Origin: Peribacillus frigoritolerans
GTDB lineage: Bacteria; Bacillota; Bacilli; Bacillales; DSM-1321
Reading direction: 5' to 3'
DNA: 64,000 nucleotides
Assembly (NCBI RefSeq): GCF_001636405.1
Contig: NZ_KV440950.1
Span: 488,001 to 552,000 of the forward strand
A program made the translations under genes and the position numbers. This document shows, piece by piece, positions 1 through 64,000 of this stretch (position 1 is the stretch's first letter; the number at the start of each line of letters is the position of its first letter). The notes below the pieces were generated by a model. The model was given only the letters and a program-made list of their open reading frames with translations, was not told the DNA's origin and did not search any database.

Positions 1-297
1 AAGGAAACACTTTCCTACCTTTATCAAAATCAGGATAAACTGTCTGGGAAAAGCAGTAATTATCTTTTGCAAATACTAACGATTTATACGGTGGTCTCCG
101 GTATATTCGGAATGAATCTATACATTGAAGATTGGAAAGGGAAATTACCATGGAAAGCGTATATGGATTACACCTTATACGAATGGGTAGCTGTCATTGT
201 AACGACAAGCGGTCTTCTCATTTCGGGCATCCTGGGGTTTTTCTTCCTGAAAAAATGGCTGCAAGAGAAAAAAAGCCGAAAAAAAAGAATGCTTTAA
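1..297 (+). CDS. CorA-family divalent cation transporter, C-terminal fragment
   Basis: The reading frame is open from base 1 and stops at 295-297, so only about the last 98 residues are in the window. They contain the CorA signature G-M-N (bases 109-117) at the end of the first membrane helix, a short acidic loop (YIEDWKG), a second hydrophobic helix and a very basic C-terminus. That is the topology of CorA channels, which take up Mg2+ or related metals as pentamers with the GMN loop as selectivity filter. Upstream sequence is missing, so substrate and exact family member cannot be told. A terminator follows directly. Confidence 0.85.
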   Translation, partial: KETLSYLYQNQDKLSGKSSNYLLQILTIYTVVSGIFGMNLYIEDWKGKLPWKAYMDYTLYEWVAVIVTTSGLLISGILGFFFLKKWLQEKKSRKKRML

Positions 298-330
298 AGT
301 CCTGTACACGATGTACAGGACTTTTGTTTT
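298..330 (+). terminator. Intrinsic terminator after corA-like gene
   Basis: An 11-bp perfect stem (AGTCCTGTACA / TGTACAGGACT) with a 3-base loop is followed by TTTGTTTT, immediately after the stop codon. Confidence 0.9.
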
Positions 331-447
331 AGAAAAAACATGGTTAAATTAGAAAAATGAAGAAATTTGGCATACGAAATCCCCCATTCCCCTAATATTT
401 TGCTAAACTATAGGTATATCAATCTAACTATTCATTAGGAGGAAATC

Positions 448-2454
448 ATGAAGAAACTAGCTTTAGTTTCCAGCTTATTGTTGATGAGCGTATTGTTCCT
501 GGCCGGTTGCTCGGATAAGCCAAGTCCGGAAGAGCGCTTTGCGGCATACACGAAGCTTTGGAATAAACAAGACTTTGCGAAGATGTACGAGTATCTGTCA
601 CCTGAGACAAGGAAAGAAATCAGTGCGGATGAATTTGAGAAGCGTTATGAAAAAATCTATACGGGCATTGAAGCCGACCAATTAAAGGTGGACTATAAAC
701 AGCCAAAAGAAGAAAAAGATCATAAAGATGGAGAAAAGGTAAGCCTTGCATATACCGTAGATATGTCCACTATGGCGGGCGCAGTCAGCTCTGACCATAA
801 AGCGACACTTGTCAAGGAAGGGGAAGGCGAGGAAGAAAATTGGTACATCGAGTGGGATGAGAGCTACATATTCCCTCAATTGGAAGCTGGTGAGAAGGTA
901 TCGGTTGAATCGTATCCAGCCATTCGCGGGGAAATTGTCGATCGAAATGAACGCGGCCTCGCCATGAATGGAACGGTGGCAGAAGTGGGAATCGTGCCAG
1001 AGAAAATGGCCAACGAATCCGAAACAGTTAAAAAGGTCGCTGGAATCCTCAACATGTCCACTGACGAAGTGAATCAGAAATTAAAACAAACATGGGTAAA
1101 GCCAAGTTATTTCGTGCCCATCAAGAAAATGTCAAATGATAATAGTGCAACTTTGGAAAAGCTATTGAGCATTGCCGGGGTATCTGTCAATAATACGGAA
1201 GAGCGCATATATCCGTATAAAGAGGCCACTGCCCATCTAATCGGATATGTCGGTGAGGCATCGGCCGAGGACCTGGAGAAATTGAAAGGAAAAGGATATA
1301 CCGCAAGTGATGTTATTGGCAAGCGAGGTCTTGAGGAAGTGTTGGAAGCGCGGCTTAAAGGCAAACCTGGCGGTAAAATCTTCATTAAAACCGAAGATGG
1401 CGAAGAAAAGGTGATTGCTGAAAAGCCTGCTGAAGAGGGAGAAACAATTACATTGACCATCGACGCCGAGCTTCAAAAGGATATCTTCAAGCAATATAAG
1501 AACGAAACTGGATCGGCATCGGCAATTGATCCGAAGACAGGCGAAACGCTTGCACTTGTTTCAAGTCCGTCATTCGATCCTAATAAATATATTTTCGGAA
1601 TAACGAAAGCAGAACAAAAAGCGCTTGAAGAAGACCCGAAAAAACCACTTCTGAACCGCTTCAGTTCGACGTTTGCACCTGGTTCAACCATTAAGGCCCT
1701 CACTGCGGCGATCGCCTTGAAAAATGGTGTGGATCCGAAAGAGTCGATCAATATCCAAGGGAAAACGTGGGCCAAATCGACATGGAAAGATCATTCCATT
1801 ACAAGGGTTTCGGACCCTGGAGTTCCAATCGATATGGAAAAGGCATTAATTTATTCAGACAACATTTACTTTGCCCAAAAAGCTCTCGGGCTTGGAAAGG
1901 AAAAATTCACGAATGGACTCAAGGCTTTCGGATTTGATGAGTCTTTGAATTATGATTATCCGATCAAAGCATCGAGCATTGGCAAGATCGACAGTGAGGG
2001 AAGATTGGCAGATGCCGGATATGGTCAAGCGCAAGTTCAAATGAGCACGCTCCACCTCGCCATGACTTATTCAGCCTTCTTGAATGAAGGAAACATTCCT
2101 GCACCTTTCTTAATAACTGGAGATAAAATAGAAAAGAAAATATGGAAAGAAAATGCGATATCAGCAGACCAAGCGAATCAGGTCACCAAGATGTTGACAC
2201 AAGTAGTGGAGCATCCTAAGGGAAGCGGACATGGAATAGCTGATCTTGGCATCAAAATCGCTGCCAAAACGGGAACTGCTGAAATCAAGGCATCCAAAAA
2301 CGCGGACGGAACAGAAAACGGCTGGTTTGTTGCCATGGACACAGAAGACCCGGAACTTCTCATGGCATGGATGATGGAAGATGTAAAAGGACGAGGCGGC
2401 AGCCATGTCGTTGTCGACCAAATGAAACCGGTGTTGAAGAAGTACTTAAAGTAA
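448..2454 (+). CDS. pbpC: Penicillin-binding protein 3 (class B transpeptidase lipoprotein)
   Basis: The 668-residue product begins with a lipoprotein signal peptide (lipobox L-A-G-C, lipidated Cys21), then an NTF2-like MecA_N domain (about 25-145), a PBP dimerisation domain (about 150-315) and a transpeptidase domain. The three active-site motifs are intact: S-T-I-K with nucleophile Ser413, S-D-N and K-T-G-T. It cross-links peptidoglycan on the outer face of the membrane. Length and architecture match B. subtilis PbpC (PBP3), the MecA-like low-beta-lactam-affinity group. The start has a strong AGGAGG ribosome binding site. The gene stands alone between terminators. Resistance properties cannot be read from sequence. 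Confidence 0.92.
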   Translation: MKKLALVSSLLLMSVLFLAGCSDKPSPEERFAAYTKLWNKQDFAKMYEYLSPETRKEISADEFEKRYEKIYTGIEADQLKVDYKQPKEEKDHKDGEKVSLAYTVDMSTMAGAVSSDHKATLVKEGEGEEENWYIEWDESYIFPQLEAGEKVSVESYPAIRGEIVDRNERGLAMNGTVAEVGIVPEKMANESETVKKVAGILNMSTDEVNQKLKQTWVKPSYFVPIKKMSNDNSATLEKLLSIAGVSVNNTEERIYPYKEATAHLIGYVGEASAEDLEKLKGKGYTASDVIGKRGLEEVLEARLKGKPGGKIFIKTEDGEEKVIAEKPAEEGETITLTIDAELQKDIFKQYKNETGSASAIDPKTGETLALVSSPSFDPNKYIFGITKAEQKALEEDPKKPLLNRFSSTFAPGSTIKALTAAIALKNGVDPKESINIQGKTWAKSTWKDHSITRVSDPGVPIDMEKALIYSDNIYFAQKALGLGKEKFTNGLKAFGFDESLNYDYPIKASSIGKIDSEGRLADAGYGQAQVQMSTLHLAMTYSAFLNEGNIPAPFLITGDKIEKKIWKENAISADQANQVTKMLTQVVEHPKGSGHGIADLGIKIAAKTGTAEIKASKNADGTENGWFVAMDTEDPELLMAWMMEDVKGRGGSHVVVDQMKPVLKKYLK

Positions 2455-2498
2455 AGAAAAAAGTCACCCATCTGAACTGGGCAAGCATTTAACATTAA

Positions 2499-2538
2499 AA
2501 AGCAGGACATTGGCTTCTTCCATGTCCTGCTTTATTTT
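2499..2538 (+). terminator. Intrinsic terminator of pbpC
   Basis: A 12-bp perfect stem (AAAGCAGGACAT / ATGTCCTGCTTT) with an 11-base loop is followed by a T-rich tail. Confidence 0.85.
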
Positions 2539-2774
2539 GGTTGTGTTCTAATTTATGGCGGCAATGAAGCTGGATTTGAAGGAGAATGGGTCGTGCATAC
2601 AGAATGTAAAAAGGGAGTTCAATAACTTGCTAGTATACTCGGGACGTCCTGAAATCATGATGTTTACAGAGTGACATCATCCAGGCCGTTATGTTACCAC
2701 ATGCCGATGGATTGAATGGGATTAATTCAAAAATCCTTGAAAGATGAATAGAATGGGAATGAGGATGAAAAGGA
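2539..2774. other. Intergenic region, nothing recognised
   Basis: Between the pbpC terminator and the SpoIID/LytB gene. I see no convincing ORF, repeat or RNA motif; only the purine-rich leader of the downstream gene is apparent. Confidence 0.5.
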
Positions 2775-4844
2775 ATGAAAAGATTAAAGTATTTGTTTAT
2801 CGCTTTCTTTATCACTTTTTTTGCATTTCCTTCTCATGAAGCGACGGCAGCAGAAAAAAATTCAACGATGGAAGTGAAACTGAAGAATTATTTGGGCAAT
2901 AGAACCAGTGCCGAAATAACGGCAACCGGGGACTACCGTACATCAAGGGGAGAGTTATTCATAAAGGCGGGGGAAAATCTGACTTTGAAAGTGGAGTCGG
3001 CTAAACTTGCCGTATACAAAGGAACTAAGAAAAAGGGATCTTATGCTTCTTTTAAGGTAATACCAGTTAAACCTGATTCTTCATTATCCATAAACGGCCG
3101 TCCGTATCAAGGCTCATTTTCATTTACAGCGGAGGACGGTTACATCCGGCCGATCAATACTGTTTATATGGAAGATTACCTAAAGGGCGTCGTCCCGCTG
3201 GAGATGCCTGCACTATGGCACTCCGAAGCCTTAAAAGCACAGGCGATTGCTGCCCGGACCTATGCACTTCGCCATCAATCCACAATAATTGATGATACGG
3301 TTTCTTACCAAGTATATGGCGGGGCTGCCGGTCACTATCGAACTAATTCTGCCATTGAGCAGACGAAGGGCATGATAATCAAGCATGATGGCGAAATAAT
3401 CGAAGCGTTCTTTTCCTCAAGCAATGGAGGAATGACCGAATCGAATTCAAATGTTTGGTCAAGTGGCAACCCCCTTGCATATTTATCTATAAAAGAAGAT
3501 TTCTATGATCCGAAAACCAGTTGGGAGATAACGCTGGACAAGCAGCAAATCGACCTTTCAAAAATGGACTTAGCTAAACCGGAAGAATGGTGGACAAGTG
3601 TAGAGGAAAAAGATAAAACGGTTGTGCCGAAGCTTAAGGCTTGGCTGAAGAATAATGGATATGCGCAGAAAGATATTAAAATAACGGAGATTCCCTTGTT
3701 AACATTTTCAAATGAGAAAACGGGAGGCCGTGTAACGAAAGGCTCCATCCAATTGAATTTCTATGTAAGGGACCTCGTTGATGACCGGGGAAAGCTTTTG
3801 CCGCAAACGGTTAAGCTTACTAATGTATCAGCTTCCAAAATCAGGAGCATGGTGGGGCAAGAGGTGATGAAAAGCTATCTGGTTGACCATTCATCCTCCG
3901 ATCACTCCAAAATTTCTATTAAAGGATCAGGATATGGGCATGGTGTCGGGCTAAGTCAGTTTGGGGCGAAAAACAGAGCGGAAGCAGGACAATCCTATCT
4001 AGATATTTTGGGATTTTATTATCCTGACACAACTATAGAAAGGGAATATGGACCAGGCGCGGGATTTAAAACGGATCTTGTCGCCAAGTCAGAACCGAAT
4101 TCAGTAAGCATGAAAGCGAAAACGGATCATGTCAATGATGAGGTTGGAATCACATACTCCCTAAAAGAAGATACTGTGGTTACACTTACGATTAAAGATG
4201 GTAAAGGGAAATCTATAGCTACCCCAGTCCGTGACCAAACAATGAAAAAGGGTACCCATTCAGCAATCTGGAACACAAAAGCGGTGAGTAACGGTACATA
4301 TAAAGCAGAAATATCTACAATGGACCGCAACGGGAATGAAGGTTTGGCAACAATGCCGATTAAGATCAGTAAAGATACGTCGGCACCGAAAATCACCGAT
4401 GTCAAAAAATCGGGGGACTATAGTACCGAAAAAGCGAACATAACATATATAATTAATGAAAACGCTAATGTAACAGTGGAAATCAAGAACAGTAAAGGGA
4501 AGGTTGTCGGTATCCTTTCTGAAAGGCCGTTCAGTAAAGGCAGGCAATCAGCAACATGGGATTTCAAAAATATGTCCAGCGGCATATTTACGGTGACAAT
4601 CTCAGCTAAGGATAAGAGTGACAATCAGAAAACCATTTCAACGAAAATCTCGATTAGGAAGACGACGGGAATAGTGACAGCAAGCGAATTATATATTAAA
4701 GAAAATAGAAATGCATCTTCTGAAACGGTTGGGAATCTATACAGGGACCAATCTGTAACGATCCTGGCTCAACAAGATGAGTGGTACAAAGTGAAAAAGG
4801 GAAGCCAAATTGGGTATGTATTAAAAAAACATATAAAAAAATGA
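2775..4844 (+). CDS. SpoIID/LytB-domain wall protein with Ig-like repeats and SH3 domain
   Basis: A 689-residue secreted protein with an N-terminal signal peptide ending near A-T-A-A (about residue 26). A SpoIID/LytB domain spans about 125-420, including P-L-E-M (Glu143, equivalent to the catalytic Glu of SpoIID lytic transglycosylases), E-A-L-K-A-Q-A-I-A-A-R-T-Y, and the Q-F-G-A motif near 390. Two FlgD/Ig-like repeats follow (about 440-535 and 540-630), then a bacterial SH3 domain (about 632-689) that probably binds the wall. SpoIID cleaves denuded glycan strands and LytB acts as an amidase enhancer; which applies here is not decidable. The extracellular repeats make it unlike sporulation SpoIID and more like a vegetative wall-remodelling factor. 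Confidence 0.85.
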   Translation: MKRLKYLFIAFFITFFAFPSHEATAAEKNSTMEVKLKNYLGNRTSAEITATGDYRTSRGELFIKAGENLTLKVESAKLAVYKGTKKKGSYASFKVIPVKPDSSLSINGRPYQGSFSFTAEDGYIRPINTVYMEDYLKGVVPLEMPALWHSEALKAQAIAARTYALRHQSTIIDDTVSYQVYGGAAGHYRTNSAIEQTKGMIIKHDGEIIEAFFSSSNGGMTESNSNVWSSGNPLAYLSIKEDFYDPKTSWEITLDKQQIDLSKMDLAKPEEWWTSVEEKDKTVVPKLKAWLKNNGYAQKDIKITEIPLLTFSNEKTGGRVTKGSIQLNFYVRDLVDDRGKLLPQTVKLTNVSASKIRSMVGQEVMKSYLVDHSSSDHSKISIKGSGYGHGVGLSQFGAKNRAEAGQSYLDILGFYYPDTTIEREYGPGAGFKTDLVAKSEPNSVSMKAKTDHVNDEVGITYSLKEDTVVTLTIKDGKGKSIATPVRDQTMKKGTHSAIWNTKAVSNGTYKAEISTMDRNGNEGLATMPIKISKDTSAPKITDVKKSGDYSTEKANITYIINENANVTVEIKNSKGKVVGILSERPFSKGRQSATWDFKNMSSGIFTVTISAKDKSDNQKTISTKISIRKTTGIVTASELYIKENRNASSETVGNLYRDQSVTILAQQDEWYKVKKGSQIGYVLKKHIKK

Positions 4845-4852
4845 GTGAGCAG

Positions 4853-4877
4853 GACGTCAATCATGGCGTCTTTTTTT
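4853..4877 (+). terminator. Intrinsic terminator after SpoIID/LytB gene
   Basis: A 6-bp stem (GACGTC / GGCGTC with one G-U pair) and a 6-base loop are followed by seven T residues, just after the stop codon. Confidence 0.75.
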
Positions 4878-4913
4878 GCTCTACTTTATTATGGCATCAT
4901 GACTCTTCATCAT

Positions 4914-5131
4914 CACGAGTAAATGGACTAAATTCACGAGTAAAGCACAGATTTACGAGTAAATGCACCAAATTCACGAGTAAAAGGCGGAAACTCACGA
5001 GTAAATGGACTAAATTCACGAGTAAAAGGCCCGAACTCACGAATAAAGCACGGATTCACGAGTATACGCACCAAATTCACGAGTAAAAGGCGGAAACTCA
5101 CGAGTAAATGCATTAAACTCGTGAGTAATGC
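4914..5131. repeat. 21-bp degenerate tandem repeat array with a 103-bp higher-order period
   Basis: A core CACGAGTAAA recurs at 4914, 4935, 4954, 4975, 4996, 5017, 5038, 5057, 5078 and 5099. Spacing is 21 bp, with two 19-bp units. The variable linkers fall into types: TGGACTAAATT, GCACAGATT or GCACGGATT, GCACCAAATT, and GGCGGAAACT. The block starting at 4935 is repeated 103 bp later at 5038, so the array grew by duplication of a five-unit block. The last unit at about 5115-5124 carries the core in inverted form (ACTCGTGAGT). The period is mostly a multiple of three, so ORFs run through it on both strands, but no ribosome binding site supports translation. Confidence 0.9.
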
Positions 5132-5190
5132 CCGCAAACTTCGCCATAACTTGAGTTAACGGACGTTAATCAAAATGAAAATGAGAATCT

Positions 5191-5219
5191 TAAAAGAGGA
5201 ATGAATGCATTCACTCCTC
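5191..5219 (-). terminator. Probable terminator of the alkaline phosphatase gene
   Basis: On the minus strand a long near-palindrome, GAGGAGTGAATG followed by CATTCATTCCTC, overlaps the stop codon and is followed by TTTTAAG. Confidence 0.6.
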
Positions 5220-6638
5220 CTTTGTTTTATGCTGACCGGGTGTGAACGGAACACCGGCGGCTTTTGTGATGATTTTTGAGATATCGGTATTTTCAATGAC
5301 TCCATCAAAGGCTTCACTGCCTGGACCGGAGGCGAAAACGGGAATCATATTGGCTGTGTGTCCTCCTGTGGAACTGGCCGCCCGTATGCTTCGATCAGCT
5401 ACGCCCGCCTTATGGTGCCTGGCGATGGTGCTACCGATTTCCCAATCGATTTGATGCTTTGGATAGACAAGCGTTTTATTCTTTTTTACGTTATCGATGA
5501 ATTGATCGACTTCTTGATCCGTAAGGGATATATGTGCATACTTCTTGAATGTGGAAACGACACTTTCTGGTTTGATTTCATTATTTTTATCGAATGTAAG
5601 CTGTTTGGACATATATTCAGATGAAACCCTGATTTTTTTCAATGCCGTGATATCCATTGTTTCAGAAGCGGAGGTCCCCATTGTTTCGTGGTCTGCAAGT
5701 ACAACGATCAACGTATCATTTCGATTTTTTGCCCAATCTACAACCTCTTTTACGGTTTGGTCAAATTCGATTGTTTCTTTCCATATTCCAGTGATGTCGG
5801 CTGCATGCTCCATATGGTCAATACGCGCACCTTCGGCCATCAAGAAGAATCCCTTATCACCCCGGGATAAAATATCCAATGCTTTGGATGTCATTTCGGG
5901 GAGGGATGGCTCTTGGGAATGTAATACTTCTTTATCCAGTTTGAAATTCATATAGGTAGGGTGAAATAATCCTAAAAGTTTTGCCGGATTATTAATGGAA
6001 CTAAGTTCTTCTTTAGTCGTCGTAATCCCATAGCCAGCTTGTTTAAATTTGGCAATTAAATCCTCGCCATTCTGCTTATCCGCCTCGAAATAGCTGGCAC
6101 CACCGCCGAGAATGACGTCAATCCTGTTATCAAAGAGCTGCCTCGCGATATTTGCGCCACCTGTCCAGCGGTTAGGCACACTTGCACCAAAGGCAGCGGG
6201 TGTGGCATCGACTACCATATTGGTTGAGATGATCCCGACTTTTTTGCCATTGTTCTGAAAGGCATCCAATACACTATCCACCTCGGAACCATTGGCATCG
6301 ACACCGATTGATTCATTGTTGGTTTTTATACCAGTGGCAATCGCCGACCCTCCTGCCGCCGAGTCAGTGACGTAATTATTGGCGGAATAGGTGCGCATCA
6401 GGGCGACATGCTCCAGTTTTTCCAAATGTAGTACACCTGTCTTTCCATATTCCAATTGCCGGGCAATTTCTATTGCCCCTAGCCCCATGCCGTCGCCAAT
6501 CAGCAATATGACATTCTTGGGGGGGGTTCTTGTTTCTGCTTGAATAGGGGGGCTCATGCTAATAAAGAAAATTATAAGAACGAATAATCCAAAGCGGTGT
6601 GGCGGCTGTACGAGTTTATATCTGGATGTCTTATTCAT
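5211..6638 (-). CDS. Alkaline phosphatase, PhoA-type
   Basis: A 475-residue exported phosphomonoesterase of the PhoA family. After a basic, hydrophobic N-terminus acting as signal peptide, the core starts with N-V-I-L-L-I-G-D-G-M-G (metal-binding Asp). It continues with T-D-S-A-A-G-G (nucleophile Ser93), a D-H-E metal motif near 330 and a late G-H-T-A-N motif, so the zinc/magnesium centres look complete. It probably releases phosphate from organic esters outside the membrane. I chose the ATG at 6638 because GGAGG lies 8 bases upstream and the signal peptide begins there; a longer in-frame reading to 6779 has no such site. It is divergent from secA2. The paralogue (phoA, phoB or phoD-like) cannot be fixed. 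Confidence 0.88.
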   Translation of the reverse strand: MNKTSRYKLVQPPHRFGLFVLIIFFISMSPPIQAETRTPPKNVILLIGDGMGLGAIEIARQLEYGKTGVLHLEKLEHVALMRTYSANNYVTDSAAGGSAIATGIKTNNESIGVDANGSEVDSVLDAFQNNGKKVGIISTNMVVDATPAAFGASVPNRWTGGANIARQLFDNRIDVILGGGASYFEADKQNGEDLIAKFKQAGYGITTTKEELSSINNPAKLLGLFHPTYMNFKLDKEVLHSQEPSLPEMTSKALDILSRGDKGFFLMAEGARIDHMEHAADITGIWKETIEFDQTVKEVVDWAKNRNDTLIVVLADHETMGTSASETMDITALKKIRVSSEYMSKQLTFDKNNEIKPESVVSTFKKYAHISLTDQEVDQFIDNVKKNKTLVYPKHQIDWEIGSTIARHHKAGVADRSIRAASSTGGHTANMIPVFASGPGSEAFDGVIENTDISKIITKAAGVPFTPGQHKTKEE

Positions 6639-6691
6639 CTGAAATCCTCCATTGGGTGAAAGTCTTCCTATTATTTGTTTAAATCGATAAA

Positions 6692-6725
6692 AAAACTCCT
6701 CCCTGATATTAAGGATGGAGCTAGT
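6692..6725 (-). promoter_or_regulatory. Terminator-like hairpin in the phosphatase leader
   Basis: On the minus strand, CTCC-AT-CC and GG-GA-GGAG form a stem followed by seven T residues, about 55 bases before the chosen start codon. It has the form of an intrinsic terminator but sits in a 5' leader, so it may act as an attenuator. Function is inferred only. Confidence 0.4.
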
Positions 6726-6894
6726 CTTTTTAGCATGGTTAGCGGCATCGAGTCGGTTTTTGTATAATTTGTCTTTCAAAAAAATAAAGAATTTCTATAT
6801 AATTACAATATGAAGGCGGAAATTTATAAACAGTAAATACATAACTGATATAATTTCACTAAAGGTCAATTGAATTAATAGGAGAGAAAACCCC

Positions 6895-9273
6895 ATGCTA
6901 TCCAGTATGAAAAAGTTCTTCAAAGAAGGTTCTAAAGACTTGAAGAGAATTTATAAGTTGGTAGAAGAAGTGAATCGGCTAGAGGGTAAATATGAAAAAT
7001 ATTCAGATCTGGAATTAAGCGAAATGAAGAATAGATTTAAAAGCATTTTGGATGCTGGTGATAATATTTTGGATATACAAGCCGAAGCTTTTGCGGTCGT
7101 GAGGGAGGCTTCCAAGCGAGTATTGAATCTTAGGCACCATGATGTTCAGCTTGCAGGCGGTTTTGTCCTGAGTGAAGGGGGCATTGCCCAAATGAATACG
7201 GGCGAGGGAAAGACGCTTGTCTCTACATTGCCTAGCTATTTACATGCACTGTTCGGTAACGGTGTCCATATAATAACGGCCAATGAATATTTGGCCAAAC
7301 GTGATAAAGAGTCAATGGGACAAATTCTTGAATTTCTAGGATTGACGGTCGGTTTGAACATTTCCCAAATGGGACCTTCCGCGAAACGTGAAGCATATGC
7401 GGCAGATATCACGTATGGGACGGCAACAGAGTTCGGTTTTGATTATTTGCGTGATAATCTGGTTTATCGAAGGGAAGACAAGGTTCAAAGAGGACACCGA
7501 TTTGCCATTGTCGATGAGGTTGACAGCATCTTGATTGATGAAGCGAGGACACCATTAATCATTGCGGGCAGGGCAAACGACGGGACTGAGCTTTACCAGA
7601 TCACGGCGCAAATCATGAAGACATTTATAGAAAAGGATGATTACGAGATTTCCGTCGAGTCAAGGTCCGCCTTCTTCACGGATCAAGGTGCTTCCAAGAT
7701 TGAAGAGGCCTTTGGCATCGACAATCTGTATGGAATGGAGCATCAAGAGTTATTACATAATGTTACACAGGCGCTGAAAGCGCGGGCAATCATGAAATTG
7801 GATGTGGACTACATTGTCATCGATGGAAAGATTGCAATCATCGATAAATTCACAGGCAGGGTGATGGAAGGGCGAAGCTTCAGTGACGGGCTGCATCAAG
7901 CCATTGAGGCAAAAGAGGGATTGGAGATTTCCGAAGAGAATGAAACACAGGCTATGATTTCCGTCCAAAATTATTTTCGATTATATCATTCAATGTCTGG
8001 GATGACAGGGAGTGCCATACCATCAAAGTCTGAATTCCAGGAAATATATCAGCTCCCCGTCATTGAAATTCCAACTAATGAGCCAATTATTCGAGTGGAT
8101 GAGGTTGATTTGCTTTATAAAGATGAAACAAGCAAAATCAACAAAATCGTTACGGAAGTAAAACGGATCCATGATGAAGGCAGACCTATCCTGATCGGGA
8201 CGACCTCCATTGAGCAATCTGAAAAAATTTCGGTTCAACTGGATAATCGGAAAATTAAACATCAAATCCTTAATGCGAAGACGGAAGAGGATGAAGCGGA
8301 GATCATTGCGAATGCCGGGCAAAAAAAACAGGTGATGCTGGCCACGAACATGGCTGGGAGAGGGACGGATATATTACTTGGGAATGATGTCAAGGAATTG
8401 GGCGGCCTTCATATTATCGGGACGGAGCGACACGAAAGCCGTCGGATCGATATGCAGTTAAGAGGACGCTCCGGGCGGCAGGGTGATCCTGGTTCAACAC
8501 AATTCATCATTTCTTTGGAAGATGATTTATTTCATTACTATGATGAAGAAGAAATGGGACGTTATATCAAGAAAATCAAAACGGATGAAAATGGGGTGGT
8601 GCTGGGCCCTGCACCCGATAAATTCGTTAAAATGGTTCAGGAAACGGTAGAGCAGATGCATCAATCAAGCCGATATCACTTATTGAAGTTGGAACATGCA
8701 TTAAATGAGCAGAGTAAAATCATCTATGCAATGAGAGATCGGATTCTTGATATGAAGCCTGAACGGATTTCGGCCATTTTACTTGAATACATCGTAAAAT
8801 ACATTACTCGGCTCACAGTGAAATATGACCGTGAACATATAGCGGAGCCTGACTCCTCTGCCTTAATTGAGGAGCTAACCTTTGTTTTGCTGTCGTTAGG
8901 TTGGCAGGAAAGTGATTTGAAGGATATAGAAGGCCAAATTGAAGGAAGGGTGTTGGAGGCTTTAGGTGAATGGGAATCGAGACTGGTGATCTTTCAAGAC
9001 GATGCAGAATGGGGAAACCAGTTGCGCGCTTTCATGCTGCAGCACATCGATACAAATTGGATGAACCATTTAGATGAAATGAACAGTTTGAAGGAAGGCA
9101 TTGGTTTAAGCGAATATGGTCAGCAGGACCCATATGCGTTGTTTGAAAAAGCAGCTCTCAGTCAATTCAACCTTCTATTAAGTAAAATTGAGGCGGAGAT
9201 AAGCATCCGTTTTATGGAATATATGAAAAGCAATCAGCAAGATGCAGCTTCTTTGGAGGGGGAGGAACGATGA
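6895..9273 (+). CDS. secA2: Accessory Sec translocase ATPase SecA2
   Basis: A 792-residue SecA-family motor, clearly diverged from the canonical SecA at 43858. It keeps the Walker A motif (T-G-E-G-K-T, near residue 102), the DEAD-like D-E-V-D segment, the preprotein cross-linking region and the helicase motif region M-A-G-R-G-T-D. It lacks the C-terminal linker and zinc-binding CxCxGSGKKYKxC tail present in SecA. This matches the Bacillus SecA2 class, which in B. anthracis helps export S-layer proteins. The start follows GGAGAG. The stop overlaps the start of the SLAP-domain gene by 4 bases, indicating translational coupling. No S-layer substrate gene is in the window. Confidence 0.9.
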   Translation: MLSSMKKFFKEGSKDLKRIYKLVEEVNRLEGKYEKYSDLELSEMKNRFKSILDAGDNILDIQAEAFAVVREASKRVLNLRHHDVQLAGGFVLSEGGIAQMNTGEGKTLVSTLPSYLHALFGNGVHIITANEYLAKRDKESMGQILEFLGLTVGLNISQMGPSAKREAYAADITYGTATEFGFDYLRDNLVYRREDKVQRGHRFAIVDEVDSILIDEARTPLIIAGRANDGTELYQITAQIMKTFIEKDDYEISVESRSAFFTDQGASKIEEAFGIDNLYGMEHQELLHNVTQALKARAIMKLDVDYIVIDGKIAIIDKFTGRVMEGRSFSDGLHQAIEAKEGLEISEENETQAMISVQNYFRLYHSMSGMTGSAIPSKSEFQEIYQLPVIEIPTNEPIIRVDEVDLLYKDETSKINKIVTEVKRIHDEGRPILIGTTSIEQSEKISVQLDNRKIKHQILNAKTEEDEAEIIANAGQKKQVMLATNMAGRGTDILLGNDVKELGGLHIIGTERHESRRIDMQLRGRSGRQGDPGSTQFIISLEDDLFHYYDEEEMGRYIKKIKTDENGVVLGPAPDKFVKMVQETVEQMHQSSRYHLLKLEHALNEQSKIIYAMRDRILDMKPERISAILLEYIVKYITRLTVKYDREHIAEPDSSALIEELTFVLLSLGWQESDLKDIEGQIEGRVLEALGEWESRLVIFQDDAEWGNQLRAFMLQHIDTNWMNHLDEMNSLKEGIGLSEYGQQDPYALFEKAALSQFNLLLSKIEAEISIRFMEYMKSNQQDAASLEGEER

Positions 9274-9731
9274 GTTTATTTGGAAAAAGGGATAATGCAG
9301 CTTCAGATGTACCTAAGTTAGCAGATCAGAATGACACCGTTCATACTGTCCTGATGTTTCACAAGGGGTGGGATATTTCCAAGCAAGAGGAATATGTATA
9401 TAAATTCCACCATCAAAGGCTGCCTGCATTAAAACCGAACCAAATTTCAATATCCGGCATCAAGCTGACTAGGGTGGAAGATGATGTCATCATAGTGGCT
9501 TTTCTGCGAAATTCAATAGATAAAGCCGTCAGTTTTGATATCGTGGATTTACTGTTAGTTGATGGAGATGGAAAACTCCTTGTGAAAAAGACATTCGATC
9601 TCACAGAGCTTGGTGAGATACCGGCACTTTCAAGCATGCCATGGCGTTTCTTGTTCGAGGAAGGGGATATGTTGGCGGAATCGATTCCTGATGAAGGTTG
9701 GAAGATTGCTTTTGAAATGAAGAGAAAGTAG
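9270..9731 (+). CDS. SLAP-domain accessory Sec S-layer assembly protein
   Basis: A 153-residue cytoplasmic protein with no signal peptide or membrane helix. Residues about 24-125 form one SLAP domain (key pieces F-H-x-G-W, K-P-N-Q-I-S-I-S-G, A-F-L-R-N-S, F-D-L-x-E-L-G, P-W-R-F). From memory, this family is encoded beside secA2 in S-layer-forming bacilli, and B. anthracis SlaP assists secretion of S-layer proteins. The ATG overlaps the secA2 stop, with GGAGGGGGAGG just upstream. Family members often carry a duplicated SLAP domain; only one is visible here, and no continuation is evident after the stop. Assignment rests on sequence pattern and context. Confidence 0.8.
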   Translation: MSLFGKRDNAASDVPKLADQNDTVHTVLMFHKGWDISKQEEYVYKFHHQRLPALKPNQISISGIKLTRVEDDVIIVAFLRNSIDKAVSFDIVDLLLVDGDGKLLVKKTFDLTELGEIPALSSMPWRFLFEEGDMLAESIPDEGWKIAFEMKRK

Positions 9732-9792
9732 AAAAACAACCGCAAGAGTCTAGCGGCAATCGGCAGCTTTTTTGCCGGAGCGCCAAAGCAAA

Positions 9793-9827
9793 GCCCTCAT
9801 CCTTTTAGTGATGAAGGTTTTTTGTTT
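9793..9827 (+). terminator. Intrinsic terminator of the secA2 operon
   Basis: The stem CCTCATC / GATGAAGG (one bulge) is followed by TTTTTTG about 60 bases after the SLAP gene. A smaller GGCA/TGCC hairpin precedes it near 9760-9778. Confidence 0.75.
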
Positions 9828-9975
9828 ATAAGGGAGGTCAGTAGCACCAAATATTTATGCCATTTTCTGTGTGCAATTTCTCATAAATGGTAACGCTAAG
9901 TAATATTTATAAGTAATCTTCCGCAATCTAGCCTAACCAAGGCTTGGAAATAATGAAGAGGAAAGTGGCAGGAAC

Positions 9976-11763
9976 ATGAAGAATAACCGTAATCGACGCT
10001 TGAAGGAGAGGCTATTTGAGTTATTGTCATTCTCAATCGTGTCCATACTTTTCATTTATACGAATGATAGGATGGGTAACGATCTTTCTATTGGAATAAT
10101 TACGATAATCATCGGTGCTGCCGGTTTTGTTGTTTATCTGAAGGAATGGATATCGAATGGAATCGTAAAGGGCATCGTTTTTTCAGTTTTCCTTCTTTCG
10201 ATCATGGTCTTTTTCCTTGGGGACATCTGGTTTTATCGTTATTATTCAACACCTATAACATCCTATATGTGGATGCAAAAAAGCAATCTGAATGGGCTAG
10301 GTGAAAGTATATTCAGTATGATGGAAATCAAGGATGCAATCTTTCTTCTGGCAGGCATTCCAATTGCTGAATCTTTTGTGAAGAAAAAATACCCCCTCAA
10401 GCATATGGCACTTGTGCCGGCCGTAATATTCCTGATGATAGCAGGATTAAAACCAGTCAAGAATATCTTTATCGACAAAGTAGATATAACCCGGCGTTAT
10501 GAGGCAAATACCTTCTTACGAACCTGGGGCCCTATCGGCCATCATGCATTGGATACGTATGCCTATTTTACTGACTCGGGAAGGGATGAAATGTCTTCGG
10601 AAGAAAAGAAGGCCGTTTCTGATTACTTCAATAAAAAGAAAAGAAAGGAAAATGCCCATTCAGGATCCTTGGAGGGGAAGAATCTCATTATCATTCAGGT
10701 GGAATCTTTACAGTCGTTTCCGCTCTTTCAAACCAGTGCCGGGCAGGAGGTCACGCCATTCATGAATGGACTGGCGAAAGGGGGATTGTATTTCCCGCAT
10801 GTATATCCGCAGACGGTATTTGGAAATTCATCTGATGGAGAGCTTATCGTGAATACCGGACTATTTCCTTTAAAGCAAGGTGCGACCTTTTTTCGGTTCC
10901 CTTATAATGATTTTCCTGGTCTTTCCAAGGAATTAAAGACGTCGGATTATCAAAGTTTTGCTTTCCACGGAGATGAAGAAGACTTTTGGAATAGGCAGCA
11001 TGCATATCCCTCGCTAGGTTTTGATGACTATCTTTCCATAGAGGATATGAAGCAGGATGAGATGATTTCGATGGGCTTGGGAGACCGCAGTTTCTTTAAT
11101 CAAAGCTATGATTTCTTAAAAGATAAACAAAACCCCTATTACGCTTTTTTCGTTACTTTGACCAGCCATGTACCTTTTTCACTGCCGAAGGAACAGATAA
11201 CAATGAAGCCTGAAGTTGGAAAAGAAAATAGTTACCTGACTAAATACTTCGAAGCCATTCATTATACAGATTCAGCTATCGGGGATTTCGTGAAGAAGTT
11301 GAAGGATGACGGGAAGTTGAAAGACAGCGTAATTGTCATTTACGGAGATCATGATGGGCTATTCTTGAAAGATAAACACGAGGTTGAAGCGTATTATGGT
11401 AGTAAAATTAGCAATGAAGAGTGGATTAAAAAATATATGCCCATTCCCGTGATCATTTATCAGGAGGATATGGAAGGGAGAACGATTGATAAGGTGGCGG
11501 GCCAAATCGATATTCTGCCCACTCTATATGATTTGTTCAATATAAAGAGTTCTTCATACTTTGGAGAGAGCATGCTGGATGGCGAAGAGGGTGATGCCTT
11601 GATATTAAAAGGGGATTATGGTTCTCAAATGAAAATAAATGGGGAAGGCAAGGTCGAAGGATTTTCACCAGAAGATCAAAAGGAGATTGATCTGAGTGAT
11701 CAGGTGATACGTTCCGATTACTTTAAAAAAATTGAGAAGGAGGTAAAAAAAGAGGATGACTGA
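9976..11763 (+). CDS. LTA synthase family protein (polyglycerol-phosphate synthase-like)
   Basis: A 595-residue membrane protein: about five N-terminal helices (residues 15-170) and an extracellular sulfatase-fold domain from about 225. It keeps the LtaS metal and substrate residues: V-E-S-L-Q, H-G-D with F-W-N-R, T-S-H near 400, and Y-G-D-H. The position of the catalytic threonine (T-S-D in S. aureus LtaS) reads N-S-S-D here, so Ser285 replaces Thr. LtaS enzymes transfer glycerol phosphate from phosphatidylglycerol to lipoteichoic acid or a primer. The substitution could retain nucleophile function or alter specificity. A purine-rich GAGGAAAG site precedes the ATG. It is convergent with tagU. 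Confidence 0.85.
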   Translation: MKNNRNRRLKERLFELLSFSIVSILFIYTNDRMGNDLSIGIITIIIGAAGFVVYLKEWISNGIVKGIVFSVFLLSIMVFFLGDIWFYRYYSTPITSYMWMQKSNLNGLGESIFSMMEIKDAIFLLAGIPIAESFVKKKYPLKHMALVPAVIFLMIAGLKPVKNIFIDKVDITRRYEANTFLRTWGPIGHHALDTYAYFTDSGRDEMSSEEKKAVSDYFNKKKRKENAHSGSLEGKNLIIIQVESLQSFPLFQTSAGQEVTPFMNGLAKGGLYFPHVYPQTVFGNSSDGELIVNTGLFPLKQGATFFRFPYNDFPGLSKELKTSDYQSFAFHGDEEDFWNRQHAYPSLGFDDYLSIEDMKQDEMISMGLGDRSFFNQSYDFLKDKQNPYYAFFVTLTSHVPFSLPKEQITMKPEVGKENSYLTKYFEAIHYTDSAIGDFVKKLKDDGKLKDSVIVIYGDHDGLFLKDKHEVEAYYGSKISNEEWIKKYMPIPVIIYQEDMEGRTIDKVAGQIDILPTLYDLFNIKSSSYFGESMLDGEEGDALILKGDYGSQMKINGEGKVEGFSPEDQKEIDLSDQVIRSDYFKKIEKEVKKEDD

Positions 11764-11780
11764 TAAAAGTCATCCTCCTT
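11744..11780 (-). terminator. Terminator between the convergent LTA-synthase and tagU genes
   Basis: A 9-bp perfect stem (GAGGATGAC / GTCATCCTC) lies across the end of the plus-strand gene. On the minus strand it is followed by a T7 run, so it mainly terminates tagU; in the plus direction the tail is poor. Confidence 0.8.
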
Positions 11781-11783
11781 CCA

Positions 11784-12710
11784 TTATAATCCCAAATGTG
11801 TTTTAATGCGATTTTGGGCTTCAAGCTTTGTATCTTCTGGAACGATGTTGTACCAAACGCCATCTACCCGTTGATTGTCACCTTCAAGTGTATATTGTTC
11901 AATATTTTTGAGGGATGATTTGTAGTTATTTTGAATGCTCAACATTTCATTGAAACTTAAATTGGTTTCCACGTTTTTACCTAAAGCTTCGAATATATCG
12001 TCATAATTGGTAAGTGTTGATAGGCTTGCCCCTTTTTTCATGACAGCTTGGATAACTTGGCGTTGCCGCATTTGCCGTCCATAATCCCCGCGGGGATCTT
12101 CTTTACGGATTCGGGAATAAATCAAGGCCTCTTTACCATTTAAGTCGATTGTACCTTTGTTGAAGGTATATCCTTTATAGGCAAGGTCCATATCATTATC
12201 GACCGTGACACCGCCAACGGCATTCACGATATCCTGAAAGCCTTCCATATTCATTTTGACGTAATAGTCAATAGGAATATCCAAATAGGATTCCACTGTA
12301 TTTATCGACATGGCCACTCCGCCATATGCATAGGCATGGTTCATTTTATCATTTATACCTTTACCGACAATCTCTGTACGGGTATCTCTCGGTAAACTCA
12401 ATAATTCAATCGATTCTTTTTTAGGATTAACGGTCATGACAATCATCGTATCTGATCGACCTGAGTCATTTTTTCTTTCATCCACACCAAGAATTAGTAA
12501 TGAAAATGGATCTTGGCTTTTGAACTTGATGTCCTCTACACGTTTATCCGTTTTATGGGCTGTGCCCTGCATAGTGCTGATCGCACCGGCTAATGATTGA
12601 TATACTGAAGCGCCATAAACACCTGCGCCAATGATAAGGATAAGAAGGGTGAAGCCGATTATTTTAAACGTTTTGCGTTTCTTTTTCTTTTTTTTATGTT
12701 CGGATCTCAT
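11784..12710 (-). CDS. tagU: LytR-CpsA-Psr (LCP) family anionic-polymer ligase
   Basis: A 308-residue type II membrane protein: a very basic N-terminus, one helix (about 15-38) and an extracellular LCP domain. Recognisable LCP motifs are S-L-L-I-L-G-V-D, G-R-S-D-T, S-L-P-R-D-T-R and Y-S-R-I-R-K-E-D-P-R-G-D-Y-G-R, containing the Arg/Asp residues that hold the undecaprenyl pyrophosphate. It attaches wall teichoic acid (or another lipid-linked glycan) to peptidoglycan. Length and sequence fit B. subtilis TagU (formerly LytR). It lies about 1.6 kb from tagB-tagD on the same strand. A second LCP paralogue is at 32175. Confidence 0.88.
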   Translation of the reverse strand: MRSEHKKKKKKRKTFKIIGFTLLILIIGAGVYGASVYQSLAGAISTMQGTAHKTDKRVEDIKFKSQDPFSLLILGVDERKNDSGRSDTMIVMTVNPKKESIELLSLPRDTRTEIVGKGINDKMNHAYAYGGVAMSINTVESYLDIPIDYYVKMNMEGFQDIVNAVGGVTVDNDMDLAYKGYTFNKGTIDLNGKEALIYSRIRKEDPRGDYGRQMRQRQVIQAVMKKGASLSTLTNYDDIFEALGKNVETNLSFNEMLSIQNNYKSSLKNIEQYTLEGDNQRVDGVWYNIVPEDTKLEAQNRIKTHLGL

Positions 12711-12852
12711 TTAATATTCCTCCCTTAACCATCCCACAAAATGGAAGGTGTGAAAAAGTACCTAGTCGGTATTTTTAACTATACCTTTTTTTTGTCAAAA
12801 ATAGAATAGTTTCTTTTTGTAGTTAGAGTGCATATTTACCTTTTTTTCATTC

Positions 12853-12882
12853 AAAAAAACGAAGGATTCTGAATTCCTTCGT
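12853..12882 (-). terminator. Second hairpin downstream of the LysM hydrolase
   Basis: ACGAAGGA and TCCTTCGT form an 8-bp stem followed by T7 in the minus direction, a back-up terminator before tagU. Confidence 0.65.
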
Positions 12883-12950
12883 TTACACATCATTCATTTT
12901 TTTCCAAAATTGTATAGCATAGTTAAAGAAGTTATGAATCTTTTCATAAA

Positions 12951-12981
12951 ATTTGCCAGACTTTAAGAGAAAGTCTGGCAA
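12951..12981 (-). terminator. Terminator of the LysM-NlpC/P60 gene
   Basis: A 12-bp perfect stem (TTGCCAGACTTT / AAAGTCTGGCAA) with a 5-base loop lies directly after the stop codon; TTTT follows in the minus direction. Confidence 0.8.
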
Positions 12982-12988
12982 GTGAATC

Positions 12989-14029
12989 TTATAAACTTCT
13001 ATAACCGATGATTTTACTTTTGAAATAAGAGTTTGAAGTAGTACTGATCGTTACTCCCTTACTTGATGAGGCATGAATGAATTCCCCGCCGCCCAAGTAT
13101 ATTCCCATATGGCTTATGACTGATTTATTGGAACCCGTTGCAAAGAAGATAAGATCGCCGCTTTTCGGTGAAGTAACTTTTTTGCCCATATCATAATAGG
13201 TGGACGATGAAAGCCTTGGAACATCATACCCAGCCTTCTTGAACGTATAGTAGATGAAACCGCTGCAATCGAATCCTGATGGGGAGGAACCCGCCCACGA
13301 ATAAGGTGTGCCAATCAATTTCTTTGCTTCGGAAACGAGCTTGGCCACTTTGTTTCCTGAACTTGGGGCTTCCACTTTTCCACCATCGTTTTTATCTGCA
13401 GGGGCAGTGCTTGCCGAGGTACTTAATTTCAGTTTTTGCCCCACTCTGATTAAATCGGACTTTAGCGAGTTGATCGATTTAAGCTGGGCTACAGTCAAGT
13501 TTGTTTTTCTGGAAATCTTGGAAAGAGTATCACCTTTTACCACAATGTATGTAGACGAATTGGCTGGGGTCTGTGTACCACTGGATGGTTTGGAGCTGCC
13601 GGGTAAATCAATGGTAGTGGTGGTGGTTGATTTGGATACGATAAGTTTGGCGCCTGCATAAATTCTATCGGATTTTAAGTTATTCATTTTCATCAATTCA
13701 GCAAGTGTAAGGTTATGCTTGTTTGCTATCCTGGTTAAGGTATCACCTGAAACAATGGTATATGTGGTTTTCTTTGTTGTTTTCATGGAAACTGAAGGAG
13801 CATTTGATGTTGTTTTGGAGTTGGGTGTAATTAATTTTTGATTGATTCTCAAAAAGTCTGATTTTAAGTTATTAAGCTGTTTTAAGTCTTTTACCGTCGT
13901 ATTATGATTTTGGGCGATTTTACTTAGGTTATCACCGCTTTTGACTGTATATGTACCGGCAAGGGCAGGAGAAACAAAAGTCGAAGATAAAATGGCTAAT
14001 GTCGAAAATGCGACAACACTTTTTTTCAC
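12989..14029 (-). CDS. LysM-NlpC/P60 D,L-endopeptidase (autolysin)
   Basis: A 346-residue secreted wall hydrolase. A signal peptide (cleavage near S-P-A-L-A) leads into three LysM domains, each opening with Y-x-V/I-x-x-G-D and separated by Ser/Thr-rich linkers. A C-terminal NlpC/P60 domain follows, with catalytic Cys in F-D-C-S-G-F and His in S-H-M-G-I-Y; a second conserved His lies in F-I-H-A-S. It binds glycan through LysM and cleaves stem peptides, like B. subtilis LytE, LytF and CwlS; which one is closest cannot be said. I chose the GTG at 14029 because CGAGGTGG lies 7 bases upstream and the signal peptide starts there, rather than an ATG 60 bases earlier. Confidence 0.88.
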   Translation of the reverse strand: MKKSVVAFSTLAILSSTFVSPALAGTYTVKSGDNLSKIAQNHNTTVKDLKQLNNLKSDFLRINQKLITPNSKTTSNAPSVSMKTTKKTTYTIVSGDTLTRIANKHNLTLAELMKMNNLKSDRIYAGAKLIVSKSTTTTTIDLPGSSKPSSGTQTPANSSTYIVVKGDTLSKISRKTNLTVAQLKSINSLKSDLIRVGQKLKLSTSASTAPADKNDGGKVEAPSSGNKVAKLVSEAKKLIGTPYSWAGSSPSGFDCSGFIYYTFKKAGYDVPRLSSSTYYDMGKKVTSPKSGDLIFFATGSNKSVISHMGIYLGGGEFIHASSSKGVTISTTSNSYFKSKIIGYRSL

Positions 14030-14289
14030 GGTTTTCCACCTCGAATATGTCTTTTTCCCTATTCTAACAAAATAAATGGGTTTAAACATATTACATTTTT
14101 GTTACAAGGGGAAAATAGTAGTATTTTACTGGTTTATATTGGTGGCGTTTGAGTATTGTAATCTACAATATTTTCTATATTGTGAGTCTTTTTTCACATT
14201 TCGGAGCGTGGTGTTTCCCTTTGTCACTTTATGAAAAAAATGTACCTTTTTGTAGGGCGTGCATGCCCGCTCAGTGGTTATGGAAAAAT

Positions 14290-14322
14290 AGAAAACCCAC
14301 TTCGTTTTACGAAGTGGGTGGT
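14290..14322 (-). terminator. Terminator of tagB
   Basis: ACCCACTTCG and CGAAGTGGGT form a 10-bp perfect stem followed on the minus strand by TTTTCTATTTTTC, immediately after the tagB stop. Confidence 0.85.
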
Positions 14323-14323
14323 T

Positions 14324-15487
14324 TTATTTATAAAGGAAATTAACTAAGTTCCTGCTTGAATTTCCCGTGGAGTATTCATTCCATTTTTGGTTAAAGGAAG
14401 CGATCTTCATTGATGAATGATCGGCGGTACGGATTTTCCTCAAGAGCTCTTCCGTGGTGGATACCACGGGTCCGGGCATGGAAGAAGAGTAATCCTCCCA
14501 GAATCCCCGTTCCTGCACATACTTTTCTAAGTCATATGCAAAGAATATCATGGGTCTTCCCAAAAAAGAGAATTCAAATGGAATCGATGAGTAATCGGTT
14601 ATTAAAAGATCCGTACTGATCAGCAGTTGATTAACGTGAAAGTCACTATTGACAGGGTAAATGAATCCCGGGAATTTATCTTGTAAATCATGCTCTGCTT
14701 TTACAGCTGGATGCAGCTTTAGCAATAACGCATAATTTTCGCCCTTAAGTTCCTTGTAGAGCAATTCCAAATCAAGAGCAATCTCTCCGTTGTTCAAGCC
14801 GTCATTACGAAATGTAGGGGCATATAACATGATTTTCTTATGCTCAAGTTCTGGATACTTGGTCAGCAAAGCATTACGGGCAGTCCTTTTTGATTCATCA
14901 TTAAAAAAGAAATCGGTCCGAGGGATCCCGGTCCTTAGGATATGGGATGCCGGCAGTTGGAAACTTTCTTGATAAATCTCGGCCATTCTCTCTGAACCTG
15001 CCGTAACATAATCGAACTTACCATATACCTCAAAAAATCTTTTCCTTGCACCGGCTGAACGGTTTTTAATGGAAGGGTCTTTTGCTCCGAATTGCTTTAC
15101 GGCACCGGCCGCATGCCACACTTGCACGCATGTCACTTGCTTTTTGAATGAAATGGCTGAAAGAAAGCCAAAATAATTATCGATGATAATCCATTTTGAT
15201 GTAGCCAGATGATAAATCGATCGGAACATGGCACTGATATTTTTTGATTCAAACGGAAGGACGATGGTTTCCCCATCGTCCTTAACTTGTATAGAACTGC
15301 TTGATTTCATTAAAAATACCTTTTGAACGGAAATGTCCTGCTTGTCCATTTCATCTGCGATATATTGGCAATTGTCCCCGAATGATGTGACAAAGGTCGT
15401 TTTGTCATATAAAGGGAAAAGTTTAAAGATAGAGAATAAAACTTTGAAACAAAAAAGATAAATCCCTATCGCGAATTCTTTAGCCAT
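14324..15487 (-). CDS. tagB: Wall teichoic acid primase, CDP-glycerol glycerophosphotransferase
   Basis: A 387-residue peripheral membrane GT-B enzyme of the TagB/TagF family, with motifs V-W-H-A-A-G, G-I-P-R-T-D, Y-A-P-T-F-R and I-T-D-Y-S-S. TagB adds the first glycerol phosphate to the lipid-linked ManNAc-GlcNAc disaccharide, using CDP-glycerol. Length matches B. subtilis TagB. I placed the start at the ATG whose bases overlap the tagD stop (8-base overlap, consistent with coupling); the in-frame extension upstream only shadows tagD. The ribosome binding site is weak, so the start is less certain than the identity. Confidence 0.85.
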   Translation of the reverse strand: MAKEFAIGIYLFCFKVLFSIFKLFPLYDKTTFVTSFGDNCQYIADEMDKQDISVQKVFLMKSSSSIQVKDDGETIVLPFESKNISAMFRSIYHLATSKWIIIDNYFGFLSAISFKKQVTCVQVWHAAGAVKQFGAKDPSIKNRSAGARKRFFEVYGKFDYVTAGSERMAEIYQESFQLPASHILRTGIPRTDFFFNDESKRTARNALLTKYPELEHKKIMLYAPTFRNDGLNNGEIALDLELLYKELKGENYALLLKLHPAVKAEHDLQDKFPGFIYPVNSDFHVNQLLISTDLLITDYSSIPFEFSFLGRPMIFFAYDLEKYVQERGFWEDYSSSMPGPVVSTTEELLRKIRTADHSSMKIASFNQKWNEYSTGNSSRNLVNFLYK

Positions 15488-15878
15488 TAGTAACTTGTAG
15501 AAGGTCATCTTTAATTTGGGAAGTCGAAATGCCGATTGTCCTTGGAAGGTAGACCACTTCACAAACTTCGGATAATTCATCGAATTGGCCTTTCCAGTCA
15601 TCACCCATTACAAAGATATCCACACCTTCGCGAACGATGTCTTCCTTCTTTTGTTCCCAATTGTCTTCAGGTATGACTTCATCCACATAACGAATTGATT
15701 CTAGGATCATTTTTCTGTTTTCAAAGCTGTGATAAGCTTTTTTATCTTTTAAAGCATTGAATTCATCCGTAGAAATGGCAACGATCAGATAATCCCCTAA
15801 ATCTTTAGCACGTTTTAATAGATTGATATGACCCCAATGAAGCAAATCAAAGGTTCCGTAAGTGATTACTTTTTTCAT
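15480..15878 (-). CDS. tagD: Glycerol-3-phosphate cytidylyltransferase
   Basis: The 132-residue cytosolic enzyme makes CDP-glycerol from CTP and glycerol 3-phosphate, the donor for every teichoic acid polymerase in this window. It shows the full cytidylyltransferase signature: G-T-F-D-L-L-H-W-G-H near the N-terminus, E-N-R-K in the middle and I-S-T-S-Q-I near the end. Length equals the usual 129-132 residues. AAAGGAGG precedes the ATG. It is first in a two-gene minus-strand operon with tagB. Confidence 0.95.
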   Translation of the reverse strand: MKKVITYGTFDLLHWGHINLLKRAKDLGDYLIVAISTDEFNALKDKKAYHSFENRKMILESIRYVDEVIPEDNWEQKKEDIVREGVDIFVMGDDWKGQFDELSEVCEVVYLPRTIGISTSQIKDDLLQVTNG

Positions 15879-16766
15879 TTTTATTCCTCCTTTAAGACTC
15901 TTGAACTGTTATTCAATCAAATTAATATATATTTGGTCTATTAGAATATGAAATGGAACAATAAAACAGGCAACCAGCTCTTTTATTCCGCTTGTTGTTT
16001 TCCTGTATTTTTTAGGCAATGACATTCTCTAACTAATTATAACTTAATAGCTTTACAAATAAACCACAATTTTTTTACAAATAAACCACAATTTTTTACA
16101 TTGATGATTCTTGTAAATATTATTTTTTAAGTTAAAATTAAATGTTGACTAATTTGTATGACTCTGAAGGGCATAATAAAGTGTCCATAATTAATGTAAG
16201 GATTTATACTTAATGGTATTTAAAAATAATTCCCCTCACATTAATGAATGAAAAAAGATTTCATCATTCTTGCTGCAATCAGAAAAGCCACTCACAATTT
16301 TACCACGTTTAGGAGAGAACAACTAGAGGAGCTTCATAAATCCTGTTTTCTAAAAGTGGAAGGTGAAGGACAGAGGATGGGTATCTATCGGCCATAAATC
16401 TATCGCTTAACTTTTATGGAACCATTTAATGAGGGGGAAATATAAACGGTTGACCTGTTTTGAAAGCGTTCACTTTGATAGTAAGAAGACTTCTTTGTAA
16501 TTGAAAGACATGTTTTTGCTATTCCCTTTCTATTCTGGCAACATGGAAGGACATGCATTTGATTTTTGCGGTTTTTTGTTTTGGTACGACAATGAATCAC
16601 CTGGATATTTTCTTTTTTGTTCATAGGTGGAATTGAAGGGTAATTAAGGGAAATCCACCTGTATGTTTAATGATATTGAGGAAAAGCCAAAAAAAGTTTA
16701 TGATTTTAAAGTACAATGAATGATTCATTTTTATTTAAATAAATAATTTGTTATAGGTGGTCTAAA
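15879..16766. other. 888-bp divergent intergenic region between tagD and the large teichoic acid polymerase
   Basis: Strongly AT-rich and apparently non-coding. It holds a 22-bp direct repeat and a weak hairpin with a T-run near 15968-16014 (ACAGG / CCTGT arms). It also has a lone GAGAGAAC at 16313-16320, which resembles a SinR half-site on the minus strand. A 74-codon ORF at 16400-16624 (minus) has no good ribosome binding site and no recognisable product. Promoters for both flanking operons must lie here, but I could not assign them. Confidence 0.5.
16052..16100. repeat. 22-bp direct repeat
   Basis: TTTACAAATAAACCACAATTTT occurs twice in tandem (16052 and 16074) with a third partial start at about 16095. 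It lies about 170 bases upstream of tagD, a position where repeated operator half-sites are common. Confidence 0.7.
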
Positions 16767-19700
16767 ATGATTAAAAAGCTTCTTGGAAAAGGGAAAGCAA
16801 AAAAAACGCCTAAAATTAAGCTGAAACAAGTTCTGACCATTGCGCAAGAGGAAAATATGCTATTGATTAAAGGAGAATTTTCAATAGAACATTATTGCGC
16901 AAAAGAACTATGGCTATATTCTAGGGAAAACGAAGATCAGAAAATAAAAATAGCTGAATCGGTGAGCTCGTCTAAATTTGATTTTAAAGTAGATATGAAA
17001 GATTTAATGCGGAAATTAGCAGATGATGAACCGACTGTTTATGACTGTTATATAAAGGTAGCCGTTCCGATTGAAAAGCTGAGTAAGAAAACAATACTTA
17101 ATATCGAACATAAAGCTGAATATGTAGAAGAGAACGAACAGGTTCATATTGAATTTCCAATTCGTCTAGGGCGTTTTCAGGAGACGTACACGAACAATTT
17201 AAGTATTTACACCTATGAAGATAAACAAGGTATATTCTCGATAACGAATAAAGGAAATATATCTCTTTACATCAATAAAACCCCTAAAATTCAAATTAAG
17301 TCTCAAATTGAAAAAATGAAAAACAATTCGAAGACCATGCATGTTAATGGTCAAATCTTCACCAAGCATTCCGTGATCATAAAAGGTGAGGGCCTAGTTA
17401 GAGGAAGACAAAGTGGCAAAGAATATCAGGCCAATCTATCTTTTATTCATAATAAGGAAATGAATATTAAGAAATTTGGACTGAATCGTTATATATATGA
17501 TTTGAAATTGGATTTAGAACAATTAGTCAGTGTGGATTTGGAAGATGATGTCTATGATATTTACATGAAATTACATTTACATGATCAGGAAGAGCCGAAA
17601 ATGGTACGCGTCGGAAGACCGACCACGAGAACTAAATTATTTACAAAAAAGACCGATGTGAGTTCGAATAATGGAGTGGCCATCATCAATCCATATTATA
17701 CCTTTAAAGCATCCAATTTATCTTTGGAAGTGTTTAACTTCTCTACGGAAAGTTATCGATATCTAAAAAAGATGATGGGATGGAGGCGTTTTTTGGCCCT
17801 ATTTAAAAAGAAAAAGGATGTTTGGCTAATTGGCGAAAGAACTTATAAGGCCCAAGATACCGGATATCACTTTTTTAAATATATGAGGGAAAACCACCCT
17901 GAAAAAGAAGTCTATTATGTAATAGAAGAAAATTCCGTGGAAGCCAAGAACGTCGAGCCCTTTGGAAATATCCTTTATTTCAAGTCAAAGGATCATATTA
18001 AAAAGACAATGGAATCGACACGTATCATTTCATCACATCATCCGGATTATTTATATCCTTTAAGAACATCTGAATTTAAAAATCGTGTTAAGGGAGTTAA
18101 GGTATTTCTTCAACATGGTGTTATGGGCACTAAGAACATGGTTGCAAACTACGGCAAAAATGCATCCTCCGGTTTTAGTACGGATGTTTTTCTAGTTAGT
18201 TCAGACTTCGAAAAGGATATGATCGTAACGGATTTTGGATACAACGAGAAGGAAGTATTCACGACCGGACTTTCTAGGTTCGACTCACTATTTAAGGATG
18301 ATGTTTTAACAAAGCGGCAATTACTGATCATTCCGACATGGCGAGATTGGATTACATCCGATGAAATATTTTTGGAAAGCGAGTATTTCGAAAGGTATCA
18401 GAACTTGGTGAATCACCCGGTTTTACATGAGTTATCTAAAAATAATGGGTTTGAAATCATTTTTTGCCTTCACCCTAATATGCAGAAATTCACGTCTTAT
18501 TTTAAAGATGCCCCTGTTCGGGTGATTAGTCAGGGTGAAGTGGATGTCCAAAGGTTAATTAAGGAAAGCGCGATTATGATCACGGACTATTCAAGTGTTG
18601 CTTTCGACTTTAGTTTCCTGCATAAACCGGTTATTTACTATCAATTTGATAGAGATCGTTTCATAGGGAAAAGACCGTCACATTTGGATTTGGATAACGA
18701 TCTTCCGGGTGAAATCGTTGATGAATTGGATGGATTGTTGGGTGTTTTAGCCGAATACGCCAACACTGATTTTGTCATGAAGAAAAAGTATATCGATAAG
18801 GCCAACCGTTTTATTAAATATCGGGATGTCCATTCTAATTCAAGGATATTCGAAGTGATTAAACATGCAGAAAAAGATCAGAATTCACTTATTAAATTAT
18901 ATAACCACCCGATATCAAAACTCATTATGAATCGATTTAGGAAAAGTGAACAGTATTTCCCTGTCATGAAAAAAGTTTATAAAATCATGTCCAGGATCAT
19001 ACCGGTTGACCGGAACCTTATTCTTTTTGAAAGTGGGATAGGGAAGCAATTCTCCGATAGCCCCAAATATATTTATGAAGAACTGGTCAAAAGGGATAAT
19101 AAATATAAAAAAGTTTGGGTGTATAATGGTAATTTACCGATAAAAGGAAAGAACACGAAGCTGATCAAACGCCTAAGCCCGGAATATTATTATTATTTGG
19201 CCAAAGCAGGTTATTGGATAAATAATCAAAACTTCCCTACTTATTTAAGCAAAAGGAAGGAAACGACATATATTCAGACTTGGCATGGAACCCCTTTGAA
19301 AAAAATGCTGTTTGATATCGATAATATTCAAGGAAGAGACGAGGGGTACTTGAATCGGGTGCATGGTGCAACGAGAACATGGGATTACTTAATATCACCA
19401 AGTCCATACGCATCCAAAGCCTTCAGAAGTGCTTTCAAATATGAAGGGGAAATATTGGAAACGGGATATCCGAGAAATGATTTGTTTTACAAGGAAGATG
19501 CTTCAATGGTTGCCGACTCAGTGATGGAAAAACTGAAGATACCAAAAGGGAAAAAAGTCATCTTATATGCTCCTACATTCCGGGATAATCAAACTTCGAA
19601 AAACAATAAATTCATTTTCGAGCTGAAATTTGATTTGGAAAGAATGAAGGAAGAACTAGGGGATGAATATATCCTGTTGTTAAGGATGCATGTTGTTATA

Positions 19701-20096
19701 AGTAATAATCTCAGCATTCCGAGCGAATTCGAGGATTTCGTGATAAATGTATCCAATTATTCAGATATCCAGGAACTTTACCTGATTTCTGATATATTGA
19801 TTACGGATTATTCTTCCGTAATGTTCGATTTTGCTAATACTGCCCGGCCGATTTTGTACTACACGTATGACTTGGAAGATTACAGAGATAACATCCGCGG
19901 ATTCTATATGGACTTTGAAAAGGAAGCACCAGGTCCATTTTTAAAAACGACTGAGGAGATTATCGATACTATTACCAATATTGATGAAATAAACATGCAA
20001 TACAAAGAGAGATATGGTTTATTTAGAGAGAAGTATTGTGGAATAGAGGATGGTAAAGCTACACAGAGAATCGTGGATAAATTTTTTAATGATTGA
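16767..20096 (+). CDS. Double-domain CDP-glycerol:poly(glycerophosphate) glycerophosphotransferase
   Basis: An unusually long 1109-residue member of the TagB/TagF family. Residues about 1-340 are a beta-rich N-terminal region I do not recognise. Two complete GT-B transferase modules follow. The first (about 360-690) has Q-H-G at 449-451 instead of W-H-G, plus L-H-P and I-T-D-Y-S-S. The second (about 745-1105) has the canonical W-H-G at 839-841, G-Y-P-R-N-D, Y-A-P-T-F-R and I-T-D-Y-S-S. Such proteins extend or branch glycerol-phosphate chains on the lipid carrier at the inner membrane face. Double modules could combine priming and polymerisation, or one could be degenerate. AGGTGG precedes the ATG. 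It heads the plus-strand operon. Confidence 0.85.
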   Translation: MIKKLLGKGKAKKTPKIKLKQVLTIAQEENMLLIKGEFSIEHYCAKELWLYSRENEDQKIKIAESVSSSKFDFKVDMKDLMRKLADDEPTVYDCYIKVAVPIEKLSKKTILNIEHKAEYVEENEQVHIEFPIRLGRFQETYTNNLSIYTYEDKQGIFSITNKGNISLYINKTPKIQIKSQIEKMKNNSKTMHVNGQIFTKHSVIIKGEGLVRGRQSGKEYQANLSFIHNKEMNIKKFGLNRYIYDLKLDLEQLVSVDLEDDVYDIYMKLHLHDQEEPKMVRVGRPTTRTKLFTKKTDVSSNNGVAIINPYYTFKASNLSLEVFNFSTESYRYLKKMMGWRRFLALFKKKKDVWLIGERTYKAQDTGYHFFKYMRENHPEKEVYYVIEENSVEAKNVEPFGNILYFKSKDHIKKTMESTRIISSHHPDYLYPLRTSEFKNRVKGVKVFLQHGVMGTKNMVANYGKNASSGFSTDVFLVSSDFEKDMIVTDFGYNEKEVFTTGLSRFDSLFKDDVLTKRQLLIIPTWRDWITSDEIFLESEYFERYQNLVNHPVLHELSKNNGFEIIFCLHPNMQKFTSYFKDAPVRVISQGEVDVQRLIKESAIMITDYSSVAFDFSFLHKPVIYYQFDRDRFIGKRPSHLDLDNDLPGEIVDELDGLLGVLAEYANTDFVMKKKYIDKANRFIKYRDVHSNSRIFEVIKHAEKDQNSLIKLYNHPISKLIMNRFRKSEQYFPVMKKVYKIMSRIIPVDRNLILFESGIGKQFSDSPKYIYEELVKRDNKYKKVWVYNGNLPIKGKNTKLIKRLSPEYYYYLAKAGYWINNQNFPTYLSKRKETTYIQTWHGTPLKKMLFDIDNIQGRDEGYLNRVHGATRTWDYLISPSPYASKAFRSAFKYEGEILETGYPRNDLFYKEDASMVADSVMEKLKIPKGKKVILYAPTFRDNQTSKNNKFIFELKFDLERMKEELGDEYILLLRMHVVISNNLSIPSEFEDFVINVSNYSDIQELYLISDILITDYSSVMFDFANTARPILYYTYDLEDYRDNIRGFYMDFEKEAPGPFLKTTEEIIDTITNIDEINMQYKERYGLFREKYCGIEDGKATQRIVDKFFND

Positions 20097-20192
20097 TTCC
20101 TGAAATAAAGGGTATTGTTGCTTTTAAGTAACTGGTAACTGGCTGACTGATAGAAACATCTATGTTACCTCTACTTATAAGGAGGGAATCGT

Positions 20193-21731
20193 ATGAATTT
20201 CTTGGTACGTCAAAAGGCGAGGGAACTTTTAAAGAGCGGTAATATTTCAATAAAAAATAACCCTGTAGGCTTAAGGAATAAATTTTTAGGAAAAGAAAAA
20301 AAGGTCACTGTAGTCACGGCTGCTTATAATGCTGAAAAATTCATCAGAAAAACAATTGAATCAGTAATAAATCAGACAATGGGTATAGATCAGATTGAAT
20401 ATATCATTATTGATGATTGTTCGACTGATGCTACCAATAAAATCATTCAGGAGTATACAGCTAAATATAAAAATATCTGTTCAGTTACTCTTCAAGAAAA
20501 TAATGGGTCACCTGGGACCCCCAGAAATATTGGAATAGAGTTGGGAACATCCAAATATATAACTTTTTTAGACGCGGATGACTGGCTTGCCCATGATGGA
20601 CTGGAAAGCCTCTATAATATCCTGGAGGAAACCGGTGATGATTATGTAGTGGGCAAAACGGTAAAAGTCGAATCTGAGGCAGAGAGTGTCATCGGTGAGT
20701 TTGCTTCCATTAAAGAAAGAAGAAGCATCACCCCAATGGATGTTCCGCACTTTTTTTATCATATGGGTCCAACGGCCAGGATGATGAATCTGCCTATGGT
20801 TAAAGAAAATGAAATTGGTTTTCCGAATATGAAATTCGGTGAAGATAAATGGTTTTTTACTGATGTTTTCTTTAAAGTCAGAGCAGTATCAACTACTAAA
20901 AAGCCTATTTATTATGTCAATAGGACTTCAGAAAATCCCTCTTCCTTAACACGTGTTACGAATGTGTTGGAAAAAAGGAAAGCGGATATCGACATAATAA
21001 AGTATATTCAATCCAAGGACATTGCCATTGAATTGAAAAAGGTGGCCCTTAACCGGATTTATGAGTACGATATTGTAAAAACGTTCGACAGCCAAACTTT
21101 TGTGAAATCCAAGAATAAAGAAGATTTTATAGAAATATTAAGGGAAGCTGTCGAAACTGCGAATAACCTGTCATATGACTTTAAGAATGAATTTAAGGTG
21201 CCTGTTTATAAATTGGCTCTTGAATTATTCATGGGCGATCGCATTGAGGATTTCGTAAAGTTGTTTGAATGGTTAAAGCGAGATTCCAATAAAAAGTATC
21301 ATATTAAAGATGGTTTACCATATTATGAACTTCCATTTCTGGAAGACGAGTATCGCTTTGTCAGGATACCGATGCTTGCCCGTGCAATGGATTCCTTTAT
21401 CATGGATAATGTCTATCACCAAAGTTTTGAGATTTATGGTGATGATATAGACAACATAGATTCTGTATTGATACGTGATCGAAAAAGAGTGGACAATGAA
21501 ATCAATTGCGGAGTTCAAATAGACGGTAATATAGGTCAATTTACTGTTTCTTTAGAAGAAATTGATAAAATGGAAATGTCATTATTTACAGTGTTCATTC
21601 GCTACAATGATTATCAATTGATGAATATTAAAAGGATCCTGAAAAATAAGATGACGTATAATAAGAAAAATGTGGAGTTTTATACAACAGTGGCAAATAA
21701 TTTGGGACTGGCAATTAAGTCTTTGGAGTAG
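20193..21731 (+). CDS. TarS-like GT2 glycosyltransferase (teichoic acid decoration)
   Basis: A 512-residue cytoplasmic protein with an N-terminal family 2 glycosyltransferase domain (about 35-290): V-T-A-A-Y-N, D-D-C-S-T-D, then N-G-S-P-G-T-P-R-N, D-A-D-D and G-E-D-K-W. The S-P-G-x-P-R-N and E-D motifs match S. aureus TarS, which glycosylates ribitol-phosphate wall teichoic acid. The C-terminal 220 residues resemble no catalytic domain and may serve in oligomerisation or polymer binding. It probably transfers a sugar to the glycerol-phosphate chain; the sugar is unknown. AAGGAGGG precedes the ATG, and a terminator follows. Confidence 0.8.
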   Translation: MNFLVRQKARELLKSGNISIKNNPVGLRNKFLGKEKKVTVVTAAYNAEKFIRKTIESVINQTMGIDQIEYIIIDDCSTDATNKIIQEYTAKYKNICSVTLQENNGSPGTPRNIGIELGTSKYITFLDADDWLAHDGLESLYNILEETGDDYVVGKTVKVESEAESVIGEFASIKERRSITPMDVPHFFYHMGPTARMMNLPMVKENEIGFPNMKFGEDKWFFTDVFFKVRAVSTTKKPIYYVNRTSENPSSLTRVTNVLEKRKADIDIIKYIQSKDIAIELKKVALNRIYEYDIVKTFDSQTFVKSKNKEDFIEILREAVETANNLSYDFKNEFKVPVYKLALELFMGDRIEDFVKLFEWLKRDSNKKYHIKDGLPYYELPFLEDEYRFVRIPMLARAMDSFIMDNVYHQSFEIYGDDIDNIDSVLIRDRKRVDNEINCGVQIDGNIGQFTVSLEEIDKMEMSLFTVFIRYNDYQLMNIKRILKNKMTYNKKNVEFYTTVANNLGLAIKSLE

Positions 21732-21750
21732 CTGTTAGAAGTACGCCAAA

Positions 21751-21788
21751 AATAAGCTCTCCCTTTTATTGGGTGAGCTTATTTTTAG
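21751..21788 (+). terminator. Intrinsic terminator after the GT2 gene
   Basis: The stem AATAAGCTC / GAGCTTATT is followed by TTTAG; the inner bases CCC and GGG can extend it. Confidence 0.8.
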
Positions 21789-21827
21789 TTTGAAATGATC
21801 ATTAATCAATAAAAAGGGAGATCGGAT

Positions 21828-23060
21828 ATGTCAAATGAAAATGTACAAACCTCAAAGAGACCTTCCTTTCTATCGCTAGTTAAAAATAAGGCTAAAGCAA
21901 TTATTTTAAGAGGATATAAAATGGCTTTTGCATTGGCGGGCACAGTGTTGCCAGTGGACCAGAAGCTTGTCATTTTTGAGAGCTTTTTGGGCAAGCAGTA
22001 TAGCTGTAATCCCCGGGCGATTTATGAATACTTGCAGAGTAACCATCCTGAATATAAAATGTATTGGAGCGTGGATAAAAGATATGCTGCTCTTTTCGAA
22101 GAGGCAGGCATTCCATATCTCGATCGTTTTTCATTCAGTTGGCTGCTCAAAATGACAAGGGCCCGTTATTGGGTGACGAACAGCAGGCTTCCGCTTTGGA
22201 TTCCGAAGCCGAAGCACACGATCTATTTGCAAACGTGGCATGGTACTCCACTAAAGAAGCTTGCGGCGGATATGAATGAAGTTCATATGCCTGGAACGAC
22301 GACGGATAAATATAAAGAAAATTTCCATGCCGAATCAAGTAAATGGGATTATTTAATCTCACCGAATGCTTATTCAAGTGAAATCTTTGCCCGGGCCTTC
22401 AATGTCGATGCCTCTAAAATTCTGGAAACCGGTTATCCACGGAATGATATCCTTTACAACGGGAATAATCGTGATACAATCGACTCATTGAAACAGAAGT
22501 TGGGTATACCAATAGAGAAAAAGATCGTTTTATATGCCCCCACTTGGAGGGATGATGAGTTTTATAGCAAGGGAAAATATAAGTTCGAAATAAAACTGGA
22601 TCTGGATCGAATGAAACGGGAATTGGGGGAGGAGTATGTCATTTTGCTCCGTCTTCATTATTTGGTTTCTGAGAACTTGGATTTATCAGCGTATGAAGGA
22701 TTCGCCTATGATTTATCCAGTTACGAAGATATTAGTCATTTGTATCTTATTTCGGATTTATTAATAACCGATTATTCATCCGTATTCTTTGATTACGCAA
22801 ATTTACAGCGTCCGATGCTTTTCTATGTATATGATATTGAAAATTACAGGGATAAGCTTCGCGGATTTTACTTTGATTTCGAAAAGAATGCACCAGGTTT
22901 GTTAGTCAAAACATCTGATGCGGTCATTGATAGTATCAAGACGATGAAATATGAAAATACCAATGATTTCAATCATTTTCACGAGCGGTTTTGTGCACTC
23001 GAGGATGGCCAGGCTTCACGCCGTGTCGTAGAAAAAGTGTTTTTAGGAAGGTCTGTGTAA
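21828..23060 (+). CDS. CDP-glycerol glycerophosphotransferase family protein (TagB/TagF-like)
   Basis: A single-module 410-residue GT-B enzyme. It has W-H-G-T-P-L-K-K (137-144), G-Y-P-R-N-D, Y-A-P-T-W-R, L-R-L-H and I-T-D-Y-S-S-V-F-F-D. It is close to the second module of the protein at 16767. It lacks the long N-terminal region of classical TagF (about 750 residues) and is nearer TagB in length. It probably adds glycerol phosphate units to the lipid-linked chain; primer, linker or polymerase role cannot be separated. A GGGAG ribosome binding site precedes the ATG. tagG starts 3 bases after its stop, so it is in the exporter operon. Confidence 0.85.
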   Translation: MSNENVQTSKRPSFLSLVKNKAKAIILRGYKMAFALAGTVLPVDQKLVIFESFLGKQYSCNPRAIYEYLQSNHPEYKMYWSVDKRYAALFEEAGIPYLDRFSFSWLLKMTRARYWVTNSRLPLWIPKPKHTIYLQTWHGTPLKKLAADMNEVHMPGTTTDKYKENFHAESSKWDYLISPNAYSSEIFARAFNVDASKILETGYPRNDILYNGNNRDTIDSLKQKLGIPIEKKIVLYAPTWRDDEFYSKGKYKFEIKLDLDRMKRELGEEYVILLRLHYLVSENLDLSAYEGFAYDLSSYEDISHLYLISDLLITDYSSVFFDYANLQRPMLFYVYDIENYRDKLRGFYFDFEKNAPGLLVKTSDAVIDSIKTMKYENTNDFNHFHERFCALEDGQASRRVVEKVFLGRSV

Positions 23061-23063
23061 TTT

Positions 23064-23861
23064 ATGAGTTCAGCTTTGACCGTTTTAAAAGAACAAATCA
23101 AACATTTTTATTTAGTAAGGCGTTTATCTGTTTATGAGGTGAAAAGTGCCAACAGCAGTAACTACCTGGGAGTCCTATGGGAAATCATCAATCCTATGAT
23201 ACAGATTGCGATTTATTGGTTTGTATTTGGATTTATCATCTTAAATCGCGGGGATGATTTCCTTCCATGGCTGATGGCAGGGATCGTTGTCTGGTTCTTT
23301 GTGAACCCGGCCATAACCCAAACGTCCAAATCCGTCTATTCCCGAATGAATATGGTATCCAAGATGAGCTTTCCGATGAGTGTGATTCCATCGTATGTCA
23401 TCTTTGCTAAGTTGTATCAGCATCTCATGCTGCTGGGAGTCATCATCATCCTATTAGGGTTTACAGGTTACCTCCCTACACTCTATATCTTGCAACTGCC
23501 GTATTATGTTGCAGCGACGGTCTTGCTGTTATTTTCATTGGGTTTAATCACTTCAACATTATCAACCATCATTCGTGACGTTCATAATATCATCGTGTCC
23601 TTAATGAAAGTCATGTTTTATTTAACACCAATCCTTTGGGTAATGGATGCTAAGGAACATCCTACCATAGTCAACATCATGAAGCTGAATCCACTATATT
23701 ATATTGTGGAAGGGTATCGAGCTTCGTTGTTGGGGGAATCATGGTATCTGATAGCGCATTGGGAGTATACGCTTTATTTCTGGGCAGTCGTTATCATCTT
23801 GTTTATGATAGGTTCCTCGCTGCATGTCAGGTTCAGAGATCGCTTTGTTGACTTTAAGTAA
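23064..23861 (+). CDS. tagG: Teichoic acid ABC exporter, permease
   Basis: A 265-residue ABC-2 type permease with six hydrophobic segments and the family feature E-I-I-N-P-M near the first helix. With TagH it flips completed lipid-linked wall teichoic acid to the outer face. It sits between a CDP-glycerol transferase and the ATPase gene with gaps of 3 and 17 bases, the standard tagGH arrangement. Confidence 0.9.
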   Translation: MSSALTVLKEQIKHFYLVRRLSVYEVKSANSSNYLGVLWEIINPMIQIAIYWFVFGFIILNRGDDFLPWLMAGIVVWFFVNPAITQTSKSVYSRMNMVSKMSFPMSVIPSYVIFAKLYQHLMLLGVIIILLGFTGYLPTLYILQLPYYVAATVLLLFSLGLITSTLSTIIRDVHNIIVSLMKVMFYLTPILWVMDAKEHPTIVNIMKLNPLYYIVEGYRASLLGESWYLIAHWEYTLYFWAVVIILFMIGSSLHVRFRDRFVDFK

Positions 23862-23878
23862 ACTGGAAGTGAGAAAAT

Positions 23879-24676
23879 TTGGAAAAATCGGTAGTAGTCA
23901 AAGATATAACGAAAAAATATAAATTATATAATAAAAACTCGGAAAAATTATTGGATCTCCTTTTGCCTAAAAGCTATGGGGAAGAGTACTTCGCTCTGAG
24001 GAATGTTAGTTTTGAAGCAGAAAAGGGTGATGTAATAGGATTTGTCGGGGTCAACGGATCAGGTAAATCCACATTGTCCAATATTATTGCAGGCATTGTC
24101 CCGCCTACGGACGGAAATGTCCAAACTAATGGGAAAACGGCCTTGATTGCCGTTTCATCGGGCCTGAATAATCAGTTGACGGGCAGGGAAAACATCGAAC
24201 TGAAAATGCTGATGCTCGGATTCGATAAAAATCGGATCAAAGAACTTGAGCCTGAGATCATTGAGTTTTCCGAACTGGGTAAGTTCATTGACCAACCGGT
24301 GAAATCATACTCAAGCGGCATGAAGTCCAGGCTTGGTTTTTCCATTTCCGTGCATATCGATCCAGATATCCTGATTATTGATGAAGCCTTATCAGTCGGG
24401 GATAAAAACTTTGCTGAGAAGTGTTTAGAGAAAATGAACGAATTTAAGGCAAAGGGCAAAACGATGTTCTTCGTCAGCCATTCAATCGGTCAGATGAAGA
24501 AATTTTGCCAAAAGGCATTATGGCTTGAATATGGAGAGTTAAAGGCATACGGTCCCATGAAGGAAGTAATGCCGCAATATGAGGCATTCTTAAAAGAATA
24601 TAACGCCATGTCTAAACAAGAACAGAAAAAATACCGTGAAGAGCAAATGAAAAGGCGTAGTTCCGCACTGGTATGA
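23879..24676 (+). CDS. tagH: Teichoic acid ABC exporter, ATPase
   Basis: A 265-residue ABC ATPase of the polysaccharide/teichoic acid export class: Walker A G-V-N-G-S-G-K-S-T, signature S-S-G-M-K-S-R-L, Walker B I-L-I-I-D-E-A-L-S-V-G-D and the H-loop S-H-S. It powers TagG. B. subtilis TagH is about twice as long because of a C-terminal extension with a membrane segment; that extension is absent here and the product ends soon after the ATPase fold. Translation appears to start at TTG (23879), preceded by GGAAGTGAG. A strong terminator follows, ending the operon. Confidence 0.9.
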   Translation: MEKSVVVKDITKKYKLYNKNSEKLLDLLLPKSYGEEYFALRNVSFEAEKGDVIGFVGVNGSGKSTLSNIIAGIVPPTDGNVQTNGKTALIAVSSGLNNQLTGRENIELKMLMLGFDKNRIKELEPEIIEFSELGKFIDQPVKSYSSGMKSRLGFSISVHIDPDILIIDEALSVGDKNFAEKCLEKMNEFKAKGKTMFFVSHSIGQMKKFCQKALWLEYGELKAYGPMKEVMPQYEAFLKEYNAMSKQEQKKYREEQMKRRSSALV

Positions 24677-24681
24677 ATGTA

Positions 24682-24717
24682 AAAGCAGACCCGGGCTTCG
24701 GGTCTGCTTTTTTTAGT
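24682..24717 (+). terminator. Terminator of the tagGH operon
   Basis: AAAGCAGACCCG and CGGGTCTGCTTT form a 12-bp perfect stem with a short loop and a T tract. It overlaps the 3' end of the opposing GT4 gene and could serve both directions. Confidence 0.92.
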
Positions 24718-25879
24718 TAAGCACTTCAACATAAGCTTTCTCAAACCGCTCGGCCGCTGAAAGGTGGGAGTATTCGCTTTCCATTTTACACCTTGCTTTC
24801 GAAGCTAACTTTGCTGCATATTCAGTGTCTTTAAGCAGAAGGGAGATGGCTTGTGCAAGTGCTTCTTTATTTTTTTCCTCTACTAAAAGGCCATCTTCGC
24901 CATCAATGAGAATCTCCTTTAAACCTCCGATTGCGCTTGCAATGACGGGTGAGCGGCAACTCATCGCTTCTAAAGCGGAAATGGAAGTCGCTTCTTCCAC
25001 CCCGTGGGAATGAACGCTAGGGATGAGTACGATGTCCGATGCTTCATAGAGGTTATGCATTTTCTCGAACGGCACAGAACCCAGGAAAAGTACGGAAGCG
25101 GATATATTGAGACTGGCTGCGGTTTCCTCAAGCCGGCTTCGCTGTTCCCCTGTACCCGCATAGACCAAAACCGTTTCAGGATGGTTTTCCAGCACCTCCG
25201 GCAAAGCAAGGAGCGGGTAGATGACACCGTTCTTTTCCGTCATTCTTCTCGGAACGAAAAGCATCTTTTTATGTAGCGGTATTTGAAAGTCCCGGCGAGT
25301 TTGCTCCCGCTTTGCCATCTCCGGTTTAAAAGCAGACACGTCAATGAAGTTCTTGATCGTATCCGCCTCTATATGTGCCAAATGATTTATATAGTCTTTG
25401 ATCCTTTGATCGACCGTCACAACTTTTGCAGCGGACTGATAAGCTTTTCTTTCTAGCTCGCGGATGATCAAATCTTCTTCACTGTCCGGAAGAAGAGCGC
25501 CCCTGCTGACTGCCTCGAATGAATAATATCCATGGACGGTTTGCACCGTTGGTATCCCGGATTCGATGGAGGCGAGCGTTGCGAAAATGTCTTGGGCATT
25601 AATGACATCATAGTTCTTTTTCAAGGCGTTAATAGATGAAGCCAATAATTTTTGGCGTTGCCGATCATTGAAAAGCTGGCCGCTCCCCTGTTTTACTTTA
25701 TTTAACAAAAATCCTGGAGCCTGGGCGAGCATCTTCCTCTTGAAAGGTGGTAATTGAGAGAAAGATAATATGTCCACATTATGGCCCCGTGACATTAAAC
25801 CCTTATTTAACGTAGTGATATGGCTCGATAGCCCTCCTTCATGAGGATAGTTGAAAATCGTTGTGATTAAAATGTTCAT
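24713..25879 (-). CDS. Family 4 glycosyltransferase
   Basis: A 388-residue GT-B enzyme. The N-terminal domain has H-E-G-G-L-S-S-H and T-V-H-G-Y-Y. The C-terminal GT4 domain has V-P-R-R-M-T-E-K-N-G, G-T-G-E-Q, then E-A-T-S-I-S-A-L-E-A-M-S-C, the E-x7-E nucleotide-sugar motif. It is the last gene of a three-gene minus-strand operon (O-antigen-ligase-like, MurJ-like flippase, this gene), so it probably adds a sugar to the lipid-linked precursor that those genes flip and polymerise. Sugar and linkage are unknown. Confidence 0.85.
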   Translation of the reverse strand: MNILITTIFNYPHEGGLSSHITTLNKGLMSRGHNVDILSFSQLPPFKRKMLAQAPGFLLNKVKQGSGQLFNDRQRQKLLASSINALKKNYDVINAQDIFATLASIESGIPTVQTVHGYYSFEAVSRGALLPDSEEDLIIRELERKAYQSAAKVVTVDQRIKDYINHLAHIEADTIKNFIDVSAFKPEMAKREQTRRDFQIPLHKKMLFVPRRMTEKNGVIYPLLALPEVLENHPETVLVYAGTGEQRSRLEETAASLNISASVLFLGSVPFEKMHNLYEASDIVLIPSVHSHGVEEATSISALEAMSCRSPVIASAIGGLKEILIDGEDGLLVEEKNKEALAQAISLLLKDTEYAAKLASKARCKMESEYSHLSAAERFEKAYVEVLN

Positions 25880-25903
25880 ATTGGCACTCCTTCTTCTAAT
25901 GGA

Positions 25904-27430
25904 TTACTTTGATGATCTGATCTTTTTCAGCCCTTGCAGGCTGCCTACTTTAAAAAGCATGGATAGTGCGAGATATAATCCGAATACCAGCAGCGTGATG
26001 ATCACCAATTCCATGATTATGGGCAGCATTAGGGTAAGCGGGTGGATCCAGTGTGCGATTCCGTAAAGGATGACTCCGATGATGGTAAGCTTGCCGCTTT
26101 CCTGAAAAACATCCCTGAAAGCGGCCTTGTCCGTACTTTTTGTCTTCAGCCATAGGTAGCCGAAAAGGTAGAGAGATTGCATGAGCATGGAAATCCCTGT
26201 TGCTAAAGCAATTCCACCGACGCCGAGATAACGTGATAGAACCCAGCTGAGCAGCACGTTAAGCAAAACGGCAATCAGGCAGGAATACATGGCCACTTTC
26301 GTTTTCTTCAAGGCGTAAAAGGCGTTCATCAAATAATCCCTCAGTGCAAAGAATGGGAGGCAAGCTGAATAAAAGAGGAATGCCCTATAAGTCATATCAG
26401 TTGCTGAAGCATCGAAAGCCCCGCGTTGGAAAGCCAGAGTGATTAGGCTGTTTCCACTGATTAACATGACGACCATGAACGGAATCGCTAGAAATAACAG
26501 TGATTTCAACCCTTTTAAGGTCAAATTAAGGAAGGATTGATAGCCTATAAGCGCGCGCTCGACGATTGAAGGGTACAATACGGTAATCAGCGGCGTGAGG
26601 ACAATGCTCAATGGCAGCCACAGCAGGCGATTCGCATAATTAAGGGCCGATACGCTCCCAGTTTCGAGCGAAGTCGCAATGATCCGATCGACGACACTAT
26701 TCAACTGGATCGCCAAAGCGGCGATAATAATTGGATAAAAGGTGAGCAGTGTTTGTGCAATCTGCCTTTTGTGAGGCAGGAAAGAGACGATGGGTCGGAT
26801 TCCGTATTTCTTCAATGATGGGTATTGAATAAGGAACTGGCTTGCTGCACCGAACACAAACCCCCAAGCCAGTCCTTCAATCCCAAAGGGAGCAGCGAAC
26901 AATACGGTGGCTGCTATAATGACCGTGTTTTGTGCAGTTGAAGTGAGTGCCGGCAGTATAAAGCGCTTATTCGCATTCAGGACCCCCGTCGCCATGTATG
27001 AAAGCGTGAAAAATAGTAAACTTGGCAGCATGATCCGGGTCAGTGATTCCGTCAGGGCAAGCTCTGAATCGGAGAAGCCCGGGGCTGTCATCATGACGAG
27101 CGGCTTTATGAAAATCATGCAGGCAATGGTCAGGACTCCGGCAACCAGCATGAAGAAAGAACCTAAAACACTGATGAATTCGTCCGCCTTCTTTGGGTTA
27201 TCCGCTTTCTTTTCCAAGTAAATAGGAATAACGCCGGCCTGAAGACCGCTGCCGAGAGCCGTAAAAAGAATGGTTGGAATGAGGCTTGCCACGAAAAAAA
27301 CATCCGCCATGGATGATGCCCCGAAATAGGCGGCTATGATCGATTCCCGCCCGAATCCGAGGACTTTTCCAATGGCTGCAATAATGGTGACGAGCCCGAC
27401 CGATTTAATGACATTTGAAAGAGTAGGCAT
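25904..27430 (-). CDS. MurJ/MviN-like lipid-linked oligosaccharide flippase
   Basis: A 508-residue integral membrane protein with about 14 helices, of the MOP superfamily MurJ branch (N-terminal A-I-G-K-V-L-G-F-G-R-E, then P-T-I-L-F-T-A-L-G-S-G). MurJ flips lipid II. Here the gene lies 4 bases after a Wzy/O-antigen-ligase-like gene and 24 bases before a GT4, so a role in flipping another undecaprenyl-linked saccharide is more likely than housekeeping lipid II transport. That is inference from context. Confidence 0.85.
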   Translation of the reverse strand: MPTLSNVIKSVGLVTIIAAIGKVLGFGRESIIAAYFGASSMADVFFVASLIPTILFTALGSGLQAGVIPIYLEKKADNPKKADEFISVLGSFFMLVAGVLTIACMIFIKPLVMMTAPGFSDSELALTESLTRIMLPSLLFFTLSYMATGVLNANKRFILPALTSTAQNTVIIAATVLFAAPFGIEGLAWGFVFGAASQFLIQYPSLKKYGIRPIVSFLPHKRQIAQTLLTFYPIIIAALAIQLNSVVDRIIATSLETGSVSALNYANRLLWLPLSIVLTPLITVLYPSIVERALIGYQSFLNLTLKGLKSLLFLAIPFMVVMLISGNSLITLAFQRGAFDASATDMTYRAFLFYSACLPFFALRDYLMNAFYALKKTKVAMYSCLIAVLLNVLLSWVLSRYLGVGGIALATGISMLMQSLYLFGYLWLKTKSTDKAAFRDVFQESGKLTIIGVILYGIAHWIHPLTLMLPIIMELVIITLLVFGLYLALSMLFKVGSLQGLKKIRSSK

Positions 27431-27434
27431 ATTT

Positions 27435-28895
27435 TCAATCCTTTAAAATGATGTCCTTCTGTAAACAGAATCCCAAACAACTATAAAATATCAGCGTAAA
27501 CGTTTTATCTTCAAGAATATTGTAGAAAAGTCCTGCTAATAGTGCGGCCAACATCAGGCAGATGGTGAACGCCCCAAATGTGCCTTTTCCCGATTTCAGG
27601 ATTTTCCGGCAGGTGAAAAAGATGAATGCAAGAACTGCAAGGAAGCCGAGCACACCAGTTTGGACCAGAATCTGGATATATTGATTATCGGTATACATCC
27701 TTTCACCAATTTGGTACTCCTGATAGATTGGTGAGGAGAAGGAAAGTGTCGCAGAATCTCCGAAGGTTGCTAGCCCGGTGCCGATTATCGGGTGATCTTT
27801 GAAAATTTCAATTCCCTTGATTAGGACATATAACCGGCCCCATTCCGTACTTTGGTGCAGGGTCTTATCAGAGAACATTTCTGAAAAGCGATTGGAGAGG
27901 GCATCTTCGTGTTCGGAAGATGGAGTGCTGCCGATCACCACGTTTTCCATGGGAATCGATGCGGATACCTCCACTTTGCTTGATGCAAATAAAACTGGGT
28001 AATAAATAAGAAGCAGTCCGAGACAAAATGCTCCTACAGCATATTTGAGAAATGGTTTATTTCTAGTCCAAATTATAAAGACAAGCGCAGCGAACCCGAA
28101 TGCAATCATCGTGCCCCGCGAATAGGTAAGCAGTAACGTTCCGGAAATCAGGATGGCAGCCAGAAAGACGATCCATTTATATTTTTTCAGCGACTGAAAT
28201 AGAAAGAAACCAAGGAATAACTGAATGCTTAAGAATAAGGCAAATACATTAGGATTGGCTGGTGCTCCATAAATCCTCATGCGGTTTGTTGGAGAAAGAT
28301 TCCACAATTCCCATGTGCGGGGAAGCAGGATTGTACGGGAAAAGATTTTCTCCACTATGCCATGCAGGCTAAGTAAGATAGTAAATATTAGGATTACCTT
28401 CAAAAAGCGAAAGATATCCTTTCTTTCTAGATTTAATTCACCGATAATGTAAAGAAGCAAGAATGTAATAAGCAATGCACGGAGTTCAAACAAGATGGGG
28501 AGGATTCCCACCCCGTTTATGAGTGCAGCACCGGCACCAATTAAACAAAACAACCAAAATGGCGCAGTGAAATGATATTTCGAAAATGGCCATTCGTTCT
28601 TTTTGAATTTTTCAATAAGCAAAGAAATGAATAAGGTGAGGATGATTAGGTCACCTGTATAAGTTAAGCCGCTATTCAGTTCCATCAATAGGGGACGGGC
28701 AGGGAAATAAATGAATAGAATTAATAACAGGTTTTTTTTATTTATAACGATAAAAACGAGCATCAGCGCCGTTGCCATGTAACCGGCGATAGGGTGAGGC
28801 ACTGCCGATGGGATGAGCAGGCACAGAAATAGAATGGGTAACGATTGTTTTTCTATAAACTTCAATTGATTAACCACCTTTGAATCAAAAATCAC
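27435..28895 (-). CDS. O-antigen ligase/Wzy-type polymerase family membrane protein
   Basis: A 486-residue protein with about 12 hydrophobic segments and one large extracytoplasmic loop (about 300-385), containing the family's I-I-G-T-G and N-Q-Y-I-Q pattern. WzyC-superfamily proteins polymerise or ligate undecaprenyl-linked repeat units on the outer face. As first gene of the minus-strand trio, it points to a Wzy-dependent secondary polymer. TuaE of B. subtilis teichuronic acid synthesis is a functional analogue, but homology to TuaE cannot be shown here. Confidence 0.82.
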   Translation of the reverse strand: MIFDSKVVNQLKFIEKQSLPILFLCLLIPSAVPHPIAGYMATALMLVFIVINKKNLLLILFIYFPARPLLMELNSGLTYTGDLIILTLFISLLIEKFKKNEWPFSKYHFTAPFWLFCLIGAGAALINGVGILPILFELRALLITFLLLYIIGELNLERKDIFRFLKVILIFTILLSLHGIVEKIFSRTILLPRTWELWNLSPTNRMRIYGAPANPNVFALFLSIQLFLGFFLFQSLKKYKWIVFLAAILISGTLLLTYSRGTMIAFGFAALVFIIWTRNKPFLKYAVGAFCLGLLLIYYPVLFASSKVEVSASIPMENVVIGSTPSSEHEDALSNRFSEMFSDKTLHQSTEWGRLYVLIKGIEIFKDHPIIGTGLATFGDSATLSFSSPIYQEYQIGERMYTDNQYIQILVQTGVLGFLAVLAFIFFTCRKILKSGKGTFGAFTICLMLAALLAGLFYNILEDKTFTLIFYSCLGFCLQKDIILKD

Positions 28896-28976
28896 GTTCT
28901 ATGATGTGTATGAAAAAATTTCTTGAATAATACCCCACCCTTTAGATGTATAGTACATATGAAAGGCTGAAGTGAA

Positions 28977-29720
28977 ATGACAGAGAAGTTTGTTGAGATA
29001 CTAACCATACCATTCATTGATAGCAATATGGATGAGTTCATGAATAGAATGATTTATCCGAGATTGATGAATCAGGAAAAAACGTTTGTCGTTACGGCAA
29101 ATCCCGAAATAGTCGAGTATGCAAATGAACATAAGGACTATAAAGACATCATTATATCGGCTGATTACATCACTCCTGATGGCGTTGGTATTATTATGGC
29201 CTCTAAATGGCTAAATCAACCTTTACAAGAGCGGATTACAGGATTCGACTTGATGAATGAATTATTTCGGGTCGCTGATGAAAAAGCGTTGAAGGTTTAT
29301 CTGCTTGGAGCGGAGGAAAACGTGATTGAAGCAGCGGCCCTGAAAGTGAAAGAATTATACCCGGGTCTCGAGTTGGTGGGATACAACCATGGTTACATTG
29401 ATATCAAGGATGATGCCCTGCCGAAGTCGATAGCGGAACTTGAACCTGACATCATATTGACTGCATTAGGGTTCCCCAGGCAGGAGAAATGGGTTTCCAG
29501 ACACTATGCGTTATTCAATAAAGGGCTATTCATGGGAGTAGGGGGAAGCTTTGATGTCCTTGCGGGAAAGGTGAACCGCGCCCCGGTTTTCTGGCAAAAA
29601 ATGCGTCTTGAATGGTTGTACCGACTGATCCAGCAACCTTCACGGTGGAAACGGATGCTTGCGCTGCCAAGATTCGTATTAAAGGTTCGGCGGTTAAGGA
29701 AAACGGTGCAGCGTTCCTGA
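28977..29720 (+). CDS. tagA: WecG/TagA/CpsF glycosyltransferase (ManNAc transferase)
   Basis: A 247-residue GT26 enzyme: T-A-N-P-E-I-V, T-P-D-G-V-G (Asp68, equivalent to the catalytic base), T-G-F-D-L-M, L-G-F-P-R-Q-E-K-W, and G-V-G-G-S-F-D-V-L-A-G. The basic C-terminal tail (R-L-E-W-L-Y-R, then many Arg/Lys) is the part that docks on the membrane. It adds ManNAc to GlcNAc-PP-undecaprenol, the committed step of wall teichoic acid linkage-unit synthesis. It lies directly upstream of a GT4 gene and tagO, which makes its acceptor. The ribosome binding site is weak. Confidence 0.92.
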   Translation: MTEKFVEILTIPFIDSNMDEFMNRMIYPRLMNQEKTFVVTANPEIVEYANEHKDYKDIIISADYITPDGVGIIMASKWLNQPLQERITGFDLMNELFRVADEKALKVYLLGAEENVIEAAALKVKELYPGLELVGYNHGYIDIKDDALPKSIAELEPDIILTALGFPRQEKWVSRHYALFNKGLFMGVGGSFDVLAGKVNRAPVFWQKMRLEWLYRLIQQPSRWKRMLALPRFVLKVRRLRKTVQRS

Positions 29721-29738
29721 ACATAAGGAGTGGACTGG

Positions 29739-30842
29739 ATGAGAATCTTGCACTTAAACGCTGGTAATGAAACCGGCGGCGGTATGTTTCATATTATGTC
29801 CTTACTGAACCAATTGAATAAAGAGGAGTGTTTGCTAGGTGTATTTGAAAATGGTGAACTATACCGGCGGGCCATGTCCTCCGGGATACAAACTGAACTT
29901 TTCAAGCAACATTCCAAATATGACCTTTCAATTTTGAAACCTTTAAGGGACTTTATCCGTCTAAATAATATAGACATCATCCATACACATGGTCCGCGGG
30001 CTAATATATATGGTGCTTTTATAAAGCGCCTCATTAAATGCCCATGGCTCCTTACTGTTCACAGTTCGCCTCATCATGATTTTTTAGGGCAGGGTGTAAA
30101 AGGGAAATTGTTTACTGGCCTTCATGTAAGGTCATTCCAATATGCCGATCATATACTGGCGGTTTCCGACCGCTTTAAGCAGGACTTGATTGACCAAGGA
30201 ATCCATTCATCCAAAATAACAAAGATCCTGAACGGAATTGACTTTGAAAAGGAACTGCCTTTCCCGTTTCAAAGAGAAGATTTCGGGTTTGGGAAAGATG
30301 ATTTCATCATCATCATGCCTGCAAGGCTTGAACCGGTAAAAGGTCATGAATTTGCTTTAGCGGCACTAAGTGAAGTGGTATCGGAATTTCCCCATGTGAA
30401 GCTGATCCTTGCAGGGGACGGAAGCAGGAGAACCGCTCTAAAAGAGATGGTCTCGGAAAAGGGATTATCCGATCATGTGTACTTTTTAGGGTATCGTGAA
30501 GATTTAGATCGAATCTACCCGTTGGGGGACATCACATTATTGACTTCCTTAAGCGAAAGTTTCCCACTCGTTTTACTTGAAGGTGCAAGATCCGGCCTTC
30601 CGGCAATCACTAGTGATGTCGGCGGTGTACAGGAATTGATTCCCGATCGGGGCAAGGGCTGGATAACGGATATCGGCAATGTCGAACAGCTGAAGCTGGC
30701 CATCTGCAATGCTTTGGAATTAAAAAAATCGGGGGACTTGACAAAGATAGGGCTGGATTTACAAAAATTTGCAAAAAACAACTTTTCTATAGAGATTTTA
30801 GCCAATAACGTATATAATGTTTATTTGAGGATGAAAAATTAA
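29739..30842 (+). CDS. Family 4 glycosyltransferase
   Basis: A 367-residue GT-B protein. The N-terminus is M-R-I-L-H-L-N-A-G-N-E-T-G-G-G, then H-T-H-G-P-R and T-V-H-S-S-P-H. The C-terminal donor domain has P-A-R-L-E-P-V-K-G-H, G-D-G-S, and E-S-F-P-L-V-L-L-E-G-A. I chose ATG 29739, with AAGGAG 8 bases upstream, over an in-frame GTG at 29730 that lies inside that site. It is between tagA (18 bases) and tagO (76 bases), so it is probably co-transcribed. Acceptor is unknown; a decoration or linkage sugar of the wall polymer is plausible. Confidence 0.85.
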   Translation: MRILHLNAGNETGGGMFHIMSLLNQLNKEECLLGVFENGELYRRAMSSGIQTELFKQHSKYDLSILKPLRDFIRLNNIDIIHTHGPRANIYGAFIKRLIKCPWLLTVHSSPHHDFLGQGVKGKLFTGLHVRSFQYADHILAVSDRFKQDLIDQGIHSSKITKILNGIDFEKELPFPFQREDFGFGKDDFIIIMPARLEPVKGHEFALAALSEVVSEFPHVKLILAGDGSRRTALKEMVSEKGLSDHVYFLGYREDLDRIYPLGDITLLTSLSESFPLVLLEGARSGLPAITSDVGGVQELIPDRGKGWITDIGNVEQLKLAICNALELKKSGDLTKIGLDLQKFAKNNFSIEILANNVYNVYLRMKN

Positions 30843-30918
30843 AATAAGCATTTATATATAGGTTTTCTTATAGATCGTAACGGGTATTAGATTTTTAGTT
30901 GAATTGAGGTGGTTCTTG

Positions 30919-32004
30919 ATGTTAATAGGGGCCTTGTTGGTAGCCTTTTTATTATCCATTTTTTTGACTCCTTTTGTCGGAAAGCTGGCCTTTAAATTAG
31001 GAGCTACCGATAAACCGAATGAGCGAAAAGTGCATAGTAAAATTATGCCGCGCATGGGCGGTTTAGCTATATTTTTGAGTTTTTGCATTACCTTCTTGCT
31101 CTTCTTGCTCTTCTTGCCTTTCATGGATGATTTTGGGGAGCAGCTGCCTTTTGGGGAGCAGCTGCCCCTTCTGGTGGGAGCGCTTGTCATCATATTGATC
31201 GGGATGGCTGATGATATTTTTGAATTAAGAGCTGCACCCAAATTCCTGGGCCAGGTTTTGGCTGCCCTCATTATCGTATTATGGGGCGGTCTTGAAGTGG
31301 AATTCATCAACTTGCCGTTCTTTACCGATACTCTTGAATTTGGTGTTTTCAGTATACCGATCACCATTTTATGGATCGTCAGCATCATTAATGCAATCAA
31401 CCTAATAGATGGACTGGATGGTCTTGCAGGCGGTGTCTCAACGATCGCATTAGTGACAATTGCAACTATGGCCCTTATTAAAGGGGACCTATTTGTTGCC
31501 GTGGTCGCATTGATCGTGATTGGAAGCACTCTTGGCTTCTTGAAATATAACTTCCATCCGGCAAAGATTTTCATGGGGGATACAGGTGCCTTATTCTTAG
31601 GTTACATCATTGCCGTTCTTTCCCTTCTAGGGTTTAAAAACGTAACGATGATTTCCTTGATCGTACCGATCATCATTTTGGGTGTTCCCATTTCGGATAC
31701 ATTTTTCGCGATTATCCGCAGGGTCGTCAATAAACAGCCGATCTCGGCTGCTGATAAATCACATTTACATCACTGTTTGATAAACTTGGGATTCACCCAT
31801 AAGCAAACTGTCTTGCTCATTTATGCTTTAGCTGCTTGCTTTGGTTTAGCGGCGATAATCTTTTCATTTGCCACGATGTGGGGGGCTTTGATCCTTGTAA
31901 CGGGACTTCTGCTGATCATAGAGATTTTCGTGGAGAAAATTGGCTTGGTCAATTCAAACTACCAGCCGTTGCTCAAGATGCTCAACTTTAAAAACAAGCC
32001 ATGA
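30919..32004 (+). CDS. tagO: Undecaprenyl-phosphate GlcNAc-1-phosphate transferase
   Basis: A 361-residue polytopic enzyme of the MraY/WecA family. It transfers GlcNAc-1-P to undecaprenyl phosphate, starting wall teichoic acid and other secondary wall polymers. Visible motifs: P-N-E-R-K-V-H, G-M-A-D-D, N-L-I-D-G-L-D-G-L-A-G, F-M-G-D-T-G-A, and D-K-S-H-L-H-H near the C-terminal third. The ATG at 30919 has GAGGTGG at the right distance; an in-frame TTG 15 bases earlier overlaps that site. An 18-bp tandem duplication lies in the coding sequence. tagO is a key branch point because both polymers encoded nearby could use its product. Confidence 0.93.
   Translation: MLIGALLVAFLLSIFLTPFVGKLAFKLGATDKPNERKVHSKIMPRMGGLAIFLSFCITFLLFLLFLPFMDDFGEQLPFGEQLPLLVGALVIILIGMADDIFELRAAPKFLGQVLAALIIVLWGGLEVEFINLPFFTDTLEFGVFSIPITILWIVSIINAINLIDGLDGLAGGVSTIALVTIATMALIKGDLFVAVVALIVIGSTLGFLKYNFHPAKIFMGDTGALFLGYIIAVLSLLGFKNVTMISLIVPIIILGVPISDTFFAIIRRVVNKQPISAADKSHLHHCLINLGFTHKQTVLLIYALAACFGLAAIIFSFATMWGALILVTGLLLIIEIFVEKIGLVNSNYQPLLKMLNFKNKP
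31131..31166 (+). repeat. 18-bp tandem duplication inside tagO
   Basis: TTTTGGGGAGCAGCTGCC is repeated exactly twice, in frame, duplicating the hexapeptide F-G-E-Q-L-P in a loop between two membrane helices. Just upstream a CTTGCTCTT microrepeat encodes a repeated L-L-F pattern. Confidence 0.95.
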
Positions 32005-32043
32005 TCATTTAGGAATAGATTACTAGATTCGCTAGTTTTATTG

Positions 32044-32084
32044 AAGCCACCAATCGTTTGAAATAACGGTTGGTGGCTTTTTTG
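32044..32084 (+). terminator. Terminator of tagO
   Basis: A 15-bp stem (AAGCCACCAATCGTT / AACGGTTGGTGGCTT, one G-T pair) is followed by a T-run. Confidence 0.92.
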
Positions 32085-32135
32085 TAATACAGGCTTGATC
32101 TTTTTAGGGCTATTCTTTGTGATTTCATATAATGC

Positions 32136-32171
32136 ATTAAAAACCCCCCACTCATGACGAGTGGGGGGTTC
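32136..32171 (-). terminator. Terminator of the LCP gene
   Basis: AACCCCCCACTC and GAGTGGGGGGTT form a 12-bp perfect stem directly after the minus-strand stop codon, followed by TTTTTAATG on that strand. Confidence 0.9.
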
Positions 32172-32174
32172 GCT

Positions 32175-33197
32175 TTATTCTTGTATTTGTGATTGAACTG
32201 CTTCAGTTTGATTGCCTTCAGCTGGTCCCAGGTTCAAGTGGGATTGAAGCAACAGCTTAGTGTTCGCTAATGATGTATCGTTCAGCTGATAATAATAGCT
32301 TCCGTTAATGGTAGAATCCTGACCTTCAAGTTTGATGGTTTCAAGATTGATGCCTTTATCGGTAGTCACATATTTTATGAAACCTCTCATTTGCGAGAAT
32401 TTAAGGTTCGTTGTCATATTGTCGCCGACAGCTTCCATTACGTCTGTATATTTCGTTAGTGATCCAGCAGAGGTTGCTTTGGCAATGATGGCTTTCAGCA
32501 CTTCCTGCTGACGCTCGCCGCGTTGGATATCACTGTCTTTTTTACGTGTCCGTGCAAATGCTAATGCTTCTTCACCATCAACGGTCTGTAATCCTTCTTC
32601 GAGGTGGATGGCATTCTTTTTGTCATGTGAATCGATTTCATACATTTCATAAGGGACGTCGACTTCGATGCCATCCAATGAATCTACAACATCGATGAAA
32701 GCATTGAAGTTCATGCGAACATAATAATCGACAGGGACATCGAGTAACTCCTCTACGGTGTCCATCGTCGCTTTCGGACCGCCGGCTGCATGGGCCGCGT
32801 TGATTTTCGTGGTTACGCCTTTAGCTGGCACGTAAACATATGAATCACGCGGAATGCTTAATAGCTTTATAGATTTTTGATCTTTATTGAATGTGGCCAG
32901 CATTAAAGCATCCGACCGGGAATTTCCTTTTAAGTCACGGTCCTTGCTATCATCGATTCCTATGAAAAGAATCGAGAAATTATCTTCGAGCGGGTCGATC
33001 GCTGCATCTCGCTTTGCTGAAGCTTCCACAGGGTCATAGGAATCATTGAATACATTCTGGGCTTTCATATACAGGGTTGCAGCATACGTAGAAGCCCCCA
33101 GACCAAGTACCAGAAGGGGAACAAGCAATAACCAAAGCCTCTTTCGCCTTTTTTTCTTTGTTTTTTTAATTTTATAAACACGCCTAGTAGTAGACAT
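32175..33197 (-). CDS. LytR-CpsA-Psr (LCP) family ligase, second paralogue
   Basis: A 340-residue type II membrane protein with a Lys/Arg-rich cytoplasmic tail, one helix (about 20-45) and an LCP domain: I-L-F-I-G-I-D-D, S-R-S-D-A, S-I-P-R-D-S, F-A-R-T-R-K-K-D-S-D-I-Q-R-G-E-R. LCP enzymes transfer undecaprenyl-pyrophosphate-linked polymers to peptidoglycan. Position between tagO and yvyE resembles B. subtilis tagV (yvhJ), but length is closer to TagT, so I leave the symbol open. The C-terminus ends in a Gln/Glu-rich tail. Confidence 0.88.
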   Translation of the reverse strand: MSTTRRVYKIKKTKKKRRKRLWLLLVPLLVLGLGASTYAATLYMKAQNVFNDSYDPVEASAKRDAAIDPLEDNFSILFIGIDDSKDRDLKGNSRSDALMLATFNKDQKSIKLLSIPRDSYVYVPAKGVTTKINAAHAAGGPKATMDTVEELLDVPVDYYVRMNFNAFIDVVDSLDGIEVDVPYEMYEIDSHDKKNAIHLEEGLQTVDGEEALAFARTRKKDSDIQRGERQQEVLKAIIAKATSAGSLTKYTDVMEAVGDNMTTNLKFSQMRGFIKYVTTDKGINLETIKLEGQDSTINGSYYYQLNDTSLANTKLLLQSHLNLGPAEGNQTEAVQSQIQE

Positions 33198-33375
33198 CTT
33201 TTTCTTCTCCTTTTAAATAACGAACATCAGACATATATCGCTATTTTTCGAATCCTGCAGTTTATATTTCGTCATATATTACACCTAATTTTACAATGAT
33301 TTAATAATTTCGTAAAATAAATATTTCTTTTCAATTATATTACAGCAAAAAAAAGGGAAAATATGCAGGAGTATA

Positions 33376-34011
33376 TCAGGAGAATTCCTCTTCCAAATAA
33401 AGCATTTCTTCCTCGGTGATATGGCCCTGACCATTTGTCAGCTCTGTAATCCAAGCGATATATGTCTCTTTTTGTGTTTCCTCAACATATACAAGGATAT
33501 TGACCTGATCAAGGTATTGAATTTCCTTTATTTGATAAATGGAAGAGCGCAATTCGTTTTCCAATTTTCCAAGCCAGGTATAGTCGACGGTTGTCGAAAT
33601 GACCCGCATCAGTTTCCTAATGACGACACCAGTGGCATTTATCCCTTCTGAAGTAGCTTTGCTGTAAGCGCGAATGAGACCGCCAGCACCAAGTTTGATG
33701 CCGCCAAAATACCGAGTGACCACAACAGCTGTGTCTTTCAGTTCTTTCTTCTTAAGCACTTCTAGGATAGGGACGCCTGCCGTTCCGCTCGGTTCCCCAT
33801 CGTCGAGGGCTTTTTGGATTTGATTTTGTTCCCCGATCATATAAGCTGAACAATTATGTGTAGCATCTTTGTGCTTTTTCTTGATTTCCTGGATAAAGGC
33901 CTGTGCGGCATCTTCGGTTTCGACCCGGGCGATGTGGGAAATAAAACGGGATTTTTCAATGACGATTTCATGTTCGCCGCGACCAGCCACCGTTAAATAT
34001 TGAGTGAGCAT
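33376..34011 (-). CDS. yvyE: YigZ/IMPACT family protein
   Basis: A 211-residue cytosolic protein with the two-domain YigZ fold: an N-terminal UPF0029 domain (S-R-F-I-S-H-I, N-C-S-A-Y, D-D-G-E-P-S-G-T-A-G, F-G-G-I-K-L-G-A-G-G-L-I-R-A-Y) and a C-terminal DUF1949 EF-G-like domain. Eukaryotic IMPACT relatives act in translational control; the bacterial role is unknown. It is divergent from degS exactly as in B. subtilis, which supports the identification. It has its own promoter. Confidence 0.93.
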   Translation of the reverse strand: MLTQYLTVAGRGEHEIVIEKSRFISHIARVETEDAAQAFIQEIKKKHKDATHNCSAYMIGEQNQIQKALDDGEPSGTAGVPILEVLKKKELKDTAVVVTRYFGGIKLGAGGLIRAYSKATSEGINATGVVIRKLMRVISTTVDYTWLGKLENELRSSIYQIKEIQYLDQVNILVYVEETQKETYIAWITELTNGQGHITEEEMLYLEEEFS

Positions 34012-34046
34012 ATTATTCCACCTTCGTGCTTCCTATTAGTTGATTT

Positions 34047-34075
34047 ATTATAAGGCTTTGCGGAAAAAGTGGCAA
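34047..34075 (-). promoter_or_regulatory. Sigma-A promoter of yvyE
   Basis: On the minus strand TTGCCA (-35, plus positions 34070-34075) and TATAAT (-10, 34047-34052) are separated by exactly 17 bases, about 35 bases before the yvyE start. Confidence 0.75.
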
Positions 34076-34625
34076 TCACGATTCATTTACATACTGCATG
34101 TGTAAAGAAACTTTAATATAAGATAAAGCTGTACGTGTTATAATTAATTTCATTGCCTGTTATTGTTATTAGCTGGTCATATATGCTTAAAAGAATAACA
34201 TTATAGGAAAAACATGAGTTCTGTGCCATTATCCTGGCTTTACCTTAACGTGTCCTCTCATTTCAAGGATTTTGCCATTTAATAAATGCATCTGTTTCAT
34301 ATGATAATCAATGGAGCGGAATATCCCATTTGATTGAAAAGGATATTTTGTATTAGGATAATTGATATGGCTATCTGCCTTTAATAGGCAGACTTAATGG
34401 CCGGATTATGAGATGTATAGTAAGTATGTACATTTTATGGAAACCAAAAAGGAAATTAACGTATTTTTAAACTTTTTTTGGTACAATATGTTCATGAAGG
34501 TTACTTCATACAAATGTTTCCTGAAATTTAACCATTCATGAAAAAGGGAAAGAACTTTTTTCCATATACATAGTCTTTGAGACAATAAATTGTTTAAGTC
34601 TTTTGATTTAAGTGGAGGGATCTTA
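34076..34625. other. 550-bp upstream region of degS
   Basis: AT-rich leader with no convincing gene; a 155-codon minus-strand ORF at 34406-34873 mostly mirrors degS. Visible items: a CTGCCT / AGGCAG hairpin near 34374-34390 without a T-run, and a TACAAT -10-like hexamer near 34480. The ribosome binding site TGGAGGGA is at 34612-34619. No operator could be assigned. Confidence 0.5.
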
Positions 34626-35780
34626 ATGTCCATAAAAAAGGTTGATGCTAAAGCATTGGACAAGATCTTAGAAACAATGGTGAGCACTGTTAGTGAAAGT
34701 AAGGATGAAGTCTTTGATATCGGCGAACAATGCCGAAAGGATTTCGAGACATTATCAAAAGAGCTTGATGATGTGAAAATCAGGGTTGCCATTGTGATAA
34801 CCGACAGCGATGCACTGGATTCAAAAGCCAGGTTTGCTCGAAAAAGGCTTTCAGAAGTCAGTATGCACTTCAACCATTTTTCTGAAGAACAAGTGCGCGA
34901 TGCTTATGAAAGGGCACATAAGCTGCAAGTCGATTTACAAATTAACCGGCAATTGGAGAAAGAGCTCCGTAATCGCCGGGATGAACTTGAGTTAAGGTTA
35001 AGGGGTTTGCAGCAGACGATCGATAAAGCGGTGCATCTCGTCTCGCAAATATCGGTGGTGCAGAATTATTTGACACAAGATCTTAAATTTGTGGGGGAAG
35101 CCCTTCAAGAAGCGAAACGCAAGCAGGACTTCGGACTGAAAATAATCGAAGCCCAGGAGCAGGAACGTAAAAAGCTCTCACGTGAAATCCATGATGGTCC
35201 GGCGCAAATGCTGGCAAACGTCATGATGCGCTCAGACCTGATAGAACGAGTGCAGCGGGAGAGAGGTCCTGATGAAGCGTTAGTGGAAATCCGCAGTTTA
35301 AAGGTCATGGTAAGGAATGCTTTATATGAAGTGCGAAGAATCATCTATGACCTTAGGCCTATGGCGCTTGATGATTTAGGACTTGTTCCAACCCTCAGAA
35401 AGTACCTGCAAACGACCGAAGACTATAATAATGGCGTGAATCTGAATTTCGTCAACCTTGGGCAGGTCAAAAGGCTCCCTTCCGATATGGAGGTCGCATT
35501 ATTCAGGCTGGTTCAAGAGGCTGTACAAAATTCATTGAAGCACGCGGACCCAAAACAGATTCAAGTTAAACTGTCCATTTCCAAGGAGATGGTGACCGTC
35601 GTCGTCAAAGATGATGGAAAGGGGTTTGACTCTTCGATTCAAAAAGAAGGCTCATTTGGCTTGGTTGGAATGAGAGAAAGAGTCGAGCTGTTGGAAGGTG
35701 AAATGACTATCGATTCACAACCGGGGGCAGGCACTTTGGTATTTATCCAAATTCCCTACCATTTAAATAATAGAGAATAG
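34626..35780 (+). CDS. degS: Two-component sensor histidine kinase
   Basis: A 384-residue cytoplasmic kinase without membrane helices. An N-terminal DegS sensor coiled coil (about 1-170) precedes a HisKA_3 domain with phospho-acceptor His189 in S-R-E-I-H-D-G-P-A-Q. A HATPase domain follows (N-box E-A-V-Q-N-S-L-K-H-A, D-D-G-K-G-F-D, G-L-V-G-M-R-E-R). It phosphorylates DegU to control exoenzymes, competence, motility and biofilm formation. I chose ATG 34626, with GGAGGG upstream, over an in-frame TTG 36 bases earlier. Size equals B. subtilis DegS. It is followed after 33 bases by degU. Confidence 0.95.
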   Translation: MSIKKVDAKALDKILETMVSTVSESKDEVFDIGEQCRKDFETLSKELDDVKIRVAIVITDSDALDSKARFARKRLSEVSMHFNHFSEEQVRDAYERAHKLQVDLQINRQLEKELRNRRDELELRLRGLQQTIDKAVHLVSQISVVQNYLTQDLKFVGEALQEAKRKQDFGLKIIEAQEQERKKLSREIHDGPAQMLANVMMRSDLIERVQRERGPDEALVEIRSLKVMVRNALYEVRRIIYDLRPMALDDLGLVPTLRKYLQTTEDYNNGVNLNFVNLGQVKRLPSDMEVALFRLVQEAVQNSLKHADPKQIQVKLSISKEMVTVVVKDDGKGFDSSIQKEGSFGLVGMRERVELLEGEMTIDSQPGAGTLVFIQIPYHLNNRE

Positions 35781-35813
35781 ACATATTAAATAGAAACTAG
35801 GAGGAAGAAGCCG

Positions 35814-36497
35814 TTGAAGACTAGTATCGTCATAATCGATGACCATCAGCTTTTTCGTGAAGGCGTAAAGCGCATATTAGATTTTGAATCATCCTTTGAT
35901 GTTGTTGCCGAGGGTGATGACGGAAGCGAAGCTATGGATCTTGTTGAAACACATAAACCTGATGTTGTTATCATGGATATCAACATGCCGAACATGAATG
36001 GGGTCGAAGCTACAAAAATGCTCGTGAGCCGTTACCCTGAAACAAAAGTCATCATCCTTTCCATTCATGATGATGAAAACTACGTGCAGCACGCATTGAA
36101 AACAGGAGCACAAGGTTATCTGTTGAAAGAGATGGACGCAGACGCGTTGATCGATGCTGTGCGTGTAGTCGCTGAAGGCGGCTCATACCTTCATCCGAAG
36201 GTCACCCATAACTTAGTTAAAGAATATCGCCGTTTAGCAGCTGAAGAGGGTGCTGATCGTGATTCCATACATACGATAGAAATCAGGAGGCCGCTTCACC
36301 TATTGACTCGACGTGAATGTGAAGTGCTTCAGCTTTTAGCTGACGGGAAAAGCAACCGGGCCATCGGCGAAACTCTATATATCAGTGAAAAAACAGTCAA
36401 GAACCATGTGAGTAACATTCTTCAGAAGATGAATGTGAATGACCGTACACAAGCGGTTGTCCTAGCTATTAAAAACGGCTGGGTAGAAGTGAAGTAA
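35814..36497 (+). CDS. degU: Two-component response regulator DegU
   Basis: A 227-residue NarL/FixJ-type regulator. The receiver domain (1-120) has acidic pocket D-D-H and phospho-acceptor Asp55 in [10 protein letters not shown]-terminal LuxR-type helix-turn-helix has L-T-R-R-E-C-E-V-L and S-E-K-T-V-K-N-H-V. It binds DNA to control degradative enzymes, comK and biofilm genes. Translation appears to start at TTG with AGGAGG upstream. It is co-transcribed with degS; a terminator follows. Confidence 0.95.
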
Positions 36498-36512
36498 TCA
36501 AAGCGTTCGATA

Positions 36513-36563
36513 AGTCCGGCTCTTCAGATTCCGCAATGCGTGCTGAAGGGCTGGATTTTTTTG
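36513..36563 (+). terminator. Terminator of degSU
   Basis: AGTCCGGCTCTTCAG pairs with CTGAAGGGCTGGATT (one mismatch, G-T pairs) around a 15-base loop, followed by TTTTTTG. Confidence 0.8.
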
Positions 36564-36681
36564 TTTGGTGATCATATTCAAATTTTTGGTAATTAAAAAA
36601 GCTATTTAATGCAAATAAAGGCATTTTCAGATAGAATGTTGAATATGATACGAAGTAAATTTTTATAAGGATGGTACTGAT

Positions 36682-37524
36682 ATGAAAACCGCAGTCGTAA
36701 CAGATAGCACTGCATATATACCAAAGGAAATGCGTGATCGTTTACATATACATATGATGCCGCTTAATGTCATTTTTTCCAATGAAGCTTACCGGGAGGA
36801 AATTGATATTACTGCGGATGAGTTTTATGAGGAAGTAAAGAGGCAGGAGAAATTGCCGACCACTTCACAGCCTCCAATCGGGAAGTTTGTCGAGAAGTTC
36901 GAGGAACTGCAAAAAGAATATGATGATGTTATTTCCATTCATTTATCGAGCGGCATCAGCGGCACGTATCAAGGAGCTGTATCTGCAGGTGAAATGGTCG
37001 AGGGAATCAGGGTTCATGCGTTTGATTCGGAAATCAGCTGCATGGTACAAGGGTTTTACGTGATCGAGGCGGCGAAGATGGCACTTGATGGCAAAGGTGC
37101 AGAAGAAATCATGGCCAGGCTTGAAGAAATGAAACCATCGGTCAAGGCATACTTCATGGCAGATGACCTATCCCATCTCCAGCGCGGCGGCCGCTTAAGC
37201 AGTGCCCAAGCTTTGATCGGCAGTCTGCTTCAAGTGAAGCCGGTGCTCCATTTTGTTGATAAAGTCATCGTCCCATTCGAAAAAATCCGTACAAGGAAAA
37301 AAGCGATGAAACGGATTGCCGATTTACTTGGAGAAGAGGCGGCGAGCGGCGAGAAATATAAGGCCGTCATCATTCATGCAAAACGGGAAAGTGAAGCCAA
37401 AGACTGGAAAGCGGAACTTGAAGCCCGGTTCCCGAATGTCGAATTCGACATCAGCTACTTCGGCCCAGTAATCGGAACGCATCTGGGCGAAGGCTCGATG
37501 GGGATGGGCTGGTATAAAATTTAA
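36682..37524 (+). CDS. degV: DegV family fatty-acid-binding protein
   Basis: A 280-residue cytosolic protein with the two-domain DegV fold: T-D-S-T-A-Y-I, L-P-T-T-S-Q-P, S-S-G-I-S-G-T-Y, R-G-G-R-L-S, and a C-terminal G-P-V-I-G-T-H-L-G-E-G. DegV/FakB proteins bind a fatty acid so a FakA kinase can phosphorylate it. Position directly after degSU matches B. subtilis degV. It is flanked by terminators, so probably monocistronic. Confidence 0.92.
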   Translation: MKTAVVTDSTAYIPKEMRDRLHIHMMPLNVIFSNEAYREEIDITADEFYEEVKRQEKLPTTSQPPIGKFVEKFEELQKEYDDVISIHLSSGISGTYQGAVSAGEMVEGIRVHAFDSEISCMVQGFYVIEAAKMALDGKGAEEIMARLEEMKPSVKAYFMADDLSHLQRGGRLSSAQALIGSLLQVKPVLHFVDKVIVPFEKIRTRKKAMKRIADLLGEEAASGEKYKAVIIHAKRESEAKDWKAELEARFPNVEFDISYFGPVIGTHLGEGSMGMGWYKI

Positions 37525-37530
37525 GCTTTG

Positions 37531-37561
37531 ACGCCTTTACTAATTGAAAGGCGTTTTTTTA
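37531..37561 (+). terminator. Terminator of degV
   Basis: ACGCCTTT and AAAGGCGT form an 8-bp perfect stem, followed by seven T residues. Confidence 0.92.
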
Positions 37562-37637
37562 TGAACAAAAAGGAATCCGGGAATTAAAAGCGAATGATAA
37601 GGGGGAGTGTAATATATCAAGAAATGGAGGTTGCAGT

Positions 37638-39038
37638 TTGAAAAAAACGAGCATTTCCCCGCCTTATTCCCCTGAACTTCAGAACCATCTCACCGGAAAA
37701 CATCTTTTGGCCTTCGAAATCCCCTTCTCCCAAGAAATCCTCACAGAGCACCTCAAGAATGGGTATGTCTCGGAAACTTGCGGCGTGCAATCCGGGAACG
37801 GCAGTTATCACTGTGTACGCTGCGGTAACAAAGATCAAACCTTTTTTTATACTTTCCCTTGCAAGATTTGCAATCTAGATTGCACTTACTGCCGCTCATG
37901 CATCATGATGGGACGGGTCAGTGAATGTGCAAAGCTTTATAGGTGGACCGGTCCCGGCATTCAATATACGATTCCTGACAATGTGATGAGGTGGATGGGC
38001 ACTTTATCGGCAGGTCAACAGAATGCGTCCGACTGTGTCGTTGAAGCCGTAAACGGAAAAGATGAATTCCTGGTATGGGCTGTATGCGGGGCAGGGAAGA
38101 CGGAGGTGTTATTTCCAGCGATTGAGGCAGCCTTGCTTGCCGGGAAACGGATTTGTTTGGCAACACCGCGTACCGATGTCGTTCTCGAACTCTCCCCAAG
38201 GTTAAAAAAAGCTTTTCCTGCCATTGAAGTCACTACCCTCCATGCCGGCAGTGAAGATCGACATGGTTTTTCGCCACTGACCGTTTCCACGACCCATCAG
38301 CTTTTCCGTTTTATTGAAGCTTTCGATGTCATCATCGTTGATGAAGTCGATGCGTTTCCCTACTCAATGGATGATTCGCTGCATTATGCGGTTAATAAGT
38401 CGAAAAAGGTATCCGCGGCAACCATCTACTTGACCGCCACACCTTCGAAGAGTATGCGGCGGCTATACCGAAGCGGCAAATTGAAAGCCTTCATAATCCC
38501 GGCCCGTTATCATCGCCAGCCAATCCCCGTTCCTGAAATGAAGTGGAGCGGCAATTGGCAAAAACTATTCCTTCAACAAAAGATTCCATCGAAAATCAAC
38601 GCATGGGTAAGTGAGCGCCTTAACCAGAATATCCCCTTCCTATTGTTTTTTCCAAGCATCAGAGTGATGGAGCAAGTCCTTCCGCTGTTTCAAAGGCTGT
38701 CCCCTGAATTATCGATTGTCCACTCCCTGCACCCTGATCGAAAGGAAAAAGTAATGGCCTTAAGGAATGGACTCGTTCCGGGATTACTGACCACGACCAT
38801 CCTGGAACGGGGCGTGACAATCGAGCGGTTGGAAGTAGCCGTGATCGGTGCTGAACATGAAGTGTTTTCCGATAGCGCTCTCGTTCAGATTGCCGGCAGG
38901 GTAGGGAGAAGCTTTGCGAACCCTTCCGGGACGGTCACCTTTTTTCATTACGGTAAAAGTGAAGCGATGTCCGAGGCGGTCCGCCATATACAGATGATGA
39001 ATAAAAATGCCATGAAAAGGGGGCTGCTGGATGAATAG
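37638..39038 (+). CDS. comFA: Competence ATP-dependent helicase ComFA
   Basis: A 466-residue cytosolic superfamily 2 helicase needed for transport of single-stranded transforming DNA. A four-cysteine zinc site lies about 58-88 (C-V-R-C, then C-K-I-C and C-x-x-C). Walker A reads G-A-G-K-T-E, the DEAD motif D-E-V-D and motif III T-A-T-P. The C-terminal helicase domain has T-T-T-I-L-E-R-G-V-T and Q-I-A-G-R-V-G-R. Translation appears to start at TTG with GGAGG upstream. The stop overlaps comFC by 8 bases; comFB, present in some bacilli, is missing. Confidence 0.93.
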   Translation: MKKTSISPPYSPELQNHLTGKHLLAFEIPFSQEILTEHLKNGYVSETCGVQSGNGSYHCVRCGNKDQTFFYTFPCKICNLDCTYCRSCIMMGRVSECAKLYRWTGPGIQYTIPDNVMRWMGTLSAGQQNASDCVVEAVNGKDEFLVWAVCGAGKTEVLFPAIEAALLAGKRICLATPRTDVVLELSPRLKKAFPAIEVTTLHAGSEDRHGFSPLTVSTTHQLFRFIEAFDVIIVDEVDAFPYSMDDSLHYAVNKSKKVSAATIYLTATPSKSMRRLYRSGKLKAFIIPARYHRQPIPVPEMKWSGNWQKLFLQQKIPSKINAWVSERLNQNIPFLLFFPSIRVMEQVLPLFQRLSPELSIVHSLHPDRKEKVMALRNGLVPGLLTTTILERGVTIERLEVAVIGAEHEVFSDSALVQIAGRVGRSFANPSGTVTFFHYGKSEAMSEAVRHIQMMNKNAMKRGLLDE

Positions 39039-39723
39039 ATGTCTAGTTTGTGATGAAGGAATGAAGCAAGCTTTGACATGGGGGAGCCTGCTAAAGCAGG
39101 CCGAGGCAAGGGCAATCTGTGAAGGATGTGAGGGGAAACTTAATAGGATAACCGGAGATACATGTACAATGTGCTCAAGGGAGCTGGGAGGGGACCATAT
39201 GACCGGCGACCTCTGTTTCGATTGTTCAAGATGGGAAAGGAATAGGGAATGGGGAGGCTATTTGTCGAAGAACATAGCGCTATTTCATTATAATGAATAC
39301 TTAAAAGACCTGATTGCTAAATATAAGTACCGGGGTGATTATGCGTTAGCTGAGGTTTTCGTCCCTTTTTTGAAAGAAAGGTTAAAGGAGGTGGAGTTTG
39401 ACCTGGTAACCGCCATCCCGCTTAGCGATGAACGGCTTAAGGAGCGGGGGTTCAACCAGGGAAAGGCTTTGGCAGATCTAGTTGGACTTCATACGGTTGA
39501 GACCTTGACAAGAATCCATACCGAAAAACAATCAAAAAAATCTCGTCAAGAGAGAATGTCATTACCGCAGGTTTTTCAGGTCATGCAATCTGATATGCTG
39601 GAGCATAAGTCCATTTTGATCATCGATGATATTTACACAACTGGCACAACTCTCAGGCATGCAGCAAAGGCATTGATAACGGCTGGGGCCAAAGAAGTAT
39701 CATCGATCACCCTGGCTAGGTGA
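39031..39723 (+). CDS. comFC: Competence protein ComFC, phosphoribosyltransferase family
   Basis: A 230-residue protein: an N-terminal double zinc ribbon (C-L-V-C, C-E-G-C, C-T-M-C, C-F-D-C) and a PRTase-like domain with the 13-residue PRPP motif I-L-I-I-D-D-I-Y-T-T-G-T-T. It partners ComFA in DNA uptake; whether it has transferase activity is unknown. It overlaps comFA, indicating coupled translation. Confidence 0.93.
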   Translation: MNRCLVCDEGMKQALTWGSLLKQAEARAICEGCEGKLNRITGDTCTMCSRELGGDHMTGDLCFDCSRWERNREWGGYLSKNIALFHYNEYLKDLIAKYKYRGDYALAEVFVPFLKERLKEVEFDLVTAIPLSDERLKERGFNQGKALADLVGLHTVETLTRIHTEKQSKKSRQERMSLPQVFQVMQSDMLEHKSILIIDDIYTTGTTLRHAAKALITAGAKEVSSITLAR

Positions 39724-39822
39724 AAAAGCTTATTTTAATAAAACTTCCTAAAGTATCGCCGGGATTATTCGATATATACAGTACTGAAGAATAATCGCCG
39801 TGATGGTGAAGGAGGGGCCTCG

Positions 39823-40242
39823 ATGGATGTATTCAACTGTCCAAACTGTAATTCGTTATTCGTTATGACGAAATTCCGTGATGTGTGCGATGCCTGTTAT
39901 AAAGAAGAAGAAGCCCAATATGATAAAGTGTATGCATATATTCGCAAGAAAACAAATAGAACGGCGTCCATGATGCAGGTGGTTATGGAAACCGGCGTTG
40001 AAGAAAGGTTAATTATTAAATTTGTGAGAACCGGAAAGCTGAGAATTTCACAGTTTCCCAATCTCGGAATTCCTTGTGAAAAGTGCGGCGCCAACATCAA
40101 GAGCGGAAGGTTATGCGGCAAATGCGGCAATTCGCTCGTTACGGATTTGCAGGCATTTGAAAATGAAGAAAAGCGCCTGACTGAAATTCAAGGAAATGAT
40201 AAAAAAAATACGTACTACATGAAGGATGAGCAAAAAGGGTAA
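39823..40242 (+). CDS. yvyF: YvyF-family flagellar operon protein
   Basis: A 139-residue small protein with N-terminal C-P-N-C and C-D-A-C knuckles, a helical middle segment resembling a helix-turn-helix (M-E-T-G-V-E-E-R-L-I-I-K-F) and a C-terminal C-E-K-C / C-G-K-C ribbon. The family is defined by its place between comFC and flgM in bacilli; its function is unknown, possibly regulatory. A GAAGGAGGGG site precedes the ATG. Confidence 0.88.
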   Translation: MDVFNCPNCNSLFVMTKFRDVCDACYKEEEAQYDKVYAYIRKKTNRTASMMQVVMETGVEERLIIKFVRTGKLRISQFPNLGIPCEKCGANIKSGRLCGKCGNSLVTDLQAFENEEKRLTEIQGNDKKNTYYMKDEQKG

Positions 40243-40278
40243 TTCATTCATGGAAACATGATGCCGTTTTTGTTAAAA

Positions 40279-40319
40279 TATTCGATATTGAGAACAATAT
40301 TCGACAATGGGTGTCGAAG
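40279..40319. promoter_or_regulatory. Candidate Spo0A-box pair and direct repeats upstream of flgM
   Basis: TTCGACA (40300-40306) and TGTCGAA (40312-40318) form an inverted pair spaced by five bases; TGTCGAA is the core of the Spo0A box. ATATTCGATATTG and ATATTCGACAATG form a direct repeat across the same stretch. It lies about 150 bases before flgM. Binding by Spo0A is a prediction. Confidence 0.45.
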
Positions 40320-40466
40320 GAAAGATTACAGCAAACAATTAAAGAAATCAGTTCCTTGTCGATAATAAAGATAGGGAGAATAACACAGTCCAGAGCCATT
40401 TTCATGTGTTAAGGAATCGAAACATAATGGGATTTATAAAATCGACCGAAGGAGAGGATCTGGAAT

Positions 40467-40730
40467 ATGAAAATCAATAACGTCGGTATGACAGGTGTTA
40501 ACCCTTATAATCTTCAAGCCAATAAAACGGGGAATATCAAGGAATCCAAGGTCAAATCCTCGGATAAAGTTGAAATTTCTTCAGCGGCAAAAGAAATGCA
40601 GCAATCATCTTCGATTCTTGCTGCAAGACAAGCAAAAGTGGATGAACTGAAAATCCAGGTTGAAAAAGGAAATTATAAATTGAATGCACAAGCAACGGCT
40701 AAGGGTCTCATCGATTTTTACCGGGAATGA
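40467..40730 (+). CDS. flgM: Anti-sigma-28 factor FlgM
   Basis: An 87-residue protein of typical FlgM size: a disordered N-terminal half and C-terminal helices with K-V-D-E-L-K-I-Q-V-E-K-G-N-Y and I-D-F-Y-R-E, the sigma-binding part. It sequesters sigma-D until the hook-basal body is built. Its strong GGAGAGG site is well spaced. It lies between yvyF and flgN, as in B. subtilis, but the flagellar structural genes that normally follow are not here. Confidence 0.92.
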   Translation: MKINNVGMTGVNPYNLQANKTGNIKESKVKSSDKVEISSAAKEMQQSSSILAARQAKVDELKIQVEKGNYKLNAQATAKGLIDFYRE

Positions 40731-40810
40731 ATTTTCCATGAAAAAGAAGCTTGAATGAAGTGGACGGAGCAAGTTTCCGTCCTTAATTTATGAGCGGAGG
40801 AGGCAGCAAA

Positions 40811-41209
40811 ATGACTGCACGGAACATCATCGGATCGCTTGAAAAATTGATCAAGCTTCATAAAAGCTTCAATCAATTGGCGATAAGAAAAACGGCCATT
40901 TTGAAAGCTAATGATACCGAGGCGATTACTGCCCTGCTGATTTCGGAACAAAAGCATATTAAAGCGATCAGTCAGACGGATAAGGAAAGAGAAAGGGCAG
41001 TCGAGGAATTTCTTGCAGCCAATGGAGCGGCGGGACAGCCTGCCTCCATCCATACCGTGACGGAACTGACAGGACCAGAAGAAACGGAAGTCCTTGAAAT
41101 GCTAAAAGCGGCATTGATCGATGAAGTGGCAAAGCTGAAGGAGCGGAACGGTTTAAATCAGCAATTGATCTATCAGTCCCTTCAATTCATCTGGATATCC
41201 AGGAAATGA
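40811..41209 (+). CDS. flgN: Flagellar chaperone FlgN
   Basis: A 132-residue helical FlgN-family chaperone (YvyG in B. subtilis). It binds the hook-filament junction proteins FlgK and FlgL before export. ATG 40811 has GGAGGAGG 7 bases upstream; an in-frame ATG at 40790 precedes that site and is less likely. Its stop overlaps a small ORF at 41206. flgK and flgL, its expected clients, do not follow. Confidence 0.85.
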   Translation: MTARNIIGSLEKLIKLHKSFNQLAIRKTAILKANDTEAITALLISEQKHIKAISQTDKERERAVEEFLAANGAAGQPASIHTVTELTGPEETEVLEMLKAALIDEVAKLKERNGLNQQLIYQSLQFIWISRK

Positions 41210-41295
41210 ATAAGAAGAAAAAGTCCTCCAATAAATACACGAATCCGTATGAAAGTCTATCAGTGGATGGCGTGTTCTATGATAAAAGAAATTGA
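41206..41295 (+). CDS. Possible 29-residue protein overlapping flgN
   Basis: An ATG overlaps the flgN stop as ATGA, the classic coupling arrangement, and the frame runs 29 codons. It starts M-N-K-K-K-K-S-S-N-K and ends with V-F-Y-D-K-R-N. I recognise no family. AGGA lies too close to act as a normal ribosome binding site, so re-initiation would be required. It could be a remnant left where the flagellar genes were lost, or chance. Confidence 0.3.
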   Translation: MNKKKKSSNKYTNPYESLSVDGVFYDKRN

Positions 41296-41476
41296 TTTCC
41301 TTACCTTTTGGAGTCCAAACGGTTTTTATGTTAAATATTTTTAAATTTTCTGTAAATAAAATAGGCTTAATTTTTTCTTTCTAGCATAGCATTTGATATA
41401 ATGAAGCTAGGGCAGACATCAACCCTTTCCAAACCTTCCGACAATTGTTTCATTATTTCGACATATTTCATGATGT

Positions 41477-41502
41477 GTTTCTAAAAGGAACCGGAGGGGT
41501 AT
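41477..41502 (+). promoter_or_regulatory. Candidate sigma-B promoter of hpf
   Basis: GTTTCT (41477-41482), 14 bases, then GGGTAT (41497-41502) fits the sigma-B consensus GTTTAA-N12-14-GGGTAT with two mismatches. It lies 45 bases before hpf. B. subtilis yvyD (hpf) is under sigma-B and sigma-H control, which agrees. A TATAAT near 41395 could be an additional promoter. Confidence 0.55.
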
Positions 41503-41547
41503 TGTAGAATCTAACTGTATAGTCTTAATTTAAGGAGGACTCACTTT

Positions 41548-42105
41548 ATGAATTACAACGTACGCGGTGAAAACATTGAGGTAACTCCAGCAATTCGAGA
41601 ATACGTCGAAAAGAAAATTGGCAAGTTAGAACGATATTTTAACAATACACCAGATGCAAATGTGTTAGTCAATTTAAAAGTGAACAATAATACATCAAAG
41701 GTCGAAGTGACGATTCCCATGCAGAATTTGGTTCTTCGCGCTGAAGAGGAAAATGCGGATATGTATGCTGCCATTGACTTGATCAATGATAAGCTTGAAC
41801 GCCAAATTCGTAAACATAAAACGAAGGTCAATCGCAAGTTCCGAAACAATCTATCGACTACACCCGATGCATTCGCCTTCAATACGGAAGCTGACGAAGT
41901 GGTGGATGAATTCGAAGACGATAATGATATTGAAGTGGTCCGCAATAAACGCTTTGATTTAAAGCCAATGGACAGTGAAGAAGCGATTTTACAAATGAAT
42001 ATGCTTGGTCACAGTTTCTTCGTTTACACGAATGCGGATACTAATACAACAAACGTAGTGTACCGCCGAAAAGATGGACGCTATGGATTGATTGAACCTA
42101 GTTAA
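41548..42105 (+). CDS. hpf: Long-form ribosome hibernation promoting factor
   Basis: A 185-residue protein: an N-terminal S30AE/YfiA domain (about 1-100) that occupies the mRNA channel of the 30S subunit, an acidic linker, and a C-terminal dimerisation domain (about 125-185; F-D-L-K-P-M, E-E-A-I-L-Q-M, F-V-Y-x-N). The long form alone makes 100S ribosome dimers in stationary phase or stress. AAGGAGG precedes the ATG. It precedes secA in B. subtilis too, but here extra genes separate them. Confidence 0.95.
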   Translation: MNYNVRGENIEVTPAIREYVEKKIGKLERYFNNTPDANVLVNLKVNNNTSKVEVTIPMQNLVLRAEEENADMYAAIDLINDKLERQIRKHKTKVNRKFRNNLSTTPDAFAFNTEADEVVDEFEDDNDIEVVRNKRFDLKPMDSEEAILQMNMLGHSFFVYTNADTNTTNVVYRRKDGRYGLIEPS

Positions 42106-42121
42106 TTATTATTCTAAGATC

Positions 42122-42155
42122 AAAAGCACAGCCCATCCGGGTTGTGCTTTTTTGC
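42122..42155 (+). terminator. Terminator of hpf
   Basis: AAAAGCACA and TGTGCTTTT form a 9-bp stem extended by G-C pairs, followed by TTTT. Confidence 0.88.
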
Positions 42156-42226
42156 ATGTTGATAGAATCCGTTTGAACGTAAAAATGATTGCTTTTTTGG
42201 TTTTCTAAAAAACACAAAGATCACTT

Positions 42227-42248
42227 AAAAGAACGAAATTTGTTCTTC
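42227..42248. promoter_or_regulatory. SinR-like divergent half-sites
   Basis: AAAAGAAC, six bases, then TGTTCTTC: an inverted pair of GTTCTT half-sites resembling the SinR recognition core, about 70 bases upstream of the stronger site at 42316. Confidence 0.35.
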
Positions 42249-42315
42249 ATTAAGATAAATAGTTAATTTAACCTATTCAAATACCTATATCTTTTGCACT
42301 ACACTCGAATTGTTA

Positions 42316-42331
42316 GTTCTTTAAAAAGAAC
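42316..42331. promoter_or_regulatory. SinR-operator-like palindrome
   Basis: GTTCTTTAAAAAGAAC is a 16-bp inverted repeat; the left arm GTTCTTT fits the SinR consensus GTTCTYT, and the whole closely resembles the known B. subtilis operator GTTCTCTAAAGAGAAC. It lies 55-70 bases upstream of the small zinc-ribbon gene, in a good position to block its promoter, and sinR is encoded 0.8 kb away. Confidence 0.6.
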
Positions 42332-42385
42332 AATGAATTATTTGTAGAAAACAATTTGATCAAGGGGCAGAGGGGGTTGGATTAT

Positions 42386-42568
42386 TTGTATCGAAAGAAT
42401 TGCCATACATGCCACAGGGCTTCTTTTAGCAGTGCGGAAAATGGAAAGTGGCTTTGCCCGACCTGCGGTGAGGACTTAACTTCGCAAAAAGCCCACGATG
42501 CATTTACAATCGAGAGAATCAATACACCCCAAAGAAATTTTAAGAAGAGTAAAACGAAATTGAATTAG
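42386..42568 (+). CDS. Small zinc-ribbon protein of unknown function
   Basis: A 60-residue protein: M-Y-R-K-N then C-H-T-C ... C-P-T-C, a four-cysteine zinc knuckle in the first half, and a basic C-terminal tail. I chose the TTG at 42386 because AGAGGGGG lies 9 bases before it; a longer form from TTG 42356 has no such site. The zinc-ribbon pattern recalls small Bacillus stress proteins such as YdjO, but I cannot assign a family. The SinR-like palindrome upstream suggests it belongs to the biofilm regulon. Confidence 0.65.
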   Translation: MYRKNCHTCHRASFSSAENGKWLCPTCGEDLTSQKAHDAFTIERINTPQRNFKKSKTKLN

Positions 42569-42615
42569 TCTATGAAAAATCACCTGAACTTCAAATTTTC
42601 TTAATATTGTAATAT

Positions 42616-42694
42616 TTTGTCGGATGAAAGTTTTTGCATTTATGTGGATTACCGACATAAAATAGCAATATATGGAGTGCGTATCCGTTATAAT
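42616..42694 (+). promoter_or_regulatory. sinI promoter region with Spo0A-box-like sites
   Basis: TTTGTCGGA (42616-42624) differs from the Spo0A box TTTGTCGAA at one base; an inverted CCGACA (TGTCGG on the minus strand) lies at about 42652-42657. A TATAAT -10 element at 42689-42694 has no recognisable -35, as expected of an activator-dependent sigma-A promoter. In B. subtilis, sinI is activated by Spo0A~P. Transcription from here would start about 20-25 bases before the riboswitch. Confidence 0.5.
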
Positions 42695-42723
42695 ATGATT
42701 ATAGGTAATGTATTTGGTAATAA

Positions 42724-42818
42724 ATACCACGACAAAGGCAAACTCCTTGAAAAATGAGGGCGCAAAGGCACAGGTCTAAGGTCCTTGTGACTATGATGGC
42801 TGGTCTGCCTGAAATACA
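42724..42818 (+). ncRNA. Cyclic-di-GMP class I riboswitch (GEMM-I) in the sinI leader
   Basis: The aptamer core is unmistakable: GGCAAAC (about 42737-42743), a P2 hairpin capped by a GAAA tetraloop, then CGCAAAG (about 42761-42767). A P3 stem (CACAGG / CCTTGTG) carries CTAAG on one strand and TATG on the other, the 11-nt tetraloop-receptor signature, and ATGGCTGGTCTGCC closes P1 against the 5' GGCA. The two conserved GC-AAA strings hold the residues that contact c-di-GMP. Eleven bases after P1 an AAATAC / GTATTT hairpin abuts the AGGAGG site of sinI (42829-42834) and no T-run follows, so translational control is more likely than termination. Whether ligand turns sinI on or off cannot be read from sequence. 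Confidence 0.9.
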
Positions 42819-42842
42819 AGAGTATTTTAGGAGGTAGAAGAG

Positions 42843-42983
42843 GTGGCTAATGTGGAAATGGATCAAGAATGGGTGAAATTGATTTCTGAAGCAAGAAGCT
42901 TGGGTTTCAAAAAAGAGGAAATCATTGCTTTTTTGAAACGGGAAAGCCCTGAGGCAATATTTGAGGAGAACGATGGAAAATAG
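42843..42983 (+). CDS. sinI: Anti-repressor SinI
   Basis: A 46-residue protein. Residues about 6-33 (D-Q-E-W-V-K-L-I-S-E-A-R, then K-K-E-E-I-I-A-F-L-K) match the SinR-binding helical hook of B. subtilis SinI (D-Q-E-W-V-E-L-M-V-E-A-K, E-E-I-R-K-Y-L). SinI breaks the SinR tetramer and so derepresses matrix genes. Start is GTG with AGGAGG 8 bases upstream. Transcription must pass through the c-di-GMP-I riboswitch. Unlike B. subtilis, sinI is convergent with sinR, with a terminator between, so the two are separately transcribed. Confidence 0.88.
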   Translation: MANVEMDQEWVKLISEARSLGFKKEEIIAFLKRESPEAIFEENDGK

Positions 42984-43006
42984 GTTCAAAACAAATTCGA
43001 GAACAT

Positions 43007-43054
43007 CCCTATAAACAGTGGTTCGATTCATTGGCTGTTTATAGGGTTTATTCT
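43007..43054 (+). terminator. Terminator between sinI and sinR
   Basis: CCCTATAAACAG and CTGTTTATAGGG form a 12-bp perfect stem with a 16-base loop, followed by TTTATTCTT. It ends sinI transcription. Confidence 0.85.
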
Positions 43055-43114
43055 TCCTTGGGACTCTTGTGAGTCTAGCTTAGGATTATGTAGGTAAACT
43101 AGTGCACTACCACT

Positions 43115-43438
43115 CTACTCTTCTTTATCTTTTCTCCATTTATTAAACTCGATGAATTCCCTGAATGGTTGTTTTGAGACACCCGAATTCATGGCTTCCT
43201 CAACGATTCTCATCCAGTCATTGTCCAAGGTTTCCTTATTTGGTGCATCGTAAAGCAGGGCATCAACAGGGATGTTAAGTACGGAGGAGATTTTTTCAAG
43301 AAATTGAATAGAAGGATTCGTTTGTAAGTTCCGCTCGAGCGAACTTAAATAAGACTTTGCAACGCCTGCTTTATCGGCAAGTTCAGTCATCGACATTTTC
43401 TTTTCTTCTCGCAGTTTTTTTACACGTTCACCAATCAT
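43115..43438 (-). CDS. sinR: Biofilm master repressor SinR
   Basis: A 107-residue repressor. An N-terminal HTH_3 domain (G-E-R-V-K-K-L-R, L-A-D-K-A-G-V-A-K-S-Y-L-S-S-L-E-R-N) is nearly identical in its recognition helix to B. subtilis SinR, so the same GTTCTYT operator is expected. The C-terminal SinI-interaction domain (about 70-107) keeps D-W, A-M-N-S-G-V-S-K, F-R-E-F and K-W-R-K. I chose ATG 43438, preceded by GAGGTGG, over a GTG 9 bases earlier. SinR represses matrix operons and is titrated by SinI. It is on the opposite strand from sinI. Confidence 0.93.
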   Translation of the reverse strand: MIGERVKKLREEKKMSMTELADKAGVAKSYLSSLERNLQTNPSIQFLEKISSVLNIPVDALLYDAPNKETLDNDWMRIVEEAMNSGVSKQPFREFIEFNKWRKDKEE

Positions 43439-43857
43439 CAATACCACCTCGAAACATGTTCTATTTATCTTCCGCTAATAAGTTTCGGCAGCCCACCTTA
43501 TCATTCAAAACATGACGCCTGTAAGGTTGGATTACCTTGGCATGCTATCTCTAGAGAGGACACAGCATCTAGTGATGGAAGGTTGTGGATAATTCACATT
43601 TGCATATGGAATAGTGGGGAGTTTGCAACATATTTTTTATACTTCCTCCTATTTTAACAGTTTTCCTCCTCATTTATCCATTGTTTTTCGCAAGAATTGC
43701 ATTCAGGTCTATACCAGCGAAGTGACATGAAGTTGTACCTCTATGATAGAAGTGGTAAAATTAAGCGTGCATTAGTAATAATAGAAGGTGTGTTTCTTCT
43801 TACTTATATGAATTTTGTCATTGAACGATCATTACCATAATAGAGGAGCGTTATTGA
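43439..43857. other. 419-bp divergent region between sinR and secA
   Basis: No ORF with a plausible start. A GTTCTAT half-site-like sequence lies about 15 bases upstream of the sinR start and could be part of autoregulation. The secA ribosome binding site AGAGGAG is at the right end. I could not assign promoters with confidence. Confidence 0.45.
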
Positions 43858-46371
43858 ATGCTTAATATATTAAATAAAGTTTTTGATCCGAATAAGCGAG
43901 AAATCAAACGTTTAGAAAAAATCGCCGATCAGGTCGAGGCGCTGGCTGATGAGACTGCTGCGTTATCGGATGAACAGTTGCGTGCCAAAACGGAAGAGTT
44001 TAAAGAGCGTTATCAAAATGGGGAAACCGTTGATGATTTGCTTGTCGAGGCTTTTGCGGTTGCGCGTGAAGGGGCAAAGCGTGCTCTGGGCTTATATCCT
44101 TACCGTGTTCAAATCATGGGTGGGGCATCCCTTCATGATGGAAATATCTCCGAGATGAAAACAGGGGAAGGTAAAACCTTAACATCCACGATGCCGGTTT
44201 ATTTAAACGCGCTTACCGGTAAAGGTGTACATGTCGTTACCGTCAATGAATACTTGGCACACCGTGATGCCACCGAAATGGGTGTTTTGTATGATTTCCT
44301 CGGTTTGACCGTCGGGTTGAATTTGAACAGTCATTCTAAAGAAGAAAAGCAGGCAGCGTATAATGCTGATATTACGTACAGTACGAATAATGAGTTAGGT
44401 TTTGATTATCTTCGTGACAATATGGTGTTATATAAAGAACAAATGGTACAGCGTCCGCTGCACTTCGCTGTCATCGATGAGGTCGATTCGATTTTGATTG
44501 ATGAGGCGAGAACGCCATTGATCATTTCCGGTTCGGCACAGAAATCGGCTCAGCTCTATATCCAGGCCAATGCGTTTGTAAGAACCTTAAAGAAAGATAC
44601 GGACTACACATATGATGAAAAGACAAAAGGTGTTCAGCTGACGGAAGATGGGATGAATCGAGCTGAAAAAGCGTTTAATATCGATAATTTATTCGATATT
44701 AGTCACGTTACTTTGAATCATCATATCAATCAGGCGTTAAAGGCTCATGTTTCCATGCATTTGGATGTGGATTATGTCGTCCAGGAAGGCGAGATAGTCA
44801 TCGTTGACCAATTCACTGGCCGTTTGATGAAAGGCCGCCGTTACAGTGAAGGTCTCCACCAGGCGATCGAAGCGAAAGAAGGACTCGAAATTCAAAATGA
44901 AAGCATGACTCTTGCGACGATTACATTCCAGAACTATTTCAGGATGTATGAAAAACTTTCAGGTATGACCGGTACAGCCAAAACGGAAGAAGAGGAATTC
45001 CGCAATATTTATAATATGAATGTCATTGCGATCCCGACAAACAGGAATATCATCAGGGATGACAGGGCAGATCTTATATATGCGACAACTGATGGGAAAT
45101 TCAAGGCTGTTGTGGAAGATATCGCCGAACGTTATACAAAGGGTCAGCCTGTGCTTGTCGGTACGGTTGCCATCGAAACATCTGAGGTCATATCTGCCTA
45201 TTTATCCAAAAAAGGCATCCCTCACGATGTTTTGAATGCAAAGAACCATGAGCGTGAAGCGGAAATCATTGCGAATGCGGGTAATCAAGGCTCAGTTACG
45301 ATCGCTACTAACATGGCAGGTCGCGGTACGGATATCAAGCTTGGTGAAGGTGTCAAGGAGCTTGGGGGCCTTGCTGTCATCGGCACGGAACGTCATGAAA
45401 GCAGGCGTATAGATAACCAGCTGCGTGGCCGGTCCGGCCGTCAGGGAGATCCAGGGGTCACTCAATTCTATTTATCAATGGAAGATGAATTGATGCGCCG
45501 CTTCGGTTCGGATAACATGAAAAACATGATGGCACGCCTAGGTATGGATGATTCCCAGCCAATTCAAAGTAAAATGGTGACAAGGGCCGTTGAATCCGCA
45601 CAGAAACGGGTCGAAGGCAATAACTTCGATTCACGTAAGCAATTACTGCAGTATGATGATGTTCTCCGTCAACAACGGGAAATTATCTATAAACAGCGTT
45701 TCGATGTCATGGAAAGTGAAAACTTACGTGAAATCGTCGAAACGATGATCACGGCATCCATCCAGCGAAATGTTGTCGCGTTTGCACCAATGGGCGATGA
45801 GGAAGGCTGGAATTTACAAGGCCTTGTCGACTACCTGAATGGTAACCTATTCAATGAAGGTTCAATCACTGTGGCTGATTTGGAAGGGAAAAACGAATCG
45901 GAATTGGTTGAGTTCATTTTAGCAAAAGTAAAAGAAGGCTATGACCAAAAAGAAGAAGAGCTATCTGAAGAACAAATGCGTGAATTCGAAAAAGTAATCG
46001 TTCTTCGTGCAGTCGATAGTAAGTGGATGGACCATATTGATGCAATGGAGCAGCTGCGCCAAGGGATCCACCTTCGTGCTTATGGCCAAATAGATCCGCT
46101 TCGTGAATATCAATCTGAAGGTTTTGCAATGTTTGAAGCGATGATTGCTTCAATGGAAGATGAAGTCGCGAAATACATCATGAAGGCTGAAATCCGCAAC
46201 AATTTGGAACGCAAGGAAGTCATAAAAGGACAAGCGGTCAATCCGAAGGAAGAAGACGGGGGAAAAGTGAAAAAAGCCCCTGCCCGTAAAAAGGAAGACG
46301 TTGGAAGAAACGCGTTATGCCCATGCGGCAGCGGTAAAAAATATAAGAATTGCCATGGCAATTTAGGCTAA
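43858..46371 (+). CDS. secA: Preprotein translocase ATPase SecA
   Basis: An 837-residue canonical SecA: Walker A T-G-E-G-K-T (about 102-107), [11 protein letters not shown], the preprotein cross-linking and helical scaffold domains, helicase motif M-A-G-R-G-T-D-I, and the C-terminal zinc tail [13 protein letters not shown]. It drives general secretion through SecYEG. The zinc tail distinguishes it from SecA2 at 6895. prfB follows, as in most bacilli. Confidence 0.97.
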
Positions 46372-46473
46372 AGTTAGGTGTATAATGAAGATGAGACGGT
46401 TAAGTCCAAGGCTAGCCGCCTCTTTTCATGTTTAGTTTGCATATAGTTTGAAGAGGTTTATTGTAATGAAGGG

Positions 46474-46498
46474 AATCCCTCTTCAGGGATTTTTTTTA
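46474..46498 (+). terminator. Hairpin between secA and prfB
   Basis: AATCCCT and AGGGATT form a 7-bp stem with a 4-base loop, followed by seven T residues, 24 bases before prfB. Some read-through or a prfB promoter further upstream is needed for prfB expression. Confidence 0.8.
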
Positions 46499-46522
46499 AC
46501 ATACTTAATGAGGTGAAGAGAA

Positions 46523-47621
46523 ATGGAATTAGCAGAAATAAGAAATGAACTTGAACGGACAGCGCAACGATTAACGGACTTTAGGGGGTCTCTTTGACTT
46601 AGATGAAAAAGAGGCACGAATCGCACAGCTAGAAAATGAGATGACACATCCCGATTTTTGGAATGATCAGCAAAAAGCACAAACTGTCATCAATGAAACG
46701 AATGCTTTGAAAGAACAAGTCAATCAATTGTCCGACCTGAATGAATCATATGAAAATCTGGATTTGACATATGAATTAGTGAAAGAGGAGAATGATCAAG
46801 AACTTTTAGCTGAGCTGGAAGAAGAAATCACGGTTCTTGCACAAAAGATGAATGACTTTGAACTTCAACTTTTATTAAGTGAAGAATATGACTCGAAAAA
46901 TGCCATTCTTGAACTGCATCCTGGTGCAGGCGGTACCGAGTCCCAGGATTGGGGTTCCATGCTGTTGCGCATGTATACAAGATGGGGTGAAAAAAGAGGC
47001 TTTAAAGTGGAAACCCTTGATTACCTTCCAGGTGATGAAGCTGGGATCAAGAGTGTCACTTTAATTTTCAAAGGCCATAACGCCTATGGTTATTTGAAAG
47101 CGGAAAAAGGGGTACACCGTCTTGTCCGTATTTCTCCTTTCGATTCCTCAGGACGACGCCACACTTCATTCGTTTCATGTGAAGTCATGCCGGAATTCGA
47201 TGAGACGATCAATATAGAAGTACGAACGGAAGATTTGAAAATCGATACGTACCGGGCAAGTGGTGCAGGTGGTCAGCATATCAATACAACGGACTCTGCG
47301 GTCCGGATCACCCATTTACCTACGAACACCGTGGTGACGTGCCAAAACGAGAGATCCCAAATCAAAAACAAGGCCCAGGCCATGAATATGCTGAAAGCCA
47401 AATTGTATCAACGTGAAATTGAACAGCAACAAGCTGAATTGGATGAAATCCGCGGGGAGCAAAAGGAAATTGGCTGGGGAAGCCAAATTCGTTCTTATGT
47501 TTTCCATCCGTATTCCATGGTTAAAGATCACCGTACTAGTGCGGAGACCGGAAACTTGGGAGCTGTCATGGATGGGGATATCGATATGTTCATTGATGCG
47601 TACTTGCGTTCAAAATTATAA
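46523..47621 (+). CDS. prfB: Peptide chain release factor 2 (programmed +1 frameshift)
   Basis: Two frames join into a 365-residue RF2. The first runs 24 codons from ATG 46523 to an in-frame TGA at 46595-46597; the second continues from 46596. The shift site has the standard layout: SD-like AGGGGG, then CTT-TGA-C. High RF2 terminates at the UGA; low RF2 lets the ribosome slip, so the protein controls its own synthesis. Downstream it has the G-G-Q motif (G-A-G-G-Q-H) and S-P-F, the UGA/UAA-reading tripeptide. The gene is intact, not a pseudogene. Confidence 0.96.
46582..46598 (+). promoter_or_regulatory. prfB: prfB +1 frameshift signal
   Basis: AGGGGG (SD-like) is followed three bases later by CTTTGAC: slippery CTT, in-frame stop TGA and C, the classical autoregulatory element. 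Confidence 0.95.
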
Positions 47622-47630
47622 GATCAGCCA

Positions 47631-47664
47631 GTCGGACCGGTTTCCCCGGTCCGGCCTTTTTTTA
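47631..47664 (+). terminator. Terminator of prfB
   Basis: CGGACCGG and CCGGTCCG form an 8-bp GC-rich stem with a 5-base loop, followed by GCC and T7. Confidence 0.9.
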
Positions 47665-47778
47665 TGATTTCCCTTTTTAATGAATCTTCTGGCTGACATT
47701 TACAGGATTGAAAAGGGATGCTCTACCTCGTTCGGCCAATACTAGATAATAATGATGGTTCGAGGAGACTTATGCAAA

Positions 47779-48642
47779 ATGAAGAGAAGATACAGGGAGC
47801 AGAGGCACCCTTTCGTTCAAAAGTTAACGGAGTATGGATTGGTGATTGTCGGTTCGTCCATAATTGCCATTGGTTTTAATGTGTTTTTACTGCCTAACCA
47901 GGTCGCATCCGGAGGGGTTAGCGGGATTAGCACGATTCTCGATTCAACTCTCGGTTGGGAGCCGGCTTATGTTCTTTGGGGTTTTAATATCCCTTTGTTC
48001 ATTGCGGGGCTTATTATCCTCGGAAGGCATTTCGGAGCCAAAAGCCTGATTGGAACCTTGTTTCTGCCTTTAGTGGTATTTCTGACAAATGATTGGGAGG
48101 CATGGACGAATGATGCATTGCTTGGTTCGATTTGCGGGGGGATGATGGTCGGGCTTGGGCTGGGGATCGTCTTTCGCGGCAAGGGTTCCACTGGGGGGAC
48201 CGATTTGGCGGCACAGATTTTCCATAAATATACCCATCTGTCATTGGGGACCTGTGTGGCTGTCATTGATGGAATCATCGTTTTAAGTGCTGCCATCGTT
48301 TTTGATATTGAAAAAGGCCTTTATGCATTGATTGGACTATATGTGACAAGCAAGACGATCGACCTTGTCCAGATTGGATTGAACCGTTCGAAGATGTCAC
48401 TGATCATCACGAATAAAGAAATGGAAGTAAGGGATGCTATCATACATGAGCTGGACCGGGGTGTAACAGGCATATCCGGGTATGGCGGCTATACGGATGA
48501 TACTCGTCCAATTTTGATGTGTGTAATAGACCAGTCGGAATTCACCAAATTGAAACAATTGGTGAAACTCGTTGACCCTAAAGCGTTTGTAATTGTAATG
48601 GACGCATCGGAGGTACTTGGGGAGGGTTTTAAACTGGATTGA
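47779..48642 (+). CDS. YitT family (DUF161/DUF2179) membrane protein
   Basis: A 287-residue protein: five to six N-terminal helices (about 15-190; motifs A-S-G-G-V-S-G-I, G-S-T-G-G-T-D-L-A) and a C-terminal DUF2179 domain (about 210-285; G-V-T-G-I-S-G-Y-G-G-Y). The function of the family is unknown. I took ATG 47779 with GAGGAG 11 bases upstream; nearby earlier starts lie inside or before that site. Location after prfB resembles B. subtilis yvjA. Confidence 0.85.
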   Translation: MKRRYREQRHPFVQKLTEYGLVIVGSSIIAIGFNVFLLPNQVASGGVSGISTILDSTLGWEPAYVLWGFNIPLFIAGLIILGRHFGAKSLIGTLFLPLVVFLTNDWEAWTNDALLGSICGGMMVGLGLGIVFRGKGSTGGTDLAAQIFHKYTHLSLGTCVAVIDGIIVLSAAIVFDIEKGLYALIGLYVTSKTIDLVQIGLNRSKMSLIITNKEMEVRDAIIHELDRGVTGISGYGGYTDDTRPILMCVIDQSEFTKLKQLVKLVDPKAFVIVMDASEVLGEGFKLD

Positions 48643-48691
48643 AATTGGTATAATGTTCTTGTGCTGGTATAAATCAGAGGGGGTAAGTTCA

Positions 48692-49033
48692 ATGAAAATG
48701 AAGTGGTTAGCCTTAATTCTGGGTACTTCTTTGGCCTTGGCTGCATGCGGTGGGAACGATGATGCTGCAGATAAAGAGTCTGTAAGTGAAAATAGCGAAA
48801 CGTCTACGGCAGGTGCCGGTGATGCCGCAAAAATTTATGAAAACAAATGTTCAAGCTGCCATGCAGTGAATCTTGAAGGCGGCGTGGGACCGAACTTGAC
48901 GAAGGTAGGTTCCAAGCTATCAAAAGAAGACATTGAAAAAGTCATTGCGAATGGTCAAGGCGGAATGCCAAAAGGTATAATCAAGGGCAAGGAAGCGAGC
49001 ATGGTCGCTGAATGGCTTGCTGGACATAAATAA
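48692..49033 (+). CDS. cccB: Cytochrome c-551 lipoprotein
   Basis: A 113-residue lipoprotein: lipobox A-L-A-A-C, an acidic Ser/Thr linker, and a class I cytochrome c domain with heme motif C-S-S-C-H and the axial Met in G-G-M-P. It carries electrons at the outer membrane face, probably to cytochrome oxidase. ATG 48692 follows AGAGGGGG and starts the signal peptide. Size equals B. subtilis CccB, which also lies just before ftsEX. Confidence 0.93.
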   Translation: MKMKWLALILGTSLALAACGGNDDAADKESVSENSETSTAGAGDAAKIYENKCSSCHAVNLEGGVGPNLTKVGSKLSKEDIEKVIANGQGGMPKGIIKGKEASMVAEWLAGHK

Positions 49034-49039
49034 TGATTA

Positions 49040-49074
49040 ATGAAACGTTCTGCTTAGCGGGACGTTTCATTTAG
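49040..49074 (+). terminator. Terminator of cccB
   Basis: ATGAAACGT and ACGTTTCAT form a 9-bp stem, followed by TTTAG. Confidence 0.75.
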
Positions 49075-49326
49075 CCTCCATTAAACCCTCAAAATAACTC
49101 GCGAATCAACCACTTATCAAGCAATCAAATCCTGGAATTATTACATAGATGTTGATATATGTCTAACTGAAATGAAACTGTAATATTTTTTATGCTTAAT
49201 TTGACAAAATATGATGTTATAATGTTTCTGTGCTCAAGTAAGGAAGATTCCTGTCAGATTTCAGTGAAAATTGTCGAAAAGCTGTAGATACATAGTGATA
49301 ATCCAAGCAAATTAGGTGGTTTTAGA

Positions 49327-50013
49327 ATGATAGAAATGATAGATGTAAAAAAGACATACCCAAATGGCGTAATTGCCATTAATGGAATCAATGTGAAAAT
49401 AAAGCCAGGCGAATTCGTTTATGTAGTGGGTCCGAGCGGTGCCGGAAAATCGACCTTCATCAAAATGATGTATAGGGAAGAAAAGCCTACAAGCGGTAAT
49501 ATTTTGGTCAATGGCGTAAGCCTGCCAAGTATCCGCAATTCGAAAGTTCCTCTATTCCGCCGTAATATCGGTATGGTATTCCAAGATTTTAAACTCCTTC
49601 AAACATTCACTGCATATGAAAATGTTGCTTTTGCCATGGAAGTTATTGAAAAAGAACCAGAAGAAATCAAAAAGAGAGTCATGGAAGTTCTTGATCTGGT
49701 TGGCATTAAACATAAAGCGAGAATGCTTCCTTCCGAGTTATCTGGCGGGGAACAGCAAAGGGTTGCGATAGCCCGTTCGATCGTCAATGATCCCAAGGTA
49801 GTCATAGCCGACGAGCCTACAGGTAATCTTGATCCCGAAACATCATGGGAAATCATGAACATATTCGAAGAAATTAATAAACGCGGAACTACACTGGTCA
49901 TGGCTACACATAATAGGGACATCGTCAACAATATTAAACGACGTGTCATTGCCATTGAAAGTGGAAAAATAGTTCGCGATGAACATCGAGGTGATTACGG
50001 ATATGAAATTTAG
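49327..50013 (+). CDS. ftsE: Cell division ABC transporter ATPase FtsE
   Basis: A 228-residue ABC ATPase with Walker A G-P-S-G-A-G-K-S-T, signature L-S-G-G-E-Q-Q-R and Walker B V-V-I-A-D-E-P-T-G-N. FtsEX does not transport; it relays ATP hydrolysis to wall hydrolases outside. AGGTGG precedes the ATG, and a TATAAT -10 is visible at 49218-49223. ftsX starts inside its 3' end. Confidence 0.95.
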   Translation: MIEMIDVKKTYPNGVIAINGINVKIKPGEFVYVVGPSGAGKSTFIKMMYREEKPTSGNILVNGVSLPSIRNSKVPLFRRNIGMVFQDFKLLQTFTAYENVAFAMEVIEKEPEEIKKRVMEVLDLVGIKHKARMLPSELSGGEQQRVAIARSIVNDPKVVIADEPTGNLDPETSWEIMNIFEEINKRGTTLVMATHNRDIVNNIKRRVIAIESGKIVRDEHRGDYGYEI

Positions 50014-50896
50014 AACATTGCTCCGTCACTTCCGTGAAAGTTTTAAAAATATTGGCCGTAATGGATGGATGACGTTTGCTTCAGTCAGTGCAGTAACGGT
50101 CACTCTAACTTTGGTTGGCGTCTTTTTAGTGCTCATGATGAATTTAAATCATATCGCGGGAAATGTGGAGAAAGATGTCGAAGTTCGTGCACATATTGAT
50201 AATGCGGCGAATGATGACGATATAAAAGCTATCGGTAAGCAAATTACGGAGATAAACGGTATCGAATCAGTGATTTTCTCTCCAAAAGATGAAGAGCTTA
50301 CTAATTTAATAGATGATTTAGGAGATAATGGTGAGGCTTTTAAACCATTTGAACAGGATAACCCATTAAGGGATGTTTATGTTATCAAAACGAAATCTCC
50401 GCAAGATGTCATCAAGGTGGCAAAAAAAATCGAAGGTATGGAATATATCCAAAGTGTTAAATATGGACAAGGCTACGTCGAGAAACTATTCAGCTTTGTT
50501 AATATTGCTAGAAACATAGGGATCGTTCTTATTGTAGGCTTACTATTTACTGCAATGTTCCTGATTTCGAATACGATTAAAATTACCATTGTAGCCAGAA
50601 GAAAAGAAATTGAGATCATGAGATTGGTAGGAGCGACGAATACATTCATCCGTTGGCCATTCTTCTTGGAAGGACTTTGGTTGGGAGTCCTCGGTTCCAT
50701 CATTCCGATAGGACTGATTGCAGTACTCTACTATAATCTTTATAAATATGCAGCACCGCAGATTACGTTCAAATTCATAGATTTCCTGCCTGCAAATCCG
50801 TTTATTTATCAAGTATCGGCCATCCTCATCGTAATTGGTGCGGTTATCGGAATATGGGGCAGCTTGATGTCCGTCAGGAAGTTCTTGAAAGTTTAA
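50003..50896 (+). CDS. ftsX: Cell division protein FtsX
   Basis: A 297-residue membrane protein: a cytosolic N-terminus, one helix (about 22-45), an extracellular domain (about 50-165) that contacts the hydrolase, and three C-terminal helices with the FtsX/MacB pattern (I-M-R-L-V-G-A-T-N). ATG 50003 has CGAGGTG upstream and overlaps ftsE by 11 bases; an in-frame ATG 24 bases earlier is less well placed. Confidence 0.93.
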   Translation: MKFRTLLRHFRESFKNIGRNGWMTFASVSAVTVTLTLVGVFLVLMMNLNHIAGNVEKDVEVRAHIDNAANDDDIKAIGKQITEINGIESVIFSPKDEELTNLIDDLGDNGEAFKPFEQDNPLRDVYVIKTKSPQDVIKVAKKIEGMEYIQSVKYGQGYVEKLFSFVNIARNIGIVLIVGLLFTAMFLISNTIKITIVARRKEIEIMRLVGATNTFIRWPFFLEGLWLGVLGSIIPIGLIAVLYYNLYKYAAPQITFKFIDFLPANPFIYQVSAILIVIGAVIGIWGSLMSVRKFLKV

Positions 50897-50989
50897 ATTG
50901 TATCTTTACTCGAAAGCCAAAAGTAGCCAGACATAAATAGAGAGACGTTACAAGGCAAGGATGTAACGGGTTGAAAGGGGAAATGAAAC

Positions 50990-52381
50990 GTGAAAAAAAA
51001 TATCATTGCCATGAATGCCTCCATCATGATCGGGTTGGGAAGCATTCTAGCGGCACCTTCGGTTTATGCTGAGTCTATATCGGATTTAGAGAAACAGAAA
51101 GAATCCATCCAGGAAAAACGTTCAGGTGTTGAATCGAATATTTCCGAGACGGAAAAGAAAATCGATAGCCTGCAGGATAAGCAAATGACAGCAGAAGACC
51201 AAATCGCTGCCATTGAAGCGAAAATCGAAGAGTCCGCAAAAAAAATCGATGCTAAAAATGCTGAAATTACACAAACGAAAAAAGAAATCGAGGCATTGAA
51301 AGAAGAGATTAAAGTATTAAAAGAGCGGATCGCGAAACGTAATGAAGTATTGAAGGAAAGGGCACTTTCTTTCCAGGAGACTGGCGGGGACGTGAACTAC
51401 CTTGAAGTATTATTCGGATCATCCAGTTTTGGGGATTTAGTTGACCGTGTCGGAGCTGTAGCGACAATCGCTGAAGCCGACCGCGATATTTTAAAGCAGC
51501 ATGAGCTGGATAAAAAAGATCTCGAAGAAAAGCAAAAAGCCGTTGAAACGAAGCTTGCCAGTTTAGAAGTGGCAAAAGCTGAACTATTGGAAATTCAAAA
51601 GCAACAAAAACAGCAGAAGCAAGAAAAGGATGCATTGGTTAAAAAATTAAAGCAACAAACTGAAAAGCATGAACATGAGAAGATGGGTCTAGAGGAAGAA
51701 AAAGCGAATCTCGCTGCTCAAGAAAGAGCCATCAAATCAGCCATCAGCTTGGAACATCAACGTCTTGCCGAATTGGAAGCAGCTCGTAAAAAAGCGGCAG
51801 CCGAAGCGAAAAAACGTGCAGAGCAAGAAGCTGCACAAGCGGCTGCACAAGCAGCATCACAAGCATCACAGGCAACCGAAACAAAAAAACAATCCACTTC
51901 TTCAGGATATAGTGCAAAAAGCAACAGTTCATCATCATCTTCACCCGCTTCGTCTAATGTAAGTCAAGCGCCAGCCGTATCATCGGGTACTTTCACTAGA
52001 CCTAGTGCAGGATATGTATCTTCAACAATGGGTGAACGCTGGAATAAACAGCATGCCGGCATCGATATAGCTGCTAGTGGAACGGTTCCGGTTGTAGCGG
52101 CAGCCGACGGGGTCGTAAGCCGTTCTTACTTCTCAAGTACATACGGTAACGTCGTCTTCGTTACCCACTCGATCAGCGGTCAGCAATGGACTACTGTGTA
52201 TGCACACTTAAGTTCTAGACAAGTAGGCGAAGGTGCTGTAGTTGCCAAAGGTCAACAAGTGGGCATCATGGGTAATACAGGACATTCATATGGTCAGCAT
52301 TTACACTTTGAGCTACATAAAGGCTCATGGAATTATAGCAAGTCAAATGCTGTTAATCCATTAAACTATATACCTAATTAA
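50990..52381 (+). CDS. Coiled-coil M23 peptidoglycan hydrolase, EnvC/PcsB-like
   Basis: A 463-residue secreted protein: signal peptide (A-P-S-V-Y-A), long coiled coils (about 30-270), an Ala- then Ser-rich linker (about 270-325), and a C-terminal M23 domain. The Zn ligands fit (K-Q-H-A-G-I-D-I and H-L-H-F-E), with an assisting His in Y-A-H-L. Coiled coils plus a peptidase directly after ftsEX is the layout of EnvC and PcsB, which are switched on by FtsEX. B. subtilis FtsEX instead activates the unlinked CwlO. Start is GTG with AAAGGGG upstream. Confidence 0.88.
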   Translation: MKKNIIAMNASIMIGLGSILAAPSVYAESISDLEKQKESIQEKRSGVESNISETEKKIDSLQDKQMTAEDQIAAIEAKIEESAKKIDAKNAEITQTKKEIEALKEEIKVLKERIAKRNEVLKERALSFQETGGDVNYLEVLFGSSSFGDLVDRVGAVATIAEADRDILKQHELDKKDLEEKQKAVETKLASLEVAKAELLEIQKQQKQQKQEKDALVKKLKQQTEKHEHEKMGLEEEKANLAAQERAIKSAISLEHQRLAELEAARKKAAAEAKKRAEQEAAQAAAQAASQASQATETKKQSTSSGYSAKSNSSSSSSPASSNVSQAPAVSSGTFTRPSAGYVSSTMGERWNKQHAGIDIAASGTVPVVAAADGVVSRSYFSSTYGNVVFVTHSISGQQWTTVYAHLSSRQVGEGAVVAKGQQVGIMGNTGHSYGQHLHFELHKGSWNYSKSNAVNPLNYIPN

Positions 52382-52400
52382 TACCCAATATATCAAATGA

Positions 52401-52437
52401 AAAACAGACCAGGATAAATTCCTTGTCTGTTTTTTTA
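52401..52437 (+). terminator. Terminator after the M23 gene
   Basis: AACAGACCAGG and CCTTGTCTGTT (one mismatch) form a stem, followed by six T residues. Confidence 0.85.
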
Positions 52438-52522
52438 TGTGGTGTCATCATTTTCTATAAGCATATTCTTTTCATTCCCCTCATATAGTGAAATACATAT
52501 CAGGTCAGAAATGGGGATAAAT

Positions 52523-53947
52523 ATGGTCAAAAAATGGGTACTTCCTCTAGCAATCATCATGTCACTAGCCATTGGAGCAGTGGGGGGCATATATTGGACA
52601 AGCCTTCCGGCCAAGAATGAAGCAAAGGATGAAAGCCAAGAAATATCAAAGGATAAGGAATGGGCAAAAGTGGAACAAGCTTACGGCTTAATCGTAAGTC
52701 AGTATGTAGAGCAGGTGGACGGCTCCAACCTGGTGGAGGGTGCCATCCAAGGCATGCTGTCAGCACTGAAAGATCCTTATTCCGTATATATGGACAAGGA
52801 GACCGCTAAGCAATTCAATGAAACCCTGGACTCCTCTTTTGAAGGGATCGGGACTGAAATCGGAATGGAAGATGGTAAGGTCATAATTGTTTCTCCTTAC
52901 AAAGACTCACCTGCAGAAAAAGCTGGATTAAAGCCGAAAGATCAAATCCTCAAGGTGAATGGTGAAAGTGTAGAAGGGCTGGATCTGTATGAAACACGCC
53001 TGAAAATCCGCGGCGAAAAAGGGTCACCCGTCAAAATGGAAATAAAGCGGGCAGGGATTGATAATCCACTTGAATTCAATATGGTGCGCGCCGAAATTCC
53101 ATTGGATACCGTATTTTCATCAATTAAGGAAGTCGGCGGAGAACAAATCGGTTATATCGAGTTGACCACATTCTCGGAAAATACTGCAAGTGATTTCAAA
53201 AAGCAGATTAAGAAGCTGGAAAAGACGGGAATCAAGGGCTTGGTCATAGATGTACGCGGCAATCCAGGCGGCCTTCTTTCCAGTGTGGAAACGATTCTTG
53301 GCGAGTTCATCACAAAAGACAAGCCCTATTTGCAAATTGCAGAAAGAACGGGGGAAACACAATCGTTTTTCACAAGCCTTAAGAAAGCGAAAAGTTATCC
53401 CATTGCCGTCTTGACGGATAAAGGGAGCGCATCTGCCTCGGAAATCCTGGCTGGCGCCATGCAAGAGGCGGGAGGCTATCCATTGGTTGGCGAGAAGACT
53501 TTCGGTAAAGGCACAGTACAGCAAGCTGTACCAATGGGTGATGGCAGTAAGATTAAACTTACGTTATATAAGTGGCTGACTCCTTCAGGGAACTGGATCC
53601 ATAAAAAAGGGATCGAACCGACGATCAAAGTCAAGCAACCGGAGTATTTTGATGCCCATCAGCTGGCGATTGAGAAGGTGTTGGAGCGGGATATGAATGA
53701 TGAACAAATCCAGTATGCCCAAAGCATTCTGAAAGGACTCGGATTTGAACCGGGGCGTGAGGATGGATATTATGATTGGAGTACCGAAATCGCAGTAAAG
53801 GCATTCCAAAAACAATTCGGCCTGGAAGTGACCGGTAAGCTGGATGCTAAAACCGCAGCGCATCTGGAATCCGCCATTCTGGAAAAGATCCAGGATGAAG
53901 ATAATGATATCCAGTTACGCACAGCTTTGAATTATTTAGTGAAGTAA
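52523..53947 (+). CDS. ctpB: Carboxy-terminal processing protease (S41)
   Basis: A 474-residue protease anchored by an N-terminal helix. Then come an S41 N-domain with D-P-Y-S-V-Y-M, a PDZ domain (about 80-165; S-P-A-E-K-A-G-L), the serine protease core (G-N-P-G-G, catalytic Ser in S-A-S-E, Lys in F-G-K-G-T with Gln in Q-Q) and a C-terminal peptidoglycan-binding domain. In B. subtilis, CtpB cleaves SpoIVFA to help release sigma-K during sporulation. ATG 52523 follows GGGGAT; ATG 52511 is an equally possible start. Confidence 0.93.
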   Translation: MVKKWVLPLAIIMSLAIGAVGGIYWTSLPAKNEAKDESQEISKDKEWAKVEQAYGLIVSQYVEQVDGSNLVEGAIQGMLSALKDPYSVYMDKETAKQFNETLDSSFEGIGTEIGMEDGKVIIVSPYKDSPAEKAGLKPKDQILKVNGESVEGLDLYETRLKIRGEKGSPVKMEIKRAGIDNPLEFNMVRAEIPLDTVFSSIKEVGGEQIGYIELTTFSENTASDFKKQIKKLEKTGIKGLVIDVRGNPGGLLSSVETILGEFITKDKPYLQIAERTGETQSFFTSLKKAKSYPIAVLTDKGSASASEILAGAMQEAGGYPLVGEKTFGKGTVQQAVPMGDGSKIKLTLYKWLTPSGNWIHKKGIEPTIKVKQPEYFDAHQLAIEKVLERDMNDEQIQYAQSILKGLGFEPGREDGYYDWSTEIAVKAFQKQFGLEVTGKLDAKTAAHLESAILEKIQDEDNDIQLRTALNYLVK

Positions 53948-53952
53948 CTTGA

Positions 53953-53987
53953 TGGCATCGTTCCCCTTGGAGCGGTGCCTCTTTTGC
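53953..53987 (+). terminator. Terminator of ctpB
   Basis: GGCATCGTTCC pairs with GGAGCGGTGCC (G-T pairs and one mismatch) with a short loop, followed by TCTTTTG. Confidence 0.7.
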
Positions 53988-54139
53988 ATTTAATCATTCC
54001 TTGCCTGCTAACTTGAGATAAACCTAATTTTTCTGCATCTTAATAGGCATGGAGGCTACATTTTTGATAGAATAGGAGGTAACTGACCAGAACGAAGTTT
54101 GACAAAATTTTGATTACTTTTGAGGATGGTGGAAAGAAA

Positions 54140-55333
54140 TTGACAACGGATTGGCTGATTGCATGCTTAATGGGATTAGGAAAACTTTTCCTTCACCCTT
54201 TGCTTTATGTTTCGATTGCCTATTGCTTATTCATCGGCTATCTTCGCGTTAAACGGGAACGCCATGATTTTAATACGAAGATCTACAGTTTTTCCATGGA
54301 GCTGCGTTCCATGCTGCCTCAAGGATTGATAGGGGGATTGATCCTTTCCTTCCTCACGCTGGCCACCGGACTCGCCATTCCTTTGGCGGCAATGTCCATC
54401 ATGGCAGTGGTTACGGTTTTGGCGATGCTATCCATGAAAAAGAGGTTTGTTTCCCCCGTTTATACAATGGGGCTCACTTTCTTTATCCTGTTCTTTCTTT
54501 ATGATAGAGATATCGAGCTGACGTTATTTCAGGATGCCCTTAATCAGCTAGATCGGTCCGTATATCCGACACTTGTTATTTTAATGGGGTTATTACTGAT
54601 TGCTGAAGGGTTTTTGATCGTTGCTAATGGAAGTAAAAAGGTCTCTCCTCACTTGGAGGTATCCAAAAGGGGGCAGCCGATAGGTGTGTATGTTTCACAG
54701 CGGGTATGGCTAATTCCCATGTTCGTTATGATTCCTGGAGGAGAACTTCCAGCTCCTTTCGAATGGTATCCGGTTTTTACAATCGGGGACATGTCCCTGT
54801 CGCCGATCGTACTGCCCATTTTAATCGGCTTTAAGCAACAAGTTCATGGGACGCTCCCGGAACTGGCAATTAAGGCGCAAGGCAAAAAGGTAGGGGCATT
54901 GGGAATTGTGATTACGGTATTGGCTGCAGTTGGTTACTGGTACCCTCCATTGGCAATCATAACGGTTGTTTTGGCAATCCTTTGCCGTGAATTCCTGCAT
55001 CATTCCCAAAAGGCAATGGATCAAAAGCTTCCTTTTTATTTTTCGAAAAGTAAGCTGGGTGTCCAGATCTTAGGCGTTATCCCTCAATCTCCGGCAGATA
55101 AAATGGGGTTGCAAAAAGGCGAGGTCATTTCGAAAATAAATGGGGTCGTCGTCAGGGAAGAAGAAGAGCTATACAGGGCGCTACAAATAAACCGGGCACA
55201 TTGCAAGCTCGAGGTCATCGATAATAATGAACAGATTCGTTTTGTGCAAAGAGCTCTATTTGACGGGGAGCATTACGAACTGGGCCTCTTGTTCGTTGAC
55301 GATCAATTGAAGGAAAGCGGACAAGTGGGTTAA
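54140..55333 (+). CDS. minJ: Division-site topological determinant MinJ (PDZ membrane protein)
   Basis: A 397-residue polytopic protein with about seven or eight helices and a C-terminal PDZ domain (about 310-385; S-P-A-D-K-M-G-L-Q-K-G-E). MinJ links DivIVA to MinCD at poles and septa. Length and opening pattern (F-L-H-P-L near residue 17, I-G-Y-L-R-V-K-R-E-R) equal B. subtilis MinJ, and it follows ctpB as there. I take TTG 54140, with GGTGG 7 bases upstream, over the TTG 30 bases earlier. Confidence 0.88.
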   Translation: MTTDWLIACLMGLGKLFLHPLLYVSIAYCLFIGYLRVKRERHDFNTKIYSFSMELRSMLPQGLIGGLILSFLTLATGLAIPLAAMSIMAVVTVLAMLSMKKRFVSPVYTMGLTFFILFFLYDRDIELTLFQDALNQLDRSVYPTLVILMGLLLIAEGFLIVANGSKKVSPHLEVSKRGQPIGVYVSQRVWLIPMFVMIPGGELPAPFEWYPVFTIGDMSLSPIVLPILIGFKQQVHGTLPELAIKAQGKKVGALGIVITVLAAVGYWYPPLAIITVVLAILCREFLHHSQKAMDQKLPFYFSKSKLGVQILGVIPQSPADKMGLQKGEVISKINGVVVREEEELYRALQINRAHCKLEVIDNNEQIRFVQRALFDGEHYELGLLFVDDQLKESGQVG

Positions 55334-55344
55334 TGATATAAAAT

Positions 55345-55384
55345 AAAAGGCCTTTCTCGAATTATATCGAGAAAGGCCTTTTTC
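55345..55384. terminator. Bidirectional terminator between minJ and yfiY
   Basis: A 16-bp perfect stem (AAAAGGCCTTTCTCGA / TCGAGAAAGGCCTTTT) with a 6-base loop and T-rich tails in both directions serves both convergent genes. Confidence 0.92.
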
Positions 55385-55399
55385 AATGGAAACGTGTTA

Positions 55400-56389
55400 T
55401 TACTTTTCAAGCATGATTTTTTCTATATCTTCCAGCATTTTATTAGCTGCAATTACTCCGCCAGCTGTATTCCATGTTGCGTCGCTGACCTCATGGGCAT
55501 TTCCGTTTTTGACTGCATCAAGGTTTTTCCAAAGTGGATCATTCGTCCACTCTTTTGCTGTGCTTAGGGCTTGTTTGTCGCCTTCAGGAGCGTAGGTGAA
55601 GTAGAAGAGAATATCTCCATCCATTTTAGGGATGACTTCTTTTCCAACCTCAATGGCAAGGTTGCCTAATTTATTATCTGCAGTGAAAAGTTCCTTCTGT
55701 TGTTCTGCACGTTTAAATCCTAATTGATCGAAAATCACTCCAGAGAATGAATCTGTGTAATAAATACGAGTAGTTCCAGCCATGAAACGAACAATGGAAA
55801 CTTCTTGATTTACTTTATCACCCAATTTAGCTTTAAGATCTTCAGTATTTTTATCGAATTCCGCAATTACATCGTTACCTTTTTCTTCAAGGTTCAAGGC
55901 TTTTGCATAAAGTTTGAAGTTCTCTTTCCAATCTCCTCTTAGCGTTTCCGAGAAAACGGTAGGGGCGATTGCATTTAATTTATCATAAACAGCTTCTTGG
56001 CGTATCTTGCTTCCGATAATCAAGTCAGGCTTCAGTGATGCGATTTTCTCTAAGTTAACTTCATGTTCAACACCAACAACTTCGACCCCATCCATATCAT
56101 CTTTAATATGGTCATACCAAGGGTCACCAAGCCATGATTGAACGGCACCAACAGGTTTAATTCCTAAAGCGATCAATGCTTCAGTACCTTCATTTGTTAA
56201 AACGACGACTCTTTTAGGCGTTTCTTTCAACTCGGCAGTGCCCATGGCATGCTCAATTGTGTAGCTTTTCTCCTCTTTCTTGTCTTCAGCTTTATTTCCA
56301 TCGGCCTTTTCATCCGAGTTCCCGCAAGCTGCTAGAAGGAAGACTGCAAATATTGTAAAAAGCGTTAATAAAGACTTAAATCTAAACAT
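55400..56389 (-). CDS. yfiY: Ferric siderophore ABC transporter, substrate-binding lipoprotein
   Basis: A 329-residue lipoprotein: lipobox L-A-A-C, a Lys/Glu/Asp-rich linker, and a periplasmic-binding-protein fold of the FecB/FhuD class (R-V-V-V-L, then E-A-L-I-A-L-G, L-K-P-D-L-I-I-G). B. subtilis YfiY binds hydroxamate siderophores of the schizokinen/arthrobactin type and is likewise divergent from yfiZ-yfhA; I use the symbol on synteny and family grounds. A Fur-box-like site lies downstream of its predicted promoter. Confidence 0.82.
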   Translation of the reverse strand: MFRFKSLLTLFTIFAVFLLAACGNSDEKADGNKAEDKKEEKSYTIEHAMGTAELKETPKRVVVLTNEGTEALIALGIKPVGAVQSWLGDPWYDHIKDDMDGVEVVGVEHEVNLEKIASLKPDLIIGSKIRQEAVYDKLNAIAPTVFSETLRGDWKENFKLYAKALNLEEKGNDVIAEFDKNTEDLKAKLGDKVNQEVSIVRFMAGTTRIYYTDSFSGVIFDQLGFKRAEQQKELFTADNKLGNLAIEVGKEVIPKMDGDILFYFTYAPEGDKQALSTAKEWTNDPLWKNLDAVKNGNAHEVSDATWNTAGGVIAANKMLEDIEKIMLEK

Positions 56390-56415
56390 CTATGTATCCC
56401 TCCCAATTTGTCAGC

Positions 56416-56533
56416 AAATGATAATCATTCGCACTTAACAGCATCATCATAAAATGAATATACTTTTCTGTCAATATATAATTGAAAATGATTCTCAAAT
56501 TCGTTGACATAATCCTGTTAACCCCAGTACAAT
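56416..56533. promoter_or_regulatory. Divergent iron-uptake promoters with two Fur boxes
   Basis: Fur box 1 at 56419-56433 and Fur box 2 at 56483-56497 each match the 7-1-7 consensus TGATAATNATTATCA at 12-13 of 15 positions. The minus promoter has TTGACA (56469-56474 reversed), 17 bases, TATGAT. The plus promoter has TTGACA (56504-56509), 18 bases, TACAAT (56528-56533). Each box lies next to one promoter, so iron-dependent repression of both arms is expected. Confidence 0.8.
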
Positions 56534-56579
56534 TGAATTAAATACGGATATACAAACGTGATTGGAAAGGTAACTGGAT

Positions 56580-57584
56580 ATGTTATTAAAAAATTCATGG
56601 CAGAAATGGATGGGGCTGTTCATTACCATTCTTTTGCTGCTGTTTTTACTGTGCTCAAGCATTGTATACGGTTATACGGATACAACATGGAAAATGGCCA
56701 TCGATGCTTTTACCGATTTCAATGGGACGAACGAACACATTGTCATTCAATCAGTCAGACTTCCGCGTGCCCTGATCGCTTCGGCCATCGGTGCAAGTTT
56801 AGCCATCTCCGGGGTTTTGATGCAAACGCTAACTAAAAACCCCCTCGCCTCCCCGGATATATTCGGGGTCAACGCCGGGGCGGGATTGGCGGTGGTCACC
56901 GGTGTCACCGTTTTTGGGATAAGCAATCTTCAAGTATTCACATGGCTTTCATTCCTAGGGGCCGCCATAGCCGCGATAAGCATATTTATGATAGGAAGCA
57001 TGGGACGCGGCGGCTTGACACCGATGAAGCTGACATTGGCAGGTGCAGCCATGACGGCAATGGTAGCCTCACTTACACAAGGTCTTCTTGTTTCTAATGA
57101 GGCTCTTTTAGAGCAAGTCCTATTCTGGCTTGCCGGATCCGTTTCCGGTAGAAGCCTGGACAATTTAGTTGCCGTCCTGCCTTATCTTGCCGCAGGCTGG
57201 GCCCTTGCCTTGATCATGTCCGGTAAAATGAATGTGTTATCCATGGGTGAAGATGTTGCAAAGGGTCTTGGACTGAATATAGCATTCCTTAAACTGGTCC
57301 TGGGGCTGGCAATCATCCTGCTCTCTGGCGGATCAGTAGCGGTTGCGGGTCCGATTGGCTTTATAGGAATCGTCGTTCCGCATCTTACCCGTTCTATAGT
57401 TGGCATCGATCATCGCTGGTTGATTCCCTTCTCTGGACTTTTCGGGGCGGTGCTTTTGATTGCAGCCGATGTCATATCCAGGTATATCCTGATGCCTCGA
57501 GAAGTTCCGGTTGGAGTCATGACAGCCATAATCGGGACCCCATTCTTTATTTATATAGCTAGAAAGGGGTTCAGCGGTCGATGA
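56580..57584 (+). CDS. yfiZ: Ferric siderophore ABC transporter permease
   Basis: A 334-residue FecCD/BtuC-type permease with about ten helices; the conserved pieces R-L-P-R-A-L, N-P-L-A-S-P-D-I-F-G-V-N-A-G and G-P-I-G-F-I-G-I-V-V-P-H-L-T-R are present, the last being the ATPase-coupling loop region. It pairs with the permease that overlaps its end. No ATPase gene follows, so a shared ATPase encoded elsewhere (YusV serves this role in B. subtilis) is expected. Confidence 0.87.
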   Translation: MLLKNSWQKWMGLFITILLLLFLLCSSIVYGYTDTTWKMAIDAFTDFNGTNEHIVIQSVRLPRALIASAIGASLAISGVLMQTLTKNPLASPDIFGVNAGAGLAVVTGVTVFGISNLQVFTWLSFLGAAIAAISIFMIGSMGRGGLTPMKLTLAGAAMTAMVASLTQGLLVSNEALLEQVLFWLAGSVSGRSLDNLVAVLPYLAAGWALALIMSGKMNVLSMGEDVAKGLGLNIAFLKLVLGLAIILLSGGSVAVAGPIGFIGIVVPHLTRSIVGIDHRWLIPFSGLFGAVLLIAADVISRYILMPREVPVGVMTAIIGTPFFIYIARKGFSGR

Positions 57585-58636
57585 AGTCATATAAGAGCTT
57601 TCGTTTGTTTAATGAAAAAATATCATTCTTGATGGATAAAAAAGCCATGATCGTGATTTTCATATTATTTTTAGTCACTTCACTAGTATTTGTGATCAGT
57701 ACTGGAGTGGGTGAAATGAATATAAATCCGCTAAGCGTTCTCCAGGTCTTTATCGGAGGAGGGACGGAGAGCGACCGGCTTATTATCCACTCTTTCCGCC
57801 TGCCTAGAATAATTGTTGCCCTGTTGGTAGGGATGGGCCTTGCTGTAGCTGGGGGTATCCTTCAAGGGATGATTAGAAACCCACTTGCTTCGCCTGATAT
57901 CTTGGGAATTACGGGAGGAGCGACTGTGGCGGTCGTTGGATTCTTGGCCATTTTTAGCGATAAGAACCATTCATTAACGGTGAGCATCAATTGGCTGCCG
58001 GTCGCTGCATTCATTGGGGCGACAGTCGTGGCCTTACTCGTTTATTCATTAGCCTGGAAAAATGGGGTTCCCCCGATCAGGCTTGTGTTGATCGGGATTG
58101 GGGTGATGGCTTTAATGAAGGCGCTCACTACGATGATGATGATTCTTGGCCCAGTCTTTCAAGCGAGCCAGGCAAACCTTTGGATCACCGGGTCAGTGTC
58201 CACCTCCACTTGGAATAATATCGCTGTACTGGCACCATGGACGATTCTATTCCTGTTAATTGCCTTCCTGTATGCCAGGAATATTAATTTACAGGAGCTA
58301 GGCGATGACCTGGCAACGGGGCTTGGGGGGCATGTCCAAAAACAGCGGTTTACATTATTGATGATCAGTACGGCCTTGATTGGCGGTTCCACAGCTTTTG
58401 CTGGGGGAATAGGGTTTGTGGGATTAATGGCACCGCACATGGCCAGAAGGCTGGTTGGTTCTAGTTTTGGAGTGTTACTGCCGACTTCGGCTTTGCTTGG
58501 CGGCATCCTGGTTATGGTGGCGGATTTGATTGGACGGACTTTATTCTCACCTTTGGAAATACCGGCTGGTGTCTTCACAGCGAGCATCGGGGCACCATAC
58601 TTCATTTATTTACTATATAAAACGAGAAATTCGTAA
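57581..58636 (+). CDS. yfhA: Ferric siderophore ABC transporter permease
   Basis: A 351-residue second FecCD permease: R-L-P-R-I-I-V-A, N-P-L-A-S-P-D-I-L-G-I-T-G-G, and G-F-V-G-L-M-A-P-H-M-A-R. It overlaps yfiZ by 4 bases (ATGA), so the two are translationally coupled and form a heterodimeric channel with YfiY as receptor. Confidence 0.87.
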   Translation: MKSYKSFRLFNEKISFLMDKKAMIVIFILFLVTSLVFVISTGVGEMNINPLSVLQVFIGGGTESDRLIIHSFRLPRIIVALLVGMGLAVAGGILQGMIRNPLASPDILGITGGATVAVVGFLAIFSDKNHSLTVSINWLPVAAFIGATVVALLVYSLAWKNGVPPIRLVLIGIGVMALMKALTTMMMILGPVFQASQANLWITGSVSTSTWNNIAVLAPWTILFLLIAFLYARNINLQELGDDLATGLGGHVQKQRFTLLMISTALIGGSTAFAGGIGFVGLMAPHMARRLVGSSFGVLLPTSALLGGILVMVADLIGRTLFSPLEIPAGVFTASIGAPYFIYLLYKTRNS

Positions 58637-58649
58637 TTCCGGTAAATGC

Positions 58650-58689
58650 AAAAAGAAGCAGTCATCCTAGGGATGGCTGCTTCTTTATT
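58650..58689. terminator. Bidirectional terminator between yfhA and the YceI gene
   Basis: AAGAAGCAGTCATCC and GGATGGCTGCTTCTT form a 15-bp stem with a G-T pair and a 3-base loop. It is flanked by A- and T-rich tails, so it serves both convergent genes. Confidence 0.9.
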
Positions 58690-58692
58690 TCT

Positions 58693-59226
58693 TTAAGCTT
58701 CTTTAGCTGCTTCGATTTCGATGGTAAGCGTGATTTGATCGCCGATCAGTACGCCGCCTGTTTCTAATGCCGCGTTATAGGTTAGACCATAATCACTGCG
58801 TTTGACTTTCCCTTTTCCGCTGAAGCCTGCTTTTTCATTTCCCCATGGATCTTTCCCTTGGCCTTCGAAGGTGATGCTGAAAGTTTCTTCTTGTGTAACT
58901 CCATTAAGAGTCACATTTCCAGTTACATCGTATTCATCTTCATCCGTTTTCACGATTTTCGTTGATTTGAATGTTAATGTAGGGTTTTTTTCTACATCAA
59001 AGAAGTCAGCGGAACGTAAGTGATTGTCCCTGTCTGCATTGCGTGTGTCGATACTGGCCACATCAACGGTAAAATCAATCTCTGCAGTCGTTAGATCCGA
59101 TGGGTTTGCTAGAATGCTTGCCTCGAACTTATTAAAACTTCCTTTTACTTTGGCGATCATCATATGTTTTACGGAAAATTCAATAGTGCTGTGAGTCGGG
59201 TCGACTATCCATTTTGTATTTGTCAT
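58693..59226 (-). CDS. YceI family lipid-binding protein
   Basis: A 177-residue protein forming one YceI beta-barrel: W-x-V-D-P-x-H-S at the N-terminus, F-S-V-K-H-M, D-x-R-N-A-x-R-D-x-H-L-R-S-x-D-F-F. Relatives bind polyisoprenoids in a hydrophobic pocket. There is no signal peptide, so it is cytoplasmic, unlike periplasmic E. coli YceI. AGGAGGAA precedes the ATG. It stands alone. Confidence 0.93.
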   Translation of the reverse strand: MTNTKWIVDPTHSTIEFSVKHMMIAKVKGSFNKFEASILANPSDLTTAEIDFTVDVASIDTRNADRDNHLRSADFFDVEKNPTLTFKSTKIVKTDEDEYDVTGNVTLNGVTQEETFSITFEGQGKDPWGNEKAGFSGKGKVKRSDYGLTYNAALETGGVLIGDQITLTIEIEAAKEA

Positions 59227-59353
59227 ATTTATTCCTCCTGATTATTAATCTTGAATTTATATATCTTTAATTTGAGATATCTTAACTTAATGTAATTATA
59301 AGAGCTGAAAGCAATGGTGTCAACTGAAAGTTTTCCTTAATTTTGAAAACATG

Positions 59354-59389
59354 AAAAACCCTGTGCATTTATGGGGCACAGGTTTTTCA
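59354..59389. terminator. Hairpin flanking the GC-rich repeat, left copy
   Basis: CCCTGTGC and GCACAGG form a 7-8-bp stem around a loop, followed by TTTTT. It closely resembles the hairpin at 59779-59812, as if one terminator had been duplicated with the repeat. Confidence 0.65.
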
Positions 59390-59401
59390 GACTGTAGACA
59401 A

Positions 59402-59580
59402 ACTCGAATGATGATTTCAACTCCAGGCACTCGCTTTCCGCGGGCGGTCCGGAGGCCTCCTCGGCGCCTTGCGCCTGCGGGGTCTCCCCTCGACGCGCTT
59501 TTCCCGCAGGAGTCTCGCACCCTCCGTTACAATCGACTTTGTTTTGAAATTTCAGGTAAAAACCCTTTTGTCTACAAACT
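59402..59580. repeat. GC-rich intergenic repeat, copy 1 (long form)
   Basis: About 179 bp beginning ACTCGAATGATGATTTC and ending TGTCTACAAACTC. The centre is very GC-rich with short inverted repeats (GGAGGCCTCC, GGCGCCTTGCGCC), in sharp contrast to its surroundings. It shares nearly all its sequence with copy 2 but has an extra 29 bp in the centre (59467-59495). ORFs through it have no ribosome binding site. Confidence 0.9.
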
Positions 59581-59624
59581 CGATGAAAATCAAGTTTGTC
59601 TCAGTTTTTATGAAGGTTTATAAA

Positions 59625-59778
59625 ACTCGAAGAATGATGATTTCAACTCCAGGCACTCGCTTTCCGCGGGCGGTCCGGAAGCCTCCTCGGCGCGCTTTTC
59701 CCGCAGGCGTCTCGCACCCTCCGTTACAATCGACTTTGTTTTGAAATTTCAGGTAAAAACCCTTTTGTCTACAAACTC
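59625..59778. repeat. GC-rich intergenic repeat, copy 2 (29-bp deletion form)
   Basis: Same orientation as copy 1 and near identical outside the gap. After CCTCCTCGGCG it jumps straight to CGCTTTTCCCGCAGG, losing 29 bp found in copy 1. GCG lies at both deletion ends, so slippage is a simple explanation. Confidence 0.9.
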
Positions 59779-59814
59779 AAACCCTGTACATTTATGGGTC
59801 ACAGGGTTTTTAAT
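59779..59814. terminator. Hairpin flanking the GC-rich repeat, right copy; MMPL gene terminator
   Basis: AAACCCTGT and ACAGGGTTT form a 9-bp perfect stem with T-rich ends. It lies 27 bases after the minus-strand MMPL gene, whose terminator it may be. Confidence 0.75.
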
Positions 59815-59840
59815 GAAGAAGGGTAAAGCGGACATCTTTA

Positions 59841-62063
59841 TTAATTGGCCTGTTCTTTCTCTTCTTGATTGGTCACTTTACCCGGCCAAAAAGCACGGCG
59901 GCCAAGGAGGGAGGTGATTGCAGGAACAAGGAACGGGCGCACAATGAATGTGTCCATTAAAACACCAAGGGCGGTAATGAGCCCGAATTGGACCAATACT
60001 TGAATCGGAAGTGTGGCTAGAACGGAAAAAGTGGCTGCCAAGATTATTCCGGCGGAGGTGATGACACCGCTAGTTTCGGCAACGCCCTTTCTGATGGCCT
60101 GCTTGATTGGCATCGTTTCTTTCTTACGCCAAATGCTTGAAACCATGAAAATATTATAATCTTCTCCAAGTGCGACCAGGAATACGAAAGAATAAAGTGG
60201 AATTGTCCCCTCTATCGCATCGACACCCATGAAATGGTGCAGGATAATCCAACCTAACCCCATAGCTGCAAAGAATGAGAGAATGACTGTCCCCATTAAA
60301 TACACCATGGCTGTCATAGATCGCAAGTAGGCTAAAAGGAGCAGGGAAATCAGGACGATGATGATCGGGATGATCAAGAATTCATCGGATTTGACGGTAT
60401 CCCTTTTATCGAAATGAGTCGCAGTCTGCCCTCCAACCCAAACCTTTTCATCTACCGAAGATATATTGGCGGCTTTCAATTCTTTCTCCGCCATTGTGCG
60501 GATATCAGGAATGGAATCTATGGCCTCGATATCATATGGGTTGATGTTGAATGTGACCTCATAGGATTGCAGATCTTCATTCGATTTACTTGAGACTGGA
60601 TCGGCAACAGTTTCCACAATATCCATCCCTTTTAATGCCGGTGCTAAATCAATATCTTCACCATCCGTATCGACAACCACTGTCGCCGGTGCCAGTTCGC
60701 CTGGTGAATACGAGTCGGAAATGACAGAATAGCCTTCACGGGAGTTCATATCTTCAGGGAAGGAAGAGAGAATATCATATGAATATTTTATTTGTGAAGA
60801 ATATCCAGCTAAAACACTGAAGATGATCAGGCATGTAAGAATGACGGTCCATGGCTTGGTTGTGACGATATGGCCAATCCAGTTACCGATGCGGCCTTCT
60901 TTATGCTTTTTGACGGCTTTTCCCTTTTTCTTGGCCCGTGCTTCTGCCATTTCAGGTGTACGCGGGACGATTGGGAAGAAGGAAGCCCTTCCGAATACAG
61001 AAAGCAATGCAGGTACAAGTGTTAAAGCTGCCAGCATCATGATTAAAATCGACAAGCTGAATGGTACAGCGAAACGGTGGTAGGCTCCGTATTTGGCTAC
61101 AAGCAATGTTAGCAGGGAGATGACGATCGTTAGGCCGCTCATCGCAATGGCGCCTGATGAATCTTTAAATGCGGCGATCATGGCTTCCCGTTTGTTTTCA
61201 TGATTCCTTAATTCACTTCTGTAGTGAGAAATTAAAAATAGGCAATAGTCCGTTCCGGCACCGAATAATAATACGGTCATGATTGAAATGGCCTGTGAAT
61301 CGACTGTAATCCAACCATGATCTGCCATGAAGCCAAGGATCGGGCTTGTGACAATATAGGCGAAGCCTACTCCGATTAAAGGAATTATGGCTAAAAGCGG
61401 AGAGCGGTAAATGAGTAATAATACGACAAGTACAAGTATTACTGTCGCTAAAAGCAATTTGAAATCAGCACCTGAAAATAAACCCGTTGCATCGACTGAT
61501 ATTCCTACAGGGCCTGTCACTCGAAGGGATAATTCATCTGAATCGGTCGGGACCTTGAATGGGTCCGTTCCAATGCGCTCCGTTACTGCTTCATTAATGC
61601 TTTCAAGATTTTTTTCGAGAATTTCAGTCTCGGTCTTTTCTTTAAAGAAAAGCGGCTGTACGAAAGTCGTTCCATCTTCTGAAACCGATCCTTTAAGAGC
61701 AGGCAACGGAATTTCATGAAGCGGCGGTAAGAAAGATTGCTGTGTCAATGGATTATCTGTCAGTTCCTTGGAAAGATACTGGATTTCAGCCAAGTCGGCC
61801 TCTGTCAGTCCACCTTTCCGATGCCATGTAAGCAGGGCAGGTATTCCGGAGGAATTTGGAAACTCTTCTTTAATAAGTTCATCAGCCACGACAGAAGGTG
61901 AGTCTTCAGGCAAGTCTGAGGCATTATTTGCTGTTCGATCATTAACGGCAGGCAATATGAAGGTTAATGCGATTGCTGCAATTATCCATGCGGCAATGAC
62001 AACCCAACGACTGGTTTTTCCGGTCATCATCCTGCCAAGTCTTCCTATTATTGATTCGTCCAA
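59841..62063 (-). CDS. MMPL/RND family transporter
   Basis: About 740 residues with 12 helices in two halves, each half having a large extracellular loop, as in the MMPL branch of RND transporters (YdfJ/MmpL3-like). The G-x-D-Y-C motif in the first half (F-G-A-G-T-D-Y-C) and G-E-D-Y-N in the second are the proton-relay positions. It probably moves lipids or hydrophobic drugs. I place the start at TTG 62063, because AGCGGGGTG precedes it and the promoter at 62103-62132 would put any earlier ATG at or before the transcription start. Confidence 0.82.
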   Translation of the reverse strand: MDESIIGRLGRMMTGKTSRWVVIAAWIIAAIALTFILPAVNDRTANNASDLPEDSPSVVADELIKEEFPNSSGIPALLTWHRKGGLTEADLAEIQYLSKELTDNPLTQQSFLPPLHEIPLPALKGSVSEDGTTFVQPLFFKEKTETEILEKNLESINEAVTERIGTDPFKVPTDSDELSLRVTGPVGISVDATGLFSGADFKLLLATVILVLVVLLLIYRSPLLAIIPLIGVGFAYIVTSPILGFMADHGWITVDSQAISIMTVLLFGAGTDYCLFLISHYRSELRNHENKREAMIAAFKDSSGAIAMSGLTIVISLLTLLVAKYGAYHRFAVPFSLSILIMMLAALTLVPALLSVFGRASFFPIVPRTPEMAEARAKKKGKAVKKHKEGRIGNWIGHIVTTKPWTVILTCLIIFSVLAGYSSQIKYSYDILSSFPEDMNSREGYSVISDSYSPGELAPATVVVDTDGEDIDLAPALKGMDIVETVADPVSSKSNEDLQSYEVTFNINPYDIEAIDSIPDIRTMAEKELKAANISSVDEKVWVGGQTATHFDKRDTVKSDEFLIIPIIIVLISLLLLAYLRSMTAMVYLMGTVILSFFAAMGLGWIILHHFMGVDAIEGTIPLYSFVFLVALGEDYNIFMVSSIWRKKETMPIKQAIRKGVAETSGVITSAGIILAATFSVLATLPIQVLVQFGLITALGVLMDTFIVRPFLVPAITSLLGRRAFWPGKVTNQEEKEQAN

Positions 62064-62102
62064 TGTAGGCACCCCGCTTTTTAAATTTTTTATCCTCATT
62101 TC

Positions 62103-62132
62103 ATTATAGTGGTGTGATGTTGACTTATACAA
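62103..62132 (-). promoter_or_regulatory. Sigma-A promoter of the MMPL gene
   Basis: On the minus strand, TTGTAT (62127-62132 reversed), 18 bases, then TATAAT (62103-62108 reversed). Confidence 0.65.
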
Positions 62133-62257
62133 AAATGGGTATGCTCACTCCAACTACTAAACTCTTCAAGTCGTTAATGGCATGAAAATAGGCTCATCGA
62201 TATATAGGGGAAAAGTACTTATTTACCTAATTTCAATTAAATTTTGAAGATCGGTGA

Positions 62258-62281
62258 GTTAAATATAGGAAATGGGGGAAA
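62258..62281 (+). promoter_or_regulatory. Candidate sigma-B promoter of the catalase gene
   Basis: GTTAAA (62258-62263), 12 bases, GGGAAA (62276-62281), against consensus GTTTAA-N12-14-GGGTAT. It would give a leader of about 37 bases to the chosen TTG start and fits the general-stress role of many Bacillus catalases. No PerR box was recognised. Confidence 0.4.
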
Positions 62282-62324
62282 GTATAGTAGTATTGTGGCC
62301 TTTATTAACAAAGGAGGGATTTTT

Positions 62325-63902
62325 TTGTCTGATAAATCCAAAAAAACAAATGGTGAAACGAATGAAACATTAACGAACAGGCAAGGGCACCCGGTAACGA
62401 ATAACCAGAGTCTAAGAACTGTAGGGAACAGAGGTCCTAGTACACTTGAGAACTATGATTTCCTGGAAAAGATCAGCCACTTTGATAGGGAGCGCATCCC
62501 TGAACGAGTTGTGCATGCCCGCGGTGCAGGTGCGCATGGTTATTTCGTTCCGACAGGTAAAGCGGGGGACGAGCCGATTTCAAAATATACGAGAGCGAAG
62601 GTTTTTCAGGAAGAAGGTAAAAAAACCCCGGTATTCGTGAGGTTTTCATCTGTTATTCATGGAGGGACGTCCCCGGAAACGTTACGTGACCCAAGGGGAT
62701 TTGCCGTTAAATTTTATACGGAAGATGGAAACTGGGATCTTGTAGGCAATAACCTGAAAATTTTCTTTATCCGTGATGCCATGAAATTCCCGGATTTGAT
62801 TCATGCATTCAAACCGGATCCGGTCACGAATATTCAGGACGGCAGGAGGATTTTCGATTTTTGCTCGAGTTCACCTGAAACATTCCATATGGTTACCTTT
62901 GTGTTTTCCCCATGGGGCATCCCAGCTAACTACCGCATGATGCAAGGATCAGGGGTCAATACTTATAAATGGGTGAATGAGGAAGGGAAAGCGGTGCTCG
63001 TCAAGTATCATTGGGAGCCGAAACAAGGGATCAAGAACCTGACGCAGCAAGAGGCCAATGAAATTCAAGCTACGAACTTCAATCATGCCACACAGGATCT
63101 ATATGAAGCGATCGAACGCGGGGACTATCCGGAATGGGATCTCAACGTACAGATCATGAGTGATGATGATCATCCTGAGTTGGATTTCGATCCGCTGGAT
63201 GATACGAAGATCTGGCCGAAAGATGAGTTCCCATGGCTGCATGTCGGTACGATGGTATTGAATAAAAACCCTGAAGACTATTTCACTGAAGTCGAACAGG
63301 CTGCATTCGGTACCGGTGTCCTAGTGGATGGACTGGATTTTTCTGATGACAAGATGTTACAGGGACGTACATTCTCTTATTCCGATACACAGCGTCACCG
63401 TGTTGGCGCGAATTATTTGCAACTGCCGATCAATGCTCCAAAGAAACGAACTGCCACGAATCAGACTGGCGGACAGATGCAATATGAAGTTGGCAGAGGC
63501 AGCCAAAGCCCCCACATCAACTACGAACCATCCACTGTCGGCGGCTTGAAGGAAGCCAATCAAACGGGCAAAGAGTATACACCTATGGTGGAAGGGAAAC
63601 TTGTCCGTGAGACAATCGATCGCCAAAACAATACGAAACAGGCTGGGGAAACGTTCCGGGAATTCGAGGATTGGGAAAAAGACGATTTAATTTCCAATTT
63701 AGTGGCGGCATTGGCTCCTGCCGACAAGCGCATTCAGGAAAAAATGATAGCACTTGCAGAAGAGGCCGATGAAGAGTATGGCCGCAGGTTGAAAGAGGGA
63801 CTGGCCGCGGCCTCTGAACATACGGAATCTTCAAAACCACTGGGTGGGACGGATAACCCTGAGGCCGCCGTTAGAAAAGGACATGAAGCGGATCCATATT
63901 GA
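62325..63902 (+). CDS. Monofunctional heme catalase
   Basis: A 525-residue clade-type small-subunit catalase that breaks down hydrogen peroxide. The distal His is in [10 protein letters not shown], the distal Asn in D-L-V-G-N-N, and the proximal heme Tyr in R-x-F-S-Y-x-D-T-Q-x-x-R. An N-terminal Thr/Asn-rich lead and a C-terminal acidic tail flank the core. Start at TTG 62325, with AAGGAGG 7 bases upstream, is much better than an in-frame ATG at 62244. It may correspond to KatX or another stress catalase; I do not assign a symbol. Confidence 0.93.
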
Positions 63903-63917
63903 TTGAACTGAAAAGAA

Positions 63918-63956
63918 GCAAACTTCCTTATAAAGGGGTTTGCCTCTTTTTTTTAT
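63918..63956 (+). terminator. Terminator of the catalase gene
   Basis: GCAAACTTCCTT pairs with AAGGGGTTTGC around a short loop, followed by CTC and T8. Nothing is recognised from here to the window end. Confidence 0.85.
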
Positions 63957-64000
63957 GGGCATAATTAATGGATGTGTGGATGCTCTTCCAAGGATGCCTT

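Follow-up and report, generated by a model that had tools for sequence, protein, structure and literature searches.

A c-di-GMP-I riboswitch aptamer before sinI in Peribacillus frigoritolerans: a probable translational ON switch, widespread in the order and apparently vestigial in Bacillus subtilis

The leader of sinI in P. frigoritolerans contained a c-di-GMP-I (GEMM-I) riboswitch aptamer that runs directly into a hairpin covering the Shine-Dalgarno sequence, and this leader probably functions as a c-di-GMP-I riboswitch that turns sinI translation on. SinI inactivates SinR, sinI of B. subtilis is switched by Spo0A, and c-di-GMP is the main signal for sessile life. If the proposed function is true, many relatives of Bacillus would have this main signal tied to SinI/SinR through translation. 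The window, i.e., the whole 64,000-nucleotide stretch of DNA that was analyzed, contained the following elements of the device:

42727 to 42812, + strand: c-di-GMP-I (GEMM-I) riboswitch aptamer (RF01051, 70 bits).
42808 to 42831, + strand: Shine-Dalgarno sequestor hairpin CCTGAAATAC-AAGA-GTATTTTAGG (alignments, pair counts, and folding).
42829 to 42834, + strand: Shine-Dalgarno AGGAGG, read from the sequence, 8 nt 5' of the GTG start.
42843 to 42983, + strand: sinI, encoding a putative anti-repressor of 46 aa with a GTG start (PF08671, 36.6 bits against a cut-off of 31.4).
43115 to 43447, - strand: gene for a SinR-like repressor with HTH_3 and a SinI-type dimerisation tail (Pfam), convergent with sinI.

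The original prediction had placed a c-di-GMP-I aptamer in the leader of sinI and had suggested a run of the RF01051 covariance model as a check. This run (Rfam cmscan, whole window) yielded a match that covered the full model (positions 1-87) at twice the gathering score of 35 (E 1.1e-11), and the next ORF was assigned to SinI by Pfam; no other Rfam family exceeded its threshold in the 64 kb. The range originally given, 42724-42983, contains the aptamer, but it begins 3 nt 5' of the Rfam match and ends with sinI. Alignment to the RF01051 model placed a GAAA tetraloop at 42749-42752 and identified the receptor as CUAAGG/CUAUGA. The residues that contact the ligand in c-di-GMP-I aptamers, as numbered in the available part of PMC4744006, were G20 at 42737, A47 at 42764, and C92 at the CC pair 42808-42809, to which C92 was mapped without a choice between the two C. 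The 5.46-Mb genome harbored three RF01051 matches, including that of the sinI leader. The second (L002) also precedes a SinI-like ORF, which was confirmed by Pfam, and the third lies before the ORF of a small Cys-rich protein, which had no Pfam match. A third SinI-profile match in this genome (G000:C1:2133953) had no RF01051 match beside it.

The AAATAC/GTATTT hairpin suggested earlier exists and is larger than described, as its 10 pairs between CCTGAAATAC (42808-42817) and GTATTTTAGG (42822-42831) reach into the Shine-Dalgarno and include the AGG of AGGAGG. The CC at 42808-42809 is doubly used, both as the C92 ligand-contact site and as the 5' start of the hairpin. The stretch GGTCTGCCTGAAATAC..GTATTTTAGGAGG was nearly invariant in an alignment of 14 leaders from the genus, among them that of the window but not L054. 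A more diverse set of 16 genus leaders differed in the loop of the hairpin, with 98.8% of the stem cells paired and no two-sided changes. A covariance model of aptamer, hairpin, and Shine-Dalgarno (R1) was built from these 16, and 99 of its matches were read, comprising nine genus leaders, 10 order loci, and 80 loci chosen to span genera, which is not a random sample; 81 of the 99 precede SinI-like ORFs. In these matches, eight of the 10 hairpin pairs showed two-sided changes, with 95.6% of cells paired. The whole-structure covariation score of the 99 leaders was reached by none of 500 shuffles and was above all slid versions, in an alignment that was fitted to R1 and therefore favors the structure, because R1 contains the hairpin; rebuilt stems are nevertheless visible in the raw rows, e.g., L155, L171, and L172. 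A scan of 42560-43100 for terminator-like sites gave none, and transcription termination was dropped as the platform for this reason; the original prediction had likewise noted that no T-run follows the aptamer. Translational control through the hairpin, the mode originally favored, is also the best reading here.

The direction of switching had been left open. It can now be narrowed to ON, given that ligand contact, P1, and pairing with the Shine-Dalgarno all involve the same nucleotides. P1 and the hairpin would thus compete for one strand, which points to an ON switch. When the ligand is absent, the CC that ends the aptamer, together with the eight bases that follow it, would pair with GTATTTTAGG, thereby covering the Shine-Dalgarno. 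When c-di-GMP is bound, these C would be held in the aptamer, with C92 touching the ligand and, in most leaders, C93-U94-G95 able to enter P1 with a 5' CAG. The hairpin would then lose its CC:GG end, AGGAGG would be freed, SinI would be made, and SinR would be inactivated. Folding of the 81 sinI leaders with the aptamer helices formed (ViennaRNA) gave a CC:Shine-Dalgarno pairing of 0.89 versus 0.39 with shuffled linkers, and the pairing exceeded all six linker shuffles in 62 of these leaders. When the CC was held as in the bound state, the predicted access to the Shine-Dalgarno rose from 0.49 to 0.75, compared with 0.52 to 0.66 for shuffled linkers; the gain (0.256 real, 0.146 shuffled) is partly due to the constraint itself. 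Relative to the unconstrained fold, holding the CC increased access by more than 0.05 in 70/81 leaders and decreased it by more than 0.05 in 4/81.

Three P1 pairs are possible in 63 of the 81 sinI leaders, two of which have the first G-C replaced by A-U. P1 of the window leader is weak, with G14-C93 as the sole possible pair. An upstream GUAUUU:AAAUAC helix could possibly stand in place of P1, and the GUAUUU at 42710-42715 was kept in all aligned genus leaders but one. As an extended P1 with AAAUAC, this element was retained as no more than a possibility, because the resulting state lies 9.4 kcal/mol above that of the hairpin (-22.4 vs. -31.8 kcal/mol).

The rise in predicted access in most leaders, the competition between ligand and sequestration for the same bases, and the absence of a terminator-like site 3' of the aptamer all argue against a real c-di-GMP-I aptamer that acts here as an OFF switch, or through transcription or mRNA decay. 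This alternative, which we regard as unlikely, is nevertheless in line with several observations: Vc2, the most familiar of the translational GEMM-I switches, is described as OFF (PMC9262584, available part), Bc1 of B. thuringiensis is described as mixing transcription and translation control (PMC11218506, available part), and an 8-bp hairpin still stands just 5' of the Shine-Dalgarno in the printed structures with the CC held. Unconstrained folding of the window leader gave a lowest-energy state without the aptamer, and its energy was not unusual (z -1.43; -1.91); like the weak P1 of this leader, this speaks against the ON switch. Together with the aptamer decay that did occur in Bacillus sensu stricto, the absence of the aptamer from this fold would suit a chance resemblance to an aptamer, or a riboswitch that has decayed and lost its function in this genome. 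Such an origin is extremely unlikely for a 70-bit match that has all three contact residues and lies in a leader conserved with covariation throughout the order; furthermore, alignment of the genus leaders showed that the aptamer core is kept while the loops vary. The translational ON switch is therefore the preferred reading, and it would represent a compact platform in which the ligand-contacting base itself lies within the Shine-Dalgarno cover.

The contact residues are consistent with c-di-GMP as the ligand that the aptamer would bind. A47 and C92 were present in all 81 sinI leaders and G20 in 79; the other two, L146 and L161, have A in place of G at position 20, and both are still RF01051 matches. 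A20, which we take to be a mark of the cGAMP subtype of GEMM-I, makes a changed ligand preference possible in these two leaders. When 20 loci were given to Rfam at gathering scores, 19 matched, the exception being L330 (B. subtilis). The best family for the 15 order sinI leaders among them was RF01051 in 11 and RF03167 (c-di-GMP-I-GGC) in four (L097, L101, L118, and L148). The RF03167 consensus GACGCGAAG has G where A47 stands, and that this G is defining is our reading of the family name. L097, L101, and L148, which are those aligned, have A at position 47 and were therefore kept in c-di-GMP-I. The window leader likewise has A, not G, at 42764, and its best family is RF01051. Sensing of another cyclic dinucleotide (3',3'-cGAMP type), or an otherwise altered specificity, is thus very unlikely, considering also that G20, A47, and C92 are conserved as described above and that the genome of the window encodes GGDEF domains. 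This reading would draw on the two leaders with A20, on the four leaders that fit the variant family best, and on the precedent of pilM, a c-GAMP-sensing member of GEMM-I according to the available part of PMC9262584.

Upstream of the c-di-GMP-I aptamer, the window contained a putative promoter and further candidate regulatory elements:

42316 to 42331, no strand assigned: perfect SinR-operator-like palindrome GTTCTTTAAAAAGAAC (the genome has just one other perfect match; the reversed pattern, used as a control, gave one).
42356 to 42568, + strand: zinc-ribbon-like small ORF, located after the SinR-like palindrome and before the sinI promoter (ORF list; Pfam DZR_2 below cut-off).
42618 to 42622, + strand: Spo0A-box-like TGTCG, in all 14 leaders of the genus alignment, that of the window among them.
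42653 to 42657, - strand: Spo0A-box-like CGACA, in 13/14 aligned genus leaders (TGACA in L046).
42689 to 42694, + strand: likely -10 TATAAT, from the sequence and its conservation in the genus (TAAAAT in one leader).

The motif TGTCG/CGACA, which is presumably the Spo0A box, was found upstream of the aptamer in 47 of the 81 sinI leaders versus 7.2 expected from shuffles. The distance from the box to the -10 was exactly 36 nt in 31 of 41 measurable cases (one per leader, all CGACA), whereas shuffles gave 0.74 box/-10 pairs and 0.02 at 36 nt. The window leader has this spacing too, as its CGACA stands 36 nt before the -10, counted to the first base at 42689; the sigma-70 scan did not report this -10. 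Since this promoter (box and -10) stands upstream of the aptamer, transcription is expected to start near 42701, i.e., 5' of the aptamer. A Spo0A-type promoter would transcribe the leader, and sinI would then need both Spo0A~P and c-di-GMP.

SinI (PF08671) is predicted to be the anti-repressor of the adjoining SinR-like protein. The palindrome at 42316-42331, which was identified with what we take to be the SinR operator consensus, points to at least one neighboring SinR target. At least one SinR-box-like heptamer was located 413-444 nt 5' of the aptamer in 20/20 genus leaders, and an adjacent inverted pair of such heptamers was seen by eye in 16/20. The small zinc-ribbon-like ORF was present at 17/20 genus loci (Cys-motif search) and is a candidate SinR target. 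A search of the genome for the TasA family (PF12389, TasA/camelysin) gave no match, although sinI and sinR are present, and TasA was dropped as a downstream target in this genome. In view of this, an effect of c-di-GMP on biofilm through the sinI switch is only a possible one.

The c-di-GMP-I/hairpin device before sinI is widespread in the order. Among the genus loci with strong matches, which number 21 with that of the window, every one had a SinI-like ORF 3' of the aptamer (20/20 oriented by script, and L054). R1 at E<=1e-14 matched 161 of 397 order genomes and 63 of 135 genera. A SinI profile, constructed from eight sequences of which at least seven were from this genus and used at E<0.01, flagged 82 of the 99 R1 loci; L012 among them is Spo0E-like by Pfam, which leaves the 81 SinI-like ORFs. 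Among the remaining loci, L125 is Spo0E-like and 16 are neither, including the Sda-like L180. All five SinI-like ORFs submitted to Pfam were confirmed. The search of other sinI leaders that had been recommended was carried out in 110 order genomes, where a SinI profile gave 118 matches at E<=2.2e-9 in 76 genomes, totals that may include some SinR. Thirty-eight of these adjoin an RF01051 or R1 match, and 27 of the other 80 have an R1 match of at least 50 bits upstream on the same strand. An aptamer therefore lies directly upstream of 65/118 SinI-profile matches, a count that leaves out the borderline L414 (37 bits); by genome, it was present in 57 of the 76 that have a SinI-profile match.

A DNA pattern of the hairpin was found in 106 stretches in named genomes, and the 80 listed belonged to Peribacillus, Metabacillus, Sutcliffiella, Rossellomorea, Gracilibacillus, Heyndrickxia, Oceanobacillus, Sediminibacillus, the B. 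pumilus group, and others. Among those 80, 77 precede a SinI-like ORF. The hairpin of L212 and L227 lies no more than 160 nt from the end of the 8-kb locus, and the match in L211 (a Desulfobacteraceae MAG) looks like chance. A full R1 match of at least 84.9 bits was present in 68 of the 80 listed loci; the end of the locus truncates L200, and the matches of L238 are split. Outside the order, SinI loci of another family carried RF01051 directly upstream (L308, 66.8 bits; L309, 62.6 bits). L308 also contained a second aptamer-like match (RF03167, 71.6 bits, 2410-2495, - strand) approximately 0.7 kb 5' of the sinI-linked RF01051.

Aptamers of this class were also found before other genes. Spo0E-like phosphatase genes follow c-di-GMP-I aptamers at L012, L013, and L015 in the genus and at L125; L012 and L125 were identified by PF09388, and L013 and L015 by eye. 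A similar Shine-Dalgarno hairpin, CCTAAAATA..TATTTTAGG, is present in three of these leaders (L012, L015, and L125). At L180 (G352:C11), the gene after the R1 match encodes an Sda-like inhibitor of sporulation (PF08970). A conserved small Cys-rich protein beginning with MFFPTIYS.. or similar follows a c-di-GMP-I aptamer at L001, L011, L014, L017, L020-L027, and L029-L033, and the single one tested had no Pfam match. L126 and L184 have R1 matches before long ORFs that are EAL-domain-like by eye, which suggests feedback on c-di-GMP turnover. At L116, L117, L186, L187, and L188, the R1 match is followed by a terminator-like hairpin, with a clear T-run in four by eye; judged by eye, these five represent a different platform type.

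Bacillus sensu stricto has retained the hairpin and shows remnants of the aptamer. SinI was found in 44/44 genomes of the genus containing G252, and the SinI of G811 is 100% identical to what we take to be the SinI sequence of B. subtilis 168. The hairpin 5' of the Shine-Dalgarno was kept in all 30 sinI leaders read of the 44 found, and 17 of these (L330-L346, including B. subtilis) also carry CATGGCCGGAYTGGC or a close form, which is a recognizable 3' half of the aptamer. L330 and L340 matched 13 of 15 bases of the functional aptamer 3' end, which was equaled by three and none of 20,000 dinucleotide shuffles, respectively, and L345 matched 12/15 (seven of 20,000 shuffles). The match to the aptamer 3' end was no better than chance in L347, L350, L351, and the pumilus-type L354. 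A degenerate aptamer in the B. pumilus group was rejected, as Rfam at E<=1 gave none in eight loci. R1 reached at most 22.3 bits on the Bacillus sensu stricto leaders, compared with 80-120 bits for the 99 leaders, and RF01051 matched none of 14 control genomes, B. subtilis among them. The sinI leader of B. subtilis resembles the device in its CGACA 35 nt from the -10 (hand count), in the hairpin CTGAAATAC..GTATTTTAGGAGG, and in CATGGCCGGACTGGC, which fits the aptamer 3' half at 13/15. In contrast, it lacks an RF01051 aptamer, since Rfam at the gathering score detected no c-di-GMP aptamer in L330, and its R1 score was 21 bits. On these sequence grounds, the B. subtilis leader appears to be a vestigial riboswitch, i.e., a relic and not a member of the class. 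The full device is present in two more genera of this family (g64: L096, L098, and L147; g128: L148), and the simplest explanation is that Bacillus sensu stricto lost the aptamer. The aptamer would have decayed while the hairpin was left, with Spo0A as the known remaining input. The available part of PMC4879592, citing Gao 2013, states that c-di-GMP is present in B. subtilis without a role in biofilm control, which fits an aptamer relic; the loss would provide an evolutionary reason for this reported absence.

Taken together, it seems reasonably likely that c-di-GMP control of sinI is ancestral in the order and that SinI is made only if Spo0A~P and c-di-GMP agree. Bacillus sensu stricto, including B. 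subtilis, would have lost the sensor and kept the sequestor hairpin, so that the textbook SinI/SinR switch would come from a lineage with a broken c-di-GMP input. With GEMM-I aptamers also on Spo0E-like and Sda-like genes, c-di-GMP would act through translation as a general input to the decision on sporulation and biofilm. The same degree of confidence applies to this scheme as a whole.

The sinI switch belongs to a riboswitch class that is known, and its target had been listed before. The original prediction knew of no described riboswitch before sinI, a statement that does not hold, because a putative (c-di-GMP)-sinI riboswitch is listed for B. methanolicus MGA3 (BMMGA3_08510; PMC4342826). 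That element came from a set of mapped 5'-UTRs of more than 100 nt and is thus transcribed in B. methanolicus (PMC4342826). It shares the gene, the aptamer class, and the position in a mapped 5'-UTR with the present device; on the other hand, the available part of PMC4342826 gives one table line and a text phrase, without mechanism, conservation, or test. The open-licence literature, as far as available, yielded no account of the order-wide spread, the mechanism, or the B. subtilis relic, and earlier work may exist; the mechanism, the breadth, and the B. subtilis remnant look new. In B. thuringiensis, overproduction of a diguanylate cyclase, or high c-di-GMP, is reported to increase sinI and spo0A mRNA (PMC7793685, available part), which could be a transcriptional route. 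The window leader shares the aptamer, G20/A47/C92, and the GAAA tetraloop with its receptor with the c-di-GMP-I family (RF01051; Vc2, Vc1, Cd1, Bc1, and Bc2). Judging from the available parts of the sources, it is unlike Vc2, which is translational OFF (PMC9262584), unlike Cd1 and pilM, which act on transcription, and unlike Bc1, which has a long dual-terminator platform (PMC11218506). The sinI leader differs from the known family in its target and in a short hairpin that shares the CC with the aptamer and is predicted to act as a translational ON switch.
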